Shown here piece after piece: positions 1 to 64,000 of a stretch of 64,000 bases of DNA. How positions within the stretch are numbered: the first letter of the stretch is position 1; the number at the start of each line of letters is the position of its first letter. Origin of the DNA: Oscillatoria sp. FACHB-1407 (GTDB taxonomy: Bacteria > Cyanobacteriota > Cyanobacteriia > Elainellales > Elainellaceae). A model generated the notes under the pieces. That model was not told where the DNA came from. It made no database searches and worked only from the letters and a program-made list of their open reading frames with translations. The stretch covers positions 186,001 to 250,000 of the forward strand of contig NZ_JACJSA010000003.1 in the NCBI RefSeq assembly GCF_014697545.1, given 5' to 3'. The translations under genes and the position numbers were made by a program.

Positions 1-478
1 TTGTAATGATTGAAATATCCATACCTCGAATCTGATCAACCTTGTCGTACTCGACCTCTGGAAAAATCAGTTGCTCGCGAACTCCCAATGTGTAATTTCC
101 ACGACCATCAAAACTCTTAGGGCTAACACCGCGAAAGTCTCGAATGCGAGGGAGAGAAAGATTGATCAATCGGTCCAGAAATGCATACATCCGGTCAGAA
201 CGAAGAGTGACCATGATACCAACTGGCATTCCTTTGCGGATCTTGAAGCCAGCGATCGCTTTTTTAGCACGAGTTACAACTGGTTTCTGTCCTGTAATCA
301 AGGCGATCTCACTCAACGAAGCTTCTAATGCTTTAGCATTTTGAGCTGCTTCTCCTAATCCACGATTGATCGTAACTTTAACTACCTTGGGAACCTGATG
401 GATGTTTGTGTATTTAAACTGATCCATCAGTTTTGGAATCACCTTATCTTGATAAAGTGCTTTAATTTTCTGTGTCAT
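1..478 (-). CDS. rplE: 50S ribosomal protein L5, C-terminus cut by window edge
   Basis: Reading the minus strand from ATG at 478-476 gives [20 protein letters not shown] and then the L5 hallmarks [23 protein letters not shown] and RKGMPVG, with an open frame to the window edge. About 159 codons are present of a usual ~180, so the gene is partial because of the window, not broken. L5 binds 5S rRNA and forms part of the 50S central protuberance. It is the last visible gene of the cluster, 58 nt after rplX. The family call is certain from the motifs. Confidence 0.97.
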
Positions 479-536
479 AACACCTGTCCTTTAATTTCCC
501 TGGGCTTAGTCAGGGATACGAATTTGAATAGCATGC

Positions 537-878
537 TCAATCAATGATTTCCCCAGTTTTTTTGAGCATCCGCACCTTACGACCATCGGCATTAAGGGTG
601 TAGCAAATTCGGCTAGCAACCTTTTGCTTAGTGGAATAGAGCATGACATTAGAGCTATGAATTGGGAATTCACTAGTTGTAATTTGACCAGACTCGCCTT
701 CCTGCTGGGGCTTGACGTGTTTGGTTTTAATGTTCACTCCCTTCACAATTACTTTGCTCGTCTTAGGAAAGGTCTGCAATATTTCACCCACTTTGCCTTT
801 ATCCGAGCCTGAGATGACCTGAACAGTGTCACCTTTCTTGATGTGCATTCTATGACGAGTAGTAGCAGATTTTGCCAT
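537..878 (-). CDS. rplX: 50S ribosomal protein L24
   Basis: 113 aa, normal length for cyanobacterial L24. Residues 14-32 form the KOW motif ([19 protein letters not shown]), and the basic N-terminus ([15 protein letters not shown]) is typical. L24 is an early-assembly protein that binds the 5' end of 23S rRNA. Its ATG shares one base with the rplN stop codon (TGATG), so translation of the two genes is probably coupled. Its neighbours rplN and rplE are in the order expected for the S10/spc cluster. Confidence 0.98.
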
Positions 879-1243
879 CAGAGCACCTCCGGAGCTAAGG
901 AGACAATTTTAGTGAAGTTTTTATCTCGCAATTCACGAGCGACAGGACCAAACACACGAGTTCCTCTAGGATTGCCCTCTGCATTAATGATGACCGCCGC
1001 GTTATCGTCGAATCGGATGCTCATACCGCTGTCACGTCTGAGACCTTTACGAGTACGAACTACAACTGCTCGGACAACATCAGATTTCTTGACTGCCATG
1101 TTAGGGAGCGCATCCTTAACAACTGCAATGATCACGTCGCCAACACCTGCATAGCGACGGTTGCCACCCAACACACGAATACACATCAGCTTACGAGCAC
1201 CGCTGTTATCCGCCACATTAAGATAGGTTTCTTGCTGAATCAT
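878..1243 (-). CDS. rplN: 50S ribosomal protein L14
   Basis: 121 aa, starting [20 protein letters not shown], the strongly conserved L14 N-terminus. [11 protein letters not shown] and the C-terminal [23 protein letters not shown] are also diagnostic. L14 sits at the subunit interface and contacts 16S rRNA. The stop codon overlaps the rplX start by one base, and rpsQ lies 17 nt upstream. Nothing is unusual. Confidence 0.99.
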
Positions 1244-1260
1244 GGTTTTCTCCTAGCTGC

Positions 1261-1512
1261 TCAAGCCTCTGGTGTATTGTCGAGAATATCAATCACAGTC
1301 CATCGCTTTGTGCGGCTAAGCGGGCGGGTTTCCTGGATGCGAACGCGATCGCCCACCTTACACTTGTTATCCTCATCGTGGGCTTTGTACCGCTTTGTGC
1401 GAACCATAATTTTGCGGTATTTCGGATGAGGAGCACGGTTCTCTACCGCAACGACAACCGTTTTCTGCATTTTGTCGCTGACTACAACACCCACTCTTTC
1501 TTTGACTGCCAT
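1261..1512 (-). CDS. rpsQ: 30S ribosomal protein S17
   Basis: 83 aa with the S17 signature [17 protein letters not shown] near the N-terminus and the OB-fold strand [20 protein letters not shown]17 is a primary 16S rRNA-binding protein. It lies 3 nt after rpmC and 17 nt before rplN on the same strand, inside the ribosomal cluster. Length and sequence are ordinary for a cyanobacterium. Confidence 0.98.
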
Positions 1513-1515
1513 TGC

Positions 1516-1743
1516 CTACTCCTCTGCCACTGGGGATTTTGAAGTCGTCAACAATCTTTCCCGTTCTACGGTTAACAGTTGGGCTAATTGATGACGAGTA
1601 TGTTTGAACTGATGATTTTTTTCGAGGCGACGAGTGGCTTGCTGAAACCGCAAATCAAACAATTGCCTTCTGGCTGCGGCGATTCTTTCCTGAAGCTCCT
1701 GATCACTCAAATCTCGAATTTCTGAAATTTTAGGTAGAGCCAT
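1516..1743 (-). CDS. rpmC: 50S ribosomal protein L29
   Basis: 75 aa with the L29 pattern EIRDLSDQELQERIAAARRQLFDLRFQQATRRLE, a two-helix protein that lies near the peptide exit tunnel and helps dock trigger factor and SRP. Only 3 nt separate it from rplP upstream and from rpsQ downstream, so these genes are co-translated from one message. The C-terminal tail (LLTTSKSPVAEE) is variable in the family. Confidence 0.97.
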   Translation of the reverse strand: MALPKISEIRDLSDQELQERIAAARRQLFDLRFQQATRRLEKNHQFKHTRHQLAQLLTVERERLLTTSKSPVAEE

Positions 1744-1746
1744 GAC

Positions 1747-2166
1747 CTACGACTCCTCCGTCTGACGAGTAACAAATTTAGTTTTGATGGGCAATTTGTA
1801 TGATGCTAAACGCATTGCCTCACGGGCAATCGGTTCCGCCACACCAGCAATCTCAAATAAAACCCGTCCGGGTTTGACCACTGCGACCCAAAATTCAGGA
1901 TTTCCTTTACCTGATCCCATCCGAGTTTCTGCGGGACGCATAGTAACAGGCTTATCTGGGAAAATCCGAATCCAGATTTTGCCACCCCGACGAATGTAAC
2001 GAGTCATCGCACGACGGCTTGCCTCAATCTGACGCGACGTAATCCAACAAGGCTCTAGAGCCTGTAAAGCGAAATCGCCAAACTCTAACTCATTCCCACG
2101 AGTCGCCTGACCCGTCATCCGTCCGCGTTGTTGCTTCCGGAATTTTGTTCTTCTAGGACTTAACAT
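1747..2166 (-). CDS. rplP: 50S ribosomal protein L16
   Basis: 139 aa starting [19 protein letters not shown], the invariant L16 N-terminus. [33 protein letters not shown] and [17 protein letters not shown]-type motifs follow (residues about 41-104). L16 binds near the A site and the peptidyl-transferase centre. The gene lies 11 nt after rpsC and 3 nt before rpmC. No anomaly is seen. Confidence 0.99.
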
Positions 2167-2177
2167 AACTTGCCACC

Positions 2178-2933
2178 TTACCCTTCGTTTGACCGATCTT
2201 CAAACTGTTGCCGACGACGTTGCTGTTGTCGACGACGGGGCTGAACATTGCCTGCTGCGGGTGCAGGCTCTTCTTGTCCTGGAATAATTTCGCCCTTAAA
2301 GATCCAAACCTTGATACCCAAAACCCCATAAATCGTTTGAGCAGTACGATAGGTGTAGTCGATATCTGCACGCAATGTGTGCAGTGGGACTTTCCCTTCG
2401 CGTGTTGCCTCAGTTCGAGCAATTTCAGCTCCATTTAAACGACCGCTGATCTGAATTTTGATTCCCTGAACTCCGGCACGTTGAGCGCGTTGAATTGCCT
2501 GCCGAACAACCCGACGGAACGAAACCCGACGTTCCAGTTGTTGGACAATATATTCCGCAATGAGAGCAGCATCGGCATCAACACGAGCAACCTCCACCAC
2601 ATTCATACGAATTTGGCGATCAGTTCCACCTAAAACCCTTTGCAAACCAGACTTCAATTCTTCAATCCCTTGACCACCCCGACCAACAACTACACCAGGT
2701 CGAGCCGTGTGCACCTCAAGATCGATCTGATCCGCTTTGCGTTCAATCCGAATTTCTGAAATGCTAGGGCTTTCCAAGCTTTTCAATTTCAAGGGGTTTT
2801 TATCAAAGAAGTTACGAATGATGTAGTCTTCCTGTAATAGCTTTGGATAGCGACCGGAGTCAGCAAACCACCGAGAACGGTGTTCCTGTGTAATACCGAG
2901 GCGGAAGCCAACTGGATGAATCTTCTGTCCCAC
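2178..2933 (-). CDS. rpsC: 30S ribosomal protein S3
   Basis: 251 aa starting [14 protein letters not shown]. The type-2 KH domain carries [17 protein letters not shown] (residues about 77-93), followed by the S3 C-terminal domain with [12 protein letters not shown] and [24 protein letters not shown]3 contributes to the mRNA entry tunnel. The last ~30 residues are a Q/R-rich extension ([12 protein letters not shown]) that makes it slightly longer than the common ~240 aa cyanobacterial form. It is 62 nt after rplV and 11 nt before rplP. Confidence 0.99.
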
Positions 2934-2995
2934 AACAATACGTCCTCAAAAAAGCAATACTCGTCTTAGCTCAATCACAATTAAAGAAAAATATA

Positions 2996-3361
2996 TTACT
3001 CATCGCTTTCCGCACCAGGAGCAACCGCGATTGTAATGTGGCAGGTTGGCTTGCGGATTTGGTAAGCCCGTCCTTGAGCACGAGGACGGTAACGCTTGAG
3101 TACTGGACCCTGGTCTGCGTATGCTTGACTGACTACAAGATCAGCTGGCGTGTAACCTTCGTTGTGTTCAGCGTTAGCAACCGCTGAGCGTAGAACCTTC
3201 AGAATTGGCTCACAAGCGCGATAGGGCATAAATTCTAGAATGATCAACGCTTCTCGATAGGAGCGTCCCCGAATTTGATCGAGAACTCGGCGCACCTTAA
3301 GAGGTGACATTCGGATGTATCGAGCAACGGCTTTGACTTCTTGACCAGTAGTAGTTGGCAT
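2996..3361 (-). CDS. rplV: 50S ribosomal protein L22
   Basis: 121 aa. The N-terminal [29 protein letters not shown] and the loop region [21 protein letters not shown] define L22, whose extended beta-hairpin lines the peptide exit tunnel and the macrolide site. ATG at 3361 is preceded by a good Shine-Dalgarno-like GGAG on the minus strand. It lies 85 nt after rpsS and 62 nt before rpsC. Confidence 0.98.
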
Positions 3362-3446
3362 AATTTTCTCCTTTAGCTCTTAGCGATTAGTAAACTGGTA
3401 CTTGCCGACCAACCACCAATAGCCAATTTCTCAACCTTGTAACCTT

Positions 3447-3725
3447 CTAGCGACGAGCTTTTTTGTCACTCTTAGCGTGACCTCGGAATGTGCGAGTTGG
3501 GGCAAATTCTCCCAGTTTGTGACCGACCATCTGTTCCGTAACGTACACAGGAACGTGTTGACGACCGTTATGAACAGCGATCGTGTGCCCAATCATTTGA
3601 GGTAACACAGTGGATGCCCGTGACCACGTTTTAACGACTTGCTTTTCACCTTTGATGTTAAGAGCTTCAATTTTCTTCATCAGGTGATCTGCTACGAAAG
3701 GACCCTTCTTCAATGAGCGAGACAT
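3447..3725 (-). CDS. rpsS: 30S ribosomal protein S19
   Basis: 92 aa, [20 protein letters not shown] with the classic [22 protein letters not shown] and [15 protein letters not shown] motifs. S19 forms the 30S head with S13 and contacts the A-site tRNA. The gene is in the canonical rplB-rpsS-rplV order with short spacers of 67 and 85 nt. Full length, nothing odd. Confidence 0.99.
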
Positions 3726-3792
3726 AATGCCAGTTGACCTCTAATTAGCTTCAGATTTTTCACACTTAAATTGATTGAAGCGGGTTTGGGCT

Positions 3793-4656
3793 TTAAGCAT
3801 CCCGTCCGCCACGACCCCGTTTAGAACTACGACGGCGGCGACGAACAATCAGAGCATCACTCAACTTCTTCTTCTTGCGAGTCTTGTAGCCTAAAGCGGG
3901 CTTACCCCAAGGTGTTACCGGGCCGGAGCGTCCAATTGGAGCACGACCTTCACCACCACCATGAGGGTGGTCTACAGGGTTCATAACACTTCCTCTAACT
4001 TCAGGTCTACGCCCTAACCAACGCTTACGACCTGCCTTGCCGAGACTAACGTTTCTAGCGTCGGTATTTCCAACTTGACCAATTGTTGCGTAACACTCTC
4101 GTCGAACAAGACGCACCTCAGTTGAGGGTAGTCGAAGAGTAACAAAATTGCCTTCCTTTGCGACAACCTGAGCAGATGCGCCTGCTGCCCGAACGATTTG
4201 TCCACCTTTGCCAGGGTAAAGCTCAACATTATGAACAACAGTTCCCAGAGGCATGTTCCCTAGCGGCAGCGCATTACCTACTTCAAATGGAGCATTGGGG
4301 CCTGCAATCACTGTTGTTCCTACTGCAAGAGTGGCAGGGTGAAGAATATATCGCTTCTCACCATCCTCATACTGAAGTAGGGCAATACGAGCGTTGCGGT
4401 TTGGATCATATTCGACGGACATCACCTGAGCCGGAATATTATGCTTATCCCGACGAAAGTCAATCAGTCGGTATAGCCGCTTGCTACCGCCACCACGATG
4501 ACGACAAGTAATCACACCTCGGTTATTACGACCTTTGGCGCGATGAAATGAACGAGTGAGGGATTTCTCTGGTTTACTCTTAGTAATTTCAGAGAAGTCT
4601 GAGTCAGTACGTTGGCGGGTGCCGGGGGTGTAGGGACGATAATCTCGAATACCCAT
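3793..4656 (-). CDS. rplB: 50S ribosomal protein L2
   Basis: 287 aa starting [17 protein letters not shown]. The gene has the rRNA-binding [21 protein letters not shown]-type region near residue 45, and the peptidyl-transferase-proximal signature [14 protein letters not shown] close to the C-terminus, which includes the conserved His. L2 is one of the largest 50S proteins and is required for subunit association. The basic C-terminal tail is typical. It lies 57 nt after rplW. Confidence 0.99.
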
Positions 4657-4713
4657 AATTTAAGCTCTCAGGCAGTTTCTAAATAGCAAAGGGTGTCTCA
4701 GGCGAAATTAAAA

Positions 4714-5016
4714 TTAGACCTCTGGGAACAGCGTGATGGAATCGCCAGGTGCGAGGGTTACGATCGCCCGTTTGTAGAGGGCTTTGTATCCGAGAAACCG
4801 GCCAACTCGTCGCTGCTTGCGTGGAGGATTGTAAGTATTGACATCAATTACCTTGACATCAAATAGTTGTTCAATCGCTGCCCTAATCTCCAGTTTCGTT
4901 GCCTTTGGAGAGACTTCAAAGGTGTATTTATTTTCTTCCAGGAGACGAGTCGCCTTTTCATTAACTAGAGGACGACGTACAAGATCTGCCAAATCACGAG
5001 TTTGAATTTCAGCCAT
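4714..5016 (-). CDS. rplW: 50S ribosomal protein L23
   Basis: 100 aa: [31 protein letters not shown] followed by [25 protein letters not shown], the L23 pattern. L23 surrounds the tunnel exit and docks SRP and trigger factor. Its start overlaps the end of rplD by 8 nt, so the two are translationally coupled. The length is normal for cyanobacteria and chloroplasts. Confidence 0.98.
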
Positions 5017-5644
5017 CGCTATAAACCTCCTGGATAGTGGTAATGGCAGAAGCGGTTGCTACGATTTTGTCTGCTGCTAACAAGTCATAGACATTGAGGT
5101 TGTTAGCTGAAATCAGTTTCAGGTTGCTGATATTACGAGCGGAGAGGTAAACGTTCTCATCTCGTGCAGATACAATCAACAGAACCTTATCATCCGCTAT
5201 GACTCCCCAACGAGCCATTGCTTGTACCAGTTCTTTTGTCTTAGGACGAGGCAACTGACTGTTAAACTCTTCAACGACAATGAGGTCAGCCACTCGACTT
5301 TGAAACGCAGTTCGCAGTGCCAAACGACGTTCTTTACGATTCATCTTGACGGAGAAATCTCTGGGTTTGGGTCCAAAGATGACCCCACCCCCTCTCCACA
5401 AAGGAGAGCGATTTGAACCCGCACGCGCACGACCTGTACCCTTTTGCCGCCAAGGCTTGCGTCCACCCCCGCTGACTTCAGAGCGAGTCTTAGTGGATAC
5501 TGTGCCTTGTCGGGCATTGTTCATTTGACGAACTAATGCTCGGTGTACCACATGAGCTGCGTTTTCTTCTTTCGCAACTCGCAAATCCAAGGAAGCGGTT
5601 CCTGCTTCCTCACCTTGCCAATTTTTAATAACGCAATCAACCAT
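5009..5644 (-). CDS. rplD: 50S ribosomal protein L4
   Basis: 211 aa. Residues about 35-105 carry [39 protein letters not shown] and [19 protein letters not shown], the conserved tunnel-lining loop of L4. In enterobacteria L4 also represses its own operon; whether that happens here is unknown. It lies 65 nt after rplC and overlaps rplW by 8 nt. The gene is complete. Confidence 0.98.
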
Positions 5645-5709
5645 ATCTCTCTCTACTCAATCCACGAATTTTGGGTATTCAGGCTATCAAGCTCTAATCC
5701 CGTCCCGGT

Positions 5710-6351
5710 TTACTTAGATCGTCCAACGGTTTTAGCAGGCACAATATTGAGCAGAGCACCTGGCTTGCCGGGAACCGCACCTTGAATGAGTAGAAGGTTG
5801 CGTTCAGCATCTACCCTAACGACAGTTAACTTACGAACCGTGACTCGGCTACCACCTAGCCGACCTGCCATTCTCTTGCCAGGGTATACACGCCCTGGAG
5901 TGGTTCCTGCACCTGTAGAACCAGGTAAGCGGTGGTTTTTAGAACCGTGTGCCATTGGTCCACGTTTGAAATTGTGGCGTTTTTGATAGCCAGCGAAACC
6001 GCGACCGATGCTAGTTCCGATTACGTCTACAATCTGACCCGATGAAAAGGTGTCAGCTTTAATTTGCTGACCCAGCTCAAATCCATCCACACTATCCAGA
6101 CGATATTCCTGCAAGTGCCGTAGAGGTGCTGCTTGCGATTTTGCCAGGTGACCTAACTCAGGCTTGTTCAGGGCCTTTGTGGTGGTTTCACCATAGCCAA
6201 CCTGGATCGCAGAGTAACCATCTGTCTGAGGAGTTTTGATTTGAGTGACGGTGCATGGACCCGCGTGAACGACCGTTACAGGAATTGCTTTTCCTGCTTC
6301 GTCAAACACTTGAGTCATTCCGAGTTTTGTGCCGAGAATGCCAACGGACAC
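5710..6351 (-). CDS. rplC: 50S ribosomal protein L3
   Basis: About 213 aa. The open frame extends to an ATG at 6381, but the family N-terminus is [15 protein letters not shown]. That makes GTG at 6351-6349 the likely start, with GGGAG about 8 nt upstream on the minus strand. Diagnostic motifs are [21 protein letters not shown] and [17 protein letters not shown]3 is an early 50S assembly protein near the peptidyl-transferase centre. This is the first gene of the cluster; rpsJ is absent here, as is usual in cyanobacteria, where it sits with tufA. Confidence 0.97.
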
Positions 6352-6986
6352 GATCACAGTCTCCCTTACTTTACACATCAAAAAAGAGCAAGGTTGCGAT
6401 TACCCTTGAGGGGAAAATGCGTCGTATCGCATCGACAACCTACATCTCATACACATCAGCGGACACAATCAAGCAAGAACCGCACAATAATTGTGCAGTT
6501 CGAGATTTTGATTGTTCTGCAATCCATTACGGTAACAAACAGCGTGAAGGAGAAACTTCACATCATTACCTGTGGCAATGCCTGGACTTGAGTAGAGTTT
6601 CCACCCAGTATCCTAATGACCTCAAAAACAAGGACTCAGCCTCGCCTTAAAGCTCAGAAGCGATTTGGCAGCGATTAAACAGTATATACAATCAATACGT
6701 CGTTCGTCCAGCAATTTCAAAAAATATTTGGCTGGTCGAAAGCAGCATTCATTAGTGTCCTTTGCTAGGATAGCGCACTTTGACGAAGGTTGTGAAATAT
6801 CCAAAAGGTTGAGTTTAAGATTTGGGATTGATTGAGAAAACTCTATGGATAAAACGAATTCTTTGTGGGGGCGATCGCTCCAGGTAAGTCCCACCTCCAT
6901 TTAATATGATTAATAACTTGCAATTTTTCTGGTGAGCGATCGCTGTCACGCCCCAAGCACATCTCAGGTAGTAGGAAAATCCTTTT
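6352..6986. promoter_or_regulatory. Divergent intergenic region, rplC (minus) / ndhN (plus)
   Basis: 635 bases without a convincing gene. It must hold the promoter of the whole ribosomal cluster on one side and that of ndhN on the other. AT-rich stretches lie near 6895-6920 (upstream of ndhN) and two HIP1-like sites near 6875 and 6935. I could not pick a promoter with confidence, and the small minus-strand frame at 6622-6900 has no recognisable protein features. Confidence 0.5.
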
Positions 6987-7463
6987 ATGGCACTGATTAT
7001 TACTGGTAAACAATTTGTCCGTGACTTAGAGAGCGCAGGAGCCTTAGGTGTTTACGTTCCGCTTGAGGGGGGTCACGAAGGGCGTTATCAGCGGCGTTTA
7101 CGGGCAGCGGGCTACGGCATGTTGCACATCACCGCCCGTGGTTTAGGAGATTTATCGTCCTATTTGTTAGATGTACACGGTGTTCGTCCGCCTCACCTCG
7201 GTAAAAAAGACATCGGTCAAGGGGCAGCGGTTGGGGCAAGATATTATTTGCCACCGATGGCACTTTATCAGCTAGAGCAACTGCCTTCTACTTCAAAGGG
7301 ACTAGTGATTTGGCTGATTGAGGGCACAATTTTGTCTCGTCAAGAGCTAGAGTTTCTAACGAATCTGCCCAAAACTCAGCCTCGCTTGAAGGTCGTAGTT
7401 GAGATGGGAGGCGAGCGCAGTTTTAAGTGGCAACCATTGCGCAGTGTTTTAGCGGCTGCTTAA
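6987..7463 (+). CDS. ndhN: NAD(P)H-quinone oxidoreductase subunit N
   Basis: 158 aa, full length. The conserved N-terminus MALIITGKQFVRDLESAGALGVYVPLEGG and the block GARYYLPPMALYQLEQLP identify NdhN. It is an oxygenic-photosynthesis-specific soluble subunit on the cytoplasmic arm of the thylakoid NDH-1 complex, used in cyclic electron flow and respiration. It is monocistronic in appearance: a rho-independent terminator follows at 7570-7603. ndhL, encoding another NDH-1 subunit, is about 5.8 kb downstream. Confidence 0.97.
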   Translation: MALIITGKQFVRDLESAGALGVYVPLEGGHEGRYQRRLRAAGYGMLHITARGLGDLSSYLLDVHGVRPPHLGKKDIGQGAAVGARYYLPPMALYQLEQLPSTSKGLVIWLIEGTILSRQELEFLTNLPKTQPRLKVVVEMGGERSFKWQPLRSVLAAA

Positions 7464-7569
7464 ACCCCCTTAGCAAAGCTTGCGGTAGTACAGATCAATT
7501 CTGGTGAGCTAATTTGTCACTAGATATGGAGTCTAGAATCAGGAATTGATTTGATTAACTCCCATTTCT

Positions 7570-7603
7570 GGGATCGCCTAAGTTTGGGTGATCCCCGTTT
7601 TTA
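7570..7603 (+). terminator. Rho-independent terminator after ndhN
   Basis: The 9-bp stem GGGATCGCC (7570-7578) pairs with GGTGATCCC (7587-7595), including one G-T wobble, and is followed by CGTTTTTA. It lies about 105 nt after the ndhN stop codon and before ldpA. Confidence 0.75.
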
Positions 7604-7692
7604 TAGCGAATGATCTGAGACTAGGTTCTTCTAGTAAACTAAATCTCAGATAGTTCGTTCTATTTCTCCAGTTAACCTACTACCATGTAAGG

Positions 7693-8922
7693 GTGACTAA
7701 CTTGTACTACCCCTTACGATCTTTAAGGGAGGGTAACTGGTTCAAGCTGATTTGTGGAGCTAGTTTTCAACACCTCCCTGCCGTTCGGAATCTCACTTTA
7801 GCGTATGCATTGGCTGGCGTTGATTGTATTGACGTAGCGGCAGACCCTGCTGTCATTTCGTCAGCTCGTGAGGCGTTGAGTGTTGCCAGTGAGCTACGGG
7901 ACGCTGCTCGGTTGCGAGGCTATGCTGCTCAGGAAACGCCCTGGTTGATGATGAGTTTGAATGATGGGGAAGACCCTCATTTCCGTAAAGCTGAGTTTGA
8001 CGCGGTGCACTGCCCTGCCGACTGTCCTCGTCCTTGTGAGTCGATCTGTCCTGCACAGGCGATTACTTTCAACAATATTGCTGCTGAACCTGGCCCTGGG
8101 GTGATTGATAGCCGCTGTTATGGTTGTGGTCGTTGTTTATTAGTGTGTCCGTTTGAGCGCATCACGACCCGCTCCTATGTTTCTAGCCCAACGGCGATCG
8201 CTTCAACGGTTTTGCAAGAAATTGATGCGGTTGAAATTCACACCCAAGTTGGTCGGTTGGATGATTTTAGGCGACTGTGGGGGGCGATCGCTCCTCATGT
8301 GGCACGACTCAAGTTAGTTGCCGTGAGCTGCCCTGATGGGGAAGGTTTGATTGATTATCTCCGGACAATTTATCATCTCATCTCACCAATTGCGTGTCCT
8401 GTAATCTGGCAAACCGACGGCAGACCCATGAGCGGTGATATTGGGGATGGTGCGACGCATGCGGCTGTGAGATTAGGGCAAAAAGTGTTGGCAGCAAACT
8501 TGCCGGGATATGTGCAATTAGCAGGTGGAACCAATGGTTACACGGTTCAAAAATTGAGGTCACTTGACCTGTTAAATACAGCGGCATTTTCTAGTCACGC
8601 ATCAAATAGCAAAATGCCAGATCGTGAGGCAGCAAATCAGCCGTCAGTTCAGGAGCAATTATCTCTAAGAACAGACAGCTTTACGCCCCCTCGTTACATC
8701 GCTGGGATTGCCTATGGTAGCTATGCCAGAACTTTGTTGTCGCCAGTTTTGGAGCAGTTAGAGTCCGGCAGCAAAGCAGGTGCTTCATCTCATCCGGCTC
8801 ATCAATCTAATGCTCAGTTAGAAAGTAATCCAGCTCTTTTGTGGCACGCCGTTGATTTAGCCCATTCCCTTGTATCCCAACTCAAATCTCCTCAACTTCA
8901 GGAGCAGGTTATGACTACTTAA
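7693..8922 (+). CDS. ldpA: LdpA-like iron-sulfur protein, circadian clock input
   Basis: 409 aa from a GTG start immediately after TAAGG. The N-terminus WFKLICGASFQHLP and ALAGVDCIDVAADPAVI match LdpA, the redox-sensing light-dependent-period protein of Synechococcus. Two cysteine clusters follow at about residues 110-150 (CPADCPRPCESICP and CYGCGRCLLVCP), a bacterial-type 2x[4Fe-4S] ferredoxin arrangement. In Synechococcus elongatus LdpA modulates clock period through CikA and KaiA according to redox state. The C-terminal ~60 residues (after about 300) look poorly conserved and longer than the ~350 aa relative. Sure of family; role inferred from it. Confidence 0.9.
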   Translation: MTNLYYPLRSLREGNWFKLICGASFQHLPAVRNLTLAYALAGVDCIDVAADPAVISSAREALSVASELRDAARLRGYAAQETPWLMMSLNDGEDPHFRKAEFDAVHCPADCPRPCESICPAQAITFNNIAAEPGPGVIDSRCYGCGRCLLVCPFERITTRSYVSSPTAIASTVLQEIDAVEIHTQVGRLDDFRRLWGAIAPHVARLKLVAVSCPDGEGLIDYLRTIYHLISPIACPVIWQTDGRPMSGDIGDGATHAAVRLGQKVLAANLPGYVQLAGGTNGYTVQKLRSLDLLNTAAFSSHASNSKMPDREAANQPSVQEQLSLRTDSFTPPRYIAGIAYGSYARTLLSPVLEQLESGSKAGASSHPAHQSNAQLESNPALLWHAVDLAHSLVSQLKSPQLQEQVMTT

Positions 8923-9015
8923 TCCTGTGCAGTCAGCATAATTTCAGTTTTGCCTTGCTGATTGCGATCGCGACTTCATTCATTCGTAATTTAAATCTCG
9001 ACGATTTTATTCCTC

Positions 9016-10914
9016 ATGACATTTAACGGCAATACCTTCTTTGAAGAACCAGAGAATCGTGATGCTTCGGCAGACCCATCAAATGCTGCCCCGATTTATA
9101 TTACCGACGACCTGAATCAGTTGTTGGAGATTTTGCCTGAAGAGATTCGCCTACGCTTGGAGTCACATCCTCAAAAAAACGCCTTGATTGAGGTGGTGCT
9201 TGATTTGGGGCGACGACCCGAAGCTCGATTTCCTAATCAAGCCGAGTATCTCTCTGAAACGCCTATCTCATCAGGAGACTTACGCTATTGTATCGATCGC
9301 ATTGGTCACTTTAGTGGTGACAATCGGGCGGGCATTGAAAAAACGCTGCATCGGATCAGTGCCATTCGCAATCGTATGGGCGAAGTAATTGGGCTAACGT
9401 GCCGTGTGGGGCGGGCTGTATACGGCACCATCGGCATGATTCGTGACTTAGTTGAGACAGGCAAGTCGATTTTGATGTTGGGTCGTCCGGGTGTGGGGAA
9501 AACAACCGCACTGCGTGAAATCGCACGAGTGCTTGCCGATGAACTCAATAAGCGGGTCGTGATTATTGACACCTCTAATGAAATTGCCGGAGATGGAGAC
9601 GTGCCGCATCCAGCGATCGGGCGGGCACGCCGGATGCAGGTGGCGCGTCCTGAGTTGCAACACCAAGTCATGATTGAGGCGGTGGAAAACCACATGCCTG
9701 AAGTAATTGTGATTGATGAGATTGGCACCGAACTGGAAGCCATGGCAGCTCGTACGATCGCTGAACGAGGCGTGCAATTGGTCGGCACTGCCCACGGTAA
9801 CCGGATTGAGAACTTGATGAAGAACCCTACCCTGTCCGATCTGGTAGGGGGTATTCAATCAGTGACGTTGGGTGACGAAGAGGCGCGTCGTCGAGGCAGT
9901 CAAAAGAGTGTATTAGAGCGGAAAGCACCCCCTACCTTTGATATCGCAGTAGAGATGTTAGAGCGGCATAAGTGGGTAGTGCACGAAAACGTCTCAGACA
10001 CGGTCGATATGTTGTTGCGAGGACGGCAACCCAATCCACAGCTGAGAACGGTAGATAGTGCTGGAAACGTCTCAATTACCCGTGAGGCACCGACTCCTCC
10101 TAACCGCAGCTTCGCCAATAGCGAGGCGCGTGCAGCTTCGCCGTTATCGCAAGGGTCACTATCTTCTCGTGAATCGAGCCGAGGAGGTGGTGGTTGGCGT
10201 ATGTCCGGGCAGATGACTCCGTTGCCCTCTTACACCCGTAACGAATTGGGAGGGCCGTTACCTAATGAACCTCTGTCACTCGCTCCCTATCAACCTGCTG
10301 AGGGACAAAACTTCGATCGATTGCTGAATGAATCCTTTGAGAACCCCTTTTCACAGGATGATCTGGAGCCGTTTGCAGATATTCCGGCCGCCGGTCCCAA
10401 TGGAGAAGACTTGCCGCTGCATGTTTACCCCTATGCGGTCAGCCGGCACATGGTCGATCAAATCATCCGCACCATGAATTTGCCGATTGTGCTGACGAAG
10501 GATGTGGATAGTGCGGACACCGTACTAGCGTTGCGATCGCACATCAAGAACCATTCCAAACTGCGGCACATGGCAAAAAGCCGACAACTTGCCATCTACA
10601 CCGTTAAAGCCAACAACATGCCCCAAATCATTCGGGCGTTGCAGCGGATGTTGCGGATCGACACGCGCAGTCAAGAGGAACCTGTCAATCTCAGCTTGTT
10701 TTCTCAGAGTGGCGATGAGGATGAGCTAGAAGCCTTAGAAGAAGCTCGCCTCGCCGTTGAGCAAATTGTGATTCCCAAAGGGCAACCTGTGGAATTGCTG
10801 CCGCGATCGGCAAAGGTTCGCAAGATGCAACATGAGTTGGTAGAACACTATCGCCTCAAGTCATCCAGCTTTGGAGAAGAACCGAATCGTCGCTTACGAA
10901 TTTATCCTGCATAA
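9016..10914 (+). CDS. Ycf45-like AAA ATPase with C-terminal R3H domain
   Basis: 632 aa. An ATPase domain at about residues 100-340 has Walker [10 protein letters not shown] and Walker B VIVIDEIG, with GTAHG and [24 protein letters not shown], the pattern shared with plastid Ycf45 and SpoIIIAA. A long, poorly conserved Ser/Pro-rich linker follows (about 340-460), then a conserved region around 465-560, and an R3H-type end ([19 protein letters not shown]) that should bind single-stranded nucleic acid. It is nearly universal in cyanobacteria but its job is not established. It lies 93 nt after ldpA on the same strand and ends convergently with murG. Confidence 0.88.
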
Positions 10915-10990
10915 CGGATATATCTTGCAAAATTATTGATGCAGAACGAGACAGTATTCGATTTGCCTTCTACATTGCCTAAATCCGTAC

Positions 10991-12046
10991 TCAAGTTATC
11001 GTCTGCCTCACCAGGGTTGCCAAACGTTCTGCGCTGTCGGGAATGGCTAATTTTCCGGCGGCTTCGGTCATGGTTTGTAGCTTTTCGGGCGATCGCAGCA
11101 AGTTCAGTACCTTCTCTTGTAGCTTGGTTGCGGTCAAGTCTGCCTGACGATAAACACAGGCAGCCCCAGCAGCGGCAAAAACAGCTGCGTTGTAAGTTTG
11201 GTGGTCATCCGCTGCAAAGGGATAGGGAATCAAAATCGAGGGAGTTTGAGTCACTGCAATTTCGGTCAGACTGCCTGCTCCGGCTCGACTGAGCACCAGG
11301 TTAGCTCGCTGTAACAGCCCTGCCATATTGTTATAAAAAGGGAGTGCTAGATAGTGGGGATGGCTCAAGCTTTTCACATCAGGGTCATTTTCTCCCGTTA
11401 GATGCACTAACCAGATGCCTTCTTCGAGCCAGGCAGGGGCAGCTTGCCGCACGAACTGATTAACCGCAACGGCTCCCTGACTGCCACCGACGACAACCAA
11501 CAGTGGCACCCCTTCTGGAATGGGGAGGTCGCTGAGACTAGCTTGATGAAGACTCCGAAACTGCGATCGCACAGGAGTCCCAACACAAACACTACGGGCA
11601 CTTCTCAAGTAAGCGGCAGACGCTTCAAACCCCAATGCCACAACGCTACACCACGGGCTTAACCATCGCGTTACCTTACCAGGAAAGGCATTTGACTCAT
11701 GCAAAATGGCGGGCAATCCCAGCGATCGCGCCGCCAAAATAGCCGGAGCCGCAATATAGCCCCCAGTTGTGAACACCCCTTGAAATTGCCCTTGCTTGAG
11801 CAGTTGCCGCACTTCAAAAATCGACCCAACCAGCCGACTAAAAATTCGCAGGGTTCCTAAGCCAAACCGTTGCTGAAAGCCCTCAACGGCGATCGTATGA
11901 AGGGGGTATTGGCTCGGTACTAAACGGGTTTCGAGGCGATCGGGCACCCCCAGCCATTCAATTTGGTAATCCGGTAGTTGCTCAGCGGTGGCGATCGCCG
12001 GAAATAAGTGTCCCCCTGTGCCACTCGCTGCAATCAGTAATTTCAT
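10991..12046 (-). CDS. murG: UDP-GlcNAc:undecaprenyl-pyrophosphoryl-MurNAc-pentapeptide transferase
   Basis: 351 aa GT28 glycosyltransferase. The N-terminal loop GTGGHLFPAIATAEQL, the second glycine loop GGSQGAVAVN, and the C-terminal donor-site segments SRAGAGSLTEI and PSILIPYPFAADDHQ are all present. MurG adds GlcNAc to lipid I to make lipid II on the inner face of the plasma membrane. It stands alone here, outside a dcw cluster, as is common in cyanobacteria. It is full length and starts at ATG 12046. Confidence 0.97.
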   Translation of the reverse strand: MKLLIAASGTGGHLFPAIATAEQLPDYQIEWLGVPDRLETRLVPSQYPLHTIAVEGFQQRFGLGTLRIFSRLVGSIFEVRQLLKQGQFQGVFTTGGYIAAPAILAARSLGLPAILHESNAFPGKVTRWLSPWCSVVALGFEASAAYLRSARSVCVGTPVRSQFRSLHQASLSDLPIPEGVPLLVVVGGSQGAVAVNQFVRQAAPAWLEEGIWLVHLTGENDPDVKSLSHPHYLALPFYNNMAGLLQRANLVLSRAGAGSLTEIAVTQTPSILIPYPFAADDHQTYNAAVFAAAGAACVYRQADLTATKLQEKVLNLLRSPEKLQTMTEAAGKLAIPDSAERLATLVRQTIT

Positions 12047-12312
12047 GCGTTCCCCGTCCCCTGTTGTCCTGCTGGTAAGCCTCTTACAACCCGTTTAGGA
12101 TTTCTATATTGGCACTCCCAAGATAATTCAGGTTAACCTATTAGTCACGACTGGTCATGTCTACGTTGAGTCAAGACATGTATCAGTTCGCGATCGCAAC
12201 CCTCTTATGTGAGCTACCCTGCCTATTATCTGCCTAATTTTTGACTTTGATTCGCCCTCGCCTCGATAATCGCTTGCCCTATTCGTCAACCCTTCAACCC
12301 CCGCTCATAGAC

Positions 12313-13095
12313 ATGCTCCGATCGGTTACTTGCTTCTTATCATCCCTCTTGTTTGGTATCGTGCTCACTGGTGGATCGGTTGCCCAGGCTCAAACCGAAA
12401 GCTCTAACGCTCCACCCCCCGAAGTTGCAACGACTGTCGCTCAAATCGATGCAGCTGCGAATCAGCGAAACCTGGACGGGGTGATGCAATTTTTTGGTCG
12501 CAACTTTGTCCATGCGGATGGGTTGACTCGGAGCCGCTATGAGGACGCATTGCAAGATTTGTGGGAGCGATATCCCGTATTGACCTATCAAACCGAAATC
12601 AATACCTGGCAACAAGAGGGAGCAGCGATTGTCTATGAAACGACAACCACGATTACAGGTACCCAGGTGATTAATGGGCAAGACTTTGCGTTGAACTCGA
12701 CCATGCGATCGCGCCAACGGTTAGAAAATGGACGGATTGTTCGTCAGGAGACCCTATCTGAGCAAAGCCGAGTTACGACTGGTGAAAATCCACCTACGGT
12801 TGATATGCAGCTTCCAGAACAGGTGATGATTGGGCGTAGCTTTAACTTTGATGCGATCGTTCAGGAACCGCTGGGAACTCGCTTGCTGCTGGGTAGTGCG
12901 ATCGAGGAACCAATTAATACAAATCAATATTTCACTGCTGCACCTGTTGATTTAGAACTGCTCTCTGCGGGTGGTCTGTTTAAGGTGGGTCGCGCTCCTG
13001 CCCTGCCGGATAGTCGCTGGATTTCAGCCGTTATCATTCGTGAAGACGGCATTACACTTGAAACCCGTCGATTACGGGTGGTGGGTCGTGAATAG
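12313..13095 (+). CDS. Exported protein with NTF2/SnoaL-like domain
   Basis: About 260 aa from ATG 12313; a TTG 24 codons earlier keeps the frame open but would bury the signal peptide. Residues 1-26 form a signal sequence (LSSLLFGIVLTGGSVAQAQ, cleavage near AQA). The mature part begins with a SnoaL/NTF2-like fold: VAQIDAAANQRNLDGVMQFF, then YETTTTITG and MRSRQRLENGRIVRQETL. A C-terminal half, after about residue 150, resembles nothing I recognise. It probably acts in the periplasm; ligand unknown. It is transcribed toward ndhL but 174 nt away. Confidence 0.8.
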   Translation: MLRSVTCFLSSLLFGIVLTGGSVAQAQTESSNAPPPEVATTVAQIDAAANQRNLDGVMQFFGRNFVHADGLTRSRYEDALQDLWERYPVLTYQTEINTWQQEGAAIVYETTTTITGTQVINGQDFALNSTMRSRQRLENGRIVRQETLSEQSRVTTGENPPTVDMQLPEQVMIGRSFNFDAIVQEPLGTRLLLGSAIEEPINTNQYFTAAPVDLELLSAGGLFKVGRAPALPDSRWISAVIIREDGITLETRRLRVVGRE

Positions 13096-13269
13096 TTTGG
13101 GGATGGGCATGATTCGCAAATGTAGATAGTGCTGTGAGTTGGAAAAACCTCTATGCTTGACCCAAAAACACGGTTACATCATCAGTCCCTTAAGACGATA
13201 AGATCAAATAAAGTTTTGTAGCCTCCCTGTTGGTGGCTACCTCTACAGTCCTGTTGAGCGATTAGACTT

Positions 13270-13491
13270 ATGCCTATTCCCCTGACTCTTCTGTTATATG
13301 TCATCTTGGGTGGAACCTATCTCGTCGTTCTGCCAGCTCTGACCTTCTTTTATCTCAGAGGTCGCTGGTATACTGCCAGTTCTGTAGAGCGTCTATTGAT
13401 GTACTTTTTAGTATTTCTCTTGTTCCCAGGTCTGGCATTGTTGTCTCCCTTCCTCAACTTCCGTCCTCAGCGGCGACAGTTGCCCTCCTAA
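13270..13491 (+). CDS. ndhL: NAD(P)H-quinone oxidoreductase subunit L
   Basis: 73 aa with two membrane helices (about 5-28 and 41-60) and the family sequence YLRGRWYTASSVERLLMYFLVFLLFPG ending APF-like SPFLNFRPQRRQ. NdhL is the small membrane subunit of NDH-1 in cyanobacteria and plastids, first found through an inorganic-carbon-transport mutant (ictA). It heads a short block with the DUF3007 gene and trpA; this order is common in cyanobacteria. Confidence 0.95.
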   Translation: MPIPLTLLLYVILGGTYLVVLPALTFFYLRGRWYTASSVERLLMYFLVFLLFPGLALLSPFLNFRPQRRQLPS

Positions 13492-13566
13492 TTCCCAGGT
13501 CGAACAGATTGCGAGGATGTCTGGACGGCATTCAGGTTGGTTGCAGTACATGTTAGATGAGTTGGA

Positions 13567-13896
13567 ATGCGGCGCATTGATGTAATTGGTATTGGTCTTG
13601 GTATTTTCATAGCAGGCGGAGTCGTCTACGGGTTCTTCAAAGCAGTTGGGCTAGATAGCGTCGATGCTGGAATCTGGAGTCAGGTGATTTTGGTCGGAGG
13701 ATTGGTGGGTTGGCTGCTCACCTATCTGTTTCGCGCAGTGACCCAAAATATGACCTATAATCAACAACTCAAAGACTATGAAGATGCCGTGCTGCAAAAA
13801 CGGCTCGAAGAGATGACCCCCGAAGAACTCGCTGCACTTCAAGCCGAAGTTGAGCAAGAAAAACGGGCACTGAAGCAAACAAAGGATGAAGGATGA
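13567..13896 (+). CDS. DUF3007 membrane protein
   Basis: 109 aa. Two hydrophobic segments (about 6-25 and 36-56) are followed by a charged coiled-coil tail ([29 protein letters not shown]). It matches the cyanobacterial and plastid DUF3007 family, found between ndhL and trpA in many genomes. That location suggests a thylakoid or NDH-related role, but this is inference. Its TGA overlaps the trpA ATG by 4 nt (ATGA), so trpA translation is coupled to it. Confidence 0.9.
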
Positions 13897-14690
13897 TTTC
13901 TGTTTCTGACTGCATGGAAAAACTGCGCGATCGCGGTCAGTGCGCGTTGATTCCCTTCATTACGGCTGGTGATCCTGATTTAGACACAACTGCCAAGGCA
14001 TTGCAAATTCTTGACCGCAATGGAGCAGACTTGATTGAGTTGGGTGTTCCTTACTCGGATCCACTAGCGGATGGACCCGTTATTCAAGCGGCAGCAACGC
14101 GCGCGCTGCAACGGGGTACCAAGTTAGAGCATGTGTTGGAGATGCTGCGTTCAGTTCGTGACCAGATCGCAGCCCCTATAATTCTGTTTACCTATTACAA
14201 TCCCATCCTCAATCGCGGCTTTGAAACCTTCTTTCAAGACATTGTTGCTGCCGGGGTCAATGGTTTGGTCGTGCCTGATCTGCCTCTAGAGGAGGTAGAG
14301 GGGCTGTTGCGTCACGCGACCAAGGCAGGCGTCGAAGTGATTTTATTGGTAGCTCCAACCAGTTCAAAAGAGCGAATTGGGGCGATCGCCACCCAATCTC
14401 AAGGATTCATCTATTTGGTCAGCGTCACCGGAGTAACGGGTATGCGAACCCAGGTTGGCAATCGGGTTCAAGAACTGCTGATGGAGTTACGCAGTGTTAG
14501 CGACAAACCCGTTGGGGTTGGTTTTGGCATTTCTCAGCCAGAGCAAGCGCGACAAGTGATGGAATGGGGAGCCGATGCGGTGATTGTCGGCAGTGCCTTT
14601 GTTAAACGCATGGCAGAGGGTAGCCCTACTGAAGGGCTAAAGGCGATCGAAACTTTTTGTCGCAGTCTAAAGGCAGCTATTTCAGAGTAG
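13893..14690 (+). CDS. trpA: Tryptophan synthase alpha chain
   Basis: 265 aa TIM barrel. It has [12 protein letters not shown], the active-site block [26 protein letters not shown] (with the catalytic Glu and Asp), and phosphate-binding GFGIS and VIVGSAFV. It converts indole-3-glycerol phosphate to indole, passed to TrpB. The start overlaps the DUF3007 stop by 4 nt. No other trp genes are nearby, as is typical for the dispersed trp genes of cyanobacteria. Confidence 0.98.
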
Positions 14691-14759
14691 GGACGAAGCA
14701 TTCTAGAGAATTAGTGTTGCAAGTGAGCCACGTTTTCTACAAATGTTTTGCCCCTGCGA

Positions 14760-15464
14760 TTAATTTAGAAAAGGCTGATTAGCGATCGCATCCAGACCGA
14801 CTGATCGCAATAAAGTCGTCCACTGAGTGGCGACGTCGGGGTCGCGGGGTTGGCTCTGGCGCAAAATAGCCAGACTGTTGAGTGCGTCGTACCAGATGCC
14901 CGATTGGGCAAACAGGGTAGCGCGATCGCCCGCCGGGGTGCTAGCCAGTTGATTGGTTAAGTTGGCGGGAGGGGCAATTCGCTGAATCCACCCCTCGGCA
15001 AAAATATCACCAGAGCGATCGCCAGGGTCACAGATGAGCGAAAAGTACCAGTGGTAATCTTTTCCAACTTCTAGATCAGGCGCATCAGCTTGATCCTTCA
15101 ACGAAAACGCCATAATGCCAGGGTTGCCGCTGAGTTGGAAGGTCGTTCGATAGACCTCATTGTCCTCGGCATCCAACAGCACAAACTCTGCCAAAGGGCT
15201 ATTGGTGGGGGGAACATGCCAATAAAACGTGGGACGAGCTTCTAGTGTGGTGCCAAAGTTTGTATTGGGAATTAAGGCAATCAGCGGGGGTTCACCTCGG
15301 AGGCAGTTTCCACGAGTTCCGCCCCCTTCTCGTCGTCCTGGCGCGCCCCGATCGGGTGGAATATACTCTTGAGCCATTGCCCCCAGGGGGAAACCACTCA
15401 ACAACACAATCGATAGCAGCAGATGCGTAGCAACCTGAAGATTGCGAGAAGAACGATGAGACAT
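14760..15464 (-). CDS. DUF928 exported protein, copy 1
   Basis: 234 aa. An N-terminal signal peptide (LLLSIVLLSGFPLGAMAQ) is followed by the DUF928 hallmark PDRGAPGRREGGGTRGNC. The central beta-rich part carries FYWHVP, YRTTF and VGKDYHWYFSLICDPGDRS, and the end GIWYDALNSLAILR. The family is restricted largely to cyanobacteria, with unknown function. The periplasmic or outer-membrane location follows from the signal peptide. A second copy lies 50 nt upstream on the same strand, so the pair is a tandem duplication and probably one transcript. Confidence 0.88.
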   Translation of the reverse strand: MSHRSSRNLQVATHLLLSIVLLSGFPLGAMAQEYIPPDRGAPGRREGGGTRGNCLRGEPPLIALIPNTNFGTTLEARPTFYWHVPPTNSPLAEFVLLDAEDNEVYRTTFQLSGNPGIMAFSLKDQADAPDLEVGKDYHWYFSLICDPGDRSGDIFAEGWIQRIAPPANLTNQLASTPAGDRATLFAQSGIWYDALNSLAILRQSQPRDPDVATQWTTLLRSVGLDAIANQPFLN

Positions 15465-15514
15465 GACGATTTCAAGGGGGCGAATGGTTCAACAATGCTT
15501 AAACCGAGCCAAAA

Positions 15515-16300
15515 CTACTGCTCTAAATTGGGGGTCTGGCTACTCTGGCTGAGATTGATTCGCTCAATGGGAGTTTCACGAGTAATGTGAACTAAGCCGA
15601 CTGAATTTAACAAATTGACCCACTGAGAGGCAGGAACCGGACCACCCGTTTGAGAACGGAGTGTTGCAAGACTACTGATCGCATCGTACCAGATTCCCTG
15701 CTGGGCGTAGATAGTTGGACGTTGCTCTAAGCTTGCCTGCTGTAGCTCGGACTGTAAGGTTGTACTGGGTTCGATACGCTGAATCCAACTGTCTACTACA
15801 ACATCAGCGGAGCGATCGCTCATTTCGCAAATGAGCGCAAAACTCCAGTGATAATTCTTACCCACTTCGAGGGGAGGGAGATTGGCGTTAGCTGGTAGAC
15901 TCAGGCTCATAATGCCCGATGTTCTTGCCGTTTGGAAGGTGGCTTTATACAACTCGTTATCGTCTTCATCACTTAAGATAAACTCAGCGGCAACGGCGTT
16001 TTCAGCGTAGAACTGAGGTACGTAGACAAAGAATGTGGGGTAGTTGGTTGAGGTGTAGCCGAAGTTTTGGGCAGGCACCAGAGCGGTGAGGCGATCGGTT
16101 GAAGAAATTGTAGAGTCACTGCGCCAGCAGCCTCGCGTACCGCCTCCTTCGCGTCGTCCTGGTAACCCGATATCCGTCGGAGGGTTGTAGGTCTGTGCGA
16201 TGGCAGCCAATGGTAAGCCACCCAAGATCGTGCCTAAGATAAGCGCAACATGTAGGACTACACGGTAGGACAGGTTGAGAGGAGGGATAGGTCGAGACAT
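15515..16300 (-). CDS. DUF928 exported protein, copy 2
   Basis: 261 aa paralogue of the next gene downstream. The signal peptide (VALILGTILGGLPLAAIAQ), the PGRREGGGTRGCW motif, the VGKNYHWSFALICEMSDRS block and GIWYDAISSLATLR align along the full length. It differs by a longer loop after GGGTRG (SDSTISSTDRL) and a C-terminal extension (RINLSQSSQTPNLEQ). It is the first gene of the pair. The CHASE2 cyclase gene is encoded upstream on the same strand, 316 nt away, which is suggestive company because DUF928 genes often sit near CHASE2 proteins. Confidence 0.87.
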   Translation of the reverse strand: MSRPIPPLNLSYRVVLHVALILGTILGGLPLAAIAQTYNPPTDIGLPGRREGGGTRGCWRSDSTISSTDRLTALVPAQNFGYTSTNYPTFFVYVPQFYAENAVAAEFILSDEDDNELYKATFQTARTSGIMSLSLPANANLPPLEVGKNYHWSFALICEMSDRSADVVVDSWIQRIEPSTTLQSELQQASLEQRPTIYAQQGIWYDAISSLATLRSQTGGPVPASQWVNLLNSVGLVHITRETPIERINLSQSSQTPNLEQ

Positions 16301-16616
16301 ACTTAGTCGATCCTTGGTGATTGAAATAAATCTGTGAAAGAGGGAGGGTTTTATGGGCTCAAAGGCTTGATCACAGCTGCCATGAAGGATATACGGCTGA
16401 AGATGACTGAGCCCAAGTGAGTTGAATGATGGTAGGCAATTGCACTAAACCGTGGTTCAGGCGATCGCGTCAAAAGCTATAGCTTGGTCAGAAAGCTTAG
16501 GACAAAGGCAATGGGTCAAACACTGATTCTGGGAGAGCTTTCCGACTCGCCTTCGCCCCATCGAATGTGGCTACAGCTATACCAGGATGAATGCAACAGT
16601 AAATGCCCCTACGGAT
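16301..16616. other. Intergenic gap between DUF928 pair and cyclase
   Basis: 316 bases. Probably the leader/promoter of the DUF928 pair. It holds one HIP1-like GCGATCGCG near 16460 and a perfect 12-bp palindrome AAGCTATAGCTT at 16474-16485. No gene is supported; a plus-strand frame here runs into the cyclase antisense. Confidence 0.35.
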
Positions 16617-18692
16617 CTATAGATTCACCGTGTTTGCTTTTGTTTCCGCTTGAGTTAGAGAACTTTCTGGCTCATTTTCAAGGACGTAATGGGCGATTTG
16701 AATGGCAGGGGTAGGCATGTGAGAGACAACCCGGTAGACATTCACCAGTTGTTGTTTTCCTTTGAGTGCCATGGGGCCCCACGACTCAACGTGAAACGCA
16801 TTATGCAGGTAATCTAACGTTTCCTGTGCAATCAACACACGACAGGCATCGGGTTGTCTGTCTTTAGCACAGCTTTCCAAACGAGAGGCAATGTTGACAC
16901 TGTCACCAATGACCCCATATTCCATCCGATCTTTGCCACCGAGGCTGCCCACGACAATTTCTCCGGTGAAGATGCCTACCCGCATCTGCACGGCCTTTAA
17001 GCCCCGCTGTTGCCAGTCTTGATTGAGTTGTTGCAGGCGATCGCCCATTGCCATTGCACATGCCACCGCTTGATAGGCATCTTGAGCAATTTCCTCATCG
17101 CTGACTCGCGGAATCGGCACTCCAAACACCGCTAACAACCCATCTCCGGTGAATTTATTGACAATCCCATGGTGGCTTTGAATTGCCTGAGTCATGGCTT
17201 CCAGGTATTCATTGAGCCAATCTAGCAACGCCTCTGGGGTCATTTGCTCTGCGACTGTACTGAAATCTTTGATATCGGTAAACAGCATGGTGGCAACTAG
17301 CTTTTGCCCCGGCAATTTGCCCGATTGCAAGAGGCGATCGCGCGATGCCCACAGCGCATTGGCAATTTCTGGCGAGGTGTTTTGCCCCAATAGCGTCATC
17401 ACCATTTGTTGTTGGCGTTGTGCCTGTTGTGCCCGATAGGTCAGGGTTGTTCCTGCGGCGGCTAGCATCCCCACCATAGGGGTAACCAACGGCACCCAGC
17501 CTTGCAACATCAAAATGGCGAAACACGACCCCGATAACAACACCAGGAGGCGCACCATACCAAACCCCAGGGTAATTGGGTGCCGCACCCGCCAGACAAA
17601 AGCACTTCCGGCGATCGCCCATCCCAAGATCCACACATTCTCTGCCCAATCTGCCCAAAACCACATGAGAGGGCGTTGATCCACCGCTGCACTCAGAATC
17701 TGGCTCACCTTTTGAGCATGAACTTCTACCCCAGGCATTTGATGGTTACGTTCTGCACTGGCACTAAATGGGGTGTAGAACAGATCCTTGCCACTCACAG
17801 CGGTTGTGCCGATCAGGACAATCTTGTCTCTAATCCAGGTTGGGTCAACCTGATCATAAAGGACTTGAGTAAACGTAACCTGTCGGGCAATATTGCGGTT
17901 TGAGCGGTAGTTGAGCAAAACTTGATAGCCACCTGCATCATTGTGCTGATAGCCACCCGGATCTTCCCCCAACGGCACAAACACGGCATCTCCCATTTGC
18001 ATATAGGTTGCATCAATGGAACTGGGTTTTGGAGCGATGCCACTGGCTCTAAGATATTGAGTCGCTACCCGCAGAGAAAAGGAGAAATAGATTTTGCCCT
18101 CCATACTGGCAAACATCAGGTTGCGACGGATGATGCCATCTGCATCGATCGGCAGGTCATTAAACCCAATGCGCTCCGGAGGGATGTTGGGTGGAGGGGG
18201 CACGCTCCGCTGCCCCTCGTTGCTGAGTTTGGTGATGACCACAATGTTGGAATCCTGGAGGCGATCGCCCAACATAGCGTTACCGGGTGGTTGGGGCACA
18301 TCTCGGTAGAGGTCAAGCCCAATGACTTGTGGACGGTGCTCTTGCAGATTACCGAGAACGGTTGCCAGATCCTGATCGGAGGGAGTAGCCCGCCGCAGGC
18401 TTTGAAGATCTTCCTCGGTAATTGCTACGATGAGAAGCCGTGGGTCAGCCCCTTGATCAGGGCGTAGACGCACCAAACGGTCATAGGCTCTCAGTTCTAA
18501 CGGTTCTAGCCAACCGACCTGTTTCACCGCCATGACTAAACCCGTAATAGTCAAACTAAAAGCAAGTACCGCTTTTAGCCCAGGAACAAGGGTGGGTTGA
18601 ATCGTGGTATGCCAATGCTGATAAAGCTGGCGAAGTCGCTGAAAGCTCACAGATGCCTCTGAGGATAGGGTTGCGTGTAAAGAAATGAGCAA
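16617..18692 (-). CDS. CHASE2 sensor - class III adenylate cyclase
   Basis: 691 aa from TTG 18692; GTG at 18650 with AGAGG just upstream is an alternative start. It has an N-terminal membrane helix (about 38-56), an extracytoplasmic CHASE2 domain (about 60-340), then two or three helices (352-420). A class III cyclase domain fills 460-660. The metal Asps D473 (FTDIKDF) and D517 (GDG), the ATP-specifying Lys K513 (NKFTGD) and the transition-state N600/R604 (VNIASRL) are all present. It should therefore make cAMP in response to an unknown periplasmic cue. It faces the DUF928 pair. Confidence 0.93.
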   Translation of the reverse strand: MLISLHATLSSEASVSFQRLRQLYQHWHTTIQPTLVPGLKAVLAFSLTITGLVMAVKQVGWLEPLELRAYDRLVRLRPDQGADPRLLIVAITEEDLQSLRRATPSDQDLATVLGNLQEHRPQVIGLDLYRDVPQPPGNAMLGDRLQDSNIVVITKLSNEGQRSVPPPPNIPPERIGFNDLPIDADGIIRRNLMFASMEGKIYFSFSLRVATQYLRASGIAPKPSSIDATYMQMGDAVFVPLGEDPGGYQHNDAGGYQVLLNYRSNRNIARQVTFTQVLYDQVDPTWIRDKIVLIGTTAVSGKDLFYTPFSASAERNHQMPGVEVHAQKVSQILSAAVDQRPLMWFWADWAENVWILGWAIAGSAFVWRVRHPITLGFGMVRLLVLLSGSCFAILMLQGWVPLVTPMVGMLAAAGTTLTYRAQQAQRQQQMVMTLLGQNTSPEIANALWASRDRLLQSGKLPGQKLVATMLFTDIKDFSTVAEQMTPEALLDWLNEYLEAMTQAIQSHHGIVNKFTGDGLLAVFGVPIPRVSDEEIAQDAYQAVACAMAMGDRLQQLNQDWQQRGLKAVQMRVGIFTGEIVVGSLGGKDRMEYGVIGDSVNIASRLESCAKDRQPDACRVLIAQETLDYLHNAFHVESWGPMALKGKQQLVNVYRVVSHMPTPAIQIAHYVLENEPESSLTQAETKANTVNL

Positions 18693-19062
18693 TTGCTCTG
18701 GGCTTATTCAACAGGGCGATTGCACGATGCTGAACAGCTCCGGTGGTAGATTGGCACCCAAAACCTGCAAATAGACACGTTGGCTTGTGTTGGAATGATC
18801 GAATGCCCCCTACAAATAGCTCTTGGAGATATAGCAGCAGGGATAGGGGTTAGGTGGGGTGCAGGGTCAAACCCCCAAATGGAGGCGATACCTACACTCC
18901 TTCTAATTCCAGTTCTTTAAGCCCTGTGGCTACAGCTATCGAGAGGATATAGAGGGCTAAATAGGATGTTCTTTTAGGGTGAGGGGTTAGACCCCCCATT
19001 CATATCTATTCCTATTTTTAACATCCTCATCCGCTTAATATGGGAAACTTTGCAATCAGAAT
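18693..19062. other. Intergenic region with G-rich hairpin repeats
   Basis: 370 bases, between the ClC gene end and the cyclase start (both minus). It contains G/C-rich inverted segments such as GGGGTTAGACCCC near 18985-18997 and GGGTCAAACCC near 18866, which look like interspersed small repeats. The cyclase promoter should lie near 18700-18760. I see no gene. Confidence 0.4.
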
Positions 19063-21741
19063 TTATGGGTTAGGTGAGATCACACCTCGCACAAGAATGA
19101 CTGTGCAGTCACTATTGCGGGCGATCGCTTCGGGAATGTTGCCCTTGATCGCCTGTTGCAATAAGCCCTCACGACTGGCACCCAACACAATCACATCACA
19201 GTTTTCCTTTGATGCAAGTTTAACTACAGCCTCTGAAACTGAATTTCCCCAAATGGGATGAGCCATAATTGGACAATCAATTTCGTGGTTTAACTGAGCG
19301 ATCGCCTGTTGCAATAGCGTCACGTCCAATGCCTCAGCCCCTGGTTCAAATACCTGACACAGCCGCACTGCCGGACTGTCGCTCAGGTTGGTCAATGCGG
19401 GGAGCAGCTTTAAGCCCTGTTGAGAATTGGGGCCTCCCGCGATCGGCACCAACCAACGATCAAACAATTCCATATCACTCAACTTCACCAAAATCACCTC
19501 ACAGGCCGCCTGACGGATCACCGTGTCCACCACATTGCCAAACACCCGCCCCGGTGTGGTCGTGTTGCCCTTCCAACCCATCAGCACCAGATCAATGTGC
19601 CGTTCTTGAATTGTCTCCAGCATGGCTTGAGCCGCATCATGGGCTAGCCGAATTTGAGTATGCACAGGAATCGGCCACTCCTGAGCGGAGGCCTGTATCC
19701 ACTGTTCCGCTTGTCGCAAGAGCCGACGACTAGTGGTTGTCCGGACTGCCGCTTCTGCAGGTGACTGACTACGGGGGACTTTGATCACCTGCAAACACTC
19801 CAACTCATAGTGATGTGCCTGAGCGATCGCCACTGCCAACTTGAGTAACGCTGGAGCAGTTTGGGGATTGCTCAACGGTACGAGCAGGCGACCTTTGCCA
19901 ACGGCAGGCGATCGCGTTTGATAGACTCCGTAGGATGGTTCCGGTCGAGGACCAAACTGCTGCGTTTCACCCGTAATCCGATCAGACTCCGCTCGAATAA
20001 TATCGGCACGGGTGATGATGCCGACCAGTTTTTGCCCCTCAGTAACGGGCAATCGGCTCAATTTGAAGCGGTTCAGCAGATACAACACATGGTTCAACGG
20101 ATCTTTAGGCGACACCGTCACGGGTTGGGGTGTCATGATGTCAGCTAGCGTCACTAAATCTGTATCCGTATTTGCTGGATAACGGGATGGATCAGCGAGA
20201 TCGGTTTGAGTCACGATGCCGACTAACTTGTTTTCATCCACGACTGGGAAGCCACGGTGGTGCGATCGCGAAAATGCTTGCATGGCTTCACCGAGGGTCA
20301 TCTGGCTGGATAGGGTTTCCACACGGCGTTGCATTAAAGTCGCAGCAGTCAGTTCTGCCCACGGTCCCTGTGTCACAATTGGGTCTTTATCCAGATGAAT
20401 CCCATTCCATGCCAACAGTTGGTTATAAAAGGAACCACTGGCAGCTTTATCTGCAATCAGATAGGCAATGACCGAGCCAATCATTAACGGCAGCACCAGA
20501 TTAAAATCGGTGGTAATTTCAAACACAATGACGATCGCTGTAATCGGTCCTCGGGTCACTGCACTAAAAAATGCTCCCATTCCTGCCAGTGCATAGGTCG
20601 TTGTTGGGCTAATTCCCGCTGGTAATCCCAATGGAAGACCCAGCCACGTTTCCAGGGTTTGTGCAGATAAGCCGACAAGATGCCCTAAAGAAGCTCCCAG
20701 AACGAGAGATGGGGCGAAAATACCTCCTGGCGCACCAGAGCCGTAGGCAATCAGAGTCAGCACAAACTGGACAACAAACACTAGCAAGGTCACTTGCCAG
20801 GCAGCTTCTCCTGCGCTGACAAAGCTCTGTAGTCCAGTGCTATCGCGGAAGGTAGCAGGTAGCAACATCACCACTCCCCCAGACACCAAACCTGCCAGGG
20901 CAACTTTCCAGGGTAAACTCAGCCGCACCACATGGCGATTAAAAGCAAGCCCGACAAAAATGCCACGACTAAACAAGGCTCCCAACAGTCCGGCTAGCAA
21001 CCCCAAAATGAGGAAAAATGGTACGTCTTGCAGAGAAAATCGAGCATTGATCTCGGTCATAATCGGATCAAGGCTCAGCCCCTGACCTCCCAGCAATCGG
21101 GACACAACCGCCCCAATAAACGATGCCAGGATTGCCGTTCCCAGGGTCAAACCCGAAAAATCCTGCAAAAACTCCTCCACGACAAACAGGACGCCAGCGA
21201 TCGGCGCGTTGAATCCGGCTGCTAAACCTGCTGCCGCTCCTGCCGCAATCAGTTGTCGTCGATATTCAGGAGACGTGGGAATCCACTGACTCAGTTGTCC
21301 CGCCAGTGCTGCGCCGACCTGCACCGTTGGACCTTGCCGCCCCAAGTTTAAGCCCGAACCCAGCACCAGGATGACACTGACGAGCTTGACGATCGCCACT
21401 CGCATATTGAGTGGAATCGGTACATTGGCTAGTGCAGCTTTGACTTGAGGAATGCCACTCCCGGCTGCTTCTGGTGCAAATCGTTCTACGAGCCACCCTG
21501 CAAGCCACCCTCCAGTCAATCCAATTACAGGCAAGACAAACCAGGCTGGTAGCTGGTAAGACAGTTGCACTCGCCATCCACCGACCAGACCTACACCTTG
21601 CTTTAACAAAACTGCTGCCAAACCGGAGACGAGTCCAATGACACACGCTTCAAAGATGGCGAGGCGTTTTGACCCAAATAGTCGCTGAAACTTTGACCCA
21701 AACAATCGCTGAAACTGTCGGGTAAGCGCATTTAAGCTCAT
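19063..21741 (-). CDS. ClC-type chloride channel/transporter fused to CBS pair and two USP domains
   Basis: 892 aa. Residues about 25-440 are a ClC membrane domain with GSGIPQ (94-99), GRQGPTVQ (134-141), FNAPIAGVLFVVEE and GGIFAPSLVLG. A CBS pair follows (about 465-600), then two universal-stress-protein domains (about 615-755 and 760-890); the first has the nucleotide motif GWKGNTTTPGRVFGNVVD. The external gating Glu of GREGP is Gln136 here, which in ClC-ec1-type proteins uncouples or removes proton exchange. The internal proton Glu (VVEE) remains. A 24-bp tandem duplication at 21664-21712 repeats FQRLFGSK near the N-terminus. Confidence 0.93.
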   Translation of the reverse strand: MSLNALTRQFQRLFGSKFQRLFGSKRLAIFEACVIGLVSGLAAVLLKQGVGLVGGWRVQLSYQLPAWFVLPVIGLTGGWLAGWLVERFAPEAAGSGIPQVKAALANVPIPLNMRVAIVKLVSVILVLGSGLNLGRQGPTVQVGAALAGQLSQWIPTSPEYRRQLIAAGAAAGLAAGFNAPIAGVLFVVEEFLQDFSGLTLGTAILASFIGAVVSRLLGGQGLSLDPIMTEINARFSLQDVPFFLILGLLAGLLGALFSRGIFVGLAFNRHVVRLSLPWKVALAGLVSGGVVMLLPATFRDSTGLQSFVSAGEAAWQVTLLVFVVQFVLTLIAYGSGAPGGIFAPSLVLGASLGHLVGLSAQTLETWLGLPLGLPAGISPTTTYALAGMGAFFSAVTRGPITAIVIVFEITTDFNLVLPLMIGSVIAYLIADKAASGSFYNQLLAWNGIHLDKDPIVTQGPWAELTAATLMQRRVETLSSQMTLGEAMQAFSRSHHRGFPVVDENKLVGIVTQTDLADPSRYPANTDTDLVTLADIMTPQPVTVSPKDPLNHVLYLLNRFKLSRLPVTEGQKLVGIITRADIIRAESDRITGETQQFGPRPEPSYGVYQTRSPAVGKGRLLVPLSNPQTAPALLKLAVAIAQAHHYELECLQVIKVPRSQSPAEAAVRTTTSRRLLRQAEQWIQASAQEWPIPVHTQIRLAHDAAQAMLETIQERHIDLVLMGWKGNTTTPGRVFGNVVDTVIRQAACEVILVKLSDMELFDRWLVPIAGGPNSQQGLKLLPALTNLSDSPAVRLCQVFEPGAEALDVTLLQQAIAQLNHEIDCPIMAHPIWGNSVSEAVVKLASKENCDVIVLGASREGLLQQAIKGNIPEAIARNSDCTVILVRGVISPNP

Positions 21742-21883
21742 GAAACTGGGGAAACAGAGAGTCTATACAAAAGGCAGAAAGTCGGATTGGGTGAATCGGT
21801 ATAAGGCTTTTTCAGCCGTTAAAACGGCTCCGACCTCTGGAGCGATAGCTCTAATATAGAGCCTCAACTTCATCCATTATTAG

Positions 21884-21931
21884 AAAATAAAATAAGGATA
21901 GGGCATTTTGTTAAAAAAAGCCTATCCTTAT
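21884..21931 (-). terminator. Terminator-like hairpin after the DUF1997 gene
   Basis: Perfect 11-bp arms ATAAGGATAGG (21892-21902) and CCTATCCTTAT (21921-21931) with an 18-nt loop. On the minus strand the stem is followed by a T-rich run (21891-21884), and it lies 57 nt after the DUF1997 stop. The stem is AT-rich, so it is not the strongest of terminators. Confidence 0.6.
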
Positions 21932-21987
21932 CTAGAGATTGGATGTAGGGACACAGCGATCGCTGCAATCCTGCTAAGACCTGTCGG

Positions 21988-22725
21988 CTATTCTGCGTCA
22001 GAATGGTTCACCGGATGGCGATGCCACAGAGATTTCTTGCGCTTCTTAGGCATAGCAATGGTGTGGGTGCTGTGAAAATCTTCCTGAACCTTGACGGTTA
22101 GACGCCGCGAGACTTGGCGCACGATTTGATTTAATAGGCGATCGCCAGTGGTTTGAATCAGTGATTTGGGCAGGGCGTGAATAAACCGGGGAAATTGAAT
22201 AGCGACTTCTAAGTTGAGATCCCACTCTACTCTGGTCATTGCTGTAGGGACATCATGCCCGTCGCCAGGTTGCCGTTGATATTCAGCCTCAACTAACTGC
22301 ATCGCTGCTTTGAAATCAACCTCATAGCCCGGTGGCTGATCGGCAAGCGGAATGGTTTCAATGCGGTAAATGCCTTGATCTTGCGGCAACAAGTCTAAGC
22401 CAATCTTAGGCTCAACGTCATATCCGAAGGAGCCAAATCTACCGACTGTTAGTGCATAGCCGTTTTCACCCAGTGGCTCTGTCTTCATCGGGTGAGCACA
22501 GCGTCGAAACCACTCGCGGTGGGCATCTAAATAACTGGCAACTGTTTTGACATCAGCGTACATTTCCATGCAGCTTGTGTAGTAGCCATGAAAATAGGTT
22601 GGCTCACTGGTATGGCGCACAGAGTCGTCCATCATTAAATCGCTGCCATCAACTAAACCTGATGCAATCCCCAGTATAGAACTAGAGCTTTCTAGAGATT
22701 GATGTTCTGCTGAGTTTGCCTGCAT
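21988..22725 (-). CDS. DUF1997 family protein
   Basis: 245 aa. The region from about residue 55 onward (YLDAHREWFRRCAHPMKTEPLGENGYALTVGRFG) and the closing block LNLEVAIQFPRFIHALPKSLIQTTGDRLLNQIVRQVSRRL match DUF1997, found in cyanobacteria and plant plastids. The fold resembles START/SRPBCC-like lipid-binding proteins, but no function is established. No signal peptide or membrane helix is seen, so it is probably cytoplasmic. It is transcribed divergently from the SDR gene. Confidence 0.85.
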   Translation of the reverse strand: MQANSAEHQSLESSSSILGIASGLVDGSDLMMDDSVRHTSEPTYFHGYYTSCMEMYADVKTVASYLDAHREWFRRCAHPMKTEPLGENGYALTVGRFGSFGYDVEPKIGLDLLPQDQGIYRIETIPLADQPPGYEVDFKAAMQLVEAEYQRQPGDGHDVPTAMTRVEWDLNLEVAIQFPRFIHALPKSLIQTTGDRLLNQIVRQVSRRLTVKVQEDFHSTHTIAMPKKRKKSLWHRHPVNHSDAE

Positions 22726-23067
22726 ACCACTACTTCCATCATTAAATGTGAGGCTGAGTTGGCAACGAGTCAGTCATGAATGTGACAGCTTGCCTGCTAT
22801 TTCACTCAGCATATCCTGCCTTTTTGGGGAGTCACCATGCTCGATCTACGGAAAGGTAGATTGCATTTTTCGTGATTCAAGGCATGATCTGGATTGATCT
22901 ACGGAGATTGACCCAATAAACTAGCGTCTTGGATGGATACACTCATCATGGATAGGTTTCCCAATGGTGTGAACGAACTCGGCAAGATGACGTTATCTTT
23001 CAGGTAACTTTATTGAATGCCATCTTAAATTATCTAAACACTTAAACACTATTAATAGAGAGCATAC
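22726..23067. promoter_or_regulatory. Divergent promoter region with repeated GATCTACGGA
   Basis: 342 bases between the DUF1997 gene (minus) and the SDR gene (plus). The decamer GATCTACGGA occurs at 22843-22852 and 22896-22905, 53 bp apart. The first copy is part of a palindrome ATCTAC-N6-GTAGAT (22844-22861). These could be operator sites; the binding factor is not known. Confidence 0.35.
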
Positions 23068-23727
23068 ATGAAAGCATTTGTAGCAGGGGCTACCGGAGAA
23101 ACGGGACGTCGGATTGTGCAGGAGTTGGTGCAACGGAATATTCCTGTGCGGGCACTGGTACGAGATCGAGACAAAGCCAAGCAAGTGTTGCCCGATGCAG
23201 CCGAATTAGTGGTGGGCGATGTGCTGAAACCAGAGAGTTTGAAAGAGGCGATCGCCGATAGCACTGTTATCTTGTCTGCTACAGGAGCCGCCCCCAGTTT
23301 TGATGTTACAGGTCCTTACAAAGTGGACTATGAGGGCACTAAAAATCTGGTGGATGCTGGCAAAGCGGCGGGCGTCGAGAAGTTTGTCATGGTGTCTTCG
23401 TTGTGCGTCTCGAAGTTATTGCATCCCCTCAATTTGTTCTGGCTGATTCTGGTGTGGAAGAAAAAAGGCGAGGACTATCTTAAGCAAAGCGGATTGAACT
23501 ATACGATCGTTCGCCCTGGTGGGTTGAAAAATGAAGACTCCGCCGATGCGATCGTGATGTCCCAGGCAGATACCCTGTTTGAAGGCAGCATTCCTCGCAC
23601 CAAAGTGGCACAGGTCTGTGTGGAGGCTCTGTTTTCACCAGAGTCTAGCCATAAGGTTGTAGAGATTGTGGCGAAACCCGATGCAGTCAATCAGCCATTT
23701 TCAGAGCTATTTGCCAGTGTGAGCTAG
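23068..23727 (+). CDS. Atypical SDR, NAD(P)-binding protein
   Basis: 219 aa. The N-terminal nucleotide loop GATGETGRRIVQEL, VRALVRD, and VVGDVLKP followed by the strand VILSATGA define an atypical extended short-chain dehydrogenase (SDR_a5, NAD(P)H-binding type) like plastid Tic62-related proteins. The YxxxK active site is not clear; KKKGEDYLKQSGLNYTIVRPGGL is the conserved substrate-side block. It may be redox-sensing rather than catalytic. ATG 23068 is preceded by an AT-rich leader. Cytoplasmic, substrate unknown. Confidence 0.85.
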   Translation: MKAFVAGATGETGRRIVQELVQRNIPVRALVRDRDKAKQVLPDAAELVVGDVLKPESLKEAIADSTVILSATGAAPSFDVTGPYKVDYEGTKNLVDAGKAAGVEKFVMVSSLCVSKLLHPLNLFWLILVWKKKGEDYLKQSGLNYTIVRPGGLKNEDSADAIVMSQADTLFEGSIPRTKVAQVCVEALFSPESSHKVVEIVAKPDAVNQPFSELFASVS

Positions 23728-23924
23728 TTTTAGGGACGCGGGAGTGGGGAAGCGAAAATGGGGTTGTTGAAGCAGCCTGGATGAATCACGTCTTTACCGG
23801 AAGGCAGGGTGCAAAGATGAGGAGATGAGTTGAATAGGTGCGATCGCTTGGGTGAAGCGCATACACTGTAGAGTGGCGACTTTTGTTACGACTCGGTTGT
23901 TTATCTCTGCTCGTTTTTCTCTAG

Positions 23925-24653
23925 ATGCCTTCTGACCTTAATTCCAAGCTCAACCCAGCTCAACCTCAGCCATCGCATCATCCCAAAGCGGTCACTCCTC
24001 GCAAGCCGGGGGCGTTTGACTGGCTCATTCTCGTCAGTGGCATTGCGGCGATCGCGTTAATTATTACAGGGGAGCCGTTTCGCTTTGGATGGGGGCGATC
24101 GCCCTATGACCCTTCCTGGGACTATACCCCTGCCCCGTTAGTGATGCAGGGCGGTGATCCTTACATTCGAGCCTTGATGCGAACTATTTCAGCCAGTGAA
24201 GCCAATAGCCCCAAGCCTTACTCATTGCTGTATGGAGGGGAGCACTTTCAGGACTTGGGCCAACACCCTGATCGCTGTATCCCCATCATGGCTGGTCCAA
24301 ACGTGGGAGACTGCACCACTGCCGCAGGACGCTACCAGTTCATTACGACGACCTGGTTGGAAAAAGCGAAGCTCTATCATCCATACCCCCAGGATTTTCT
24401 CTTTTGGCAGAGCTATAGCTTTGAACCTGAATTTCAAGACAAAGTTGTTTATGCCTGGCTCAGTGATCCTGATGCCTGGGGAGTCGATCTGGCCGAACTC
24501 TTGCGAGCCGGTGAACTCGCAGAAGTGCTCTACATTTTGTCGCCAACCTGGACGAGTTTGGGATATGGCATTGAGCCAAACGTCATGACAGAGGCATTGC
24601 CTGCTATTTACGAGTCAATGCTGCAAGAGGAGTTAGCCAGTGTTGCTCAGTAA
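23925..24653 (+). CDS. Membrane-anchored muramidase (GH104/phage-lysozyme-like)
   Basis: 242 aa. After a Pro-rich cytoplasmic N-terminus, one membrane helix lies at about 31-50 (WLILVSGIAAIALIITG). The outer part contains IRALMRTISASEANSP (candidate catalytic Glu), YSLLYGG, GDCTTAAGRYQFITTTW and FWQSYSFEPEFQDK. This is the pattern of COG4678 muramidases related to lambda endolysin. It should cleave peptidoglycan at the periplasmic face, perhaps for cell wall remodelling. It is not in a prophage context, and homologues are widespread in cyanobacteria. It ends convergently with the response regulator gene 21 nt away. Confidence 0.87.
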   Translation: MPSDLNSKLNPAQPQPSHHPKAVTPRKPGAFDWLILVSGIAAIALIITGEPFRFGWGRSPYDPSWDYTPAPLVMQGGDPYIRALMRTISASEANSPKPYSLLYGGEHFQDLGQHPDRCIPIMAGPNVGDCTTAAGRYQFITTTWLEKAKLYHPYPQDFLFWQSYSFEPEFQDKVVYAWLSDPDAWGVDLAELLRAGELAEVLYILSPTWTSLGYGIEPNVMTEALPAIYESMLQEELASVAQ

Positions 24654-24674
24654 TTCCGCCTGTGGGTAGGGCGG

Positions 24675-25469
24675 TTAGTGCCGTTCTGCAATCTTAGGTA
24701 ATGTGCGAGCGTGTTTGCGGTGGTTCATGGGGTTCACTTCCACAGGCGAATTAGCGTTGGAATTGACCATTTCGACGTTAAAGCGATATCCCACATTGCG
24801 CACAGTTTGAATAATGTTAGGTTGTCTGGGGTCAGACTCAATTTTTTTACGCAGTGAGAGGATGTGGGTATCTACTGTGCGATGGTTGTCGATCGCATCG
24901 GGCCATGCTCTACGCAGCAGCTCTGAGCGCGTCAGAGGTGCGCCACTCGCTTGTGCCAACACGTACAGCAAGCTGAACTCTTGAGGGGTTAGCTCGATTA
25001 GCTCATCCTTCAGACGAACTCGTCGTTGCACTAAATCAACCTTTAGATCGCCATAGTCGAGCAAGGCGGGTGCTGTAGTCGTGCGGCTCCGTCGGATGAG
25101 TGCCTCGACACGAGCGAGGAATTCTTGCATCCCAAACGGTTTCGTTAAATAATCATCTGCTCCGGCTCGTAACCCGGCTACAATATCTGCCTCAGCACTG
25201 CGAGCCGATAGCATTAAAATCAGCGTTTGGCGTTGTTGTTGTAACCAACGACAAAACTCGACACCATCTCCATCAGGCAATTCTGAGTCAAGAATGACGA
25301 GATGGGGCTGGCGTGCCTGAAACACATCCCTCGCCTGCTGGAGGTCAGCGGATTGGTGAACCCAGTAACCTACTTGCTGCAAGTGCCAGCCCAGCAGCGA
25401 TCGCAAATGGGGATTTCCCTCAACAATCTGAATGCAAACAGAGCCCACAGGGTTCAAGCTTTCTCTCAA
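24675..25469 (-). CDS. OmpR/PhoB-type response regulator
   Basis: 264 aa. The receiver domain (about 11-125) has phospho-acceptor Asp in LVILDSELPDGDG, Ser in MLSARS and Lys in YLTKPF. The acidic pocket at the N-terminus reads IQIVEGNP, with one acid instead of the usual two. A winged-helix DNA-binding domain follows (about 140-240: LTPQEFSLLYVLAQ, TVDTHILSLRKKIE, IIQTVRNVGYRF). No histidine kinase is next to it, as is common in cyanobacteria. The basic C-terminal tail (NHRKHARTLPKIAERH) is variable. Target genes unknown. Confidence 0.92.
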   Translation of the reverse strand: MRESLNPVGSVCIQIVEGNPHLRSLLGWHLQQVGYWVHQSADLQQARDVFQARQPHLVILDSELPDGDGVEFCRWLQQQRQTLILMLSARSAEADIVAGLRAGADDYLTKPFGMQEFLARVEALIRRSRTTTAPALLDYGDLKVDLVQRRVRLKDELIELTPQEFSLLYVLAQASGAPLTRSELLRRAWPDAIDNHRTVDTHILSLRKKIESDPRQPNIIQTVRNVGYRFNVEMVNSNANSPVEVNPMNHRKHARTLPKIAERH

Positions 25470-25770
25470 GTTAGCAAATCCAAAGTTAACAGAGCGGTTG
25501 TCAAGGTTTTGTAACCACTGCTACTCGATCTATTTAGAGGTACCCCGTAATCATAGTTGCGATCGCTATAATACGGTGACGAATGATACTCCGACTGGAG
25601 GAAGTAGCGTCAAACAATGGGGTTAGAATTAATGTATGCATAGATATAACAGTGTGAATTTTTTCATGCTAGTTTTTCAAAAAGTCTTTTACACCCCGTA
25701 AAAGATCGTTCTTTGTAAAGTTAAGTAACACTTCTGTCGCTAACCTTAATCCAATTTCAGACTACCCACT
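25470..25770. promoter_or_regulatory. Divergent intergenic region with inverted repeat
   Basis: 301 bases between the response regulator (minus) and the DUF6761 gene (plus). TCTTTTAC (25684-25691) and GTAAAAGA (25697-25704) form a perfect 8-bp inverted repeat with a 5-nt spacer, 67 bp before the DUF6761 start. A plus-strand TATAAT lies near 25567. A well-placed GGAGGA precedes an 8-codon frame at 25617-25643, too short to call a gene. Confidence 0.4.
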
Positions 25771-26019
25771 ATGCTTGTCGATGCCCAAGTCATCCGTTAT
25801 TACCAGAAGGTCACTGATGCCCTCAATGAGCAGTGGAATCGGGGCTATCGATTTGATGAACTTCGCCTCTACCTCGATGGCTATCTCGCTGCCCTACGGC
25901 ATAGCAATGCTCTTGAACCCTTTTTAATTCATCGGCTTGAGGAGGAAGCTACTCGCTATCTCTACGACCAGTCTAACTTTGAGGAACCTCAACCCCAATC
26001 TGAGCCTGACTATTACTAG
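25771..26019 (+). CDS. DUF6761 family small protein
   Basis: 82 aa, acidic, no membrane segment. The sequence VIRYYQKVTDALNEQWNRGYRFDELRLYLDGYLAALRHS, then LEPFLIHRLEEEATRYLYD, matches a small cyanobacteria-only family of unknown function now catalogued as DUF6761. The predicted structure is helical. It stands alone, with a putative operator upstream at 25684-25704. ATG 25771 follows a pyrimidine-rich leader without a strong Shine-Dalgarno. Confidence 0.8.
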   Translation: MLVDAQVIRYYQKVTDALNEQWNRGYRFDELRLYLDGYLAALRHSNALEPFLIHRLEEEATRYLYDQSNFEEPQPQSEPDYY

Positions 26020-26157
26020 CCCAAAGGCGATTTGGATGAGGTTTGAGCGCAAATAGCGACTTGATCATGATTGAGGGGCGATCGCCCTGATGGGCAAATT
26101 GGCTCCGCATCACCTCTGTGAGTTACTGGCTTTTCTGATATCTCAAACAAACTTTGA

Positions 26158-26207
26158 TAAAAAAAGATCCCCTTTTGCCCACTGATTGACCTCAAGCAAA
26201 AGGGGAT
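26158..26207 (-). terminator. Rho-independent terminator after grxD
   Basis: Perfect 12-bp arms ATCCCCTTTTGC (26167-26178) and GCAAAAGGGGAT (26196-26207). On the minus strand the stem is followed by a run of seven T. It is 45 nt beyond the grxD stop codon. Confidence 0.85.
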
Positions 26208-26251
26208 TTATGTCTTTAAGGATTTCACGACTAGAAAGGGTTATAGCTGCT

Positions 26252-26575
26252 TCAGGAAGCTAAAGCAACCTCCAGCATCTGTTGGAGTTCACCCTTTTGA
26301 TACAACTCAATCAGGATGTCAGAACCGCCAACAAACTCACCATTTACGTATACCTGGGGGATGGTGGGCCAACTGGAGTATTCTTTGATACCTTGACGAA
26401 TATCGTTGTCTGCTAAAACGTCAACCGTTTCATACGGAACGCCCATCATATTGAGAATCTGAACCACATTGTTAGAGAAACCGCACTGGGGCATCAGTTT
26501 GTTTCCCTTCATAAATACGACAATCTTGTTTTGATTGACGATGGAGTCGATGCGCTCTTGCAATTCTGGAGTCAT
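26252..26575 (-). CDS. grxD: Monothiol glutaredoxin, Grx4/GrxD type
   Basis: 107 aa single-domain glutaredoxin with the monothiol active site CGFS (in MPQCGFSNNVV), the KG insertion preceding it (FMKGNKLMPQ), and the glutathione-binding WPTIPQVYVNGEFVGGSDI. CGFS glutaredoxins bind a bridging [2Fe-2S] cluster and work in iron-sulfur transfer and iron sensing, usually with BolA proteins. The bolA-like gene lies 45 nt upstream on the same strand, so the partners are probably co-transcribed. A terminator follows at 26158-26207. Confidence 0.97.
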   Translation of the reverse strand: MTPELQERIDSIVNQNKIVVFMKGNKLMPQCGFSNNVVQILNMMGVPYETVDVLADNDIRQGIKEYSSWPTIPQVYVNGEFVGGSDILIELYQKGELQQMLEVALAS

Positions 26576-26620
26576 GGTCTTTACTGAAATGGCTGCTATA
26601 GTTTCAATACTACCGGGAAA

Positions 26621-26881
26621 TTAGGATACCTGTTGTGCAACTGCCCATGCTTCAGGCGTATAGGTTTTTAAGGACAGAGCATGAATGGCTTCGGTAGACA
26701 TTGCCTGTCGAACAGCTTTGTAAACCAGTTGATGTTGTTGCACCAACCCCTTGCCATCAAATGCAGATGAGACGACGACAACTTGGTAGTGGTCACCTCC
26801 TCCGGTTAAGTCCTGAATTTGGACTTGAGCATCTGGAATGCTGGCTTTGATCATCGACTCAACCTGACTTGGACTAATCAT
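26621..26881 (-). CDS. BolA family protein, partner of the CGFS glutaredoxin
   Basis: 86 aa from ATG 26881, which has GAGG 8 nt upstream; an in-frame ATG at 26902 is less likely. The BolA fold is visible in [51 protein letters not shown], with the conserved His of [13 protein letters not shown]. BolA and CGFS glutaredoxins form [2Fe-2S]-bridged heterodimers in bacteria, plastids and mitochondria. The direct gene adjacency to grxD supports the same complex here. Confidence 0.93.
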
Positions 26882-26939
26882 TCTCTTAGCCTCAATAAAC
26901 ACTTGTTTCCCGCTACAGGGGATTAATTATCAAACAACA

Positions 26940-26966
26940 ATAAAACGTTCTGTTAGAGAACGTTTT
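26940..26966 (-). terminator. Terminator hairpin after the 26999-27604 gene
   Basis: 10-bp perfect arms AAAACGTTCT (26942-26951) and AGAACGTTTT (26957-26966), loop GTTAG, ending in TTTTA on the minus strand. It separates the exported-protein gene from bolA/grxD. Confidence 0.7.
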
Positions 26967-26998
26967 TGAATGACAATCCTATTAACCAGTTTAGAGTC

Positions 26999-27604
26999 TT
27001 AATTGCTCCGCGTTGGGGCAGGGGCACTGGAGGTAGGTTCATCTTGATTACGAGGAAAAGGAGAATCAACGAACCCTAACTCAAACAGTTGCCGATAGGC
27101 TTGCTGACCCAGTTCACGAGTGGGCTGTTGGCTGCGGATGATCTGAACCAGCAGGGGAACAGCTAACTCAGGCTTATTTTGAGCGCGATGTACCAGGGCT
27201 AGCTGGTAGGTCGCCTGGTCGCGATATTGAGCTGCATCTAAAGCTTGACGACGTTGAGCATCAGCGATGCGGTTGTCAATGCCAGAGAAGCTAGCGGCTA
27301 GCTCTTGATAGAAGTTGGAAAGTTGATTGAAAACTTGACGAGCTTCCTGGAGCTTGCTGACTGCCAGATCGTAGTTTTGTGCAGCGGCGGCATTACCTGC
27401 TTCTGTCATTAACCGCTGTCCGCCTCGCATACTCAAAATGCTGCCGTCTTGAGCGAGAGGACGCAAATCATCCAGGTTAGGTTGGGTTCCATCTTGTGCC
27501 GATTGTGCCCAGGCTGATGTGGTGGGAAGCACAGTAATGGCTGCTGTCACAGGTAAAGACAGTAAGGAAGCCAAAGCGAATGAGCGAACAAGTCCAGATA
27601 CCAT
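26999..27604 (-). CDS. Exported helical protein, TPR-like
   Basis: 201 aa from ATG 27604; a TTG at 27643 would add 13 residues before the signal peptide. The signal sequence FALASLLSLPVTAAITVLPTTSAWA is followed by DDLRPLAQDGSILSMRGGQRLM and a helical repeat-like stretch (YDLAVSKLQEARQVFNQLSNFYQEL, ALDAAQYRDQATYQLALVHRAQNKPELAVPLL). That resembles degenerate TPRs, so it may bind protein in the periplasm or thylakoid lumen. Conserved among cyanobacteria; function unknown. Confidence 0.75.
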   Translation of the reverse strand: MVSGLVRSFALASLLSLPVTAAITVLPTTSAWAQSAQDGTQPNLDDLRPLAQDGSILSMRGGQRLMTEAGNAAAAQNYDLAVSKLQEARQVFNQLSNFYQELAASFSGIDNRIADAQRRQALDAAQYRDQATYQLALVHRAQNKPELAVPLLVQIIRSQQPTRELGQQAYRQLFELGFVDSPFPRNQDEPTSSAPAPTRSN

Positions 27605-27894
27605 GAATTCTGCGTGTTGAGAAGTTGAAGGAGACGGAGCCAATTGATTAAGAACTGAACTATTAAGAGCTAAACTTAATAGCCTTCGGGTATATTATCA
27701 TCCAACGCCAACTTTAAGTTCTTTTACATTTGGCAAATGGTTTCAACCGGAAGATTGAAACTGAGGTAGAGGATGACGATATTGATTCTCCTTGAGTTCC
27801 CCGATGGAAGTCTTAAATAAATCCTGAGTTTGGGGGGAGCGTTTCCTTCAGGAAGTATAGGGTGTATTAGAAAAGTTGGAGATGAGATTTACCC

Positions 27895-30069
27895 ATGACT
27901 GGATCTGTTGTTCCACCCAACTCATCTGGAGCGGGTCAGGGCGTTGCTCCTGAAAATGAGGGGATGATTTTGCAGCGGGGAGGTGAAGAATTAGCCCTGG
28001 AAAAAGTGGGCGATCGCTTCACTGTTCGTTTAATAGAGGGGCGCAATTCCCAGGTTTTGGCTCAACAGGTGGGTGCCCGTGCAATACAACTGATTGAAAG
28101 TGTTCAACTGGTGGAATTTCAGGTTGATCCAGCGCGATTAGATCAGGGGATGCAACTTGCCAGAAGCTCTCCAGAGGTGGTGTTCGCCAGTCATGTCTAT
28201 CGGTTGCAAAACAGCCCCAGCACCTTTGTCTATCTCACAGATCAGGTGACAGTGCAGTTTGCGGGGCAGGTGAATGCGGCAGAGGTGGAGGCGATCGCCA
28301 ATCCACTCGGCTTACAACGAGCACAACCTGTGGTGGGCATTCCCCAAACCTTTGTCTTTGAATTGACAGATCGGGCGCGATCGAACCCCGTTAAATTAGC
28401 CAATCAACTGATGCGTCGCCCTGAAGTGTTGATGGCAGAACCTAATGTGGCGGTGAGGACGCAGCCTCTTTATCGCCCGCGCGATCCAGAATATCCGAAA
28501 CAATGGTATCTGCATCACAATGGTGGGTCGGAGCTATCCCCCAACTCCCATATCTCCGTGGAAGCGGCCTGGGATATCACACGAGGAGTGCGATCGATTA
28601 TTGTGGCGGTCACGGATGACGGCTTTGATCTGAACCACCCCGACTTTCAGGGCAAGGACAAAATTGTTGCCCCCAGAGACTTGAAGGAAGGAGGGAACAC
28701 ACCCTTTCCCGATGAGGCTTATGAGAATCACGGAACTGCCTGTGCGGGATTGGCGATCGCCGAGGAAAACAATCAGGGCATTGTGGGGGTCGCACCGGGA
28801 TGTGCTTTCATGCCGATTCGGACTACGGGATTTCTAGATGATGAGGCGATCGAGGGCATTTTTAATTGGGCGATGCAGAATGGAGCCGCTGTTATTTCCT
28901 GTAGTTGGGGTTCCAGTTTGACCTATTATCCGCTTTCGCTGAGACAGCGGGCGGTGATGACTCGTGCGGCTACTCAGGGACGTAACGGCAAGGGCTGTGT
29001 GATTGTATTTGCATCGGGTAACTCTAATCGTCCCGTGAATGGCACGGTGAATGAGCAAGGTTGGAATAATAATGTCTTGCGCGGGTCAACCTCCTGGTTG
29101 AGCGGTTTTGCCGTTCACCCCGATGTGATTGCGGTTGCTGCTTCGACAAGCCTCAATAAAAAGGCAGCCTATAGTAATTGGGGGTCTAATATTTCGATCG
29201 CGGCTCCCAGTAACAATGCTCCTCCCGGCATTTATTTACAAGATGTGGGGTATACCTACACAGGACCGCAGATTCGAGTGGCGTTACCGGGTAAAGGGGT
29301 GTATTCGAGCGATCGCACAGGTGCTGCGGGCTATACCCCCGGCAGCTTTACGGCTGATTTTGGTGGCACATCCAGTGCTTGCCCCATTGTGGCGGGTGTT
29401 GCAGCTTTGATGTTATCTATCAATCCCAATCTCACCGCTAAAGAAGTTAAGCAAATTTTGCAAGATACGGCTGACAAAATCGTAGACCCTGACCCCGACC
29501 CCCAACTCGGTTTTCGGCGTGGCACCTACGATGCCAATGGACACTCGCAATGGTTTGGCTACGGCAAAGTCAACGCCTTCAAAGCTGTGCAAGCGGCTCA
29601 ACGTCGCCTCACTCCACCCCGCCCGACTCCGACCCCGGTTCCTCCAACGCCGACCCCGGTTCCTCCGACTCCGACGCCAACCCCTCCAGTGGTTGCCCGC
29701 CGGATTCAGCAGCAAAACAACAACCCCGTCAATATTCCTGACTTTAATCCACAAGGTGTTGTCAGCGTCATCTCCATCAGCGATACCAATCGCATTAAGG
29801 ATATTCAAGTCACAGTTGACGTCGAACACAGTTTTTTAGGGGATGTGGAAATTAGCCTGATCTCTCCCCAGGGAGTCACCATTTTGCTGCAAAGCCGGAT
29901 TTTGGGGCGACAAACCCGATTGCAAAAAACCTATTCCCTGCAAACCACGCCTTTTTTAGGGCGGTTAATCAACCAACCTGCGGGAGGACGGTGGCAACTA
30001 CAAGTGGTTGACTTTGCCCAACTAAACACAGGTCAGCTGAGAAGTTGGCAGTTGAATATTGGTGTGTGA
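27895..30069 (+). CDS. Subtilisin-family (S8) protease with C-terminal P domain
   Basis: 724 aa. A propeptide-like N-terminus (about 1-195) lacks a recognisable signal peptide. The S8 catalytic domain (about 200-575) has D241 (VAVTDDGFD), H279 (NHGTACAG) and S493 (GGTSSACP). A repeated Pro-Thr linker (about 593-620, PTPTPVPP units encoded by a ~24-bp tandem repeat) leads to a proprotein-convertase P domain (about 627-724: HSFLGDVEISLISPQG, GRWQLQVVDFAQLNTGQLRSW). The architecture is that of kexin-like bacterial proteases. Substrate unknown; secretion would have to be non-classical or need a missed start. Confidence 0.92.
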   Translation: MTGSVVPPNSSGAGQGVAPENEGMILQRGGEELALEKVGDRFTVRLIEGRNSQVLAQQVGARAIQLIESVQLVEFQVDPARLDQGMQLARSSPEVVFASHVYRLQNSPSTFVYLTDQVTVQFAGQVNAAEVEAIANPLGLQRAQPVVGIPQTFVFELTDRARSNPVKLANQLMRRPEVLMAEPNVAVRTQPLYRPRDPEYPKQWYLHHNGGSELSPNSHISVEAAWDITRGVRSIIVAVTDDGFDLNHPDFQGKDKIVAPRDLKEGGNTPFPDEAYENHGTACAGLAIAEENNQGIVGVAPGCAFMPIRTTGFLDDEAIEGIFNWAMQNGAAVISCSWGSSLTYYPLSLRQRAVMTRAATQGRNGKGCVIVFASGNSNRPVNGTVNEQGWNNNVLRGSTSWLSGFAVHPDVIAVAASTSLNKKAAYSNWGSNISIAAPSNNAPPGIYLQDVGYTYTGPQIRVALPGKGVYSSDRTGAAGYTPGSFTADFGGTSSACPIVAGVAALMLSINPNLTAKEVKQILQDTADKIVDPDPDPQLGFRRGTYDANGHSQWFGYGKVNAFKAVQAAQRRLTPPRPTPTPVPPTPTPVPPTPTPTPPVVARRIQQQNNNPVNIPDFNPQGVVSVISISDTNRIKDIQVTVDVEHSFLGDVEISLISPQGVTILLQSRILGRQTRLQKTYSLQTTPFLGRLINQPAGGRWQLQVVDFAQLNTGQLRSWQLNIGV

Positions 30070-30386
30070 CGGAGGAAATTAGGTAACGTCAGTTCGGTTT
30101 AAGATCTGGCGAATGAATTCGCGTCTACTAGTGTTGCGAACACAAAGTTCTGCAATGTAGGGGGTTTGAGGGCTTCGCCCCCAAGAAGGGGTTCCACCCC
30201 TTCACCCTTTTCAAACCTTATTTTTTGCTGTACTAGAGCGAAGTCCGCCGATGCGGACTCCGGACAATGCGGGATGTGACGAACCGACGCAGGTTGGTTT
30301 TGCTCCGATAGCGGCGGTTTTAACCGCCGAAATCCTTATCCCGAATTCACGTCAGGTAAGTGACCCTGAGACAGGGACGCACGACC
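30070..30386. repeat. Cluster of hairpin repeats between convergent genes
   Basis: 317 bases between the subtilase (plus) and the TonB-like gene (minus). Three hairpins stand in a row: GAAGGGGT-TCC-ACCCCTTC (30185-30203), GTCCGC-CGAT-GCGGAC (30243-30258) and CGGCGGTT-TT-AACCGCCG (30312-30329). The first shares GGGGTTCCACCCC with 61041-61057. These are probably interspersed repeats that may also act as bidirectional terminators. Confidence 0.6.
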
Positions 30387-31418
30387 TTACTGACTGATTG
30401 TGATCGACACAATTAAGTTGTCACTATAAATAGGTTGTCCGCCGCTCATAGCGGGTTTAAACTGCCAGGTTTTCACCAGGCATTGGGCTAGGTCAGTGTA
30501 CTCCTGGCTTTCGATCAGGGGTGTTCGCACGACCGTCTCTGCTACTTGCCCTTGATCGTCAATCACTACTTGCATCGAAACTGTTTCGCCAAAATAACGA
30601 GTCACCTCAGGGGTGATGATGCAGGCAGATTGGGCTGGATCAGACAAAAATTCCTGACTTTGGGTTAGGGGTGCTGCGTTTTGATCAGGCAGATCTCTGG
30701 GGTTTTCGCTAGCCGGAATGGAGGAAGCCGTGACACTCGCTACAAAGCTGGCAGGTACGGGATTTTGGCTGATCGAAACTCCAGGTAAGTCAGACCCTTC
30801 ACCGACCGTTCCCCCGGATGGTTGGCTAGTTCCTGAATTGCCTGGGGGTTGGGTTGGAGTTGTTTGCTCAGAGGGTGCCGTGTTACTTTGATTGCCCTGG
30901 TTCTCTTGAGGGTTTCCCTGGTTCTCTTGAGGGTTTCCCTGGGGTGAGTCGCCTGTGGTGGAGTTATTGGGTTGGGGTGAGGATGAACCGGATGGCGTGC
31001 GTTGAGAGCCGTCATCCACAGTGCTTTGGGGTGTGTTTCTAGAATCTTGGGGAGACTCGGTCGGAGTATCGGGAAGAACGCTAGTTGAATTACTGGGAAA
31101 GGTCGATTCTGGAGGTGAGGATGAATCGGGGGATGACTGAGTCGTGTTGGGAGTGGCGATCGCTGTTGTATTTGGTGTCTCAGCCGCATTCCCTGAATTA
31201 GCACCTGTGGCGTCCAAATCGATTAATTCAACGGGAACATTGGCAGTGCTGGACTGAGAAGAGTCAACCTTAGCAACCAGAGGCACTGTAAATGCTAGTA
31301 ACAGCAGATGAGCACCAATTGACCCTGCGATCGCTGCCGTCCAGAGGTGAGGGGATTCGATGTGTCGTCTTGAAGTGGTTGGCTGGATTGAGTCGGTCGC
31401 GTCGGGTAGTTGTACCAT
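30387..31418 (-). CDS. TonB-like protein with low-complexity linker
   Basis: 343 aa. One membrane helix lies near 27-47 (LWTAAIAGSIGAHLLLLAFTVPLVA). A long Ser/Thr/Pro/Asn-rich linker follows (about 70-250), containing a 21-bp tandem duplication at about 30899-30940 that encodes repeated GNPQENQ. The C-terminal domain (about 265-343: VTRYFGETVSMQVVIDDQGQVAETVV, LAQCLVKTWQFKPAMSGGQPI) resembles TonB C-terminal domains. It may link an inner-membrane motor to an outer-membrane receptor, but no ExbB/ExbD or receptor is nearby. Divergent from rbcL. Confidence 0.8.
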   Translation of the reverse strand: MVQLPDATDSIQPTTSRRHIESPHLWTAAIAGSIGAHLLLLAFTVPLVAKVDSSQSSTANVPVELIDLDATGANSGNAAETPNTTAIATPNTTQSSPDSSSPPESTFPSNSTSVLPDTPTESPQDSRNTPQSTVDDGSQRTPSGSSSPQPNNSTTGDSPQGNPQENQGNPQENQGNQSNTAPSEQTTPTQPPGNSGTSQPSGGTVGEGSDLPGVSISQNPVPASFVASVTASSIPASENPRDLPDQNAAPLTQSQEFLSDPAQSACIITPEVTRYFGETVSMQVVIDDQGQVAETVVRTPLIESQEYTDLAQCLVKTWQFKPAMSGGQPIYSDNLIVSITISQ

Positions 31419-32024
31419 TGCAAAAGCTCACACGCAAGTTGGTCTTGTTGAAATTGGGGATAGAGCAAGGCGAGAACGCATCTCACGCTGTTCTTAGCCC
31501 ATCAACAACACCCGCAGGTATTGCTACAGGAATCTCTCTAGTTTGATCATAACGACTGACAGACCCGGTTCGGAGTGTTAGCGTGCCAGTTCTCAGAGTT
31601 CAACAGCCCATTTAGCCATGGGATATTGCTGAGAGCTTTGTAACGATCGCTTTACAAAGCTGTTAGTCATCACTCCTGAGCAAACCCCCAAACACCGTAG
31701 TGATCGTCAAGAAATTGAGAATTTCTGTTACAAAGCTCACGAAGTGTTAGCAATCGTCAAAAATATAAATGGTAATTATATAGAAGCAAAGAAGTTTGAA
31801 AGTTTGGCTTATTCAATTCCTGATATATTTTGGTTAATCCACGGTTGGAGTTCCACAAAGTTATTCATCGAATCACTGAAGTTGCCGGAACGATTTTTGC
31901 TCCAACCGACGCTGACCTAGTTTGAAAGCACGAGTTGCCTTAAGGTTATGCACCCACCTGTTTTTTGCAAGTGGGCAGGATTTCTATGTCTCGGATCGCT
32001 AATGATTCACAGGAAGGGAAACTA
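31419..32024. promoter_or_regulatory. Long rbcL upstream region with decamer inverted repeat
   Basis: 606 bases. AGCTTTGTAA (31634-31643) and TTACAAAGCT (31652-31661) form a perfect 10-bp inverted repeat with spacer CGATCGCT, and TTACAAAGCT recurs at 31728-31737. GAAATT-GAG-AATTTC lies at 31711-31725. The spacing (GTA-N10-TAC) does not fit the NtcA consensus GTA-N8-TAC. AT-rich sequence at 31755-31840 may hold the rbcL promoter, which would give a leader of up to ~200 nt. AGGAAGGGA at 32011-32019 is the rbcL ribosome-binding site. Confidence 0.5.
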
Positions 32025-33455
32025 ATGTCTTATTCACAAACGAGAACCCAGGCAAAAGCCGGGTATAAGGCTGGGGTTCAAGATTATCGCTTAACGTACT
32101 ACACGCCAGACTACACGCCCAAAGATACTGACATTTTGGCGGCGTTCCGGGTGACTCCCCAACCCGGTGTTCCTCCCGAAGAAGCAGCCGCAGCAGTTGC
32201 CGCTGAGTCTTCTACAGGTACGTGGACAACAGTATGGACGGATTTGTTGACTGACCTCGATCGCTACAAAGGTCGTTGCTATGACATCGAACCTGTTCGG
32301 GGTGAAGACAGCCAGTTCATCGCCTACATCGCCTATCCCCTCGATTTGTTTGAAGAAGGCTCCGTTACCAACCTGTTGACCTCTCTGGTCGGAAACGTAT
32401 TCGGATTCAAAGCCCTGAAAGCTCTGCGTTTGGAAGACTTGCGGATTCCTGTCGCTTACCTCAAGACGTTCCAGGGCCCTCCTCACGGCATTCAAGTTGA
32501 GCGCGACAAGATTAACAAATATGGTCGTCCTCTGCTGGGTTGTACCATCAAACCTAAACTCGGTTTGTCTGCTAAGAACTACGGTCGTGCCGTTTATGAG
32601 TGTTTGCGCGGCGGTCTAGACTTCACCAAAGACGACGAAAACATCAACTCTCAGCCTTTCCAACGCTGGCGCGATCGCTTCCTGTTTGTTGCTGACGCAA
32701 TCCACAAAGCTCAGGGCGAAACAGGTGAAATCAAAGGTCACTACCTCAACGTGACGGCTGCAACCTGCGAAGAGATGCTGAAGCGGGCTGAGTTTGCAAA
32801 AGAACTCAAGATGCCCATCATCATGCATGACTTCTTGACTGCTGGTTTTACTGCCAACACCACTCTGGCGAAGTATTGCCGCGACAATGGTCTGTTGCTC
32901 CACATCCACCGAGCGATGCACGCGGTTATTGACCGTCAGAAGAACCACGGGATTCACTTCCGCGTTTTGGCGAAGTGCTTACGGATGTCTGGTGGTGACC
33001 ACATCCACACTGGAACTGTTGTGGGCAAATTGGAAGGTGACAAAGCAATCACCCTCGGTTTCATCGACCTGCTCCGTGAAAACTACATCGAGCGTGACCC
33101 GTCTCGCGGTGTTTATTTCACTCAAGACTGGGCTTCTATGCCTGGTGTGATGGCGGTTGCGTCCGGTGGTATCCACGTATGGCACATGCCTGCTCTGGTT
33201 GAAATCTTCGGTGATGACTCCGTTCTCCAGTTCGGTGGTGGCACCCTGGGTCACCCCTGGGGTAACGCTCCTGGTGCAACTGCTAACCGGGTTGCATTGG
33301 AAGCTTGCGTTCAAGCTCGTAACGAAGGTCGTGACCTCTATCGTGAAGGTGGCGATATCATCCGTGAAGCTTGTAAGTGGTCTCCTGAACTGGCTGCGGC
33401 TTGCGAACTCTGGAAAGAAATCAAGTTCGAGTTCGAGGCAGTTGATACCGTCTGA
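32025..33455 (+). CDS. rbcL: Ribulose bisphosphate carboxylase large subunit, Form IB
   Basis: 476 aa from ATG 32025, chosen because [23 protein letters not shown] is the cyanobacterial N-terminus and AGGAAGGGA lies just upstream. An ATG 20 codons earlier is in frame but not conserved. The active-site blocks are present: [25 protein letters not shown] with the carbamylated Lys, [30 protein letters not shown], and [11 protein letters not shown]. It fixes CO2 onto RuBP in the carboxysome as an L8S8 enzyme with RbcS. It heads rbcL-rbcX-rbcS. Synonymous codons are C-rich, as in highly expressed genes. Confidence 0.99.
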
Positions 33456-33463
33456 TAAAGACA

Positions 33464-33524
33464 GAAGAGAGAAGATTGAAGATGGAATACTCTTAACTTC
33501 TTCTTTTCTTAGTCTTCTCTCTTC
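33464..33524 (+). promoter_or_regulatory. rbcL-rbcX intercistronic hairpin
   Basis: GAAGAGAGAAGA (33464-33475) and TCTTCTCTCTTC (33513-33524) are perfect 12-bp complements, starting 9 nt after the rbcL stop and ending 11 nt before the rbcX start. There is no T-run, so it looks more like an mRNA-stabilising or attenuating element that sets rbcL above rbcX/rbcS than like a full terminator. Confidence 0.6.
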
Positions 33525-33535
33525 ATTCCTCCGAC

Positions 33536-33940
33536 ATGGATCTCAAGCAGATTGCGAAAGATACATCCAAGACTGTCATCAGTTACCTGACCTATCAGGC
33601 ACTGCAAACTGTGCTGGCTCAACTGAGAGAAACTGACCCGCCATTAGCCCTTTGGCTGCATCAGTTCTCCTCCAGGGAAAAAATCCAGAATGGTGAAGCC
33701 TATCTTCAGGCTTTATTTCAAGAGCGACAGGCGATCGCTTTTCGGATTTTGACTGTACGGGAATACCTGGCAACTGAAATCTGTGATTTTTTACCAGAGA
33801 TGGTTCGTACAGGCATTCAGCAAGCTAATTTGCAGCAACGCACTGAGCAGTTGGAGCGCATGACTCAATTGGATGTAGCTGTTCCCAGCAGTCACCCCGA
33901 TCATCAATCTGGTTCCGAGGAACCAGAAGTTAACGATTAA
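33536..33940 (+). CDS. rbcX: RbcX, rubisco assembly chaperone
   Basis: 134 aa, all-helical, [44 protein letters not shown] followed by [29 protein letters not shown]. This matches RbcX, whose dimer groove binds the C-terminal RbcL tail peptide and helps form the L8 core. The RbcL C-terminus here ([10 protein letters not shown]) carries the matching EFE-type recognition motif. The gene sits between rbcL and rbcS, the order seen in many filamentous and beta-cyanobacteria. The acidic C-terminal tail is variable. Confidence 0.96.
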
Positions 33941-33993
33941 TCTTGCAGGGTCAATTCCTGCTTCAACTTAAACCTTCACGCATTAGAGGAATC

Positions 33994-34335
33994 ATGAAAA
34001 CTCTACCTAAAGAGCGTCGTTTTGAGACTTTTTCTTACTTGCCTCCGTTGAGCGACTCCCAAATCGCTCGCCAGATTCAATACACTCTCGACCAGGGCTT
34101 TATCCCTGCGGTTGAGTTCAGCGAAAGCTCTGAGCCTACCCAGTACTACTGGACAATGTGGAAGTTGCCTCTGTTCAACGCCAGCACTCCTCAAGAAGTG
34201 TTGAATGAAGTACAACAGTGCCGTTCTGAGTACTCCAACAACTACATTCGGGTTGTGGCATTTGACAACATCAAGCAGTGCCAGGTGATGAGCTTTATCG
34301 TTCACAAGCCTAATTCTGGTGGCTACCGCTACTAA
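33994..34335 (+). CDS. rbcS: Ribulose bisphosphate carboxylase small subunit
   Basis: 113 aa from ATG 33994, with TAGAGGA just upstream. [21 protein letters not shown] is the family N-terminus; the frame open to 33943 is non-coding leader. [26 protein letters not shown] and [23 protein letters not shown] are diagnostic. RbcS caps the L8 core. A strong terminator follows at 34363-34388, closing the rbcLXS unit before rca. Confidence 0.99.
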
Positions 34336-34362
34336 GAGTTGACTCCAATTTCAGCTCAAATG

Positions 34363-34388
34363 AGGAGGTAGGAGACTACCTCCTTTTC
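34363..34388 (+). terminator. Rho-independent terminator of rbcLXS
   Basis: 9-bp perfect stem AGGAGGTAG (34363-34371) with CTACCTCCT (34376-34384), GAGA loop, then TTTTC. It starts 28 nt after the rbcS stop codon. Confidence 0.9.
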
Positions 34389-34436
34389 TATGATTGCTCT
34401 GGCTTAGCAAAAGGCAGAAGGCGAGGGCAGAAGGTT

Positions 34437-34545
34437 GAATGTCAATTGTTCATTGTCAATTGTCAATTGCTTGCCGATCTCAACCTCTAATCATTCATCA
34501 CTCGCTATTAACCGTTAGCTACTAACCATTAGCCGTTGACCACTC
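34437..34545. repeat. Degenerate heptanucleotide repeats upstream of rca
   Basis: CAATTGT-like 7-mers in tandem (GTCAATTGTTCATTGTCAAT at 34440-34459, then another copy), followed by TAACCGT TAGCTAC TAACCAT TAGCCGT TGACCAC near 34507-34541. These resemble the short tandemly repeated repetitive (STRR) heptamers of cyanobacteria. A tighter array of the same style follows rca at 36071-36133. Confidence 0.65.
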
Positions 34546-34551
34546 CTCGTT

Positions 34552-35943
34552 ATGGCTTACTATATCTCTCCCGGCTTTTTAGACAAGCTCTCAGTTCATA
34601 TCACCAAAAACTATTTAAATATTCCCGGTGTGAAAGTTCCCCTGATTTTGGGCATTCACGGACGCAAAGGCGAGGGAAAATCCTTTCAGTGTGAACTGGT
34701 GTATGAACGCATGGGCGTTGAGGTCGTGCATGTGTCAGCGGGTGAGCTAGAAAGCCCTGACGCAGGTGATCCGGCGCGGTTGCTGCGATTGCGCTACCGG
34801 GAAGCGGGTGAACTGGTGAAGGTGCGTGGCAAGATGGCGGTGTTGATGATTAATGATATCGATGCTGGGATTGGTCGAGTGGATCAATACACGCAATACA
34901 CCGTCAACACGCAGTTGGTGAACGCGACGTTGATGAACATTGCTGACAATCCAACGAACGTACAGCTTCCAGGAAGTTATGAGCTAGAACCCAATCCACG
35001 CATTCCCATTATCCTGACCGGAAATGATTTCTCAACGCTGTATGCGCCCCTGATCCGCGATGGGCGGATGGAGAAATTCTTTTGGGAACCCGATCACGCC
35101 GATCGCATTGGGATTGTCAGCGGCATTTTTGAGGTGGATTCCATAACCCGTTCTGACGTCGAGACGTTGGTAAAAACGTTTGAGGATCAGTCGATTGACT
35201 TTTATAGTGCGTTGCGATCGCGCCTCTACGACGAACAGGTGCGAAAGCTGATTGACGAGGTTGGGCTGGAGAAAATTTCCTTCCGTGTGGTGAATAGCAA
35301 CGAACCCCCACCAGAGTTTCACAAACCCGACTTTAGTCTGCCGCACCTGATCGAGATGGGCAATCGATTAGTGAGAGAACAGCAACGCATTCGAGAATTG
35401 CGATTGGTCGAGGAATATAACCAGGCGTTTCAAAACCGACGATTGGGGGATGTAGATCGTCCTGCCCCAGTGCAAACTCCCAGGGAAAACAAACAACCCG
35501 CTCCGGTGGGTTCTCCGCAACCAGAATCTGCCGCGAAAGGGCAATACTTTACCTATTACGGAGACGAGCGCAAACCAGAGCCGACCCATCGAGCGAACGG
35601 ACAATCACAGTCACACCGTAGCCCAGCGGACAACTCCAGTTCTGCGAGAAAACAAGCCAATCCCGTGGGGAATGCCTCGGCGAATCAAGACGCCAGTGCA
35701 GAGGTTAGCCGATTGATCAACCAGGGCAGTCGTTTGGGGATTGAGTATGTCGATCGCCGTCGCTTTCGGACGGGTTCCTGGCAAGTCTTCGGCACGTTCC
35801 AAAACCAGCAAGAGGCGATCGCTGCCCTCAACCAATGCCTGTCAGAGCACCCCGACGATTATATTCGCCTTGTCGGAATTGACCCCACAAGTCGTCGCCG
35901 CGTGACAGAAACGATCGTGCAACGACCCAATGGGAAAGGGTGA
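34552..35943 (+). CDS. rca: Rubisco activase, cyanobacterial type with SSU-like domain
   Basis: 463 aa. The AAA+ core (about 1-290) has Walker A GRKGEGKS and Walker B VLMINDIDAG, PIILTGNDFSTLYAPLIRDGRMEKFFW, and the conserved FEVDSITRSDVETLV. A Gln/Pro/Ser-rich linker (about 300-380) joins a C-terminal RbcS-like domain (about 382-455: SRLINQGSRLGIEYVDRRRFRTGSW, YIRLVGIDPTSRRRV) that in cyanobacteria docks activase to rubisco and helps pack it into carboxysomes. It follows rbcLXS after a terminator, so it likely has its own promoter in the repeat-rich spacer. Confidence 0.97.
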   Translation: MAYYISPGFLDKLSVHITKNYLNIPGVKVPLILGIHGRKGEGKSFQCELVYERMGVEVVHVSAGELESPDAGDPARLLRLRYREAGELVKVRGKMAVLMINDIDAGIGRVDQYTQYTVNTQLVNATLMNIADNPTNVQLPGSYELEPNPRIPIILTGNDFSTLYAPLIRDGRMEKFFWEPDHADRIGIVSGIFEVDSITRSDVETLVKTFEDQSIDFYSALRSRLYDEQVRKLIDEVGLEKISFRVVNSNEPPPEFHKPDFSLPHLIEMGNRLVREQQRIRELRLVEEYNQAFQNRRLGDVDRPAPVQTPRENKQPAPVGSPQPESAAKGQYFTYYGDERKPEPTHRANGQSQSHRSPADNSSSARKQANPVGNASANQDASAEVSRLINQGSRLGIEYVDRRRFRTGSWQVFGTFQNQQEAIAALNQCLSEHPDDYIRLVGIDPTSRRRVTETIVQRPNGKG

Positions 35944-36244
35944 AGAGGGAAAAAAGAAAAAAGAAGAAGGAAAAAAGAAGAAAGAATGATTAAGAGATGA
36001 AGGATAAAGGGTGAACAGCAGATAGAAACTTAGCACTATCCTATCGCTCATGACCCTTAGCTCAACAGAATTGACCATTAACCATTGACCATTGACCATT
36101 GACCATTGACCATTGACCATTGACCATTGACACCGCACTCAGCACTCAAAACTACTCGACTGCCTCCCAACACCCGATCGCAGGAAGTAATTTCATGCAC
36201 CCATCCCCCATCATGGTGAGTCTACCTAACAACATGAGGGAGAG
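35944..36244. repeat. rca-MFS spacer: purine tract and TTGACCA heptamer array
   Basis: 301 bases without a gene. 35944-36013 is a purine-rich tract (GAAGAAGG, AGGATAAAGGG) that is the reverse-complement style of the pyrimidine repeats at 37863-38130. 36071-36133 is a heptamer array: TTGACCA, TTAACCA, then six TTGACCA and a degenerate last unit. No promoter could be picked for the MFS gene; GGGAGA lies just before its ATG. Confidence 0.85.
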
Positions 36245-37438
36245 ATGGTGAATCGGGGAAAGCTCAATGTATTTTTGCTGGCGGCGTGTCAGGCGTTGGC
36301 GATGACTGGGAATATCGTGCTGTTTACTACAGCGGCGATCGTCGGCAATATTTTGGCAGAGGATAAAACGCTGGCGACGTTACCTCTGGCGATTCAGCAA
36401 GCCGCGACCATGGTGGCAACGATTCCTGCCTCCCTGTTCATGAAGCGGGTGGGGCGGCAAGCCGGATTTATGACAGGAGTGGTCATTGGGTTAATCGGCG
36501 TGAGTCTGGGAGCCTACGCCATTTTTACGGGGCAATTTATCTTGTTTTGCCTCGCTACGCTACTCTTTGGGGTCTTCAATGGCTTTGTCACCTTTTATCG
36601 GTTTGCCGCTGCTGATGTTGCCCCGGAAGGGTTTCGCAGTCAGGCGATCGCCTTTGTTGTAGCGGGTGGCATCATTGCGGCTCTAGCGGGACCGAGCCTC
36701 GCAACTGGAGCAAAGGACTGGTTTGAGCGGGAGTTTGCTGGGGGATTTGTGGCGATCGCCCTACTCCAAATTGTCTCGCTGGCTCTGTTAGCGGCAGTCA
36801 ACATTCCCGCTGCACTGAGTGAGCAAGAACGCAAAGCCAAAGGACGACCCTTGGGGGCGATCGTGCGTCAACCCGTCTTTATTGTGGCGGTGCTGGGCAG
36901 TATGTTTGGCTATGGCGTCATGGCACTGGTGATGACCGCAACCCCACTGGCGATGGTGAGTTTCTCCCATGATTTTGCGGCAGCGGCAACGGTTATCCAA
37001 TGGCATGTCCTGGGCATGTTTGTGCCCTCCATCTTTACAGGCTATCTAATTGCTCGATTTGGCGTGCTCAATGTCATCCTCAGCGGCATTGTGTTGAATG
37101 CCTTCTGTTTTGTCGTGAACCTCTCTGGCACGCACATCCTGCATTTTGGCGGTGGGTTGCTACTGTTGGGCATCGGTTGGAACTTTATGTACGTGGGAAG
37201 TACAACTCTGCTGACCGAGGCATATACCCCTGCCGAGAAAGCCAAAACTCAAGCCACCCATGACTTTTTAATGTTTGCCTTCGTTGCCTTTGCCACCTTT
37301 CTATCGGGAGGCTTACTCAACTACTGGAGTTGGGCAGGGGTGAACTATGTCGGTGCGTTGATGATGCTCGTTGTCCTCAGTGCCACACTGTGGTTGCGGT
37401 GGCAGCGATCGCGCTCAGTCGTCAAAACCACTGTCTAA
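36245..37438 (+). CDS. MFS transporter
   Basis: 397 aa with twelve hydrophobic segments and the major-facilitator loop 2-3 motif as FMKRVGRQAGF (about residues 60-70). The central cytoplasmic loop is at about 192-210 (EQERKAKGRPLG). It belongs to the drug/anion-like MFS proteins often called YcaD- or YfmO-like in bacteria; the substrate cannot be told. GGGAGAGATGG places the start. The last 24 nt overlap the end of the convergent 98-aa gene. Confidence 0.9.
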   Translation: MVNRGKLNVFLLAACQALAMTGNIVLFTTAAIVGNILAEDKTLATLPLAIQQAATMVATIPASLFMKRVGRQAGFMTGVVIGLIGVSLGAYAIFTGQFILFCLATLLFGVFNGFVTFYRFAAADVAPEGFRSQAIAFVVAGGIIAALAGPSLATGAKDWFEREFAGGFVAIALLQIVSLALLAAVNIPAALSEQERKAKGRPLGAIVRQPVFIVAVLGSMFGYGVMALVMTATPLAMVSFSHDFAAAATVIQWHVLGMFVPSIFTGYLIARFGVLNVILSGIVLNAFCFVVNLSGTHILHFGGGLLLLGIGWNFMYVGSTTLLTEAYTPAEKAKTQATHDFLMFAFVAFATFLSGGLLNYWSWAGVNYVGALMMLVVLSATLWLRWQRSRSVVKTTV

Positions 37439-37711
37439 GACCTCTAAGCAACGAGGGACTGGATTTTCAATCCATTGGCGCAATTGCTCATCCGTTGGAA
37501 ATGCCACTTCTTGATTGGTCAGTGGATCGTAAGCACACCAGAACAAATTGCCTCGAAAATCGTGCTCTTGCCAGACCTTCAACTCGTGATTTGGCTTGAA
37601 CCAGGCTCCCATCCACTGCCACAACGACTGCAATCCCACGTTCTCATCAGCCTTGGAATGCCTGGTGATAACAGAAGGCGATCGCCCTACCATCAATGAT
37701 TCGTCTTTCAT
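37415..37711 (-). CDS. Small conserved cyanobacterial protein, WQ..GA.F type
   Basis: 98 aa; the start may be Met8 (37690). The core LWQWMGAWFKPNHELKVWQEHDFRGNLFWCAYDPLTNQEV followed by DEQLRQWIEN matches a family of short cyanobacterial proteins with the pattern WQ..G..F....EL.VW...D..GN..W.AYDP.T. The function is unknown. No membrane segment or signal is seen. It overlaps the MFS gene end by 24 nt on the opposite strand, which supports neither call being wrong but is tight. Confidence 0.75.
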   Translation of the reverse strand: MKDESLMVGRSPSVITRHSKADENVGLQSLWQWMGAWFKPNHELKVWQEHDFRGNLFWCAYDPLTNQEVAFPTDEQLRQWIENPVPRCLEVLDSGFDD

Positions 37712-38134
37712 AAGATACCTCCTCAGTCTTTCCCCAATCTAGCGATCGCCCCTGAAGAGAACCAACGACGGCTTCCATCACTTCCATGTATGTTATGCAT
37801 GGAAAGAAGGAAAAGGAAAAAAGAAAAATGAAGGAGGAAGAACAAGGAAAGAAGAATGAAAAATGTTTTTTCTCCCTTCCTACAGACGCGATAAATCGCG
37901 CCTCTTCTCTTTTCTTATCCTTCATCCTTCATCGTTTATCCTTTTTCTTTCCCTCTTCTTTCCTACAGACGCGATAAATCACACCTCTTCTCTTTTCTTA
38001 TCCTTCATCCTTCATCGTTTATCCTTTTTTTTCCCTCTTCTTTCCTACAGACGCGATAAATCGCGCCTCTTCCCTTTTCTTTTATCCTTCATCCTTCATC
38101 GTTTATCCTTCTTCTTTCTCTCTTCTTTTTTCCT
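37712..38134. repeat. Purine tract plus three ~83-bp pyrimidine-rich tandem repeats
   Basis: 37799-37862 is almost purely A/G. From 37863 the strand turns to C/T and three tandem copies follow, marked by TACAGACGCGATAAATC at 37881, 37964 and 38046 (period 82-83 bp). Each copy has the inverted pair CGCGAT-AA-ATCGCG (or a mutated form in copy 2, where it reads CGCGATAAATCACA) and TCCTTCATCCTTCATCGTTT. The array ends at the LysR gene start. Purine and pyrimidine halves could pair as a large hairpin. Confidence 0.85.
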
Positions 38135-39025
38135 ATGAACCTCTCTCAGCTTCGAGCGATCGTGACAGTCGCCGACTGCAAAAACTTTAGTGAAGCCGCT
38201 CTCTTGCTGAACGTTAACCAGTCTTCAGTGAGTTATGCGATCGCCGCTCTAGAAGATGAGTTGGGTGTGCCGTTATTTATGCGAGGTCGGCATGGAGCAA
38301 CGGTCACTCCGGCAGGTGAAAAGATTACTCGCTATGCGCGAGAAGTGTTGCAACTGATCGAGTTGATGCAGCGAGAGGCAAACCTGCAAAAGAGTTTGCA
38401 GGGTGGACAGGTACGAGTTGCAGCATTTCGGAGTGTGGCGACTCATGTGCTGCCGAGGATTATTGCTCAGTTTCGTCAGGAGTTTCCCGCAGTCGAGCTA
38501 CAACTGGTTGAGGGTAATCACGATAACGAAGTCGCAACAGCCTTGCGGGAGCACCGAGCTGATATTGGCTTTATGGAACTTCCTGCACCTGATGAATTTG
38601 ATACCTGGGAATTCATGCGCGATGAATATCTAGTATTGTTGCCGCCCGGTGTCACTCCCCGATGCGACTTGCTGACCTGGAGTGAGTTGGCTGCCTTACC
38701 GCTTATTCTGCCACCTGCTCAGTATGCCTGTGATATCGCCCTGCATAAGCATTTGGAGGCAGTTGCTCCGCCATTGAATGTGGCGCACATCATCAATCAA
38801 GATTCCACCATTGTGAATATGGTGCGACAGGGGTTAGCTGCTGCAATCTTGCCAAGACTGGCAGCAGAACCGATTCCAGAGAGCATTCAAGTGTGTTCGT
38901 TGCCTGTTCCCTTTGAGCGAGTGATTGGAGTAGCAACCCTCTCAAATAAACTGCATGTTCCGGCTGTGTTTGCGTTTCTGAAGTTGTTGAAACTTGAGCC
39001 TCATCAAGCCTTGAGAAAATCGTGA
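38135..39025 (+). CDS. LysR-type transcriptional regulator
   Basis: 296 aa. The N-terminal winged helix (1-60: LSQLRAIVTVADCKNFSEAALLLNVNQSSVSYAIAALEDELGVPLF) is canonical LysR. The effector domain (about 90-290) starts VRVAAFRSVATHVLPRIIAQF. It is not RbcR-like at the N-terminus (MNLSQLRAI rather than the RbcR type), so a rubisco role is not implied by proximity. It has no obvious Shine-Dalgarno, being preceded by the pyrimidine repeats. Its 3' end overlaps the convergent CPBP gene by 22 nt. It might regulate the MFS gene (inference only). Confidence 0.93.
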   Translation: MNLSQLRAIVTVADCKNFSEAALLLNVNQSSVSYAIAALEDELGVPLFMRGRHGATVTPAGEKITRYAREVLQLIELMQREANLQKSLQGGQVRVAAFRSVATHVLPRIIAQFRQEFPAVELQLVEGNHDNEVATALREHRADIGFMELPAPDEFDTWEFMRDEYLVLLPPGVTPRCDLLTWSELAALPLILPPAQYACDIALHKHLEAVAPPLNVAHIINQDSTIVNMVRQGLAAAILPRLAAEPIPESIQVCSLPVPFERVIGVATLSNKLHVPAVFAFLKLLKLEPHQALRKS

Positions 39026-39852
39026 AGGTCAAGCGTGAACCAAAGGATTGCGCCGACGATGACCAGAAAGACAAGTCCTACGAGTCCCGAAAGGGGTTTG
39101 CCATTTGATCCGGTTATCCAGGCGATCGCTGGATTGGGGTACGTCAGCGATTGGGTTGAATCGAGGGTGGCGATCGCCCAGATCCACCCGGCATGAAGCC
39201 CTACTGCCAATCCTAAATTGCCGTTGTCTGCCCAGCGTGCCAGCACGAGCACCATCCCCAGTAACCATAACCCCGGCAGTTGGGGCAGTTGTTCTGCACC
39301 TTCCCAGAGGAGGTGTAGCACGGCAAAGATCCCACTGGCGATCGCGGCGGCTATCCAGGGTGAGTAGTCCTGTTGCAGTTGATTGACTAGAAAACCGCGA
39401 AAGATCACTTCTTCGGTGAGGCTGACCCAAATGCCCAATGCCAGAGTTGAGAGTGCAGTGGTCAGAGAGATGGGACTTTGAGCAGGGTCTATCTGCCACT
39501 TAATCCAGCCCAACCCCCATTGCAGAGCAAACAATCCCCCTAGGCTCAAGGCTCCAGCGATCAAGCCAACTCCACCAGAGAGCAACACAGTGATATCCCA
39601 CGGCAAACCATACGCCGCGAAAGATTCCCCTTGCACCGTTGCCACACCCCACAACATCAGTGGAGCCAGGATGTAGAGGGATGCCAGCAGAGGCAGTTTT
39701 TGAGTGGGAGTAATCGGTTGAGGAGGTCGCCACTTCAGCGCGATCGCCAGAGGAATCGCAATCGGCAACCAGGCGATCGTCCAGATGCCAAAGAAAACAG
39801 CGATGGTCAGCAATGCGGGGGCTTCAGTCAGGGCGGATTTCAGGAGCGACAT
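39004..39852 (-). CDS. CPBP-family intramembrane metalloprotease
   Basis: 282 aa from Met at 39852; an upstream ATG at 39894 lies inside the lyase gene. About seven membrane helices are seen. The Abi/CPBP motifs are EEVIFRGFL (EExxxR), FAVLHLLWEG (FxxxH) and GLHAGWIWA in the third motif, as in Rce1-type glutamate proteases. The family processes prenylated proteins in eukaryotes and includes bacteriocin-immunity and stress proteins in bacteria; the substrate here is unknown. It overlaps the upstream PL14-like gene by 29 nt on the same strand and the LysR gene end by 22 nt. Confidence 0.9.
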   Translation of the reverse strand: MSLLKSALTEAPALLTIAVFFGIWTIAWLPIAIPLAIALKWRPPQPITPTQKLPLLASLYILAPLMLWGVATVQGESFAAYGLPWDITVLLSGGVGLIAGALSLGGLFALQWGLGWIKWQIDPAQSPISLTTALSTLALGIWVSLTEEVIFRGFLVNQLQQDYSPWIAAAIASGIFAVLHLLWEGAEQLPQLPGLWLLGMVLVLARWADNGNLGLAVGLHAGWIWAIATLDSTQSLTYPNPAIAWITGSNGKPLSGLVGLVFLVIVGAILWFTLDLHDFLKA

Positions 39853-40732
39853 CGACAGAATAGAGGACAAAGTCGGCAAAATCAGTGTACACACTCACGG
39901 GGGTTGCCCACGATGGATCTCCCCCACCAAAGAAAGTGGAGAAGAAGATGCCGTTGAGATGGAGGGTGTCTACCCGACGGAACGTCACATCTTCTTCATC
40001 GAGGACTGTATCGCCATCAAACCAGACCCGAATTCGCCCATCATCCTGGTCAGGGTGATTTAACACCACTTCCTGTTCGATGTGATGCCACACCCCCGGA
40101 CGAAACCGCCAGTTTCCTCGCCCCAGCGAGGTTCCATGCTCTGCGCTGGTAGGCAAATAGGCATACACTTCACCATCTCCGCGTCGTCGCCACATGTATC
40201 GGGTTGAGAAGCCGTCCATCCCTGTTGGAATGGCTCGACCACTGGCACCGTCTCCACCAAACAAACCAGGCAACTTGCCCCCTTTAACGAAGTCAAAATT
40301 GTCGGAAAATCGCACGTAATAACTGAGCCGCAATGCGTCACAAGGGGTGACTCCCAATTCGCCATAAAACTGGCCGCCGCCCAAAGGAGCACCAATGGTG
40401 CGGGCGACACTGGGACTGGCAGAACCCGCCGGATAGTTTGCCCGTAGCACCTTGGAAAACTGACCGCTCTGGTCGGGCAAGACCTCCAGGTTTTCTAGCC
40501 CCCAGGAATCGCGATCGCGCCTTTGCCAGTTATCCAGCCAGTTGCTCTGCTCAAAATCACTCCGCCACAGAATATGCTCAGGGGAGTCAGCAGAGTCAGT
40601 CGAGGGTCGTCCAGGAGACGCATCTCCGTAGGCGCGGGGTGCTATCCCGACACAACCTGTCAAGGTAATGACTAATGCAACTCCAAACAGAATCAGGTAG
40701 GTAATCACACTCCGACTGAAGTGAAATCGCAT
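39824..40732 (-). CDS. Polysaccharide lyase family 14-like lipoprotein
   Basis: 302 aa. A lipoprotein signal (LILFGVALVITLTGC, lipobox LTGC at about 23-26) anchors it to a membrane. The mature part has LRLSYYVRFSDNFDFVKGGKLPGLFGG, GFSTRYMWRRRGDGEVYAYLP and WHHIEQEVVLNHPDQDDGRIRVWFDG, the beta-jelly-roll pattern of alginate/glucuronan lyases (PL14-like). It may act on extracellular or sheath uronic-acid polysaccharide. Catalytic residues cannot be assigned with confidence by eye. It is co-oriented and overlapping with the CPBP gene. Confidence 0.78.
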   Translation of the reverse strand: MRFHFSRSVITYLILFGVALVITLTGCVGIAPRAYGDASPGRPSTDSADSPEHILWRSDFEQSNWLDNWQRRDRDSWGLENLEVLPDQSGQFSKVLRANYPAGSASPSVARTIGAPLGGGQFYGELGVTPCDALRLSYYVRFSDNFDFVKGGKLPGLFGGDGASGRAIPTGMDGFSTRYMWRRRGDGEVYAYLPTSAEHGTSLGRGNWRFRPGVWHHIEQEVVLNHPDQDDGRIRVWFDGDTVLDEEDVTFRRVDTLHLNGIFFSTFFGGGDPSWATPVSVYTDFADFVLYSVDVAPEIRPD

Positions 40733-40900
40733 GGTATTGACAAGAGAGGTAGTGGTTAGAAGTCAATCGTCAATCATGATTTGCAGCACATCGACTGTAA
40801 CAGATAGCAACTGTTCTCTATGCTCTTCCTTAAGAGATAAGTCAACAGGGTTTTTGTCGTCGTAGGATAATTTGGACGATACTGCTCAGTCTGGTAAACC

Positions 40901-41944
40901 ATGACGAATCTACCGCCCTCTGACCCCCAACCCTCCCGCCGCGATCGCGATGAAATTGTGGCTGTTGTTGTTGCCTTTGCTGCGATCGGCTCGATCTTGG
41001 CATGGGGCTTAAGCCGCACTGACCAGGGCTTTGACCTGTTGAATACACCCATTGTGTCAGGGGTGTTCTCTCCTACTGATCCCGCTGCAAATCCCCCAAC
41101 GCCTGGTGCTTCAGCGATCCCGTTTGTGCCACCAGAAGGGGAAGAGGAGGAAGATAGCCCCCGCATCGTGACCGAAGATGAGGAAGGGCGACTGGTTGAC
41201 CCAACCGAGCCATCTGGGGCGATCGTGCCTGTTCCTGTTCCCAATCGTGATAATCGGGCAGATGTTCGCACCTCAGACACGACGGATGCTGGTGTTGTCC
41301 CGGTTCCCGCTGCGACGGTTGGGGCTGAATCTCCTGCTCCGTCTCCAACGGGCGATGCGGTTGAGTTTCCCGATGTGCCTCGCGATTATTGGGCTTATCC
41401 CTTCATTACCGAGTTGTCAAGACGAGGGATCCTGACGGGAACAGAGGATGGCACCTTTAGACCAGAGCAACCAATCACCCGTGCAGAATATGCTGCTCTG
41501 CTGCAAAACATGAATAACCCGGAGCGGTTGAACTCCATCGCGTTTAATGATTTGCCACCCGACTATTGGGCGACTCCGGCGATCGACAATGCCATCAAAA
41601 CAGGTTTTATGCGCGGCTATCCCGGCAACGTCTTTCAACCCAACCAGGAAATTCCCCGGTTCCAGGTCTTGATTTCGCTTGTGAATGGATATGGGCTATC
41701 GAATCCCACCAATCCTGATCCAATTGTGCAAACCTTTAGCGATCGCACTCAAATTCCGGATTACGCCGTTCAACCTGTAGCGGCAGCAACCCAATCGGGG
41801 TTGGTTGTGAACTACCCTGAGAGGACGCAACTGGAGCCGAACCGTCCCGTGACCCGCGCTGAGGTGGCGGCGATCGTCTATCAGGCGTTGGTGGCAACCG
41901 AGCAAGCGGAGCCAATTGAGTCCCCCTATGTGGTGAAACCGTAA
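40901..41944 (+). CDS. Membrane-anchored protein with three SLH domains
   Basis: 347 aa. A single N-terminal helix (about 16-35, VAVVVAFAAIGSILAWGL) precedes a Pro/Glu-rich spacer (about 55-140). Three S-layer homology repeats follow: VPRDYWAYPFITELSRRGIL..FRPEQPITRAEY, LPPDYWATPAIDNAIKTGFM..FQPNQEIPR, and IPDYAVQPVAAATQSGLV..LEPNRPVTRAEVAAI. SLH repeats bind secondary cell-wall polymer or peptidoglycan. This type, with the helix first, is common in cyanobacteria and may tether membrane to wall. Monocistronic. Confidence 0.9.
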   Translation: MTNLPPSDPQPSRRDRDEIVAVVVAFAAIGSILAWGLSRTDQGFDLLNTPIVSGVFSPTDPAANPPTPGASAIPFVPPEGEEEEDSPRIVTEDEEGRLVDPTEPSGAIVPVPVPNRDNRADVRTSDTTDAGVVPVPAATVGAESPAPSPTGDAVEFPDVPRDYWAYPFITELSRRGILTGTEDGTFRPEQPITRAEYAALLQNMNNPERLNSIAFNDLPPDYWATPAIDNAIKTGFMRGYPGNVFQPNQEIPRFQVLISLVNGYGLSNPTNPDPIVQTFSDRTQIPDYAVQPVAAATQSGLVVNYPERTQLEPNRPVTRAEVAAIVYQALVATEQAEPIESPYVVKP

Positions 41945-42022
41945 CAGAGCCAAAACCCAGAGGAGGGGCGATCGCACCAGAGTTAGCTCAAAAAGGGGTA
42001 GGTTTTGAGTTAGCATCGTGAC

Positions 42023-42313
42023 ATGCGACCTTTGCGATTACTGTTTGAAACTCGCGAGGCAGCCCGTGAGGTTGCCTTCATGTTGCGGTGCGAATACGAC
42101 GGATGCACGCTGATTACTCTTCCCCCTGTGTATGACACGGTGGCGTTGCGGGTGGCGATCGAGCTAACGGGGGCTGATTTTTGTTTTGACGGAGACCACT
42201 ACCCATTAGTGTTGCCTCCGCTCAAGGACGAGCTAACCCAGGGGAGCCACCCCCCTGTCTCAGATTTAATTAGCCGCAAAGCAGAATTGTGGTGTAACGA
42301 AGTTCCGTTTTAA
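42023..42313 (+). CDS. Hypothetical protein, 96 aa
   Basis: Not recognised. It starts MRPLRLLFETREAAREVAFMLRCEYDGCTLITLPPVYDTVALRV, has no signal peptide or membrane helix and only two or three cysteines. Coding is supported by normal composition and codon use, including a HIP1 site at 42157, and by its clean fit between the SLH gene and the convergent Crp-like gene. It could be species-specific. Confidence 0.55.
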   Translation: MRPLRLLFETREAAREVAFMLRCEYDGCTLITLPPVYDTVALRVAIELTGADFCFDGDHYPLVLPPLKDELTQGSHPPVSDLISRKAELWCNEVPF

Positions 42314-42355
42314 CGGCAGACACACGCTGAGAACGGAAGCGGGAAGTGCGAAGCG

Positions 42356-43054
42356 TTACTTTTTTCCCAGAAGGCGATCGTATTCTATTTGAATGCGTTG
42401 AAAGCATTCACAGGCAGACACCTCTAGCCCAGCTTGATCAAGAATTTGGACATTTCCCCGACGATATTGGATCAGGTTTTGCGCTTGCAGTTTTTGCGCT
42501 GCCAGTGTTACCCCGGCTCGCCGAACGCCCAGCATTGTCGCGATAAACTCCTGGGTTAGAGGCAAATAGTCGGAGTGAATCCGTTCTTGTGTTTCTAACA
42601 GCCAGCGTGGTAAGCGTTGTTCTAAGGTATGGAGCGAGTTGCAAGCTGCGGTTTGGGTGATTTGTACCATAAACGCCTGAACGTAGCGCAATAACACATC
42701 GCGCAGTTCCCCATTGCGATCAAACTCCTGTTGCACAACCGGAGCCTCAATCTTCATGGCTTTGCCCGGAACTTGTACCACGTATTCTGTCTGGGTAGTT
42801 GAGTTGTCTCCCATTAAGGCATTAATTCCCAGCACTTCTCGACTGCCGACCATACTCACCTCTGCTGTTGCCCCGTCCTGCATGGTCACTGTGATAGAGA
42901 TGATGCAGTCAATTGGAAAATAAAGATGGGACAAGAGTTCGCCCGGTTTGTGGATGATCTTCCCTTGCTCTAAACTGACAGGAACGAGGTAGGGAGCAAG
43001 TCTTTGAAGTACAGCAGGAGACAGATTAGCTAATATTTGGTTTTCAGCGGTCAT
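42356..43054 (-). CDS. Crp/Fnr-family transcriptional regulator
   Basis: 232 aa from Met at 43054; the frame extends to 43123 but the first 23 residues are not typical. The cyclic-nucleotide-type beta roll (about 8-120: LSPAVLQRLAPYLVPVSLEQGKII, LYFPIDCIISITVTMQDGATAEVSMVGSREVLGI) lacks the R/S phosphate cassette that binds cAMP, so the ligand is probably not cAMP. A helix-turn-helix lies near 150-200 (LTQEFIATMLGVRRAGVTLAAQKLQ). It follows the receiver gene 43172-43642 by 117 nt, perhaps one transcript. Confidence 0.92.
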   Translation of the reverse strand: MTAENQILANLSPAVLQRLAPYLVPVSLEQGKIIHKPGELLSHLYFPIDCIISITVTMQDGATAEVSMVGSREVLGINALMGDNSTTQTEYVVQVPGKAMKIEAPVVQQEFDRNGELRDVLLRYVQAFMVQITQTAACNSLHTLEQRLPRWLLETQERIHSDYLPLTQEFIATMLGVRRAGVTLAAQKLQAQNLIQYRRGNVQILDQAGLEVSACECFQRIQIEYDRLLGKK

Positions 43055-43171
43055 AGAAGCCTCAGAAGAACTGTAAGAGAGGCTGTCTGTGCAATTGTGT
43101 AAAGTTTGTACAATACTGTTCACAGTTGAAACTACAGCCGAACTCAGAATCGGTTGACTGAAAAGAGGTAA

Positions 43172-43642
43172 TTAACCTCTTTTAAACTGCTCAGTCAAGC
43201 AAGCTACCGTTGCCATTAACTCGTCCAGATCAATTGGTTTAGACAGGTATCTGCAAAATCCAGCTGCAAGAACGCGATCGCCTTCGCTAACACAAGTGGT
43301 TAGAGCGATCGCTGGGAGCGTTGTACAGTGCGTTGTTTCAAAAACTTTGACCTGGCTAATCAGTGAGTATCCATCCTCATCAGGCAACATAATTTCAGCA
43401 ATTAAGAGGTCAGGACGACTCTGACGAATGATTGTAAGCGACTCGCTGACACTGCTGGCAGTGATTATCTCAACTCCATACTCCTGAAATAAGATCGCCA
43501 GCAATTCCCTAGAGTCAGGATCGCCATCTACCACGAGCACTCGTAAACCTGATTCGAGTAACGCTGAACCATCCATATTAGCAGACACGCTTAATGCAGA
43601 ATGGGGCAGTATCAAGGAAGTAGCCAAGAGACGCTCTCTCAA
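43172..43642 (-). CDS. Single-domain response regulator with Glu at phospho-site
   Basis: 156 aa; the receiver fold starts at about residue 33 (LRVLVVDGDPDSREL, acidic pocket DGD) and Met23 (43576) is a possible start. The block RPDLLIAEIMLPDEDGY places Glu83 (codon GAA, 43396-43394) where the phospho-accepting Asp belongs. Thr in ALTT and Lys in YLSKPI are conserved. It has no output domain. Asp-to-Glu often mimics phosphorylation, so it may be constitutively active or non-phosphorylated. It lies upstream of the Crp-like gene. Confidence 0.9.
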   Translation of the reverse strand: MRERLLATSLILPHSALSVSANMDGSALLESGLRVLVVDGDPDSRELLAILFQEYGVEIITASSVSESLTIIRQSRPDLLIAEIMLPDEDGYSLISQVKVFETTHCTTLPAIALTTCVSEGDRVLAAGFCRYLSKPIDLDELMATVACLTEQFKRG

Positions 43643-43904
43643 ATATCAAGAATTGCACCATGCGTTTTAGCCCCAGGGGTTTGTCTATTGATACCCTGTG
43701 AAATGTTCTTGAGGATAATTTGTGTTGCTTGAAGTCGTAGAAATATATTCAAGTGTGTTGTTCATAAACCTTAAGCTTACAATAGCTTTGAATAGGGATA
43801 GGAGTCAGTACGGAACCGTACAACGATATTGAATCAGTATTGAATCAGTCACTTTGACGTGACGATCCGATTGAAGCGATGATCTGAAAATGACTGTGAA
43901 ACGA

Positions 43905-46900
43905 CTACAGATATTGTCGCAGTTGTTGTGCCAGGGTTTGTACATGGGGTTGTTGCAGCAGCGACAAATGATTGCCTGGAACGAGATGCACTTGAATGTC
44001 ATTTGCCAGGGTTCCCCATCCCAGGGTTGGGTCATGCCCTATCGCGTCGGGTTGTTCGGTGGCTTTAAACAATGTAATCCGCTGTGAGTAGGGCTGAGGT
44101 ACATAGCGATAAGCCGCCTGGGCGTTGGCATAGACTATGGGCAGGAGCGATCGCATGGCAGACTCATCCAGGAGTTGGAGGCGAGACTCTTCAGGGAGCA
44201 AATGGGCGATCGCCGACCACTGCCAGCGAGACAACCAGGAATTCAACGGTCGCAGTCGATTGACGGCAAGTGCTCCGTAATCCAGGAGAAAGGGCAACGT
44301 AGACCAGAGAGCAGTGCCCAACAGGAATTTGAGGTTTTGCCAAAAAGAGAGTTTGTTGACAGGCGCAGGTGTGTCTAAGATCGCGAGCAATGCGATCGGG
44401 TGTCCAGCTTGAGTGAGTTGTTGTGCCATTTCAAGGGCAACTAACCCACCAAATGACCATCCCCCCAGAAAATAGGGTCCCTCTGGCTGAAGGGTTTGAA
44501 TCGCTTGAAGATAGTAGGTGGCGATCGCCTCAATCCGGTTGAGTGGGGGCGATTGCCCATCCAACCCTAACGGTTGCAAACCATAAAAACTGCGGTTGCT
44601 TTGGGATTTTGTAGAAGAGCCATCGTTGGCTAAGTGATGCGCCAGTTCTAAATAAGGAAACACCACACCAAACATGGGATGCACACAAAAGAAGGGTTGT
44701 TTGCTATGACCCAGGGTCAGAGGGATCAGAGGCGATCGGGCGGTGAAGGGGGATGGGGGAACGGTGGAGTTTTGGATGTTGGATTGGGGATTTTGGGTTT
44801 CAGAGGACTCATTCCCCGGCGGATGGGAGTCCTGACCCAGCGTCGTTCCTGTCGCTAAGGGGAGATTAGATGTCAGTGTTTCCGGTTGGGGGTTTGATAA
44901 CATTGACCGTTTGCGCCGATAGGCAGCCCGATCCAGTCGAACGATGGGAGGAGCCTGGGGTGTTGCGATCGCATCTCGTAACGTTTCAAGGATGGGAGCC
45001 AGTTGGGCGATCGTCGGTGCCTCAAAGACGCTTTTTAACGGCAGTTCTAACTCAAAAGCATCGCGTATACGGGAGGTCATTTGGGTGGCTAACAAGGAGT
45101 GTCCACCTAACTCAAAAAAGTTATCGTGGATGTTTACGTGTTTGAGTTGGAGCAACTCTTTCCAGATGTCAACCAGAGTGGTTTCAGTGGGCGTTAATGG
45201 TGTGCTGGTGGGGGTTGACGCGGAAACCCAGTCGTCGCTGAAGGCGGGTAGGGCACGGCGATCGAGTTTGCCGCTAGCAGTAAGAGGCAGCGAAGCTAAT
45301 GGGATAAAGGTAGAAGGCACCATGTAATCGGGCAACGTTTGCCGTAGGTAGTGACGCAGTTGGGGGATGAGTTGGCGTGCAAAGTTGGATTGCAGCGGAT
45401 GATTGGTGAAACCAGGGAGAGAACTGGATATCCCCCAATCCCTTACTCGTTGAGGGTTTTTGACGCTAGGCTCAATATCTCTTCGAGTCAAAACCACATC
45501 ATAATCGCCTGTTTCTGGTTGGGTTGACCAGGTAATTTCGACGTGATAGGGCAACGTTGTTTCTAAATCCCACCAGTCTTGTGGATCAATGGCTAAATCT
45601 GTGAAATTTTGCAGATCCTCTCGCATTCGTCCAACAGTTTTAGGAGCATCTTTAGTTCGCAACCAGTTCGCAATTTTGACAGCTTTATGGACTCGGCTGT
45701 TTGTAATATTGGTAATCGTCCATCTCTCTGGTCTATGCTCAAGCAGTTTCGCTTGAATCTCTTTTACAGTGATTGGGTTTCGTTTCCAATGATGTTGCTG
45801 ATCGGGTTCTGGCAATCCCGAAAGTTCTAAGGATTCAGGAGTCCACGTCTGTAACAAGACGTTATAGCGGAATTGGGTCATTTCATTATGGCTGCGACCC
45901 CGTGAGAGACGAATTTGCACCTGCCCAATATTCTCAAAGCGATCGCGCAACATCTCAAAAAAGGCTGGGGCGATCGCCAGTTCAGGTTCTTCAAAGTGCG
46001 ATCGCTCTACCTGTTGCTGGAGTTGGTTTCGCTCTAAGTTGGCATCTGCCTGACAAAATCGCATCCAGCTATGAAAAGCAGTTAACAACGACAGATTTCG
46101 CACATCCCCAATGAATACCACACCTCCGGGTGTGACTGCCTGAAGTGCGCCTTCTAACACTTGCAGGAGGTAAGGTTGACTGGGGAAATACTGCACGATC
46201 GAGTTGAGAATGACGACATCAAATGATGCCAGATCAATGTCTTCAAAGTCGGTTGCCACTCGTTGCAACAGTTCCACATGAGGTAGATTCAGAGCACTCA
46301 ACTGATTCTGAATCGACTCTAGCGAAACACTCGAAAAGTCAGTCCCGACATACTTCTGACAATGTGGTGCAATTTGAAACAGTAACAGTCCAGTGCCACA
46401 ACCAATCTCTAAGACTCGTCTGGGGTTGAGCGCGAGGATCTGCTGGACGCGATCGCTCACCCACTCCTGCATCTGCTCTAAGGGAATGGGTTCTCCGGTG
46501 TAACTGCTGTTCCAACCTGTGGTGTTGAAGTGGGGCGTGGGGCGTGCGGTTTGACTGCGCTCACCGCTCAGGGAGTGGGGTGTGCGAGATTGATAGGTCT
46601 GGTTGTAGAGCGTTTGCCAGTGTTGAATCTGTTGATTTTGCAGAGAGGGCAGGAGGGTTTGTTGAAGGTGCTGCTGGTTAAGCGTGAAGTAAGTGATTAA
46701 ACGCTTCTCATTAGATGCTCCCTCTGATGCAATGACAACCGCATCTTGAATGGCGGGATGGCGTTGCACAGTGGCTTCGATTTCGCCTAATTCCACCCGA
46801 AATCCTCGAATCTTGACTTGATGATCGACTCGACCGAGAAACTCAATCGTGCCATCGGGGCGATATTGGGCGCGATCGCCTGTTTTGTAGACGAGTGTCG

Positions 46901-49727
46901 ATCCCTCCGCCTGTGGCACTTCCTCGATTGAAGGGGGCAAAGGGAGAGCCATAAACCGTTCTGCTGTTAACTCTGGACGATTGAGATAACCCTGCGCTAC
47001 CCCTGCACCGCCAATGTATAACTCGCCTGGAATGCCTGCGGGGAGAGGATTGAGATGAGCATCGAGAATGTAGACCTGGGTATTGAGGATGGGGCGACCT
47101 ATGATGAGAGGATTGTCACCGGGATGGAGTTCGGCAACGGTTGCCCAGATAGTGGTTTCGGTGGGCCCATAGGCATTGAAAAAGTGGCGATCCACTGCCC
47201 AGTGATCGACCACCTGGCTAGAGCAGGCTTCTCCCCCGGTAATCAATACCTGGAGGTCAGGAAGCTCCGCCGCCGGGAGAACTGCTAACGCCGCTGGAGT
47301 AATCAGGGCATGGGTAATGGCGTTTTCCTGTAAAAACTGCACCAGTGCCATTCCCGGTTGTTGGGCAGGTTTGGGAGGAATGTACAGCGTGCCACCAGAT
47401 CCTAATGCCAGAGCCATCTCAAAAATAGAAGCATCAAAACTGATAGAACTAAACTGCAAAATGCGACTGTGACGAGACAATTGAAAGACCTGCTGTTGCG
47501 CCGCAACAACGTTACACAAGCCCCGATGAGTGAGCAAAACTCCTTTTGGTGTGCCTGTGGAACCAGAGGTGTAGATGACGTAGGCGAGATGGTTCGGAGT
47601 AGTTGTCGTTCTACGAGCAGGGGGAAGGAGGGGGGAAGGAGCGGGGGATTGGTCTAACCGTAGGATTTGCGCCGACGATGTAGGGAGGTTCTCCACTAGC
47701 CAGGATTGCGTTAGCAGAATTGCAACCTGTGTATCGGTCAACATGAACTGGAGGCGATCGCTCGGATAGCTAGGATCAAGTGGGACATAGGCTCCTCCAG
47801 CTTTGAGAATGCCTAAAATCCCGATCACCATATCGGCAGAGCGATCGACACACAATCCCACCAGCGTGTTGGGTTGTACGCCCATCTGTTGCAACCTTTG
47901 CGCTAGATGTTCGGCTTGTTGGTTGAGGTCAGAGTAGGTGAGTGATCCCTGTTCTGTCACCAGGGCGATCGCCTCTGGATCTTGTTGTGCTTGTGCTTCA
48001 AAGATGTGATGGAAGCAGAGATTTGGGGTCGCTCCCACAAACTCCTGAAGCGGGGTTGTGAAGTTGTTTTCCTGCGTGAAGGGCGATCGCCCCCAGTTCA
48101 GCCAAATTTGCTGGTGTTCTGCGGGGGTGAGGAGTGGCAACTCCGACAATCGAGCGTCGGGATTGGCAACAATTCCTTGTAACAGGGTTTGGAAATGCCC
48201 GATGAGGCGACCGATGCGATCGCGATCAAACAAGTCCGTACTGTAGGCGATGAAGCCGCTCAAACCGTCTTGCGATCGCCACAGGCTTCGTAGTCCGTGG
48301 GCAGGTTCCCACAAATGTACTTCCAGGTCAAAGCGGGTACTACCGGACTCCAGCGGAGCAGGCTCTAGCATCAATTCCGGCAGTTCCAACGGTTGCATGG
48401 GAGCATTTTGCAGGGCAAAGGCAACTTGAAACAGAGGATTACGACTGAGATCGCGATCGGGGTCGAGTTCCTCAACCAACTTCTCAAACGGCAAGTCCTG
48501 ATGCTCATAGGCTGCCAATGCAACCTGCCGCACTCGCTCCAGCCATTCGCGAAAAGTAGGGTTTCCCGACAGGTCTGCTCGTAACACCAGACTGTTTACA
48601 AAAAAGCCAATTAGCCCCTCTAACTCGCTGCGGTGGCGGTTTGCAATGGGGGAGCCGATCGCCAGATCCGTCTGCCCCGTATAGCGATAGAGCAACGTCT
48701 GAAAGGCAGCTAGCAGGGTCATAAAGAGAGATGCTCCTGATTCCTGACTCAGAGCTTCCAATGTCTGCGTCAGAGCCGGAGCAATCTGCAATGGGAATGT
48801 TGCCCCGCGATAGGTCTGGACAGTTGATCGGGGGCGATCGCTTGGCAATTCCAATCCCGGCAAATCCCGTAGTTGTCTGCGCCAGTATGTCAATTGCTTC
48901 TCTAATATCTCCCCCTGTAACTGGTTGCGTTGCCAGTGTGCGAAGTCACTGTATTGAATGGGTAAAGGAGATAGTGTAGGCGATCGCCCCTCTATAAAAG
49001 CGGTGTAGTGAGTTGCCAGTTCTTGAATGAGGACTCCAAGTGACCAGCCATCAGCCACAATGTGGTGTAATGTGAGTAACAAAACTGAGTGAGTTGAGTC
49101 AAATTGCAACAACGTGATACGCAACAATCCATCAGTTTCTAAGTTAAACGGACGTTGTGCTTCAGCGGTTGCTAACTGCTGACTGATCCGTTCACGTTCG
49201 CTCACTGCAACGGTTTGCAAGTTGACGACCGTTAACTCAACGGTACGATTGGGCTCCACAATCTGGACAGGTTCTCCATCCAGGGTCGTAAAGCGGGTAC
49301 GAAGGGCAGCATGACGACGCACAATGGCTTGAAACGATCGCTCCAGTGCGGTTTGATCCAGATTGCCTGTTAAGCGAATGGCAGCGGGCACATTGTAAAA
49401 GGGGTTATCCGGTGCGAGTTGGTAGAGAAACCAGAGTCGCTGTTGGGCGAAGGAGAGGGGATGGGGGAGTAACGGGTTAGAGGGGTGAGGGAGTAGAGGG
49501 GTGATCGGCAAGATGCTGTTGTTTGCTGTTTTCCGATGCAGGTAGGCAACTAATTCGGCTTTGCGATCGCTCAAGGCTTGGCGCAATTCAGTTGTTAGGG
49601 TTCCGGTGGGAGCACTACAGCGTAAACGAATCTGATCCAAGGCAGTAGGGTCGTCTCCCTCGACAAAAACCTGCACGTCCAGACTTTTGAGATGGGAGAC
49701 AAATTCAGCAATGGATTGATGGGTCAT
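43905..49727 (-). CDS. NRPS module 2: docking-C-A(N-MT)-PCP-TE
   Basis: 1940 aa. Order: TubC-like docking domain (1-65), condensation (about 90-540, HHIVADG at 221-227), adenylation (about 570-1020; SGSTGTPKG 721-729, YKTGD, GFRVELGE) with an N-methyltransferase inserted before A10 (about 1080-1300; VLEIGCGTG 1105-1113, NEMTQFRYNVLL). The A domain resumes (GKLDRRAL 1486-1493), then a PCP (DNFFELGGHSLL, Ser1544), and a thioesterase (GGWSFGG Ser1758, Asp1785, His1920). By alignment the specificity line reads D-A-F-L-I-G-A-I-W-K; I cannot assign a substrate. It is the terminal module and releases the product. Its ATG overlaps the upstream NRPS stop (ATGA). Confidence 0.95.
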   Translation of the reverse strand: MTHQSIAEFVSHLKSLDVQVFVEGDDPTALDQIRLRCSAPTGTLTTELRQALSDRKAELVAYLHRKTANNSILPITPLLPHPSNPLLPHPLSFAQQRLWFLYQLAPDNPFYNVPAAIRLTGNLDQTALERSFQAIVRRHAALRTRFTTLDGEPVQIVEPNRTVELTVVNLQTVAVSERERISQQLATAEAQRPFNLETDGLLRITLLQFDSTHSVLLLTLHHIVADGWSLGVLIQELATHYTAFIEGRSPTLSPLPIQYSDFAHWQRNQLQGEILEKQLTYWRRQLRDLPGLELPSDRPRSTVQTYRGATFPLQIAPALTQTLEALSQESGASLFMTLLAAFQTLLYRYTGQTDLAIGSPIANRHRSELEGLIGFFVNSLVLRADLSGNPTFREWLERVRQVALAAYEHQDLPFEKLVEELDPDRDLSRNPLFQVAFALQNAPMQPLELPELMLEPAPLESGSTRFDLEVHLWEPAHGLRSLWRSQDGLSGFIAYSTDLFDRDRIGRLIGHFQTLLQGIVANPDARLSELPLLTPAEHQQIWLNWGRSPFTQENNFTTPLQEFVGATPNLCFHHIFEAQAQQDPEAIALVTEQGSLTYSDLNQQAEHLAQRLQQMGVQPNTLVGLCVDRSADMVIGILGILKAGGAYVPLDPSYPSDRLQFMLTDTQVAILLTQSWLVENLPTSSAQILRLDQSPAPSPLLPPARRTTTTPNHLAYVIYTSGSTGTPKGVLLTHRGLCNVVAAQQQVFQLSRHSRILQFSSISFDASIFEMALALGSGGTLYIPPKPAQQPGMALVQFLQENAITHALITPAALAVLPAAELPDLQVLITGGEACSSQVVDHWAVDRHFFNAYGPTETTIWATVAELHPGDNPLIIGRPILNTQVYILDAHLNPLPAGIPGELYIGGAGVAQGYLNRPELTAERFMALPLPPSIEEVPQAEGSTLVYKTGDRAQYRPDGTIEFLGRVDHQVKIRGFRVELGEIEATVQRHPAIQDAVVIASEGASNEKRLITYFTLNQQHLQQTLLPSLQNQQIQHWQTLYNQTYQSRTPHSLSGERSQTARPTPHFNTTGWNSSYTGEPIPLEQMQEWVSDRVQQILALNPRRVLEIGCGTGLLLFQIAPHCQKYVGTDFSSVSLESIQNQLSALNLPHVELLQRVATDFEDIDLASFDVVILNSIVQYFPSQPYLLQVLEGALQAVTPGGVVFIGDVRNLSLLTAFHSWMRFCQADANLERNQLQQQVERSHFEEPELAIAPAFFEMLRDRFENIGQVQIRLSRGRSHNEMTQFRYNVLLQTWTPESLELSGLPEPDQQHHWKRNPITVKEIQAKLLEHRPERWTITNITNSRVHKAVKIANWLRTKDAPKTVGRMREDLQNFTDLAIDPQDWWDLETTLPYHVEITWSTQPETGDYDVVLTRRDIEPSVKNPQRVRDWGISSSLPGFTNHPLQSNFARQLIPQLRHYLRQTLPDYMVPSTFIPLASLPLTASGKLDRRALPAFSDDWVSASTPTSTPLTPTETTLVDIWKELLQLKHVNIHDNFFELGGHSLLATQMTSRIRDAFELELPLKSVFEAPTIAQLAPILETLRDAIATPQAPPIVRLDRAAYRRKRSMLSNPQPETLTSNLPLATGTTLGQDSHPPGNESSETQNPQSNIQNSTVPPSPFTARSPLIPLTLGHSKQPFFCVHPMFGVVFPYLELAHHLANDGSSTKSQSNRSFYGLQPLGLDGQSPPLNRIEAIATYYLQAIQTLQPEGPYFLGGWSFGGLVALEMAQQLTQAGHPIALLAILDTPAPVNKLSFWQNLKFLLGTALWSTLPFLLDYGALAVNRLRPLNSWLSRWQWSAIAHLLPEESRLQLLDESAMRSLLPIVYANAQAAYRYVPQPYSQRITLFKATEQPDAIGHDPTLGWGTLANDIQVHLVPGNHLSLLQQPHVQTLAQQLRQYL
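44769..44796 (-). repeat. Heptanucleotide repeat in the PCP-TE linker
   Basis: Four 7-nt units in a row on the plus strand: GTTTTGG, ATGTTGG, ATTGGGG, ATTTTGG. On the coding strand they read as the STRR-type repeat (CCAAAAT) and encode ETQNPQSNIQNS in frame, in the low-complexity stretch between PCP and thioesterase. Confidence 0.8.
46531..46590 (-). repeat. Heptamer-like repeats at the adenylation-methyltransferase junction
   Basis: TGGGGCG occurs twice in tandem (46531-46544) followed by TGCGGTT, then GGGAGTGGGG near 46571. They lie in the linker that encodes SGERSQTARPTPHFNTT, just before the methyltransferase. They look like another heptamer (STRR-type) insertion, more decayed. Confidence 0.55.
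49452..49503 (-). repeat. G-rich imperfect repeat after docking domain
   Basis: GAGGGGATGGGGGAGTA and GAGGGGTGAGGGAGTA are an imperfect direct repeat. On the coding strand they give the doubled peptide NPLLPHP just before the condensation domain. The composition and position match the other linker repeats. Confidence 0.55.
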
Positions 49728-52700
49728 ACCTCTACTTCCTCACGTTGATGCCATTCCGATGCTTGCCCGTTCACCCCTGCCGGGGGCAGGTCTGATTCCG
49801 CAGACGGCACCGTTGCTTGATGGAATGTAGTCATCACCTGTGCGAGTTCTGCAATTGTGGGTGTTTCAAACACTTTGCGGAGTGGGAGTTCTACTTGAAA
49901 GCGATCGCGAATGCGTGAGACGAGTTGCGTTGCCAGCAGAGAATGTCCCCCCAGTTCAAAGAAATTGTCGTGAATCCCAACGTGCGATCGCCCCAGGAGT
50001 TGCGTCCAGAGGTCAACCAGAGCCGCTTCCAAAGATGTGGTCGGGGCAGCGGTTGAGTGAGTGATTTGGGGGGTGCTCAGATCTGGTAACGGCAAGGCTT
50101 TCTGATCAACCTTGCCATTGGCAGTCAGCGGCAACGTATCCAGCACCACAAACGCAGCAGGCACCATATAGATTGGCAATTTCGCTTTGAGAAACGATCG
50201 CAAATCTCGCTCTGTCGGTTCCATCAATTGGTTAGGAACAATGTAGGCGATCAACTGCCGTTCCCCGTCTATTTCACGGACAACGACTACGGCTGTTTGG
50301 ATCATCGGATGTTGGGCGATCGCCAGTTCAATCTCACCCAACTCCACCCGAAATCCTCGAATCTTGATTTGGTGATCCGTCCGTCCTAAAAACTCTAGAT
50401 TACCGTCAGTTCGGTAAAGTGCGCGATCGCCTGTTTTGTAAAGTGAGGGAGTGGGGAGTGGGGAGTCGGGAGCCGAAGAGATAGCCGACGGCTTGGTTTC
50501 ATGTCCTCTTTCCCATGCCCCACGCTCTAAAATAAATCGTTCTGCGGTTAAGTCTGGACGGTTTAGATAGCCCTTTGCCAACCCATCGCCGCCTAGATAA
50601 ATTTCACCGATGGCTCCAGGCGGAACTGGCTTCAGGTGAGCATCTAATACATAGACCTGGGTGTTGGCGATCGCCTGACCAATGGGAATTGTCGTTGCAT
50701 TTTCTGGAATTGTTTGCACGTCGTACCAGGTAGAGAAAGTTGTATTTTCAGTAGGACCATACACATGCAGTAAGTGTTGAGGTTTGCCGCAACGAAGTAT
50801 GGTACGAATGCGATCGACTGTGACTGCCTCACCCCCAAATAGTAAATATTTGAGTGTTTTAAATGCAGTGGGAATATGGCTAACGGTCTGATTGAGTAAT
50901 GCGGTTGTGAGAAACAAAATTGTAATGGTGTGTGTCTCCAGTGCTGTGACAAAATCAGTGGAGGAAAGGGTCGTTTCCCGGTCAATTCCAACGAGTTGAG
51001 CCCCATTCAACAGTGCCCCCCACACTTCAAATGTGGCTGCATCAAAGGCAAGATTTGCCACCTGAGCGATGCGATCGCTCGGTTCAATCTGGATGTAGTT
51101 GGTGTTGCAGACCAACCGAACGACGGCTTGATGCGGCACCATGACCCCTTTGGGTGTTCCAGTGGAACCGGACGTGTAAATCACGTAGGCAAGCTGATCT
51201 GCCGTGCAGGGAGTAGATAAGTTCTCATCAGACTCCTGTGTAATGTCGCTCCACGACTCTTCCAGACAGACGATTTGTGTGGTTTCTGTTTGCAGGGAAT
51301 CTGCCCACTCTGCCTGCGTCAGAACTACTGTAATTCCGGCATCCTCTACCATGAAGCGGAGTCGCTCTGGGGGATAGCTCGGATCAAACGGCACATAAGC
51401 ACCCCCTGCTTTGAGAATGGCTAACATGGCGGCGATCGCCTCCACACCTCGCTCCAAACAAACACCGACGGGCATTTCAGTAGTAACGCCTAACCGTTGT
51501 AGATACCGCGCCAGTTGGTTACTCCCCTGGTTTAACTGCTGATAAGTAAAGGCTCGATGGTTGAATTGAGTTGCGATTGCATTTGGGTGTTGTTGTACCT
51601 GCGCTTCAAACAACTGATGAATACAAGCCTCAACAGGATAGCTCGATCGGGGATTCTGCCACTGCTGTAACAACGTTTGTTGTTCCTCCGGGGTCAATAA
51701 CGGCAGTGCTGAGAGAGGCGTTTTGGGATGGGCGACAATTCCCTCCAACAGGGTTTGAAAATGCTGCCGCAGTGAGGCGATCGCCTCTGCACTAAACAAA
51801 GCCGTGTTGTACACAATCACGCCGCGCAAGCCATCCGACTGCTGCCAACCCTTGCCCCACAGGCTTCTAAAGTTATCCGCGCATTTCCACAGATAAAGCT
51901 CCAGATCAAAACGTGCCGTCTGAGTTTCTAACTCCACAGGACTCAGAACGAGTCCCGGTAAGGTGAGTTGCTCGATGGGCGTATTTTGCAGTGCAAAGAC
52001 CACCTGAAACAATGGATTTTGTCCAAGATTGCGAACAGGTTGCAACTCCTCTACTAACTTCTCAAAGGGCAAATCCTGGTGAGCATATGCTGCTAGAGTG
52101 ACATCTCGTACTCGCTCTAACAACTCAATAAAGCTGGGATCACCCGACAAATCGGTTCGCAACACCAAACTGTTAACTAGAAACCCGATCAAGCCCTCCA
52201 GTTCACTGCGGTGTCGATTGGCAATGGGGGAACCGATCGCCAGATCAGTCTGTCCGGTATAACGATGCAGCAATGCCTGAAACGCGGCTAACAGCGTCAT
52301 AAAGAGGGTTACGCCTGCCTGTTGGCTCAAGTCCTCCAGCGCATCCAACAATTGCTGCGGTAACTCTAACAACTGGCTGGCTCCCTGATGACTGGGTAGA
52401 GACGGGCGAACCGCAGAACCCGGTAGATCGAGCACTGGGATGTCCTGTAACTGCTGCTTCCAGTAACGCAACTGACCATTCAACACCTCGCCCTGCAACC
52501 ACTGCCGCTGCCAATGGGCAAAATCGGCATACTGAATCGGCAACTCTGGCAAAGCGATCGCTCTACCTTCTACGAACGCGGCATACCGTTCGCCCAACTC
52601 CCGAATCAGCACCCCACTCGACCATTCATCAAAAATGATGTGGTGCAGAGCCAGCAGCAATAGATGTTCCGCGTCTTGCAGTTGCCACACTTGCACCCGA

Positions 52701-53092
52701 AAGAGTGGTCCTTGATTTAACTGAAATGGGTGCTGAATCGACTGCCAAATCTGATCCAATGCAGCAGATTCGCGATCGCCAACAGGCCGTTCTCGTAGGT
52801 CGGTAAACGTGAGCGGTGCCAATACTTCGGGGGCAATCACCTGAACTAACTGCCCTTCTACAACATCAAATGTCGTTCGCAAGCTTTCATGACGCTGGAC
52901 GATCGCCTGAAAACTATGATGCAGGTGCGATCGCTGAAGTGAGCCTGTGAGCCGAAAAACCAGGGGAATGATGTATAGAGCATCGCCAGGTAACAGTTGC
53001 TCGATGAACCACAAGCGTTGCTGAGCAAAGGATGCCGGAAAGATAAAAACCTCTTCCTCAACCTGCTCCTGATTCGGTTTGTCTGAAATCAT
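49724..53092 (-). CDS. NRPS module 1: C-A-PCP
   Basis: 1122 aa. Condensation domain (about 15-455; HHIIFDE at 150-156, where the usual last Gly is Glu), adenylation domain (about 490-1000; SGSTGTPKG 641-649, YKTGDR, GFRVELGE, GKVDQKAL), PCP (DNFFELGGHSLL, Ser1051). By alignment to GrsA the specificity line reads D-A-F-F-L-G-V-T-F-K, which resembles codes for Val/Ile-type residues. No loading module precedes it, so the first C domain may take an acyl group or be idle. The insertion of a heptamer repeat at 50444-50471 lies between the A-domain subregions (before YKTGDR). It overlaps the next NRPS by 4 nt. Confidence 0.95.
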   Translation of the reverse strand: MISDKPNQEQVEEEVFIFPASFAQQRLWFIEQLLPGDALYIIPLVFRLTGSLQRSHLHHSFQAIVQRHESLRTTFDVVEGQLVQVIAPEVLAPLTFTDLRERPVGDRESAALDQIWQSIQHPFQLNQGPLFRVQVWQLQDAEHLLLLALHHIIFDEWSSGVLIRELGERYAAFVEGRAIALPELPIQYADFAHWQRQWLQGEVLNGQLRYWKQQLQDIPVLDLPGSAVRPSLPSHQGASQLLELPQQLLDALEDLSQQAGVTLFMTLLAAFQALLHRYTGQTDLAIGSPIANRHRSELEGLIGFLVNSLVLRTDLSGDPSFIELLERVRDVTLAAYAHQDLPFEKLVEELQPVRNLGQNPLFQVVFALQNTPIEQLTLPGLVLSPVELETQTARFDLELYLWKCADNFRSLWGKGWQQSDGLRGVIVYNTALFSAEAIASLRQHFQTLLEGIVAHPKTPLSALPLLTPEEQQTLLQQWQNPRSSYPVEACIHQLFEAQVQQHPNAIATQFNHRAFTYQQLNQGSNQLARYLQRLGVTTEMPVGVCLERGVEAIAAMLAILKAGGAYVPFDPSYPPERLRFMVEDAGITVVLTQAEWADSLQTETTQIVCLEESWSDITQESDENLSTPCTADQLAYVIYTSGSTGTPKGVMVPHQAVVRLVCNTNYIQIEPSDRIAQVANLAFDAATFEVWGALLNGAQLVGIDRETTLSSTDFVTALETHTITILFLTTALLNQTVSHIPTAFKTLKYLLFGGEAVTVDRIRTILRCGKPQHLLHVYGPTENTTFSTWYDVQTIPENATTIPIGQAIANTQVYVLDAHLKPVPPGAIGEIYLGGDGLAKGYLNRPDLTAERFILERGAWERGHETKPSAISSAPDSPLPTPSLYKTGDRALYRTDGNLEFLGRTDHQIKIRGFRVELGEIELAIAQHPMIQTAVVVVREIDGERQLIAYIVPNQLMEPTERDLRSFLKAKLPIYMVPAAFVVLDTLPLTANGKVDQKALPLPDLSTPQITHSTAAPTTSLEAALVDLWTQLLGRSHVGIHDNFFELGGHSLLATQLVSRIRDRFQVELPLRKVFETPTIAELAQVMTTFHQATVPSAESDLPPAGVNGQASEWHQREEVEV
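50444..50471 (-). repeat. Heptanucleotide repeat inside the NRPS adenylation domain
   Basis: TGAGGGA followed by GTGGGGA twice and GTCGGGA (plus strand). In frame it encodes the Pro/Ser stretch SAPDSPLPTPSL within a ~25-aa insertion between ERF and YKTGDR. Same repeat style as 61893-61913. Confidence 0.8.
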
Positions 53093-53583
53093 TCACACCT
53101 GCACCTGTTCAAACTCCCTCTTTTGTATAGGGAAAGATGCTTCAGAGATTATGCTTTAAGATAGATTTTGAACAGCGAAAATGTGTCTTTTTGCTAAGTA
53201 ACCTGGAGTTTGGGATAAAGATTTCGGCAGGCAACTCTTATACAGACCTTGTTTCCAGGTTTCCAATTGGAAATGGAGTGACGGAGACTTTGTCTCCACA
53301 AGCGTATTCCTGGCTAGAAGCCAAAGAATTTCGGCAAAATACATTTCATCCAAAATGATTAAAGAGGGTTATGCCGGGGTGAAGCGATCGCCCTACCCAT
53401 ACTCACCCAACTTTTTCTGGAATTGTCTAAACTGACAGTGAAGCTACAAATATCAAAACCCTTATAAAAGCTATATTCTTTACTTCCTCTCTCTACAAAC
53501 AAGCCTTGGTCACACGACCAAGGCTTTTGCATTTTCTGGTTGTTTTATAGATAATTCTGGCAGCTATCTAATAGAAAGGTAGA
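53093..53583. promoter_or_regulatory. NRPS upstream region
   Basis: 491 bases without a supported gene. It must hold the NRPS promoter (minus strand, transcription leftward from 53092). CCAATTGG at 53261-53268 is palindromic. The strong hairpin at 53501-53526 lies at its right-hand side. Confidence 0.45.
53501..53530 (-). terminator. Strong hairpin, likely the original tRNA-Val terminator
   Basis: 11-bp perfect stem AAGCCTTGGTC (53501-53511) and GACCAAGGCTT (53516-53526), ACAC loop. It can terminate on either strand: TTTT follows on plus, TTGTTTG on minus. On the minus strand it lies 74 nt beyond the 3' end of the displaced tRNA fragment. Confidence 0.7.
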
Positions 53584-53650
53584 AATAGATTACTTTGTAT
53601 GGGCGATACTGGATTCGAACCAGTGCCCCCTTCCATGTGAAGGAAGTGCG
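53584..53650. repeat. Left attachment-like repeat of tRNA-Val islet
   Basis: 67-bp direct repeat of 57439-57505 with only two mismatches. It spans 16 nt downstream of the tRNA 3' end plus nucleotides 23-73 of the tRNA. The opposite copy lies in the intact tRNA gene. The arrangement is that of attachment sites flanking an element integrated in a tRNA 3' half. Confidence 0.85.
53600..53650 (-). pseudogene. tRNA-Val 3' fragment
   Basis: Nucleotides 23-73 of tRNA-Val(CAC): half of the D-stem onward, anticodon arm (loop TTCACAT), T-arm TTCGAAT and acceptor 3' strand. It lacks the 5' half, so it cannot form a tRNA. It differs from the intact gene at position 38 and in the variable loop. It is the displaced original 3' end after integration. 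Confidence 0.85.
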
Positions 53651-53682
53651 ATCCTTTCTGAAATCCTTGCTGAATAAAGACC

Positions 53683-53724
53683 ATGCAATTGCGTAGTCCT
53701 ATTTTATGCAATTCTTATGCAAAT
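53683..53724. repeat. ATGCAA direct repeats beside the left attachment copy
   Basis: ATGCAATT at 53683 and 53706 and ATGCAAAT at 53717, 33 nt to 67 nt inside the islet from the core repeat. Short direct repeats at such positions are what arm-type integrase binding sites look like; no integrase is encoded nearby. Confidence 0.4.
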
Positions 53725-54074
53725 AGCTATATCAATGTGACAGTTAAGAATCAAAGCTTTGATGAAGTTATAGCGTAGTTCTTCAAATACCTAAAACCAA
53801 GAACCAATTACCAAGAATTCCCACCCTATGTAGCCTATTAGCAACAACAACTATAGTAAGTCTGTTCTTTATTAAGCCAGATACCTAGGATATACAAATG
53901 CATTATGTAGAAGTAACAAAACAAGTGTTTAAGTAGATTGAAGTCTTTTTGAACTCGTAGTTAATTTGAATGAAGGGCTCACCAATCAAGCAAACTTACT
54001 TAACCAAAAAATCCTGTTCTTAAATAACTCCTGTGAAGAGTATATTGGCAATGAGTTCATAGAGGATGATTTAG
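53725..54074. other. AT-rich left end of the islet, no gene seen
   Basis: About 350 bases, AT-rich. The plus-strand frame at 53966-54190 has no recognisable features and overlaps the 61-aa membrane protein gene, so it is not called. AGAGGATGATTTAG just before 54075 is a ribosome-binding site for that gene. Confidence 0.45.
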
Positions 54075-54260
54075 ATGAGCAAGCCAACCAGGGAACAAAA
54101 AGAAAATGCGATGATATTGGGTTGTGTAGCTTTAGTAGGCTACTACTCAGTAATACTACCCATCGCATTTGGTTTAGGTATTGCATTTAGTTGGTGGTTA
54201 GCTTTAATTTTCCTGGTAGCAGCAACTTGGTTTTTATTCAAGGATCAACTTAAAACGTAG
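54075..54260 (+). CDS. Small membrane protein of the islet
   Basis: 61 aa, MSKPTREQKENAMILGCVALVGYYSV, with two hydrophobic segments (about 13-34 and 37-53) and a short charged tail (FKDQLKT). AGAGGA lies 8-13 nt before the ATG. Not recognised as a named family. It ends 78 nt from the convergent GUN4/TPR gene. It could be a toxin-like or accessory membrane peptide of the islet, but nothing in the sequence proves that. Confidence 0.55.
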   Translation: MSKPTREQKENAMILGCVALVGYYSVILPIAFGLGIAFSWWLALIFLVAATWFLFKDQLKT

Positions 54261-54338
54261 TACTTGGATTGGGAGATAATTTTTAACTACCAGAGCGGTT
54301 GGACGTATTAAATAATTAGGATAACTTTTATAGAAGGG

Positions 54339-56510
54339 TTAAACATTAATATTCGCGATTGAATGATCATCCATATGAGCAAACAACTTAACTAGCCGAT
54401 CGCGACGATTTGAGCTGAACCATCCATCTTCTTTACCTGCCCAAAGACAACTAGGAAGATGTCCTTCCGGGGCTTTTTCAAAGTCATACTCAAACCGATC
54501 AGAACGTCGCCAATTATAGTTTCCATCTTTGTCACGAATTCGCCACCCAGTTTGATTACCAAATTTATCTCGGATATCCCAAGTATCCTCATCACCTAGT
54601 TGGCGGTAAATTTTTCTCTGAACACTAAAGCCAAATTTAGAATTACTATGTTCAATCCATAGTTTATCGAGTGTGTTTAGATCAGTGCGAGGGATAAATT
54701 TAATAATAGAGTCATGTAATTCAGATAATGGTTCATCTTCTTCAATGGAAACATCTATTTCAATCATCCTCTTAACAAGATCATCTGCATCATCTGCATC
54801 TTCTAAAAACTTTAAGACTGAAAGTCGTGCTGCTTCGCACATAATTTTAGCTGTTTCTTTATCAGCTTTTTTCCAATCCTTTTCTGATAAAAATTTTCTC
54901 AATTCACTAAAGTCTATACCAACAGAAGAATCTTCTACTAAAGCTTTGAATTTGTCATTCTCGCGAATGCAGCCAAATCGAGCATCATTTTGAATCTTTT
55001 CTTGTGTTTCCTTAAGATTTAGATTTAATGCATTCTTTAAGCTCGTGAGTACTTGATCTAAATCCTCAATTAATGCTGCACATGTAGCTTTTGTATACCA
55101 TGCCTCAAAGTTTTCAGAATCAAGTGTAACAGCTATATCACATGCTTTAACTGCTTCATCGTAACGTCCTAATTCACATAACGATTGGCTCTTACTAAGC
55201 CAAGCAGAATAATTATGAGAACTAATTTGAATTGTATGATCATAGGACAAAATAGCTTCTTCATGCTGCCCTAACTTTTGCAACGCATTCCCTTTATTTT
55301 GCCACGCTTCAAGATAGCTTCTATCAATATAAATTGCTTTATTAAAGGATTGAATTGCTTCTCTATAAGAATTCAATTCATACAATGCATATCCTTTCAA
55401 GTTCCAAGCAATTGCAGAGATAGGATTAAGTTCAATTGCGCGATCGCAACTTGTAATTGCTTCTTTATAATTCTTGTTCCATAAATACTCAATAGACTTC
55501 TTACATAAATCTTCTGCCTGGTGAAGGATTGAGTAAGAAGTTAATTGAATATTTTGAGCTTGAAGAATTAGCTGAGAAATCATATCATATGCAACTCTTC
55601 TTACAGACTCCCACTCTTGATAGACCTTCTCTCTAGCTTTTTCATATTTCTCAAGAATTATTTGATTCTCTTGCTTTTGTTTATCACTATCAAAAAAAAC
55701 ATTTACACCACCTATTGCTGCTCCAATAAGACCTCCACCTCGTATAAAGTTATTGAATGCACCTTTGCCTACCTCAATTAATGTATCTTTTTCTGAAAAA
55801 TCAGTTTCTAATAAATTCTGCGTGGCTTTATGAAGTTGCTTAATGGCTGAATTTACACCCGAAAAATCACTACTAGAAATTCCAAAGAAAAGAGCAGAAA
55901 TTTTATTTCTATCAAGCTCAAAATTAAACGTATCTACCAAGGTTGTTATTTTATTTTCCAACTTACTAAAAACTGCTCTTAAATCAATTTCTAAATCATC
56001 TAAAAAGTCTTCTGCGACTTCATGAATGGTTTTTTCATCTTCCTCTTCAAGTCTATTAAGAATAGGTTCATTAAAACTGGCTCTCAGTGTTTCATAAATT
56101 TGATTCGAGATTTGTTCTATGTCTGCTTCTACACCTGAATTTATATCCTTGGATAAAACTGTATCTATCTCATGTGAAGCGGAGCCATGAGAATCACTGG
56201 ATGTCTTACTTCCACTTGAGATTAAGATAATCTCTTGATGCCACTCTGGGAAATCTTCACCTATTTGCTTACCATATACTTTTGCCTTGTCGATTTCCGT
56301 AATGCCCAGTTTGTTTAAGCCGTCTTGAATAAAGGTGATACAAGCTTGCTTTGATGGAAGTTTTGCTGCTTCTAATAAAATCTGCAAATAATGATCCTTA
56401 AGAGCAACTTTGGCAGTGATGCCTTTGGGTTGCAGTTGGCGATTCATCAGAGCTGCGATCGCCTTGGGGTTGCCTTGCTTAGCGAGTTCTAGCAGATTAG
56501 GTTGTGTCAT
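54339..56510 (-). CDS. TPR-GUN4 multidomain protein
   Basis: 723 aa. N-terminal domain (1-97, LLELAKQGNPKAIAALMNRQLQPKGITAK) is one that recurs fused to various domains in cyanobacteria. A helical region with a Gly-rich hydrophobic stretch (257-273, GGGLIGAAIGGVNVFF) follows. TPR repeats fill about 335-505, and a GUN4 domain about 533-712 (WKKADKETAKIMCEAA, LWIEHSNSKFGFSVQRKIYRQLG, PEGHLPSCLW). GUN4 domains bind Mg-protoporphyrin in chelatase regulation, but GUN4 fused to signalling domains is common in cyanobacteria and may have other ligands. The gene is AT-rich and sits in the tRNA islet. Confidence 0.9.
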   Translation of the reverse strand: MTQPNLLELAKQGNPKAIAALMNRQLQPKGITAKVALKDHYLQILLEAAKLPSKQACITFIQDGLNKLGITEIDKAKVYGKQIGEDFPEWHQEIILISSGSKTSSDSHGSASHEIDTVLSKDINSGVEADIEQISNQIYETLRASFNEPILNRLEEEDEKTIHEVAEDFLDDLEIDLRAVFSKLENKITTLVDTFNFELDRNKISALFFGISSSDFSGVNSAIKQLHKATQNLLETDFSEKDTLIEVGKGAFNNFIRGGGLIGAAIGGVNVFFDSDKQKQENQIILEKYEKAREKVYQEWESVRRVAYDMISQLILQAQNIQLTSYSILHQAEDLCKKSIEYLWNKNYKEAITSCDRAIELNPISAIAWNLKGYALYELNSYREAIQSFNKAIYIDRSYLEAWQNKGNALQKLGQHEEAILSYDHTIQISSHNYSAWLSKSQSLCELGRYDEAVKACDIAVTLDSENFEAWYTKATCAALIEDLDQVLTSLKNALNLNLKETQEKIQNDARFGCIRENDKFKALVEDSSVGIDFSELRKFLSEKDWKKADKETAKIMCEAARLSVLKFLEDADDADDLVKRMIEIDVSIEEDEPLSELHDSIIKFIPRTDLNTLDKLWIEHSNSKFGFSVQRKIYRQLGDEDTWDIRDKFGNQTGWRIRDKDGNYNWRRSDRFEYDFEKAPEGHLPSCLWAGKEDGWFSSNRRDRLVKLFAHMDDHSIANINV

Positions 56511-56766
56511 AAGAATAGAGTTTGCAGTGTAGCGAACGGTAGGATACCTATTTCAGTATTCCCAGAGAAAATCTTGCAATCTATAGTGGTCTTTTGCGTT
56601 GTGCAACCCTATACCTATCTACTCAATTTCCTACAGTTACCAGGAAAAATTCGAGGTGAGGGTAAAAACTCCCGGCATAAGCCAGGAATGATGCGATCGC
56701 CATCAATTAAAAAGAAAACCCGATATCTCTACCGGGTTCAAAATTGCTCAAACTTAACTAGGTAAG
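56511..56766. other. Spacer with possible terminator
   Basis: 256 bases without a supported gene; probably the promoter of the GUN4/TPR gene (minus). A hairpin at 56717-56738 is described separately. Confidence 0.3.
56705..56738 (-). terminator. Weak terminator after the 72-aa gene
   Basis: AACCCG (56717-56722) and CGGGTT (56733-56738) with a 10-nt loop; on the minus strand TTCTTTTTAATT follows. The stem is short, but the position 29 nt beyond the stop of the 56767-56985 gene is right. Confidence 0.5.
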
Positions 56767-56985
56767 CTATCCAACTTGATTAATCCGTTTAGTCAAAATC
56801 CGCATCACCTCATCAGGATTGACTGTAGGTAGAGGTCTAGACCATTCAAACGGTTCAGCGTAGCCTAACTGATACTGAACCATAATGTAGTTCTCAACCA
56901 CCCTTGCAGACCCTACAGCGATCACACGCAGCAAATCAGGATTGGCTTGATCGCGTAAGTCTAAAAACGTTTGCTCAGTTGTCAT
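56767..56985 (-). CDS. Small conserved cyanobacterial protein, 72 aa
   Basis: MTTEQTFLDLRDQANPDLLRVIAVGSARVVENYIMVQYQLGYAEPFEWSRPLPTVNPDEVMRILTKR, a soluble helical protein. I recognise the style of a small family seen in cyanobacteria but know no function for it. No signal peptide. It lies inside the tRNA islet and is transcribed away from the XRE gene. Its codon use is less AT-rich than that of the GUN4/TPR gene. Confidence 0.65.
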   Translation of the reverse strand: MTTEQTFLDLRDQANPDLLRVIAVGSARVVENYIMVQYQLGYAEPFEWSRPLPTVNPDEVMRILTKRINQVG

Positions 56986-57238
56986 AATTCTGACACTCCA
57001 GATAGTTTAACTATCCAAACTCAGCCACCCGAACGCATGACAAGTAGGAGTGGCTAGTGGAGTGTAAAATCCTTCTAGCCTCCCGACTGCCTAGACCAGT
57101 TTGGGGGTTAGTTCCTTGTGGGTGTTGCCGCATCCTCAAGGAACGCTTTGTTTTGGACTGTTTAGAAATTAACTCAGAGCAAGGTAGGAGTCAATATACG
57201 ATTTTGGTATATCCCAAAATAGAATGTAGGCTTCCCCT

Positions 57239-57526
<288 letters not shown>

Positions 57527-57659
57527 AAGGTTCTCTATTCTACACATAGATTGGGGATGTCGTTCAAGATTTACAGATAATACTGAAAGTGACTGCCAGT
57601 CTGCTTCAGCAAACTTCATCCCATCAACCGCACTTCAGCGGGTGGGTTAGAGCGAAGGC

Positions 57660-59339
57660 TTACACCGCTGGTCTATCAGGGACAAACTCAAACCCTGTGA
57701 TCAATTGCAGTGTGCCGGGTTGCCAGGGTTCATCACCCTGTTGCAGGTTAATGTCAGTGCCATCCAGCAGGAGTTGAATTTCAGGGGTAGCGTGCTGAAT
57801 ATCATGCATTACCTGATGAGTGAGTCGTTGAACCAGTGTAGGATGTTGGCACCACTGGGTTTGATGGGATTGCGCGATCGCATCCTCTGCCAGAAATTGA
57901 GAATTCACAGGAGAGGTTCGTCCTGTCACCAGATCCAGTTGCCAATCGAGCTCAGGAGTTTGCAATTTCAGGTTGACCGCCAGACGTAAAGTCCCGGTTT
58001 GCCACGATTGCGTAGGTTGCAATACCTGGGCTGCAATGCCTGCCATCAGTTGCATAATCTCATGTGCTCCTCGGCTAACACACCAGAGCAGCCGCAAATT
58101 TAACTGGCTTAATCCCCAGATCTGGTGAGGAATGTTGCGACTGGCAAGCGTAGAAGATTGGTGTAACTGGTTGGTGATGATTAAACCAGCTTCCACAACA
58201 TCTGCAATCGATGAAGTAGGGGACAGATGAACCGCGTCATGGGTACGTGAGGTTTGTAGGTGAGTCAGGATAGCGTCTAAATGTTGTTGATTGACGATCG
58301 CTGAATATTGGCTAGACCAGTTGGTATCTGTGAATTGGATCAGCGGCTTGAGTGAATTTGTGGAAGAGGATGGCACAGGTGGCTCAGATTCAGGACTGTC
58401 TGTTTGCTCATCTGGTGTTGCCGATGAGGAGTTCAGAGCCGTGTCTTGAGATGACTTGGAGGTGCCTACGGTGGGCATGAACTCTAACCCGAATTGCAGT
58501 TGCAACAGACCTGCTTGCCAGTCGTCTTGCGGCATTAACAGCGTCGTCTGGATACCTGTCACAAAGGGGCAAAGCACTGGAGTAGCTCGTTGGATCTGTT
58601 GCATCACTTGCTGCACAAGTTCTCCTGCCACAAGCGGGGAACTGGGGCTGAGGGTTGTACTTTGAATTTGAGCGTCTGGTGACAGGTGAGGTTGGCAGGG
58701 TTGAAGTGTCACGAGATCTAACGCCCAATTCAAATCGGGGCTATCAAATTGCAGAGCGATCGCCAATCGCAATATACCTGTTTGCCACTCTTGATCGGGC
58801 TGAGCAATCTGCACCTCGACTCCTTCCATGAGCTGCATCACTTCATAACTGCTACGGGCGATCGCCCACAACAACCAGGGAGTCAGGTCAGTGATGGAAC
58901 AGTAGTCCTGCTGCAAAAACTGAGCGATCGCAGGAGTGGCATCTGTAGCATGAGGTGTGGGTTGAATCGATTGCTGTTGCAACGCATCCAGCAGGTCATA
59001 CGCTTCTTCAGTGACGTAGGGAAACAGATTTTCTGGAGTCTGGGGAAGATCGGCAGACCATCCACTGTGGGGCGATCGCAATTCACCAATGACATCCACC
59101 AATCGCTGCATTGCGCCTAACACGGTTTCAGGAGTGGCAGCCATTGTCGCGGGTTGCGCCACATCTACCAGTTGAATTAACGTTTGACGAATCGCCGCTG
59201 CATTAAAGAGCGGGGGTGCCGGAACAGCAGGTTGTAGAGATCCCTCAACAAAGGAATCGGTTTGCATGTCTATGACCCCCAACTCAGAAGTATCGGTCGG
59301 TGCAGCAGAATCAGATTGCAAATCGACGGTCAATATCAT
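57660..59339 (-). CDS. Internally duplicated hypothetical protein
   Basis: 559 aa, no signal peptide. Two ~210-residue halves (about 40-300 and 345-555) repeat the same motifs: YEVMQLMEGVEVQIAQPDQEWQTGILRLAIALQFDSPDLNWALDLVT against HEIMQLMAGIAAQVLQPTQSWQTGTLRLAVNLKLQTPELDWQLDLVT, and LVQQVMQQIQRATPVLCPFVTGIQTTLLMPQDDWQAGLLQLQ against LTHQVMHDIQHATPEIQLLLDGTDINLQQGDEPWQPGTLQLI. A linker at about 300-335 is Ser/Glu-rich. I do not recognise the family. It ends about 130 nt from the tRNA. Confidence 0.75.
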   Translation of the reverse strand: MILTVDLQSDSAAPTDTSELGVIDMQTDSFVEGSLQPAVPAPPLFNAAAIRQTLIQLVDVAQPATMAATPETVLGAMQRLVDVIGELRSPHSGWSADLPQTPENLFPYVTEEAYDLLDALQQQSIQPTPHATDATPAIAQFLQQDYCSITDLTPWLLWAIARSSYEVMQLMEGVEVQIAQPDQEWQTGILRLAIALQFDSPDLNWALDLVTLQPCQPHLSPDAQIQSTTLSPSSPLVAGELVQQVMQQIQRATPVLCPFVTGIQTTLLMPQDDWQAGLLQLQFGLEFMPTVGTSKSSQDTALNSSSATPDEQTDSPESEPPVPSSSTNSLKPLIQFTDTNWSSQYSAIVNQQHLDAILTHLQTSRTHDAVHLSPTSSIADVVEAGLIITNQLHQSSTLASRNIPHQIWGLSQLNLRLLWCVSRGAHEIMQLMAGIAAQVLQPTQSWQTGTLRLAVNLKLQTPELDWQLDLVTGRTSPVNSQFLAEDAIAQSHQTQWCQHPTLVQRLTHQVMHDIQHATPEIQLLLDGTDINLQQGDEPWQPGTLQLITGFEFVPDRPAV

Positions 59340-59445
59340 GGCAACAGGAGAGCATTACTACAAGTGAATACACGGTGAAAAGATCACGGAATATCCCATA
59401 GAATGCCCAGTTAACCTCCGACTACACCATTCTGTTACAACACGG

Positions 59446-60147
59446 TCACAACACGGCTTCAGTTTGTAAACACTGCTCCAGATCTAATTGAGTCAAGCGT
59501 TGATAGGCTCGATCAATGGCTCGTTGACCTCGTAAAAAGCCCGTGTTGGCACCAGGGCAAATATAACTCAGGGTTTCTGGGCTAAATTCCTGGAGCGATC
59601 GCTGAATGCTTTGAATCTGTCGTCTCCAGTGGAAGGTTTTGGCAAACCGCAGTGGCACTGGATCACCTTTTTGGTCAGGCAGCAGGTGTCGCCCCGAAAA
59701 CAACACTCCCCCAAAGCTGCTGTAATACAAACAAGAGGAACCGGGTGAATGACCGGATGTCCAGAAGGCATGACACATCCGGTTAAACTCGAAGGTCTGC
59801 TGAAACGCAGTGACTTTCACCTCTGGCAGCAAGTATGCCTCTTGCTCCTGGATGACCACCTCACAGCCAAACTCCTCCTGAATTGGACGGACTTTGCCGA
59901 TGCCGCCTCGATGGGTGATGAATAACCAGCGAATGCCACCCTGTTCGTGTAGAAAAGTGCGGGTCACGGCATCCCAGGGAGGACAGTCGATCAATAAATT
60001 ATCTGACGGTGCTTCTGGCTGGGCTTTGACCAGATAGGCAGTCGCGCCCAGGGTGTCGCGATTGGGCGGAAAGGCAAAGATTGAATTGTCGGGGGTGTCA
60101 AAGACAGGACGGGGAGGTTTGCCATCGAGTGATGGGTTGCTGTCCAT
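59446..60147 (-). CDS. Metallo-beta-lactamase-fold protein, degenerate metal site
   Basis: 233 aa. The fold is visible in NLLIDCPPWD, WLFITHRGGIGKV, and SGHSPGSSCLYY followed by VLFSGRHLL. The HxHxDH motif reads H79-R-G-G-I-G-K, so most zinc ligands are absent, and the later Asp (FSGD) is Arg. H133 (SGHSPGS) is kept. It is either a non-metal hydrolase, a binding protein or uses another site. Similar THRxxxGK variants occur in cyanobacteria, so the loss is ancient. It is transcribed away from rpmI. Confidence 0.85.
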   Translation of the reverse strand: MDSNPSLDGKPPRPVFDTPDNSIFAFPPNRDTLGATAYLVKAQPEAPSDNLLIDCPPWDAVTRTFLHEQGGIRWLFITHRGGIGKVRPIQEEFGCEVVIQEQEAYLLPEVKVTAFQQTFEFNRMCHAFWTSGHSPGSSCLYYSSFGGVLFSGRHLLPDQKGDPVPLRFAKTFHWRRQIQSIQRSLQEFSPETLSYICPGANTGFLRGQRAIDRAYQRLTQLDLEQCLQTEAVL

Positions 60148-60224
60148 AGGATGAGTTGCGAGATTGGATGAATTAGCAGTAAGATTATAGACTGTGTCAA
60201 TTTAGGACAAACGAAGGCACGATC

Positions 60225-60422
60225 ATGCCCAAACTAAAAACTCGCAAGGCTGCTGCTAAGCGGTTCCGTCGTAGCGGAAGCGGTAAAATTATGCGCCGCA
60301 AAGCATTCCGGAATCACCTATTGCAGCACAAGACCTCCACTCGCAAGCGTCGCCTTGCCCAACCCGCCTTGGTACACGAACGCGATGCTGAGAATGTAGA
60401 GCTGATGCTCCCCTACTTGTAG
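60225..60422 (+). CDS. rpmI: 50S ribosomal protein L35
   Basis: 65 aa, [37 protein letters not shown], the standard L35 sequence. L35 and L20 are encoded together as usual; infC is not adjacent here. In other bacteria L20 represses this operon by binding its leader mRNA. The spacer to rplT is 89 nt. Confidence 0.98.
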
Positions 60423-60511
60423 GTTTTTCTGCAAGCTTCTTCGCAAATGATTGGGACGCAGTGCCCTTTGACGGTTCGCTGTAGTGTATTGATTAACAAG
60501 GAAGTGCTCAA

Positions 60512-60865
60512 ATGACTCGGGTTAAGCGCGGCAACGTCGCACGCAAACGCCGCAAAAAAATTCTCAAATTAGCAAAAGGGTTCCGGGGTTCTCACTCTCG
60601 GCTCTTTCGGACGGCTAACCAGCAGGTAATGAAGGCATTGCGGAATGCCTATCGCGATCGCCGCAAGCGGAAGCGTGATTTTCGTCGCCTCTGGATTGCT
60701 CGGATTAACGCCGCTGCACGTCAGCACGGTATGAGCTACAGCCAATTGCTCGGCAACTTGAAAAAGGCAAATGTGCTGATTAATCGCAAGATGTTGGCAC
60801 AAATGGCGGTGCTCGATCCCGCAGGTTTTGGCAAAGTAGTGGAAGTTGCTCGTCAAGCAAGATAA
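60512..60865 (+). CDS. rplT: 50S ribosomal protein L20
   Basis: 117 aa, [62 protein letters not shown], full-length L20 with the basic N-terminal extension that binds 23S r[16 protein letters not shown] near the C-terminus is conserved. A spacer of 45 nt separates it from the solute-binding protein gene, which may be independent. Confidence 0.99.
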
Positions 60866-60910
60866 GCTATTCGACGTATCTAATCCATTTCATTCAGGTT
60901 TAGAACGTCC

Positions 60911-61882
60911 ATGCTCAATTGCAAACTGAAATCAATGTTAGGGGTGTGGCGTAGTCATGCCCCTAATTTTGCTAAGTACGGCTATTCACAGATAGGGTTT
61001 GGAAAGAAAATCAGGGGTATGGGGGGGCTGCGTCCCCAGCCAGGGGTTCCACCCCTGCAACCCAAATTCCCACCCCTATTTACGACGAGTTGTACTAAGC
61101 ATGTTGCCAGATATGCTGCAATTGGTTGGCTCACGCTGACGGTCAGTTTAACACCCGTGACGGGTGCTCCTGTCCAGGCAGCAGAACTGGAGGAAATTCG
61201 CGAACGGGGTTATCTGATCGTAGCGGTGAAGGATAACCTGCGTCCGTTGGGGTTTCGAGGCGAATCCGGACAACTCGAAGGTCTGGAAATTGATATTGCC
61301 CGCCGCTTAGCCGAAGCGTTATTGGGGCAATCGGATGCCATTACGTTTGTGCCAGTCAGCAATCAAGAACGGCTCTCTAGCTTGTTGGAGGGGGAGGTGG
61401 ATCTGGTGATTGCCAGAATGGGCGTGACTGGGTCGCGTGCTCGTCTGGTGGATTTTAGTTTGCCTTATTACGTCGATGGCACGGCGTTTGTTACCCGTGA
61501 TCCCTCTGTACAAGATATTTCTGACCTGGGCAGACAGCGCATTGCGGTGTTGAATGGATCTACCTCGATTCCCAGTGTGCGATCGCTCCTTCCGTTAGCG
61601 GAGTTGGTAGGGGTTGACTCCTACCAGGCTGCACTGGAACTGCTGGAGTCGAGACAGGTCGATACCTTTGCGGCAGATGCGAGTGTGTTGACCGGATGGG
61701 TGCAGCAATATCCCGGCTATCGCCTATTACCCACGCTGATCTCAGCAGAAACGCTTTGTGTTGCTATGCCCAGGGGGTTGCAATATGACCCACTCAGGCA
61801 GCAAGTGAATGATGCGATCGCCCAGTGGTATGAGAGTGGGTGGTTGATCGAGCGAATTAACTTCTGGGGATTGCCGCGATAA
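60911..61882 (+). CDS. Periplasmic amino-acid-binding-type protein (SBP family 3)
   Basis: 323 aa if ATG 60911 is used. The mature family-3 binding protein starts near residue 92 (LEEIRERGYLIVAVKDNLRPLGFRGESGQLEGLEIDIARRLAEALLG) and ends with the typical YESGWLIERINFWGLP. The hydrophobic signal segment lies at about 70-85 (AAIGWLTLTVSLTPVTGAPVQA), so the first ~60 residues are unusual for a secreted protein. They are encoded by an interspersed hairpin repeat (GGLRPQPGVPPLQPKFPPL), and the true start may have been displaced. No permease or ATPase gene is adjacent. Substrate likely a polar amino acid, by family only. Confidence 0.85.
   Translation: MLNCKLKSMLGVWRSHAPNFAKYGYSQIGFGKKIRGMGGLRPQPGVPPLQPKFPPLFTTSCTKHVARYAAIGWLTLTVSLTPVTGAPVQAAELEEIRERGYLIVAVKDNLRPLGFRGESGQLEGLEIDIARRLAEALLGQSDAITFVPVSNQERLSSLLEGEVDLVIARMGVTGSRARLVDFSLPYYVDGTAFVTRDPSVQDISDLGRQRIAVLNGSTSIPSVRSLLPLAELVGVDSYQAALELLESRQVDTFAADASVLTGWVQQYPGYRLLPTLISAETLCVAMPRGLQYDPLRQQVNDAIAQWYESGWLIERINFWGLPR
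61021..61072. repeat. Interspersed G/C hairpin repeat inside the SBP gene 5' end
   Basis: A GGGG-CTGCGT-CCCC hairpin is followed by CAGGGGT-TCC-ACCCCTG (61041-61057). The core GGGGTTCCACCCC is shared with 30188-30200. It is read in frame as the Pro-rich part of the binding protein N-terminus. Confidence 0.75.
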
Positions 61883-62201
61883 CAGGTGAGAAGTGGGGAA
61901 TGGGGAGTAGGGAATGGTTCTTCCAAATTCCCCACATTGCGTTTTATAGCCGTAGCCACATTCGACAGGGCGGAGGCAAGTCAGGAAGCTTTCCCAGCAC
62001 CAGGGTTTGAGATATTGGCTTTGCCTTAAGCTTTTTGACCAAAGCTATATTTTCGGGTAGTGCTAGAGAGGCAGGATGATGGGATGGTGGGAGGGCGTGA
62101 AAGGCTTACTCTCACACTCTCACCTGATTATTCCCCAGCCTTGCCTAAACTAGGACTACCTATTTTCGTTTCTCTTCCTTCTTTTTTCGCGTTTCTTTTT
62201 T
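61883..62201. other. Spacer with heptamer repeats between convergent genes
   Basis: 319 bases between the solute-binding protein gene (plus) and the subtilase (minus). 61893-61917 is a heptamer array (GTGGGGA, ATGGGGA, GTAGGGA, ATGG), the same family as in the NRPS. The rest has T- and C-rich tracts near 62160-62210. No gene is seen. Confidence 0.7.
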
Positions 62202-63737
62202 CTACAGCACCAGGCTCAAGCCCCGGTCAGCCGTTGCTGCCAGGATGTCTTCAATTTGAGTGGGGGTGAGATCGGGGTTTGCGCTGAGCATCAGTGCTAC
62301 GACTCCGGCAACGTGGGGAGTTGCCATGGAGGTGCCGCTGTCGTAGAAGTAGCTGTTGCCGGGGATAGTCGATCGAATATCAAAACCCGGAGCCACAAAG
62401 AAGGCAGATGGGCTGTTGCCAGCGGGGTTTGAGAAGCTATTGACCTGTCGCCGACTGGTGACGGAGCCAACGGAGATGCCCAGACGGTTTGCACCAATGA
62501 AGGTTGTGTATTTTTGCGATCGCGTTGCCCCCAGAGCTTGACGCTCATTCCCGGCAGCCACCACGACCACTACGCCCTTCTGCCGTGCCAGTCTCAGAGC
62601 CGCCTGCACGTTAGGGCTGAGGGGTCCACCTGTAAAGCGTCCCAGGCTCATGTTGATCACGTCTGCTCCATTTTCAACCGCATAACGGATGCCCTGAGCT
62701 ACGCCATCATCCGTACCGCCTTCGCTGCTCAAGACACGAACAGGCATGATGCGGGCGTTATAGGCAACACCTGTCACCCCTAAACCTTCCTTGGAAGCGG
62801 CGATCGTTCCGGCTACGTGGGTGCCGTGTCCGCCCAGATCATCAGGATCGTTATTGTTATCGATGAAGTTCCAACCCCGCACATCGTCTACAAACCCGTT
62901 GCGATCGTCGTCCACACCGTTATCCGGAATTTCGTCAGCATTGTTCCAAATGTTGTTGCTCAAGGCAGGATGACTATAGTCCACACCCTCATCTAAAACA
63001 GCAACGGTAACACCCTGTCCGGTAAAGCCCTGTGCCCATACTTCCGGTGCTTTGATTAAATCGAGTCCCCAGCGAGTCCCATCCAGGTTGGTCACGTCTG
63101 GAAATTCACTTTTGCCTGCGGCACGTGCAACGGCAGCCGTGGCATTGATCAACCCGTGCCCCCAAAAGAAGTTGAACTGTTGTGTAGACCGAGGGGTAAA
63201 CCGTTCTGTGCTGAGTCGATAGTCGCCAATCTCGCGGGTGAAGGCACTGGTGACTCGCACTAGATAGCGTACTCCGGGACGAACCGTGAATGTTAAAGCA
63301 ACCCCACTTGAGCGAATGAGTCGCCCTGTCCGGGCGTTGATCAGTTGTAAGGTTGGGGTAAAGTCGGGCGTACTCAAGCGAACGTGAACTTGCTGCCCTG
63401 CTTTTACACGGGTCAACCGATAGTCATCTGAGAAGAGGTCGATGCCCTCACCCAGTGGATTAAGGCGATCGGATGTGCTCAAGCTGCCCCGCAACTGCTG
63501 ATTGCCCCGCAAAACGCGTGTGGGTCTGAGGGGCGTTGTGGGACGAATATCCGACTGTGTCTTTAAAGCAGCATGTCTCAGGGATTGGGCTGTAGCGGAG
63601 CGAGGGGCAGCAAAGGCGGAATGCAACTGACCAGAACGAGACGGTGCCATTGCGTAAACTGCATTTCTCAGGTCAGTTTGAGCTAGTTGGCGGTGCGAAG
63701 CTGTTGCCCCTCCAGGGTAATCGCCACTAAATAACAC
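62202..63737 (-). CDS. Subtilisin-family (S8) serine protease
   Basis: 511 aa from GTG 63737, with AAGGAG about 9 nt upstream. No classical signal peptide is seen. Residues about 95-180 resemble a bacterial pre-peptidase beta-sandwich (LFSDDYRLTRVKAGQQVHVRLSTPDFTPTLQL) placed before the protease. The catalytic domain has D249 (VAVLDEGVD), H304 (GGHGTHVAG), Asn in AAGNERQ, and S470 (DSGTSMATPHVAG). An acidic loop at about 272-300 (DDDRNGFVDD, IDNNNDPDD) may bind calcium. It is probably extracellular; the protein differs from the P-domain subtilase at 27895 in domain order. Confidence 0.9.
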   Translation of the reverse strand: MLFSGDYPGGATASHRQLAQTDLRNAVYAMAPSRSGQLHSAFAAPRSATAQSLRHAALKTQSDIRPTTPLRPTRVLRGNQQLRGSLSTSDRLNPLGEGIDLFSDDYRLTRVKAGQQVHVRLSTPDFTPTLQLINARTGRLIRSSGVALTFTVRPGVRYLVRVTSAFTREIGDYRLSTERFTPRSTQQFNFFWGHGLINATAAVARAAGKSEFPDVTNLDGTRWGLDLIKAPEVWAQGFTGQGVTVAVLDEGVDYSHPALSNNIWNNADEIPDNGVDDDRNGFVDDVRGWNFIDNNNDPDDLGGHGTHVAGTIAASKEGLGVTGVAYNARIMPVRVLSSEGGTDDGVAQGIRYAVENGADVINMSLGRFTGGPLSPNVQAALRLARQKGVVVVVAAGNERQALGATRSQKYTTFIGANRLGISVGSVTSRRQVNSFSNPAGNSPSAFFVAPGFDIRSTIPGNSYFYDSGTSMATPHVAGVVALMLSANPDLTPTQIEDILAATADRGLSLVL

Positions 63738-64000
63738 CTTGGATTACTCCTTAAATTAAATGAGTTGATAGAACTGAGTACGGTTGGAATTGACAGTGGT
63801 GATCAATCAAAGTTTGAGCTTGAACAGGGGTCAAATGGAATTCGCAAAGCGATCGCCTCGAAATTGTTAGACTGAAGCAATCGGATGACGAACAACGCCG
63901 GATCGTAACCTTCCGTTTTATAACAGCTTTGGCAGGGTGAGCGGCAACAGTAGTGTTACAACCGTAACCATTTCTTCGCATTGGGTAGAGAAATTAGGAC

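Follow-up and report, generated by a model that had tools for sequence, protein, structure and literature searches.

The window, a 64,000-nucleotide stretch of the genome of Oscillatoria sp. FACHB-1407, contains two overlapping NRPS genes that together span 9.2 kb (Table 1). The earlier note on this DNA had described a two-gene NRPS of the order C-A-PCP followed by docking-C-A(N-MT)-PCP-TE. Both open reading frames were found where it had placed them, and the Pfam domains agree with that order: Condensation, AMP-binding, AMP-binding_C, and PP-binding in NRPS1, and TubC_N, Condensation, AMP-binding, Methyltransf_12, PP-binding, and Thioesterase in NRPS2. The 4-base ATGA overlap that it had reported can be read directly at the junction of the two genes, GAGGTATGACC. 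Its statement that all core catalytic motifs are intact was confirmed in both proteins (HHIIFDE, HHIVADG, TSGSTG, and YKTGD, together with LGGHSL in both carriers, LEIGCGTG in the methyltransferase, and GWSFG in the thioesterase), with the qualification that C1 carries an HHxxxDE variant. With C, A, and PCP core motifs intact in each module, the pair is a type I modular NRPS by sequence, and the PF00975 match and GWSFG motif at the C-terminus of NRPS2 provide the terminal release domain, consistent with the predicted release of the peptide by a type I TE.

Table 1. Features of the two-gene NRPS locus, in window positions
Feature	Position	Strand	Remarks
NRPS1, 1122 aa, C-A-PCP, module 1	49724..53092	-	orthologues ~60-76% identity
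C1 condensation domain, LCL-type by tree	51668..53041	-	motif HHIIFDE at 52625-52645
A1 adenylation domain	50093..51610	-	code DAFFLGVTFK (Ile/Val)
PCP1	49838..50023	-	LGGHSL
C-terminal docking peptide REEVEV (SLiM), final six residues of NRPS1	49727..49744	-	
NRPS2, 1940 aa, docking-C-A(N-MT)-PCP-TE, module 2	43905..49727	-	
TubC_N (beta-hairpin) docking domain	49539..49715	-	PF18563, E = 2.4e-13
C2 condensation domain	48108..49463	-	HHIVADG
A2 adenylation domain, N-terminal part	46638..48005	-	code DAFLIGAIWK, Lys from 45258-45374
N-methyltransferase inserted in A2	45408..46580	-	LEIGCGTG; PF08242 E = 3e-18
A2 C-terminal part, after methyltransferase	45258..45374	-	LPLTASGKLD
PCP2	45000..45182	-	LGGHSL
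Type I thioesterase	43929..44699	-	GWSFG nucleophile elbow; PF00975 E = 3.5e-31; PDB matches to NRPS TEs

Specificity codes were read by alignment to the ten Stachelhaus positions, which returned DAFFLGVTFK for A1, the same line of residues that had been read before, and DAFLIGAIWK for A2. Published assignments of the A1 code to Ile/Val (PMC2533009) and to Ile (PMC13122637) agree with the earlier expectation of a Val/Ile-like first residue, a prediction that follows from the code. Neither the A2 code nor its variants occurred in the literature searched, and short fragments of it gave unrelated matches only. The A2 code agrees with the PheA code for Phe at I299, A322, and I330, and these common positions hint that the residue may be aromatic. 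The methyltransferase embedded in A2, with its intact LEIGCGTG motif, supports the earlier prediction of a second residue that is N-methylated, and module 2 as a whole predicts an N-methylated bulky hydrophobic residue.

To place these genes within their genome, we searched the source assembly (8.13 Mb in 66 contigs, reported 100% complete) for further NRPS parts. A family search of the full assembly returned two Condensation matches, one in each of NRPS1 and NRPS2. Because there is no other Condensation domain, these two genes make up the entire peptide-forming line, and a third module at another place in the source genome was rejected. No PPTase or transporter was evident by eye among the neighbouring open reading frames. 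The suggestion that the PPTase is encoded elsewhere was supported, as a single Sfp/HetI-like (ACPS/Sfp-family) gene, of the kind needed by a type I NRPS, lies outside the window (G000:C7:309967). The remaining carriers in the genome are found in an A-MT-T-reductase protein, in an A-T-TE protein, and in a PKS-reductase, or occur as small ACPs. The first is a stand-alone A-MT-PCP-reductase on contig C6 (L156:6407-10621, minus strand; 1404 aa, code DLFTNALTYK, no C domain) with an N-methylated amino aldehyde or alcohol as its predicted product, and the second is a stand-alone A-PCP-TE on the same contig (L157:6235-8976, minus strand; 913 aa, unusual code). The PKS protein on contig C20 (L158) has the order KS-AT-KR-ACP-reductase, has a separate AMP-binding protein nearby, and belongs to a set of genes that look similar to heterocyst-glycolipid-type genes.

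The pair is a conserved orphan NRPS family rather than the oddity of a single genome. Scanning one genome per species, we found full-length NRPS2 relatives, the majority with 60-71% identity, in the genera Phormidesmis, Nodosilinea, Oculatella, Elainella, Leptolyngbya, and others, with N1 directly upstream wherever the contig extends that far. An orthologous module 2 was present in 57 of the 390 sampled genomes of the cyanobacterial class, a count judged by hand on identity (roughly ≥45%, partial matches included). Full-length orthologues at ~57-76% identity occurred in some 20 genomes, and dN/dS was ~0.1 (0.08-0.16) for both genes, although pairs that include the window copy have dS near saturation; together, these two results exclude chance. 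Elsewhere, the NRPS genes were interrupted or split in two genomes (L206 in G376; L166/L031 in G105), through decay or assembly error, indicating that the pathway is dispensable. The A1 code recurred in nearly all relatives and DAF[LI][IV]GAIWK in every two-gene copy, in a tally where some genomes count twice because they are present in two collections. This is a complete minimal NRPS kept across many cyanobacterial families, and its near-fixed codes suggest a single conserved product that serves a steady function, not a weapon that varies. Literature searches on Leptolyngbya, Nodosilinea, and Oculatella turned up no relevant account of an orphan family, and no matching product or cluster was found in the literature searched, in line with the earlier remark that no described product fits. 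The family is thus real, intact, and conserved, undescribed as far as we searched, and ordinary in its enzymology.

Two forms of the assembly line were found among the relatives. The two-gene form carries its TE on N2, whereas the three-gene form (L034, L045, L137-L139, L141, L142, L146-L150) carries it on an added C-A-T-TE gene with the code DAFT[IV]AA[VI]WK. Both forms share the same N1, an N2 that is orthologous in docking-C-A-MT-T, the same docking pair, and in some cases the same hydrolase (described below), but A2 of some three-gene copies has the Leu-like code DAWFLGNVVK, which occurs in two published papers. The A3 codes did not occur in the literature searched, which also yielded no product for the three-gene orthologues, and we know of none. 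Some three-gene relatives have intervening genes or lack a gene at the locus (L143, L145, L147). A tree of the A-MT region placed the two-gene form nested among three-gene copies, which favours loss of module 3, so the two-gene form probably derives from a three-gene tripeptide form in which module 3 was lost and module 2 gained a TE. This may have happened once or more than once, because a copy of each form (L155, two-gene; L141, three-gene) sits at the base of this tree.

Module order could be read from one relative (G118), where N1 and N2 are fused into a single 2984-aa open reading frame that lacks a docking domain between them, which is direct proof that N1 precedes N2. The three-gene, two-gene, and fused forms thus offer a natural series for the study of assembly-line shortening. 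Where the genes are separate, the N1 C-terminus follows the consensus REE[VI][ED][LF] in nearly all family members. This charged peptide on NRPS1 and the PF18563 domain on NRPS2 form a predicted SLiM/beta-hairpin docking pair, a type described in PMC9113145.

The motif of the first condensation domain is HHxxxDE rather than the textbook HHxxxDG, a variant conserved in the family, and HHI[IV]FDEWS is invariant in C1 of the two-gene form. We rejected HHxxxDE as a diagnostic of capping C domains, as it occurs in internal C domains elsewhere too. In a tree, C1, C2, and C3 grouped in a single clade (support 1.0) that neighbours cyanobacterial LCL domains, whereas the presumed starter domains and the DCL domains lay far away. 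The tree distance of C1 was 3.4-3.9 to a low-scoring first-domain clade and from 1.1 to internal C domains, where the first-domain clade holds starters by position rather than by known product and the set is without characterised cyanobacterial Cs. Among solved structures, C1 was much closer to the C domains of teixobactin, DhbF-type, and tyrocidine synthetases than to lipopeptide starters, with best matches at 240-340 bits vs 50-100 for the presumed starter C domains of the CDA, rhizomide-type, and surfactin systems. A lipopeptide starter (Cs) identity for C1 was therefore rejected on its grouping with LCL domains. The dN/dS of C1 (0.081) was the same as that of C2 (0.087) and below those of both A domains and the methyltransferase, so C1 appears to be in use.

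This constraint bears on the earlier claim of a dipeptide-sized product of two residues. The two modules and their order stand, but a C1 that is as constrained as C2 allows an N-terminal cap, and a free dipeptide is therefore not assured. The simplest reading of the constraint is that C1 works and that the N-terminus would be capped from a donor supplied in trans. By contrast, in a reading that follows the dipeptide-sized product of the earlier note, the product would be an uncapped N-methylated dipeptide, Ile/Val-(N-Me)Xaa, or the corresponding diketopiperazine, and C1 would be a relic or a structural partner of A1; a C domain can persist as the structural partner of its own A domain. We regard this as a real possibility, though one that falls short of even odds. 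It is favoured by the LCL type of C1, which is not that of a starter, and by the genome, where neither an upstream carrier nor an acyl donor was identified for C1. The other carriers sit in the A-MT-T-reductase, A-T-TE, and PKS proteins, and the first two of these are unlikely donors, given that they end in a reductase and a TE, respectively. In one relative (G020), an additional A-MT-T gene lies immediately upstream of N1. An upstream partner for C1 is thus possible in that lineage, and the window's C1 may derive from an internal elongation domain whose upstream module has been lost. Against the bare dipeptide stand the equal dN/dS of C1 and C2 and the invariant C1 motif, which is unexpected for a relic. 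This same relative has a four-gene form (L150/L176), in which the A-MT-T gene is a loading module, and a HetI-like PPTase gene lies near the cluster.

The earlier note had also stated that no tailoring gene is adjacent. This holds within the window, but across the class an alpha/beta hydrolase (371 aa, GHSMG elbow, hydrophobic segments near the N-terminus) is linked to the NRPS or co-occurs with it. In 11 genomes, with two- and three-gene forms alike, the NRPS has this gene no more than a few kb away, in different positions and orientations, and we found no other conserved neighbour at the two-gene locus. The source genome has its copy on another contig (G000:C6:264187-265326, 78% identity), not linked to the NRPS, and this copy retains both the GHSMG elbow and the hydrophobic N-terminal segments. 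The stand-alone A-PCP-TE gene on this contig is ~11-14 kb from the hydrolase. With presence defined as ≥60% identity, 41 of the 43 hydrolase-bearing genomes had the NRPS, and the hydrolase was found in 2 of the 333 genomes without it (Fisher p = 8e-40, a value inflated by ancestry). The corresponding comparison within the window's family gave 12/18 vs 1/18 (p = 3e-4). Still, 16 of the 57 NRPS-bearing genomes had no hydrolase at this cut-off, including two high-completeness close relatives (G152 and G173), so the hydrolase is either not indispensable or replaced.

These absences, the patchiness of both genes, and the inflation of the global test could be taken to mean that the association reflects shared ancestry or chance linkage, with no functional meaning. 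We consider this rather improbable, because the two genes are adjacent in 11 genomes with both architectures and varied arrangements, because three genera of the window's family (g5, g8, and g10) each hold members with both genes and members with neither, and because, broad ABC-type ATPases aside, the hydrolase has no other recurrent neighbour in different lineages. The membrane-anchored hydrolase is probably a third pathway gene, and the best candidate outside the window, though one that cluster-bound mining would overlook in the source genome.

Taken together, we propose, with a probability of about 0.7, that the locus encodes a two-module type I NRPS, complete and functional, whose product is a small peptide built on the core Ile/Val-(N-Me)Xaa, where Xaa would be bulky, hydrophobic, and possibly aromatic, with a capping and a hydrolase part to the pathway. 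The domains, codes, module order, docking pair, constraint, and hydrolase co-occurrence on which this proposal draws were all read from sequence. NRPS1 would load Ile/Val onto PCP1 and dock through its C-terminal REEVEV on the TubC_N domain of NRPS2, which would load Xaa and methylate its amine with the A-embedded methyltransferase. C2 would then join both residues and the TE would free the product, while C1 probably adds a cap to the Ile/Val amine from an acyl or aminoacyl donor that is provided in trans, and the hydrolase on C6 probably acts on the released product. We infer these substrate identities, the capping, and the hydrolase action, as well as the form of release, which may be linear, a diketopiperazine, or another ring. 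More tentatively, the family may represent undescribed, widespread N-methylated cyanobacterial peptides, whose line was shortened from tri- to dipeptide, whose LCL-type C1 (HHxxxDE) was recruited for capping in trans, and whose dedicated membrane-anchored hydrolase lies in or out of the cluster.

Iterating TEs are established in other NRPSs, such as that of gramicidin S, and the TE core residues here are intact, so the TE might instead link two dipeptides head-to-tail into a cyclic tetrapeptide, (Ile/Val-NMe-Xaa)2, that is not dipeptide-sized. This outcome seems quite unlikely, given that no sequence feature indicates iteration, that the best solved TE match (4zxh) comes from an NRPS whose product is not known, and that the conserved C1 suggests a blocked amine, which would stop such cyclisation. 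That the two genes belong to a larger line with further modules elsewhere in the genome, as the three-gene relatives with their intervening or missing genes might suggest, is very improbable, because a genome reported as complete has no third Condensation domain and NRPS2 bears its own TE, which NRPS2 of the three-gene form does not. The points worth following are the conservation, the constrained C1, and the hydrolase link, in an NRPS pair small enough for expression as a whole.

By architecture and description, the pair resembles the rhabdopeptide/xenortide-type (RXP) NRPSs of Xenorhabdus and Photorhabdus, which make small nonpolar peptides (Val, Leu, Phe), often N-methylated, on two to three single-module C-A(-MT)-T subunits with SLiM/beta-hairpin docking (PMC9872161, PMC9113145). 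Every module opens with a C domain in both systems, the first included. However, RXP lines iterate their modules and end in a C domain that adds an amine, whereas the window's line ends in a type I TE, has its methyltransferase only in module 2, and has no N-terminal docking domain on module 1 for self-loading. With this TE, and with only two C domains encoded in its genome, it is not a rhabdopeptide/xenortide-type system. The cyanopeptolin and aeruginosin/suomilide synthetases are likewise cyanobacterial NRPSs with the Ile/Val code DAFFLGVTFK, but they are large multi-module lines of unrelated architecture with tailoring genes. The window's pair, with two modules only and none of these tailoring genes among the neighbouring open reading frames, does not belong to either cluster type. 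Just upstream of NRPS1, a 723-aa open reading frame with TPR-like repeats (54339-56510, minus strand) sits in a stretch of low GC content (0.344 vs ~0.50) and may be a recent insertion.
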